A stretch of DNA of 6,000 nt from an uncultured Collinsella sp. (GTDB lineage: Bacteria > Actinomycetota > Coriobacteriia > Coriobacteriales > Coriobacteriaceae): contig CABUTH010000116.1 in the NCBI GenBank assembly GCA_902494465.1, positions 1 through 6,000 of the forward strand, in the 5' to 3' direction. The notes below the pieces were generated by a model that worked only from the letters and a program-made list of their open reading frames with translations, had not been told where the DNA came from and ran no database searches. The position numbers were made by a program, and so were the translations under genes. Below, in pieces: positions 1 through 6,000 of this stretch. The number at the start of each line of letters is the position of its first letter. Position 1 is the first letter of the stretch.

Positions 1-426
1 GATAAAGCCGTTGGAGGCCATAAAGTTGAGGGCGCTCATAATGCCCAGCAGCAAGCCCGAAGCCACGATGGCGGGGATGATGGGGACAAAGACGTCGCCG
101 AGCACCTTAATGGCACGCATAAAGATGTTCTGCTGCTGCGCCGCGGCCTCCTTGACCTCGGCCTTGGTGGCAGCCTCGACGCCGCTGACCGCAATGAACT
201 CGTCGTAGACCTTGTTGACGGTGCCAGTGCCAAAAATAATCTGGAGCTGGCCTTGGGCCTCAAAGACGCCCTTGGCGCCGTCGATATTCTCGAGGGCCTC
301 CGTGTCGACCTTGGCGTTATCGGCAATCACCAGGCGCAGACGCGTGGCGCAGTGTGCGGCCGAAACAACGTTGCCGGCGCCTCCGACGTTGTCGAGCACC
401 TCTTGGGCTGATTTACGGTAGTCCAT
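1..426 (-). CDS. scrA: Sucrose-type PTS transporter subunit EIIBC, N-terminal part (runs off the window)
   Basis: The first 142 codons are present; the gene continues beyond position 1. The protein would import and phosphorylate a disaccharide, most likely sucrose, at the cytoplasmic membrane using phosphate from EI/HPr/EIIA. Residues 1-80 form a glucose-family EIIB domain. Its phosphorylation site is Cys26 in the motif AAHCATRLRL, and QIIFGTGTVNKVY follows at about residues 62-74, a sequence I associate with ScrA proteins. After an Ala/Glu-rich linker (about 84-98) the EIIC membrane domain begins with VFVPIIPAIVASGLLLGI, again very close to ScrA. Full-length relatives have about 450-650 residues, depending on whether an EIIA domain is fused; this cannot be seen here. 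The ATG start is backed by GGAGG 11 bases upstream and by the normal family N-terminus MDYRK. The gene lies downstream of a LacI-type regulator in the same direction, with two operator-like palindromes in between. Trehalose or beta-glucoside specificity is the main alternative. Confidence 0.85.
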   Translation of the reverse strand, partial: MDYRKSAQEVLDNVGGAGNVVSAAHCATRLRLVIADNAKVDTEALENIDGAKGVFEAQGQLQIIFGTGTVNKVYDEFIAVSGVEAATKAEVKEAAAQQQNIFMRAIKVLGDVFVPIIPAIVASGLLLGIMSALNFMASNGFI

Positions 427-437
427 GACTTCCCTTT

Positions 438-442
438 CCTCC
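438..442 (-). promoter_or_regulatory. Ribosome binding site of scrA
   Basis: GGAGG on the minus strand, with 11 bases (427-437) between it and the ATG at 426. It is the only good Shine-Dalgarno match near the start and fixes the start of the EIIBC protein. Confidence 0.7.
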
Positions 443-469
443 AACGGGCGCATGTACACCCGGCCATCT

Positions 470-497
470 TTGATACTTACACTGTAAACGATTTCAG
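470..497 (-). promoter_or_regulatory. Possible scrA promoter overlapping operator O1
   Basis: On the minus strand, CTGAAA (492-497) could serve as -35 and TATCAA (470-475) as -10, with a 16-base spacer. Each hexamer matches the sigma-70 consensus at only 4 of 6 positions, so the call is weak. It is supported by location: operator O1 would fill the spacer and O2 would sit just upstream of -35, a common arrangement for repression by a LacI-type protein. The predicted transcript start would be near 463. Confidence 0.3.
483..496. promoter_or_regulatory. LacI-family operator O1 in front of scrA
   Basis: TGTAAACGATTTCA matches the LacI/GalR-family operator pattern TGNAANCGNTTNCA at every fixed position, with the CG centre at 489-490. 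It lies 57 bases upstream of the scrA start codon, in the stretch between the repressor gene and scrA. The same pattern would also fit a CcpA-type cre site, so the binding protein is inferred, with the adjacent LacI-family gene the natural candidate. Confidence 0.8.
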
Positions 498-508
498 TTT
501 CATATGTC

Positions 509-522
509 TGTAATCGTTTTCA
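509..522. promoter_or_regulatory. LacI-family operator O2 in front of scrA
   Basis: TGTAATCGTTTTCA is a second perfect match to TGNAANCGNTTNCA. Its centre lies 26 bp from that of O1, about two and a half helical turns, so two bound dimers would face roughly opposite sides of the helix. Two sites this close in a 182-bp intergenic region are very unlikely by chance. Confidence 0.8.
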
Positions 523-526
523 CTTT

Positions 527-608
527 AGGGTGAACGGTAGGAATAGGCCGGCGAATGGTAGTTTTAAGGCAAAAACAGACGACTCAGAGGCAGGCAGACG
601 ACCAAGGC
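527..608. other. Gap behind the repressor gene; no gene or clear terminator
   Basis: I see no coding sequence here. The only pattern is a direct repeat CAGACGAC at 576-583 and 595-602, 19 bases apart. On the minus strand this leads into a run of five T (571-575), but the repeats are direct, not inverted, so they do not form a terminator stem. Read-through from the repressor gene into scrA therefore remains possible. Confidence 0.4.
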
Positions 609-1589
609 CTAGACATTCATAAGCTGATGGCCGAGCTTGAGCGTCTTTAGACCGCTCTCCCCCTCCACGCCATCGAGCGTGTTGATCAGCATATTGGTCG
701 CCTCGACGCCACTGGTCAGGTAGCCATAATGCACGGTGGGAATGCCGCCCGTCAGCGCGCGCAAAAACGCGTTGTCGCCAAAACCGCTTACGCGATGCAT
801 GCCCTCGCCCACGCCGCGAACCTCATCGATGGCACGAAGCGCGCCCGCCGCCATGGTATCGGTCGCGCACGCGATAAACGAAACATCGGGAGCGGCAGAA
901 AGCAGTTCACGCGCCGCACCATAGCCCGAGTCGAGCGTAAACGAGCCCAGACGAATCAAGGCGGCATCGAGCGGGTTACCCGCGGCGCGCAAGCCGGCCT
1001 CAAAACCGCGACGGCGGTCATAACCAGCCGCGCGGTCCTCCTCGGTAACCCCAATGTAAGCGATCTTGCCGTCCACGCGACCCGCAAGCGCATGGCCCAG
1101 CTCAAAAGCGGCCTCGTAATCGTCGTGATACACGCACGCCGCGCCCTCGACATGTTGACCGATCAGCACAATGGGCACACGGCACGAGTCAATCGCGCGA
1201 CGGTGCTCGTCGGTGATCATGGTTGCCACCAGCACAATGCCGTCAACCGGATGGTTTTGGAATAAATCGAGGTATTCGAGCTCGCGATCGGCCGCATTAT
1301 CGGTATTGGCAAGCAGCATCTGGTAGCCACGGCGACCGAGCACCTGGCCAATGCCGGCGGTAATGCGGCTCACGGATTCCGAGTTGATCTTGGGCACGAT
1401 GACGCCGATGAGCTTGGTGGAGCCGGTGCGCAGCGCGCGAGCCTGACTGGACCGCACGTATCCGGTCAGTTCAATCGCCTGCTTAATGCGCTGGGCCTTG
1501 TCCGCCGAGATATATCCGCCGTTGAGGTAGCGCGAGACGGCGGCGCTCGAAACGCCGGCCAACTCGGCCACATCTTTCATCTTTACCAC
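609..1589 (-). CDS. scrR: LacI-family transcriptional repressor, ScrR-like sucrose regulator
   Basis: Predicted 326-residue DNA-binding repressor that senses a sugar and controls the neighbouring PTS gene. From the chosen start, residues 1-50 form the LacI helix-turn-helix region: KDVAELAGVSSAAVSRYLNGG, with the hinge helix near ARALRTGS. The periplasmic-binding-protein-like sensor domain starts at about residue 60 with KLIGVIVPKINSESVSRI and continues through LLANTDN, VDGIVLVAT, VYHDDYEAA, KIAYIGVTEEDRAAGYDRRRGF and FGDNAFL, all typical of the ScrR branch. Length is normal for the family. The GTG at 1587-1589 is preferred because AGGGG (1595-1599) lies 5 bases upstream and the protein then begins MVKMKDVA, as in relatives. 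ATG at 1580 is also possible. ATG at 1604 or 1661 would place operator O3 or the promoter inside the gene and lacks a ribosome site. Sucrose as inducer is inferred from the ScrA-like neighbour. O3 on its promoter suggests autorepression. Confidence 0.85.
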   Translation of the reverse strand: MVKMKDVAELAGVSSAAVSRYLNGGYISADKAQRIKQAIELTGYVRSSQARALRTGSTKLIGVIVPKINSESVSRITAGIGQVLGRRGYQMLLANTDNAADRELEYLDLFQNHPVDGIVLVATMITDEHRRAIDSCRVPIVLIGQHVEGAACVYHDDYEAAFELGHALAGRVDGKIAYIGVTEEDRAAGYDRRRGFEAGLRAAGNPLDAALIRLGSFTLDSGYGAARELLSAAPDVSFIACATDTMAAGALRAIDEVRGVGEGMHRVSGFGDNAFLRALTGGIPTVHYGYLTSGVEATNMLINTLDGVEGESGLKTLKLGHQLMNV

Positions 1590-1604
1590 GAGCACCCCTG
1601 TCAT

Positions 1605-1618
1605 TGAAATCGCTTTCA
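1605..1618. promoter_or_regulatory. LacI-family operator O3 at the repressor's own promoter
   Basis: TGAAATCGCTTTCA is a third perfect match to TGNAANCGNTTNCA, with its centre at 1611-1612. It begins just 2 bases past the predicted -10 box (1621-1626), so it covers the expected transcript start, and it lies 6 bases upstream of the AGGGG ribosome site. A repressor bound here would block initiation of its own gene. Confidence 0.8.
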
Positions 1619-1620
1619 CC

Positions 1621-1650
1621 ATAATACCCGTGAAGACGGCATCCGAACAA
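1621..1650 (-). promoter_or_regulatory. Predicted promoter of the repressor gene
   Basis: On the minus strand TATTAT (1621-1626) matches the -10 consensus at 5 of 6 positions. TTGTTC (1645-1650) is a partial -35, with an 18-base spacer. The predicted start of transcription falls inside operator O3, giving a short leader of about 25 bases before the GTG start. The -10 is convincing, the -35 weak. Confidence 0.55.
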
Positions 1651-1680
1651 AATCGGCCCACCCAGGTCGAGCAAACGTCA

Positions 1681-1786
1681 GCGAGCGGGCAACTGCCGTG
1701 GCGAGGTGCCGCGAAAGAGGAGCGAAGCGTACTTTATGTACGCGAGCGACGGTTTGAGCGGCAGATCGCCCGGCAGATGCCCGCGC
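1681..1786. repeat. Long imperfect palindrome (hairpin element) in the intergenic region
   Basis: Reading inwards, these segments are mutual reverse complements: 1681-1683/1784-1786, 1686-1691/1778-1783, 1693-1698/1771-1776, 1700-1704/1766-1770, 1707-1712/1758-1763, 1714-1716/1753-1755 and 1727-1732/1738-1743. The apex is the loop TTTAT (1733-1737). Mismatches between segments are mostly 1-2 bases, apart from a looser internal loop around 1717-1726 and 1744-1752. The element lies between the end of the DUF4956 gene and the repressor promoter. It resembles a palindromic intergenic repeat or miniature mobile element, or a structured RNA transcribed behind the operon. No coding potential is evident and no transposase is present. 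Copy number elsewhere in the genome cannot be seen. Confidence 0.6.
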
Positions 1787-1798
1787 AGCGTCGAGCGG

Positions 1799-1822
1799 TC
1801 CGGCGTTTGTTAAAACGCCGGA
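1799..1822. other. Perfect 10-bp hairpin directly behind the DUF4956 stop
   Basis: The arms 1799-1808 and 1813-1822 are exact reverse complements around a 4-base loop (GTTA). The hairpin starts 6 bases after the TAA stop of the DUF4956 gene on the minus strand. There is no T-run behind it on either strand, so it is not a classic intrinsic terminator. It may protect the 3' end of the operon mRNA, assist termination together with the adjacent long palindrome, or be part of that element. Confidence 0.5.
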
Positions 1823-1828
1823 ACATAA

Positions 1829-2494
1829 TTAGCCGAGGTATTCGCCGTAGTACTGGATGAGTGTGAGGTCCTCCACGCCGTCAAGCGCGCGAATAGCGTC
1901 CGCATAGGGCATGTCAACGCCGTCCGAGAAGAGCTCGACGGCCATCTCGACTTTGTCGCCGCGCATCGTCTTAGACTTGACGGTGAACTTGGTGCGCCCA
2001 AACGCGCGCACGATATCGTCGCCGGTGGTCTGGCCCGTGTAGTGGATGACCATCATGTACACGCGCGCCTTGTCCTGGTGGCTCGCAAAGCCGGCGATCA
2101 TCACCACGATCACCACTGCCGTAAGCCCCACGAGCGCATACATGCCGGCGCCTGCCGTAATGCCCGTGGTAATGGCCCAAAACAGATACAGCAGGTCGAG
2201 CGGGTCCTTGACCGCCGTACGGTAGCGGACGATGGACAGAGCACCGACCATACCGAGCGAGATGACCACGTTGGTCGAAATCGCGAGCGTGACCATGCAG
2301 GAGAGCTCGCACATGCCCACAAGCGTCACGGCAAAGCTACGCGAATACACCACGCCGGTAAAAAAGCGCTTGTACACGTAATAGATCAGGATGCCCATGG
2401 CGAGCGCCACGAGCAGCGAAAGGCCAATCTTGGCAGGGTCGACCTGGCCAAACGCCTCCAAGACGGAGTTCTTAAAAAAGTCCCTGGTGCTCAT
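1829..2494 (-). CDS. DUF4956 family membrane protein
   Basis: Membrane protein of 221 residues and unknown biochemical activity. Hydrophobic segments lie at about 22-41, 53-74, 76-89, 99-111 and 113-136. The DUF4956 signature SLGMVGALSIVRYRTAVKDP spans residues 79-98 and is followed by LDLLYLFW. The last 75 residues (from about 145) form a soluble, ferredoxin-like alternating beta/alpha stretch ending in LTLIQYYGEYL. Length is usual for the family. GAGGGG lies 11 bases upstream of the ATG. Proteins of this family are known to occur next to VTC-domain and CotH-domain genes, and the same neighbours are found here, directly upstream in the same direction. It is the last gene of the presumed operon. 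A role as membrane partner of the VTC-type enzyme, for example in passing a phosphate polymer or a nucleotide across the membrane, is only inference from that linkage. Confidence 0.88.
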   Translation of the reverse strand: MSTRDFFKNSVLEAFGQVDPAKIGLSLLVALAMGILIYYVYKRFFTGVVYSRSFAVTLVGMCELSCMVTLAISTNVVISLGMVGALSIVRYRTAVKDPLDLLYLFWAITTGITAGAGMYALVGLTAVVIVVMIAGFASHQDKARVYMMVIHYTGQTTGDDIVRAFGRTKFTVKSKTMRGDKVEMAVELFSDGVDMPYADAIRALDGVEDLTLIQYYGEYLG

Positions 2495-2497
2495 GGT

Positions 2498-2635
2498 CTA
2501 AATATCCCCTCGGTTCTCAAAATCCGATTCCCAGTAATTAAATCCGCGCAGGTAGGCGGTCTTTTCGTAACACAGGCAGTACTTGGAGACCGCCGTAAGC
2601 TCGGCCGCTCCCGGCGGCACCATATCGCGCACCAG
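2498..2635 (-). pseudogene. Detached C-terminal coding stretch of the VTC-domain gene, downstream of an amber codon
   Basis: Directly after the TAG at 2636-2638 the same frame stays open for 45 codons, starting LVRDMVPPGAAELTAVSKY and ending at a TAG at 2498-2500. That second stop lies 3 bases before the DUF4956 start. The segment contains the Ser-Lys-Tyr motif (residues 235-237 if the amber counts as 218), which closes the VTC fold in relatives. The lack of further stops or frameshifts suggests a recent point mutation or a base-call error. An in-frame ATG at residue 223 has no visible ribosome site, so separate translation is unlikely. Confidence 0.75.
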
Positions 2636-3289
2636 CTACGGGCAAAACTCCGTAAACTTGACCTCCATCACCAGCTTGCCGGGCTCCAGGACCGGCAGCG
2701 CGGGCAGCGTCGCGTCAAAGATATCGAAGCTTCCCACCGCGGCACGCACGTTCATGTCAAACGTAATGCGCACAGTGCCCTCATCCATCACCCACGGCTC
2801 GCGCTCGTAATCCACGATGGTCCTCGGGCGCATCACGTTGCAGATGCACTCGATGTAGAACTCGCGACAGAGCGGATAGGGGCTCCTCAGCAAAAAGTCG
2901 TAGTCGCCAGCCAGAATCTGCTCAAACTCGCCGCGCGTAAGTGGCGCATCCTCCTTGTAGATCCAGCTGCCGTACTTCTTTTTGCGCTCGAGCTTAATCA
3001 CCTTGTCGCTGCCGTTATAGATGCGCACGCGATACTTTTTGCGCATGAGAATACCGGCGTCTTTTTCCTCGTAGGCCGAGTTGCAGTAGTCGTCAAAATA
3101 CAGGCTGCGAATGGTGTAACCACCCGCCCGTGTATGCTTGTCCAGCTTAAACACCGACGCCATGCGACAGGCAAGCGCAGTGTGCTCGCCCTCGTTAATG
3201 AGATATTTGAGCTCGTGGCGGTAACGCTCCTGCGTGGCACGCACAGGCGGGGCCGCCCAGCGCTCAAGCAGCGCGCTAGCCCTCCTCAT
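2636..3289 (-). CDS. VTC-domain protein (polyphosphate polymerase-like), cut short by an amber codon
   Basis: Encodes 217 residues up to TAG at 2636-2638. The intact gene would have had 263 codons. The family includes the catalytic domain of yeast Vtc4, which makes polyphosphate from ATP in a tunnel lined with basic residues. Visible family motifs: RHELKYLI (24-31), RSLYFDD (61-67), RKKYRVRIY (83-91), KLERKKKYG (99-107), YIECICNVMRPR (145-156), VRITFDMNVR (173-182) and VMEVKF (207-212), where Glu209 probably binds metal. The product lacks the C-terminal strand/helix with the SKY motif, so it may be inactive or unstable. No signal peptide or membrane segment is seen, so it should be cytoplasmic. 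The ATG start has GGAGG 6 bases upstream and overlaps the end of the CotH gene by 14 bp, implying coupled translation. Whether the bacterial protein makes polyphosphate is not shown by sequence alone. Confidence 0.85.
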   Translation of the reverse strand: MRRASALLERWAAPPVRATQERYRHELKYLINEGEHTALACRMASVFKLDKHTRAGGYTIRSLYFDDYCNSAYEEKDAGILMRKKYRVRIYNGSDKVIKLERKKKYGSWIYKEDAPLTRGEFEQILAGDYDFLLRSPYPLCREFYIECICNVMRPRTIVDYEREPWVMDEGTVRITFDMNVRAAVGSFDIFDATLPALPVLEPGKLVMEVKFTEFCP

Positions 3290-5045
3290 ACGTGTCCTCC
3301 ACGACCTTACCGCCGTCTTGCACGTAAAAACACTTCATGCCGTAGTGCTTGCCGTCGTCGGTCACATAGTAGTCAAACGCATCTTGCGTATAGCCGTCGG
3401 AGTTGGTGGCACGCACGCGCACAAAATACTGGCCGGTATCGGGCGCATCGCAGGTCACCTCGGGAAGCAGCACGTCCTCGGCCTTAAAGACCACATCGCC
3501 AATGGCATAGTCGCGCGCCAGCTCCACGGTGTAGCGAATGTCGCGCGCCTCAAAGTCGTAGGACGCATCCCAGTTAATGCGCAGCTTGCCGTTATCGATC
3601 TGCGGCACGCCGATGTAGAACGGCATGGGCTTTTTATAGCTCTCGCGGAAGCTCTTATAGTTCTCCTCGATCTCGGAGGGAATCGCCGCGGCAATCTGCT
3701 TGTATTGGTCCTTGGTGACAGGCAGATTGTCGATATCGGGCGAAGCAAAGACCAGGGATTCAGTCACCTCACGGTAGTGCCTGATCATCTTGGTCAGGCG
3801 AGTCTCGGTCAAATACGAGCGCAAGTCCTTGACGGCACGGTCGAGTTCGCTGCGGAACGACTTGCTACGCAACGCGCGGTTAAACAGCACGTTGCCCCAG
3901 TAGTTGCTTACGCCGCGCTCCCAGCTCGCATAGTCCGAAAACCCCTTCAGGCTCAGCTCCAGCTTACGCAGCATGCCGTCGTTATCCCAATCCAAAAAGT
4001 ACCAGGTATTTGAGTTGAGAGGGCTGTACAGATAGCAGTTGCGGTTCTGCGTATCGCAGTTGCCCGTCAGGATCTGAAACGCCAGCCAATAGACCAGATT
4101 CTCGGTATCAAAGTAGGTGTCGAGCACGTTATCAATCTTTTGCGATTCGTCATTGAGCGCATCGAGCATCTCGATGAGCTTGGTGTGGTCCGAATCGCCC
4201 TTAATCTCGAGCATGCCCTCAAAGTTTGCCTGGTTGTAATCGGGATCATCGGCAAGCTTAATGGTGTCCTCGTAGCGATGGAAATCGAAGTTGTTCACCT
4301 TGTACAGATGTCCGTTCTTATCCAAGCCGTGTGCCTTAAGCGCCGTTTTATTGAGCTGCTCCACCTGCGTAAACAGGCCGTAGTCCTCAAAGGTGTGGTT
4401 GGACTTTTCGGTCTGGTCGCACACCCACAGATGCACAAACTGCGTGCGCAGGCCCATCATCTGGGGAATCCCACGGATAAGATCGTAGGCCATCTTGTTG
4501 CGAAAACGCATACCCTCGCCCATGTGCTTGTTAAGCGCAATCGCGCGCTGTTGGCGCCAGGTACCCTTGCCCTTTTTGAGCTCCACCTTGTAATTCTTCT
4601 GCGTATAACCGCTCGACGTCTGGCCGCGCACCTGCACAGTGGCATTGGGCGCGTCCTCGCCATAGCCAACCTCGCCGGCCACCGGGCCGTCTTCGTCGCC
4701 TGGCTGCAGCAGGCCCATAACCTGATAGCGCGTCACGCCCATGTCGGCATAGTCATACACCGAGTACGTATTGATCTCGGCCCAGCTGTGGTCGGTGTTC
4801 TCGGAGCTGTTACCGCGCGAGACCGTCAGGTACATGGTCACAATGCCCGAGTCGTCGTAGACCTCGTACAGCTCGTCCTTATCGCGCAGGTGCTTGGTAC
4901 CGTCCGAGGACTCGGCCTTTTTAATCTTGTCCTGCTTTTTGACCTTGTTGGTCGAGGATTCGTCCTGAGACGAGCAGCCCGAAAGCAACAGCGCGCCGGC
5001 AGCCGCCTCGATCAGGCAGCGGCGAGACATCAACTTATCGATCAT
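3276..5045 (-). CDS. CotH kinase family lipoprotein with C-terminal fibronectin-like domain
   Basis: Predicted 589-residue surface lipoprotein. The N-terminus has an Arg pair, a hydrophobic stretch (about 11-22) and the lipobox LSGC with Cys24 as the lipid anchor. A Ser/Lys/Glu-rich linker follows (25-58). The CotH kinase-like domain spans about 65-470: RGQTSSGYTQKNYKVELKK (140-158), GLFTQVEQLNK (223-233), GNCDTQNRNCYLY (328-340) and DWDNDG (352-357), the likely metal-binding acidic motif. Residues about 476-562 look like a fibronectin type III domain (KLRINWDAS to YFVRVRATNSDGY). CotH of Bacillus phosphorylates spore coat protein; this neighbourhood shows nothing of sporulation, so a surface or secreted substrate is more likely here. 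The start at 5045 has GGAGG (5051-5055) 5 bases upstream and overlaps the preceding PelG gene by 11 bp. A longer frame up to 5201 runs inside that gene and is rejected. The target and kinase activity are unproven. Confidence 0.88.
   Translation of the reverse strand: MIDKLMSRRCLIEAAAGALLLSGCSSQDESSTNKVKKQDKIKKAESSDGTKHLRDKDELYEVYDDSGIVTMYLTVSRGNSSENTDHSWAEINTYSVYDYADMGVTRYQVMGLLQPGDEDGPVAGEVGYGEDAPNATVQVRGQTSSGYTQKNYKVELKKGKGTWRQQRAIALNKHMGEGMRFRNKMAYDLIRGIPQMMGLRTQFVHLWVCDQTEKSNHTFEDYGLFTQVEQLNKTALKAHGLDKNGHLYKVNNFDFHRYEDTIKLADDPDYNQANFEGMLEIKGDSDHTKLIEMLDALNDESQKIDNVLDTYFDTENLVYWLAFQILTGNCDTQNRNCYLYSPLNSNTWYFLDWDNDGMLRKLELSLKGFSDYASWERGVSNYWGNVLFNRALRSKSFRSELDRAVKDLRSYLTETRLTKMIRHYREVTESLVFASPDIDNLPVTKDQYKQIAAAIPSEIEENYKSFRESYKKPMPFYIGVPQIDNGKLRINWDASYDFEARDIRYTVELARDYAIGDVVFKAEDVLLPEVTCDAPDTGQYFVRVRATNSDGYTQDAFDYYVTDDGKHYGMKCFYVQDGGKVVEDTYEEG
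3296..3300 (-). promoter_or_regulatory. Ribosome binding site of the VTC-domain gene, inside cotH
   Basis: GGAGG with a 6-base gap to the ATG at 3289, lying within the last codons of the CotH gene. It decides the VTC start and supports coupled translation of the two genes. Confidence 0.75.
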
Positions 5046-6000
5046 CAGAACCTCCCCAATGCTTTTGGTACAGGCGAACCACCATACGTTCAAACGCACT
5101 GCGCGGCTCACCGCCCACGCGCTTGTCCTCGTAGCGTTGCTCAACACGGTCGAGCACCCGACCAAGTTCGGTAAACCAGCCCGTTTTGTCAGTAGCCACA
5201 ATGGGCTGCTGGCTCAGGATACGATACGGCAAGTTGGCGGTATAGGTATCGAGCCGCAGCAGCGCCACGATAAAAAACACCGCTGCACCCAACAAAAAGC
5301 CAAAGCCGTAAAACTGCTGCGGCAAGAGCAGAGAAACGGCAGTCGCCAGCCCGGCCACACCGGCAAACAGTCCCGAAGCCAGCACGGCCCCCTTGTAGTC
5401 GGTAAAGTACAGCAAGATCAGCAGGATCGTGTTGCCCACGGCATACAGGCCATAGCCCACGCATAACGTGCGGAAATACCCGTGCATCAGGTTGTTAAAG
5501 CCCAACGGTAGGGCCGACAGCACCGTGGTCTCGAGCGAGATGACCGCCGCCGTCACAAACAGTTGCTTGAGCGCACAAAAACGCAGTTCTCGGTTGAGCG
5601 TGGCAAGCATTTCCTCCTCGGCCACCACAATGTCGCCCACCACGCCACCGTCGTTGAACAGGCTGTAGTAGTCGCGGTAGCGCGGATAAAAGTTGACCTC
5701 GACCGAGACCACAAAGTTGACGGACGTGACCAGGATCGTCAAAAACGCGATGAGCGCCGGCACATCGTGGTAGGGCGCACCATAAAACAAGCCCTTGACC
5801 TGCACACCAATGGGACCGGCCCATATTATCACCAAGTGCGCAAAGAGGCCCAGGTTGGTAAACAAGCCCGTGAGCGCCAACGGCAGAAATTGGTCGAGCC
5901 ACCGTAAATAGAGCCAGGGGCTGCGATCGCTCTGCGGAAAATACCGGTACAGCAGCACCACGTCCCAGGCGAGCATCACACCGTAGCCCAGGGCGATCGA
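5035..6000 (-). CDS. pelG: PelG-like exopolysaccharide export membrane protein, C-terminal part
   Basis: The last 321 residues are visible; the gene is open to the window edge and its start lies outside. PelG is the polytopic inner-membrane component of Pel polysaccharide systems, thought to move the polymer across the membrane with the PelF glycosyltransferase. Counting from the window edge, hydrophobic segments lie at about 1-18, 37-60, 80-99, 142-168, 176-200, 205-226 and 232-249. Between them are family-type stretches: GLFTNLGLFAHLVIIW (45-60), VEVNFYPRYRDYYSLFNDGG (100-119) and EEEMLATLNREL (128-139). The C-terminal 65 residues are soluble and charged. Full PelG proteins have about 450-480 residues, so roughly 140 are missing. 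The TAA stop at 5035-5037 lies inside the start of the CotH gene (11 bp overlap), which points to one transcript. Other pel genes (pelF, pelD/E-type) would be expected just beyond position 6000. The weaker alternative is another MATE-like polysaccharide flippase. Confidence 0.85.
   Translation of the reverse strand, partial: SIALGYGVMLAWDVVLLYRYFPQSDRSPWLYLRWLDQFLPLALTGLFTNLGLFAHLVIIWAGPIGVQVKGLFYGAPYHDVPALIAFLTILVTSVNFVVSVEVNFYPRYRDYYSLFNDGGVVGDIVVAEEEMLATLNRELRFCALKQLFVTAAVISLETTVLSALPLGFNNLMHGYFRTLCVGYGLYAVGNTILLILLYFTDYKGAVLASGLFAGVAGLATAVSLLLPQQFYGFGFLLGAAVFFIVALLRLDTYTANLPYRILSQQPIVATDKTGWFTELGRVLDRVEQRYEDKRVGGEPRSAFERMVVRLYQKHWGGSDDR
5051..5055 (-). promoter_or_regulatory. Ribosome binding site of the CotH-family gene, inside pelG
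   Basis: GGAGG with a 5-base gap to the ATG at 5045, contained in the last codons of pelG (in the His-Trp-Gly-Gly region). It selects 5045 as the start, although the same frame extends further upstream. Confidence 0.75.

Follow-up and report, generated by a model that had tools for sequence, protein, structure and literature searches.

In the available sections of PMC7112168, cotH, a poly-phosphate polymerase gene, DUF4956 and DUF4832 are described beside the pelDEADAFG genes of Gram-positive bacteria, and an equivalent group (SIR_1594-1591) is described for Streptococcus intermedius in the accessible parts of PMC12345266. Deletion of cotH or of the gene in the DUF4956 position alters the amount of Pel and aggregation in S. 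intermedius; those parts of PMC12345266 give effects for these two deletions and none for the polymerase, which weighs against the explanation favoured below. Collinsella is not named in the main text of PMC7112168. For the single components, the closest described systems are the yeast Vtc1/3/4 polymerase-translocase, the CotH spore-coat kinase (PDB entry 5jd9) and the MgtC family. According to the available portion of PMC9911596, the yeast polymerase acts via its own basic membrane channel, and R264, R266 and E426 are the positions altered to inactivate Vtc4.

The window (the whole stretch of 6000 nucleotides that was analysed) holds the 3' end of a Pel exopolysaccharide operon from Collinsella, which carries the published cotH-VTC-DUF4956 accessory group (Table 1). 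All four genes were confirmed, and their layout is that of an operon. The original prediction had them overlapping or nearly abutting, and this was confirmed: CotH, with the start of its relatives, shares 11 bases with the end of PelG, the last 14 bases of CotH are shared with VTC and the ATG of DUF4956 lies 3 bases past the end of the VTC frame. Pfam matches likewise placed the four families where they had been predicted, but the in-frame stop in VTC had been overlooked. Outside the operon, the window contains a PTS gene and one for a LacI-type regulator.

Table 1. Features of the Pel accessory locus in the window.
Feature	Position	Strand	Remarks
PelG, C-terminal 321 codons	5035-6000	minus	PF16933, E 1.2e-70; gene continues past the window end at 6000
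CotH-family kinase-like lipoprotein, 589 aa	3276-5045	minus	PF08757, E 7e-67; start picked via relatives
VTC-domain (polyphosphate-polymerase-like) gene frame	2498-3289	minus	Interrupted; stops are codons 218 and 264
VTC, first 217 codons	2636-3289	minus	PF09359, E 1.8e-26
In-frame TAG in VTC	2636-2638	minus	Codon 218; frame translation
DUF4956 membrane protein, 221 aa	1829-2494	minus	PF16316, E 2.3e-10

Chance co-location was ruled out because the order PelG-CotH-VTC-DUF4956 was found in all ten other Collinsella loci fetched. Core genes and accessory families are common to Collinsella and the published cluster, and the accessory genes follow the pel genes in the same order, CotH-polymerase-DUF4956. 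The cotH, polymerase and DUF4956 genes are contiguous with pelG in the window, where VTC is interrupted, and in 10/10 loci. The conserved linkage on which the original prediction hinged is therefore present, both in Collinsella and in the cluster described in the available sections of PMC7112168. The Collinsella loci differ from the published group in DUF4832, a variable member there: a profile built from three Lachnospiraceae copies gave no match in the fetched stretches of the ten Collinsella loci and matched in L011-L014. A further difference is the truncated VTC of the window copy.

The window PelG shares 91-96% identity over 310-314 residues with the proteins of nine Collinsella loci, and 91% over 265 residues with that of the tenth, which ends at a contig edge. 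As the window ends inside PelG, the evidence for PelD, PelE and PelA comes from relatives, in which the genes run pelD-E-A-F-G upstream of CotH; the pelF, pelD and pelE homologues that the original prediction proposed to look for were thus located. PelF (DUF3492 and glycosyltransferase domains) adjoins PelG directly upstream. Both pelF and pelA were found upstream in 9/10 loci, the tenth ending at a contig edge, and one of the nine PelA genes carries a stop. PelE is full-length in 9/10 loci, and PelD is full in eight of the ten and partial in one. Pfam assigned the PelA of L010 to PF09960 (DUF2194; E 1e-170) and gave no Pel-named match for the PelD and PelE of relatives, which were identified by operon position and family alignment. 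Collinsella PelD retains the RxxD motif, which we take to be the c-di-GMP site.

The nearest relatives of the window CotH are 91-97% identical to it, which identifies the window as Collinsella DNA. The protein starts with an N-terminal signal containing the lipobox LSGC, and a hydrophobic N-terminal stretch was found in 63 of 65 CotH ORFs of the fetched loci (lenient script, near-copies counted); on these sequence features, CotH is predicted to face outward. For the conservation analysis, nine near-identical or duplicate loci and matches weaker than 1e-10 were left out. Asp327 and Asp350 (numbering of 3276-5033) are at least 90% conserved among the 57 remaining CotH proteins and align with Asp224 and Asp247 of 5jd9_A (positions counted from the alignment). 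Their spacing of 23 residues agrees with that of Asp228 and Asp251 of Bacillus subtilis CotH, presumably the equivalent catalytic pair. The kinase domain is homologous to that of the spore-coat enzyme and retains both aligned aspartates, whereas the window protein is a lipoprotein with approximately 130 residues preceding the kinase domain and lies in a Pel operon. An FN3-like C-terminal region is assumed by analogy, from the description of SIR_1594. A role in sporulation was set aside: the other genes noted in the window are the LacI-type regulator and the PTS gene, and Pel-linked CotH occurs in non-sporing streptococci, for which the accessible text of PMC7112168 agrees with the original prediction that no sporulation gene accounts for CotH.

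A profile of 32 VTC proteins was searched against the PDB and matched Vtc4 (PDB entry 3g3q; E 7e-19), Vtc2 (5e-10) and Vtc3 (2e-8), the best match being to the catalytic yeast subunit; phmmer with a single VTC sequence gave no true relative in the PDB. The VTC and DUF4956 alignments contained 32 and 31 rows, respectively, hand-picked for spread from 98 VTC and 93 DUF4956 usable loci. A quick tree without bootstrap was built after removal of ten near-identical or duplicate loci. Lys28, Arg87, Arg89, Lys103, Lys112, Arg163, Arg174, Glu209, Lys211 and Lys236 are invariant in 32/32 VTC proteins; their Vtc4 counterparts in the same order are Lys200, Arg264, Arg266, Lys281, Lys294, Arg361, Arg373, Glu426, Lys428 and Lys458 (counted from the alignment, partly by script, with the last three in a short, low-scoring second stretch). 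Equivalents of the tunnel residues Lys200, Arg264, Arg266, Lys281, Arg361, Arg373, Glu426 and Lys458 are all present in intact relatives, and from this homologous tunnel domain we infer that an intact VTC would be a polyphosphate maker. In contrast to yeast VTC, the 263-residue relative has the VTC domain alone by Pfam, with no SPX, and its proposed membrane partner, DUF4956, is encoded as a protein of its own.

The window copy is truncated by the TAG at codon 218 and has 217 codons, compared with 263 in intact relatives. Beyond the TAG the frame continues, VTC-like, to a stop at 2498-2500. No stop occurs at codon 218 in 10/10 other Collinsella loci, nine of which have an uninterrupted VTC and one (L004) a different in-frame stop. 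Because the TAG precedes Lys236, the equivalent of Lys458, the window ORF lacks this invariant lysine and its tunnel set is incomplete; the predicted polyphosphate step has therefore probably been lost in this strain, with PelG, CotH and DUF4956 still open.

In the model of DUF4956, helices precede a C-terminal domain of ACT-like fold (residues 141-219). Arg90 and Arg92 of DUF4956 are conserved. A sequence search of the PDB gave no relative, and Foldseek with the model gave no match at E <=0.001. The Foldseek and VIA matches obtained were confined to the C-terminal domain and include the MgtC C-terminal domains 2lqj and 7qa5; the membrane part, predicted within the whole protein, had no structural match. 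The layout, a helical membrane part and then an ACT-like domain, is that of the MgtC family, whereas Pfam assigned DUF4956 to 31/31 members tested and PF02308 (MgtC) weakly to three of these, with no PF02308 match on the window protein. As modelled, the ACT-like domain is equally compatible with a regulatory role and with translocation.

The survey of gene pairing covered 545 genomes from two phyla. They were sampled evenly from a larger group and include the centre genomes G001 and G005, which had been selected for bearing the operon. VTC and DUF4956 occurred in identical genome sets (71/71 positives), as judged by identical labels with unmatched genomes mostly unlisted. At E up to 0.001 both were found in 25 of 246 Actinomycetota and 46 of 299 Bacillota, one DUF4956 match per phylum being under Pfam's cut-off; without the centre genomes the pairing was 24/24 and 45/45. 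Among 14 control genomes, both families matched the same three. Corynebacterium glutamicum, a harmless laboratory species, has matches to both. In 27/28 and 52/54 loci, VTC has DUF4956 on its own strand no more than 3 kb away. Weighing against the favoured explanation, VTC lacks an adjoining DUF4956 at L030, L091, L096 and the divergent Collinsella Pel locus L042, and the pair lacks CotH within 2 kb at 10/28 and 20/54 loci.

The recurrence of CotH, VTC and DUF4956 as neighbours, claimed originally, was borne out, the trio being found away from Pel at 46 of 82 VTC loci. PelG was found in the fetched stretch of three of the 82, two of them from the centre genomes; because contig edges cut several stretches short, the numbers for CotH and PelG are minimum values. 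The originally proposed coupling to Pel held in part: the S. intermedius deletions in the available portion of PMC12345266 favour it, but Pel is not the usual partner of VTC. Among the 299 Bacillota genomes, 46 contain VTC, PelG passes the cut-off in 11 (12 at E 0.001) and three contain both. We rejected the notion that VTC tracks Pel, VTC not being enriched among the PelG genomes of this set (p = 0.23). VTC is missing from 8 of the 11 genomes with PelG over the cut-off; the trio is therefore dispensable for Pel, which also weighs against the favoured explanation. A Pel-type CotH subfamily (>760 bits) was found in three of the 299 genomes, all three with PelG.

Neighbours of the non-Pel trio were examined at 47 loci, including L043, three per side having no ORF under the longest-ORF rule. 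No constant polysaccharide partner was found. Upstream ORFs of the 44 loci, among the best 25 of 54 families, comprised response regulators (nine), histidine kinases (HisKA; five), GGDEF (four), glycosyltransferases (three) and PGA_cap (three); downstream, no family among the best 25 of 74 occurred in more than three.

The reading that we favour, with a probability of roughly 0.4, is that VTC and DUF4956 would make polyphosphate and pass it outward, and that CotH would phosphorylate Pel or a Pel-associated target. VTC, with its conserved active-site residues in intact copies, would synthesize polyphosphate, and DUF4956 would act as the membrane path or anchor of VTC that carries it across the membrane. 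As yeast VTC works through a channel of its own in the membrane (PMC9911596, available portion), a translocase would require just such an obligate partner there. Outside the cytoplasm, CotH would then receive the polymer or its phosphate, and the lipoprotein, whose active-site residues are conserved, could use polyphosphate (or ATP) as phosphate source to modify Pel or a Pel-associated surface target.

Alternatively, CotH could be an ATP-using protein kinase regulating Pel synthesis or a surface protein, with VTC and DUF4956 serving phosphate homeostasis or signalling (as an MgtC-like ACT regulator) and merely co-regulated. The accessible text of PMC7112168 suggests this reading, and that of PMC12345266, where SIR_1592 is interpreted as MgtC plus ACT, comes near to it; the modelled ACT-like fold and the weak PF02308 matches point the same way. 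We nevertheless consider it somewhat unlikely, as it leaves unexplained why VTC and DUF4956 are never apart in the 545 genomes and why an outward-facing kinase is near the pair at the 46 loci without PelG, and the RxxD motif kept in PelD may already provide another route of regulation.

Exported polyphosphate could instead be the useful product, an anionic polymer binding or crosslinking partly deacetylated, cationic Pel on the cell surface, with CotH as an anchor. The intact tunnel residues of the relatives and the strict pairing suit this proposal, as does the Pel of Pseudomonas aeruginosa, which is cationic and binds DNA and other anionic polymers; S. intermedius Pel, however, may be mostly neutral GalNAc (both from the available parts of PMC12345266), and we regard the proposal as improbable. 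There is a similarly small chance that the accessory group is decaying in this strain, which would make ordinary Pel or none, the trio no longer mattering. Besides the stop in the window VTC, L004 has stops in VTC and PelA, L002 has a PelD frame break near the contig start, the DUF4956 of G009 is split between frames, G038 retains DUF4956 and a piece of VTC with no match to PelG or CotH, P0030 and P0046 resemble deletion products in which parts of VTC and of DUF4956 are joined, and PelG occurs in just 11 of 43 Collinsella genomes; the L004 PelA stop and the L002 break led us to drop the notion that decay in Collinsella is limited to VTC. Against decay stand the three open genes of the window and the nine uninterrupted VTC copies, and the window stop may be a base error in the assembly.

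The operon itself was known. Added here are the strict VTC-DUF4956 pairing, the trio lying mostly away from Pel, the VTC stop and the Pel-type CotH subfamily, and they bear on the role of the Pel accessory genes. More broadly, and as a doubtful extension of the favoured reading, VTC and DUF4956 might form a two-gene synthase-exporter of polyphosphate, a counterpart of yeast VTC in bacteria and archaea, whose product would be the phosphoryl donor for CotH-family kinases outside the cell, where ATP is scarce; Pel operons would then have recruited the pair so that phosphate or polyphosphate could be added to the exopolysaccharide. DUF4956 becomes a leading candidate for the role of membrane partner to bacterial VTC enzymes, and the pairing offers a possible answer to the phosphate source of an extracytoplasmic kinase. 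Because the pairing is strict and the trio lies mostly outside Pel operons, the pair lends itself to study in a tractable and harmless host, without any Pel.

The PelG, CotH, VTC and DUF4956 genes of the original prediction are real and lie where it placed them (table below), but an in-frame stop codon in VTC had been overlooked. Given the descriptions in PMC7112168 and PMC12345266, the operon belongs to a kind already published. PMC7112168, in the sections consulted, describes for Gram-positive pel clusters a second accessory group made up of CotH, a poly-phosphate polymerase, DUF4956 and DUF4832. It is reported from streptococci and clostridia, and a variant of it from bifidobacteria. Deletion of SIR_1594 (a CotH homologue) or SIR_1592 from Streptococcus intermedius reduced aggregation; Pel levels rose without SIR_1592 and fell without SIR_1594, and phosphate metabolism was suggested (PMC12345266). 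Judged by position and description, SIR_1592 would be the DUF4956 gene; the name DUF4956 does not occur in the text of PMC12345266.

Features of the window and of related loci
Locus	Feature	Position	Strand
Window	PelG, C-terminal 321 codons	5035-6000	minus
Window	CotH-family lipoprotein	3276-5045	minus
Window	VTC-domain gene frame	2498-3289	minus
Window	DUF4956	1829-2494	minus
Window	LacI-type regulator, downstream of DUF4956	609-1661	minus
Window	Sucrose-type PTS EIIBC gene, downstream of DUF4956	1-459	minus
L010	PelD frame	2110-4248	
L103	PelD frame	14289-16256	
L104	PelD frame	14394-16361	
L066 (Bacillota pel locus)	Two tandem Pel-type CotH genes, then VTC and DUF4956	5908-9316	
L081	DUF4956-CotH-VTC, Pel-type CotH	4344-7352	

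The predicted linkage is conserved, with PelG-CotH-VTC-DUF4956 in this order in 10/10 Collinsella loci (PelG cut by the contig end in one). The pelF and pelD/E homologues sought beyond PelG are present in the relative L010, where PelD-PelE-PelA-PelF-PelG-CotH-VTC-DUF4956 abut or overlap. Window CotH shares 91-97% identity with ten Collinsella loci, its closest relatives, which identifies the window as Collinsella. The LacI gene has counterparts in L002, L003, L004, L006, L007 and L008 and had no match in the available stretches of L001, L005, L009 and L010, so the downstream flank differs among strains. PelD of Collinsella and relatives, with an RxxD invariant in 10/10 aligned proteins and no GGDEF visible, contrasts with S. 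intermedius PelD, reported without a GGDEF domain (PMC12345266). The PelD frames of loci L102-L104 are long, at 701-711 aa; the two that were aligned look SDR-like by eye. None of CotH, VTC and DUF4956 was found in the fetched stretches of these loci, which loosens the correlation described in PMC7112168.

Across the genus the accessory group is patchy and in places eroding. Among 43 Collinsella genomes searched, PelG was found in 11, CotH in 11, VTC in 13 and DUF4956 in 13; ten had all four genes at at least 90% identity, some broken. Genome G020 has a divergent Pel-CotH-VTC locus with DUF4956 not adjoining, and G009 a DUF4956 spread over two frames; G038, which gave no PelG or CotH match, has a fragment of VTC and a DUF4956 gene. 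G002 (locus L004) carries stops in both VTC and PelA, the PelD frame of L002 breaks close to the contig start, and two proteins (P0030 and P0046) each join parts of VTC and DUF4956. At L020 and L044, both in Collinsella, genes are broken or incomplete. One locus is a non-Pel VTC-DUF4956-CotH set whose VTC and DUF4956 contain stops; the other, a remnant of Pel type, retains a VTC fragment and DUF4956.

The stop in the window VTC is a TAG at 2636-2638 (codon 218), after which the frame is open until stop codon 264. It is absent from 10/10 other Collinsella VTC loci, nine of which encode 263 uninterrupted residues; L004 has a different in-frame stop, TGA. The window VTC is probably inactive, since the lost part includes lysine 236, invariant in 32/32 aligned VTC proteins and aligned with yeast Vtc4 K458 in a short low-scoring stretch. 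The stop may be genuine or an assembly error.

VTC was matched in 25/246 Actinomycetota and 46/299 Bacillota genomes. The surroundings of every match were fetched (L001 standing in for G001) and searched with profiles grown from Pel loci; a Pfam check of sampled assignments agreed for CotH (57/57) and DUF4956 (31/31). For the 28 actinomycetotal VTC loci, DUF4956 lay on the same strand within 3 kb in 27, CotH within 2 kb in 18 and PelG in one, from a genome chosen as a centre because it has the operon. The 54 Bacillota loci gave DUF4956 in 52, CotH in 32 and PelG in two, one again a centre. The trio thus occurs without PelG in the fetched stretch at 46/82 VTC loci (16/28 and 30/54). The authors of PMC12345266, in the sections consulted, did not find this synteny away from the Pel locus; as a statement on linkage this fails here, whereas as one on exact order it nearly holds, CotH-VTC-DUF4956 occurring in 1/46 non-Pel trios and the usual VTC-DUF4956-CotH in 34/46. 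Upstream ORFs of 44 non-Pel trio loci included a response-regulator domain in nine and HisKA in five (among the best 25 of 54 families), suggesting that two-component systems may often control the free-standing trio.

DUF4956 was matched at E <=0.001 in 25/246 Actinomycetota and 46/299 Bacillota genomes (24 and 45 above Pfam's cut-off), exactly the VTC-positive genomes in both phyla. Both families were also matched in the same 3/14 named controls (Bacteroides ihuae, Corynebacterium glutamicum and Methanosarcina acetivorans). Under the assumption of independent genomes, which does not hold, identical sets would have chances of ~1e-34 and ~1e-54. VTC lacks a nearby DUF4956 at L030, L091 and L096; at L091 (genome G349) the two genes are on different contigs, VTC at the start of one and DUF4956 close to the start of the other, and an assembly break would explain the separation. 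No statement of this pairing was found in the literature searched, including the sections consulted of a paper naming DUF4956. What the present analysis adds is the strict pairing, the existence of the trio apart from Pel, and the VTC stop.

The Pel-type CotH profile (nine proteins, some from the matched genomes themselves) matched 6/299 Bacillota genomes at E <=1e-10. Four matches exceeded 760 bits, a tandem pair in G392 and one each in G005 and G423; the next scored 81 bits. This CotH subfamily is tied to Pel, even with the genes unlinked, as PelG is present in all three genomes. With PelG over the cut-off in 11/299, all three would have it by chance with a probability of 4e-5, disregarding kinship; G005 was a centre. 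In G423 the trio is on a separate contig from the pel locus. The fetched L081 stretch has no pel match; that genome's pel locus is on another contig.

The prediction that a glycan or surface protein is modified with phosphate or polyphosphate is supported in part: the four-gene linkage is conserved and the published deletions point to a role in Pel biology; the modification itself is an inference. Intact VTC copies keep every checked tunnel residue and resemble the catalytic yeast subunit Vtc4 more closely than Vtc2 or Vtc3. In CotH, which faces outward, both active-site aspartates are conserved. The DUF4956 model (mean pLDDT 73) has helices followed by an ACT-like domain, with R90 and R92 invariant in 31/31 sequences. 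The yeast VTC polymerase passes its chain into a channel lined with basic residues (PMC9911596, as consulted). Together these features suggest that VTC and DUF4956 would form a polyphosphate synthase with a path through, or an anchor in, the membrane. On the outer side, CotH would use ATP or the polyphosphate so made, with Pel or something associated with Pel as its target.

On a quickly built tree from concatenated VTC and DUF4956 alignments of 82 loci (SH-aLRT support only), the Pel label changes twice. One Pel group holds Collinsella, Lachnospiraceae and Angelakisella loci beside the non-Pel L070; L066 stands apart as the second, and both lie inside a larger non-Pel radiation, with Collinsella placed within a Bacillota group. 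This tree is most simply read as the recruitment of an already existing module into Pel operons, perhaps on two occasions, and its transfer from Bacillota to Collinsella.
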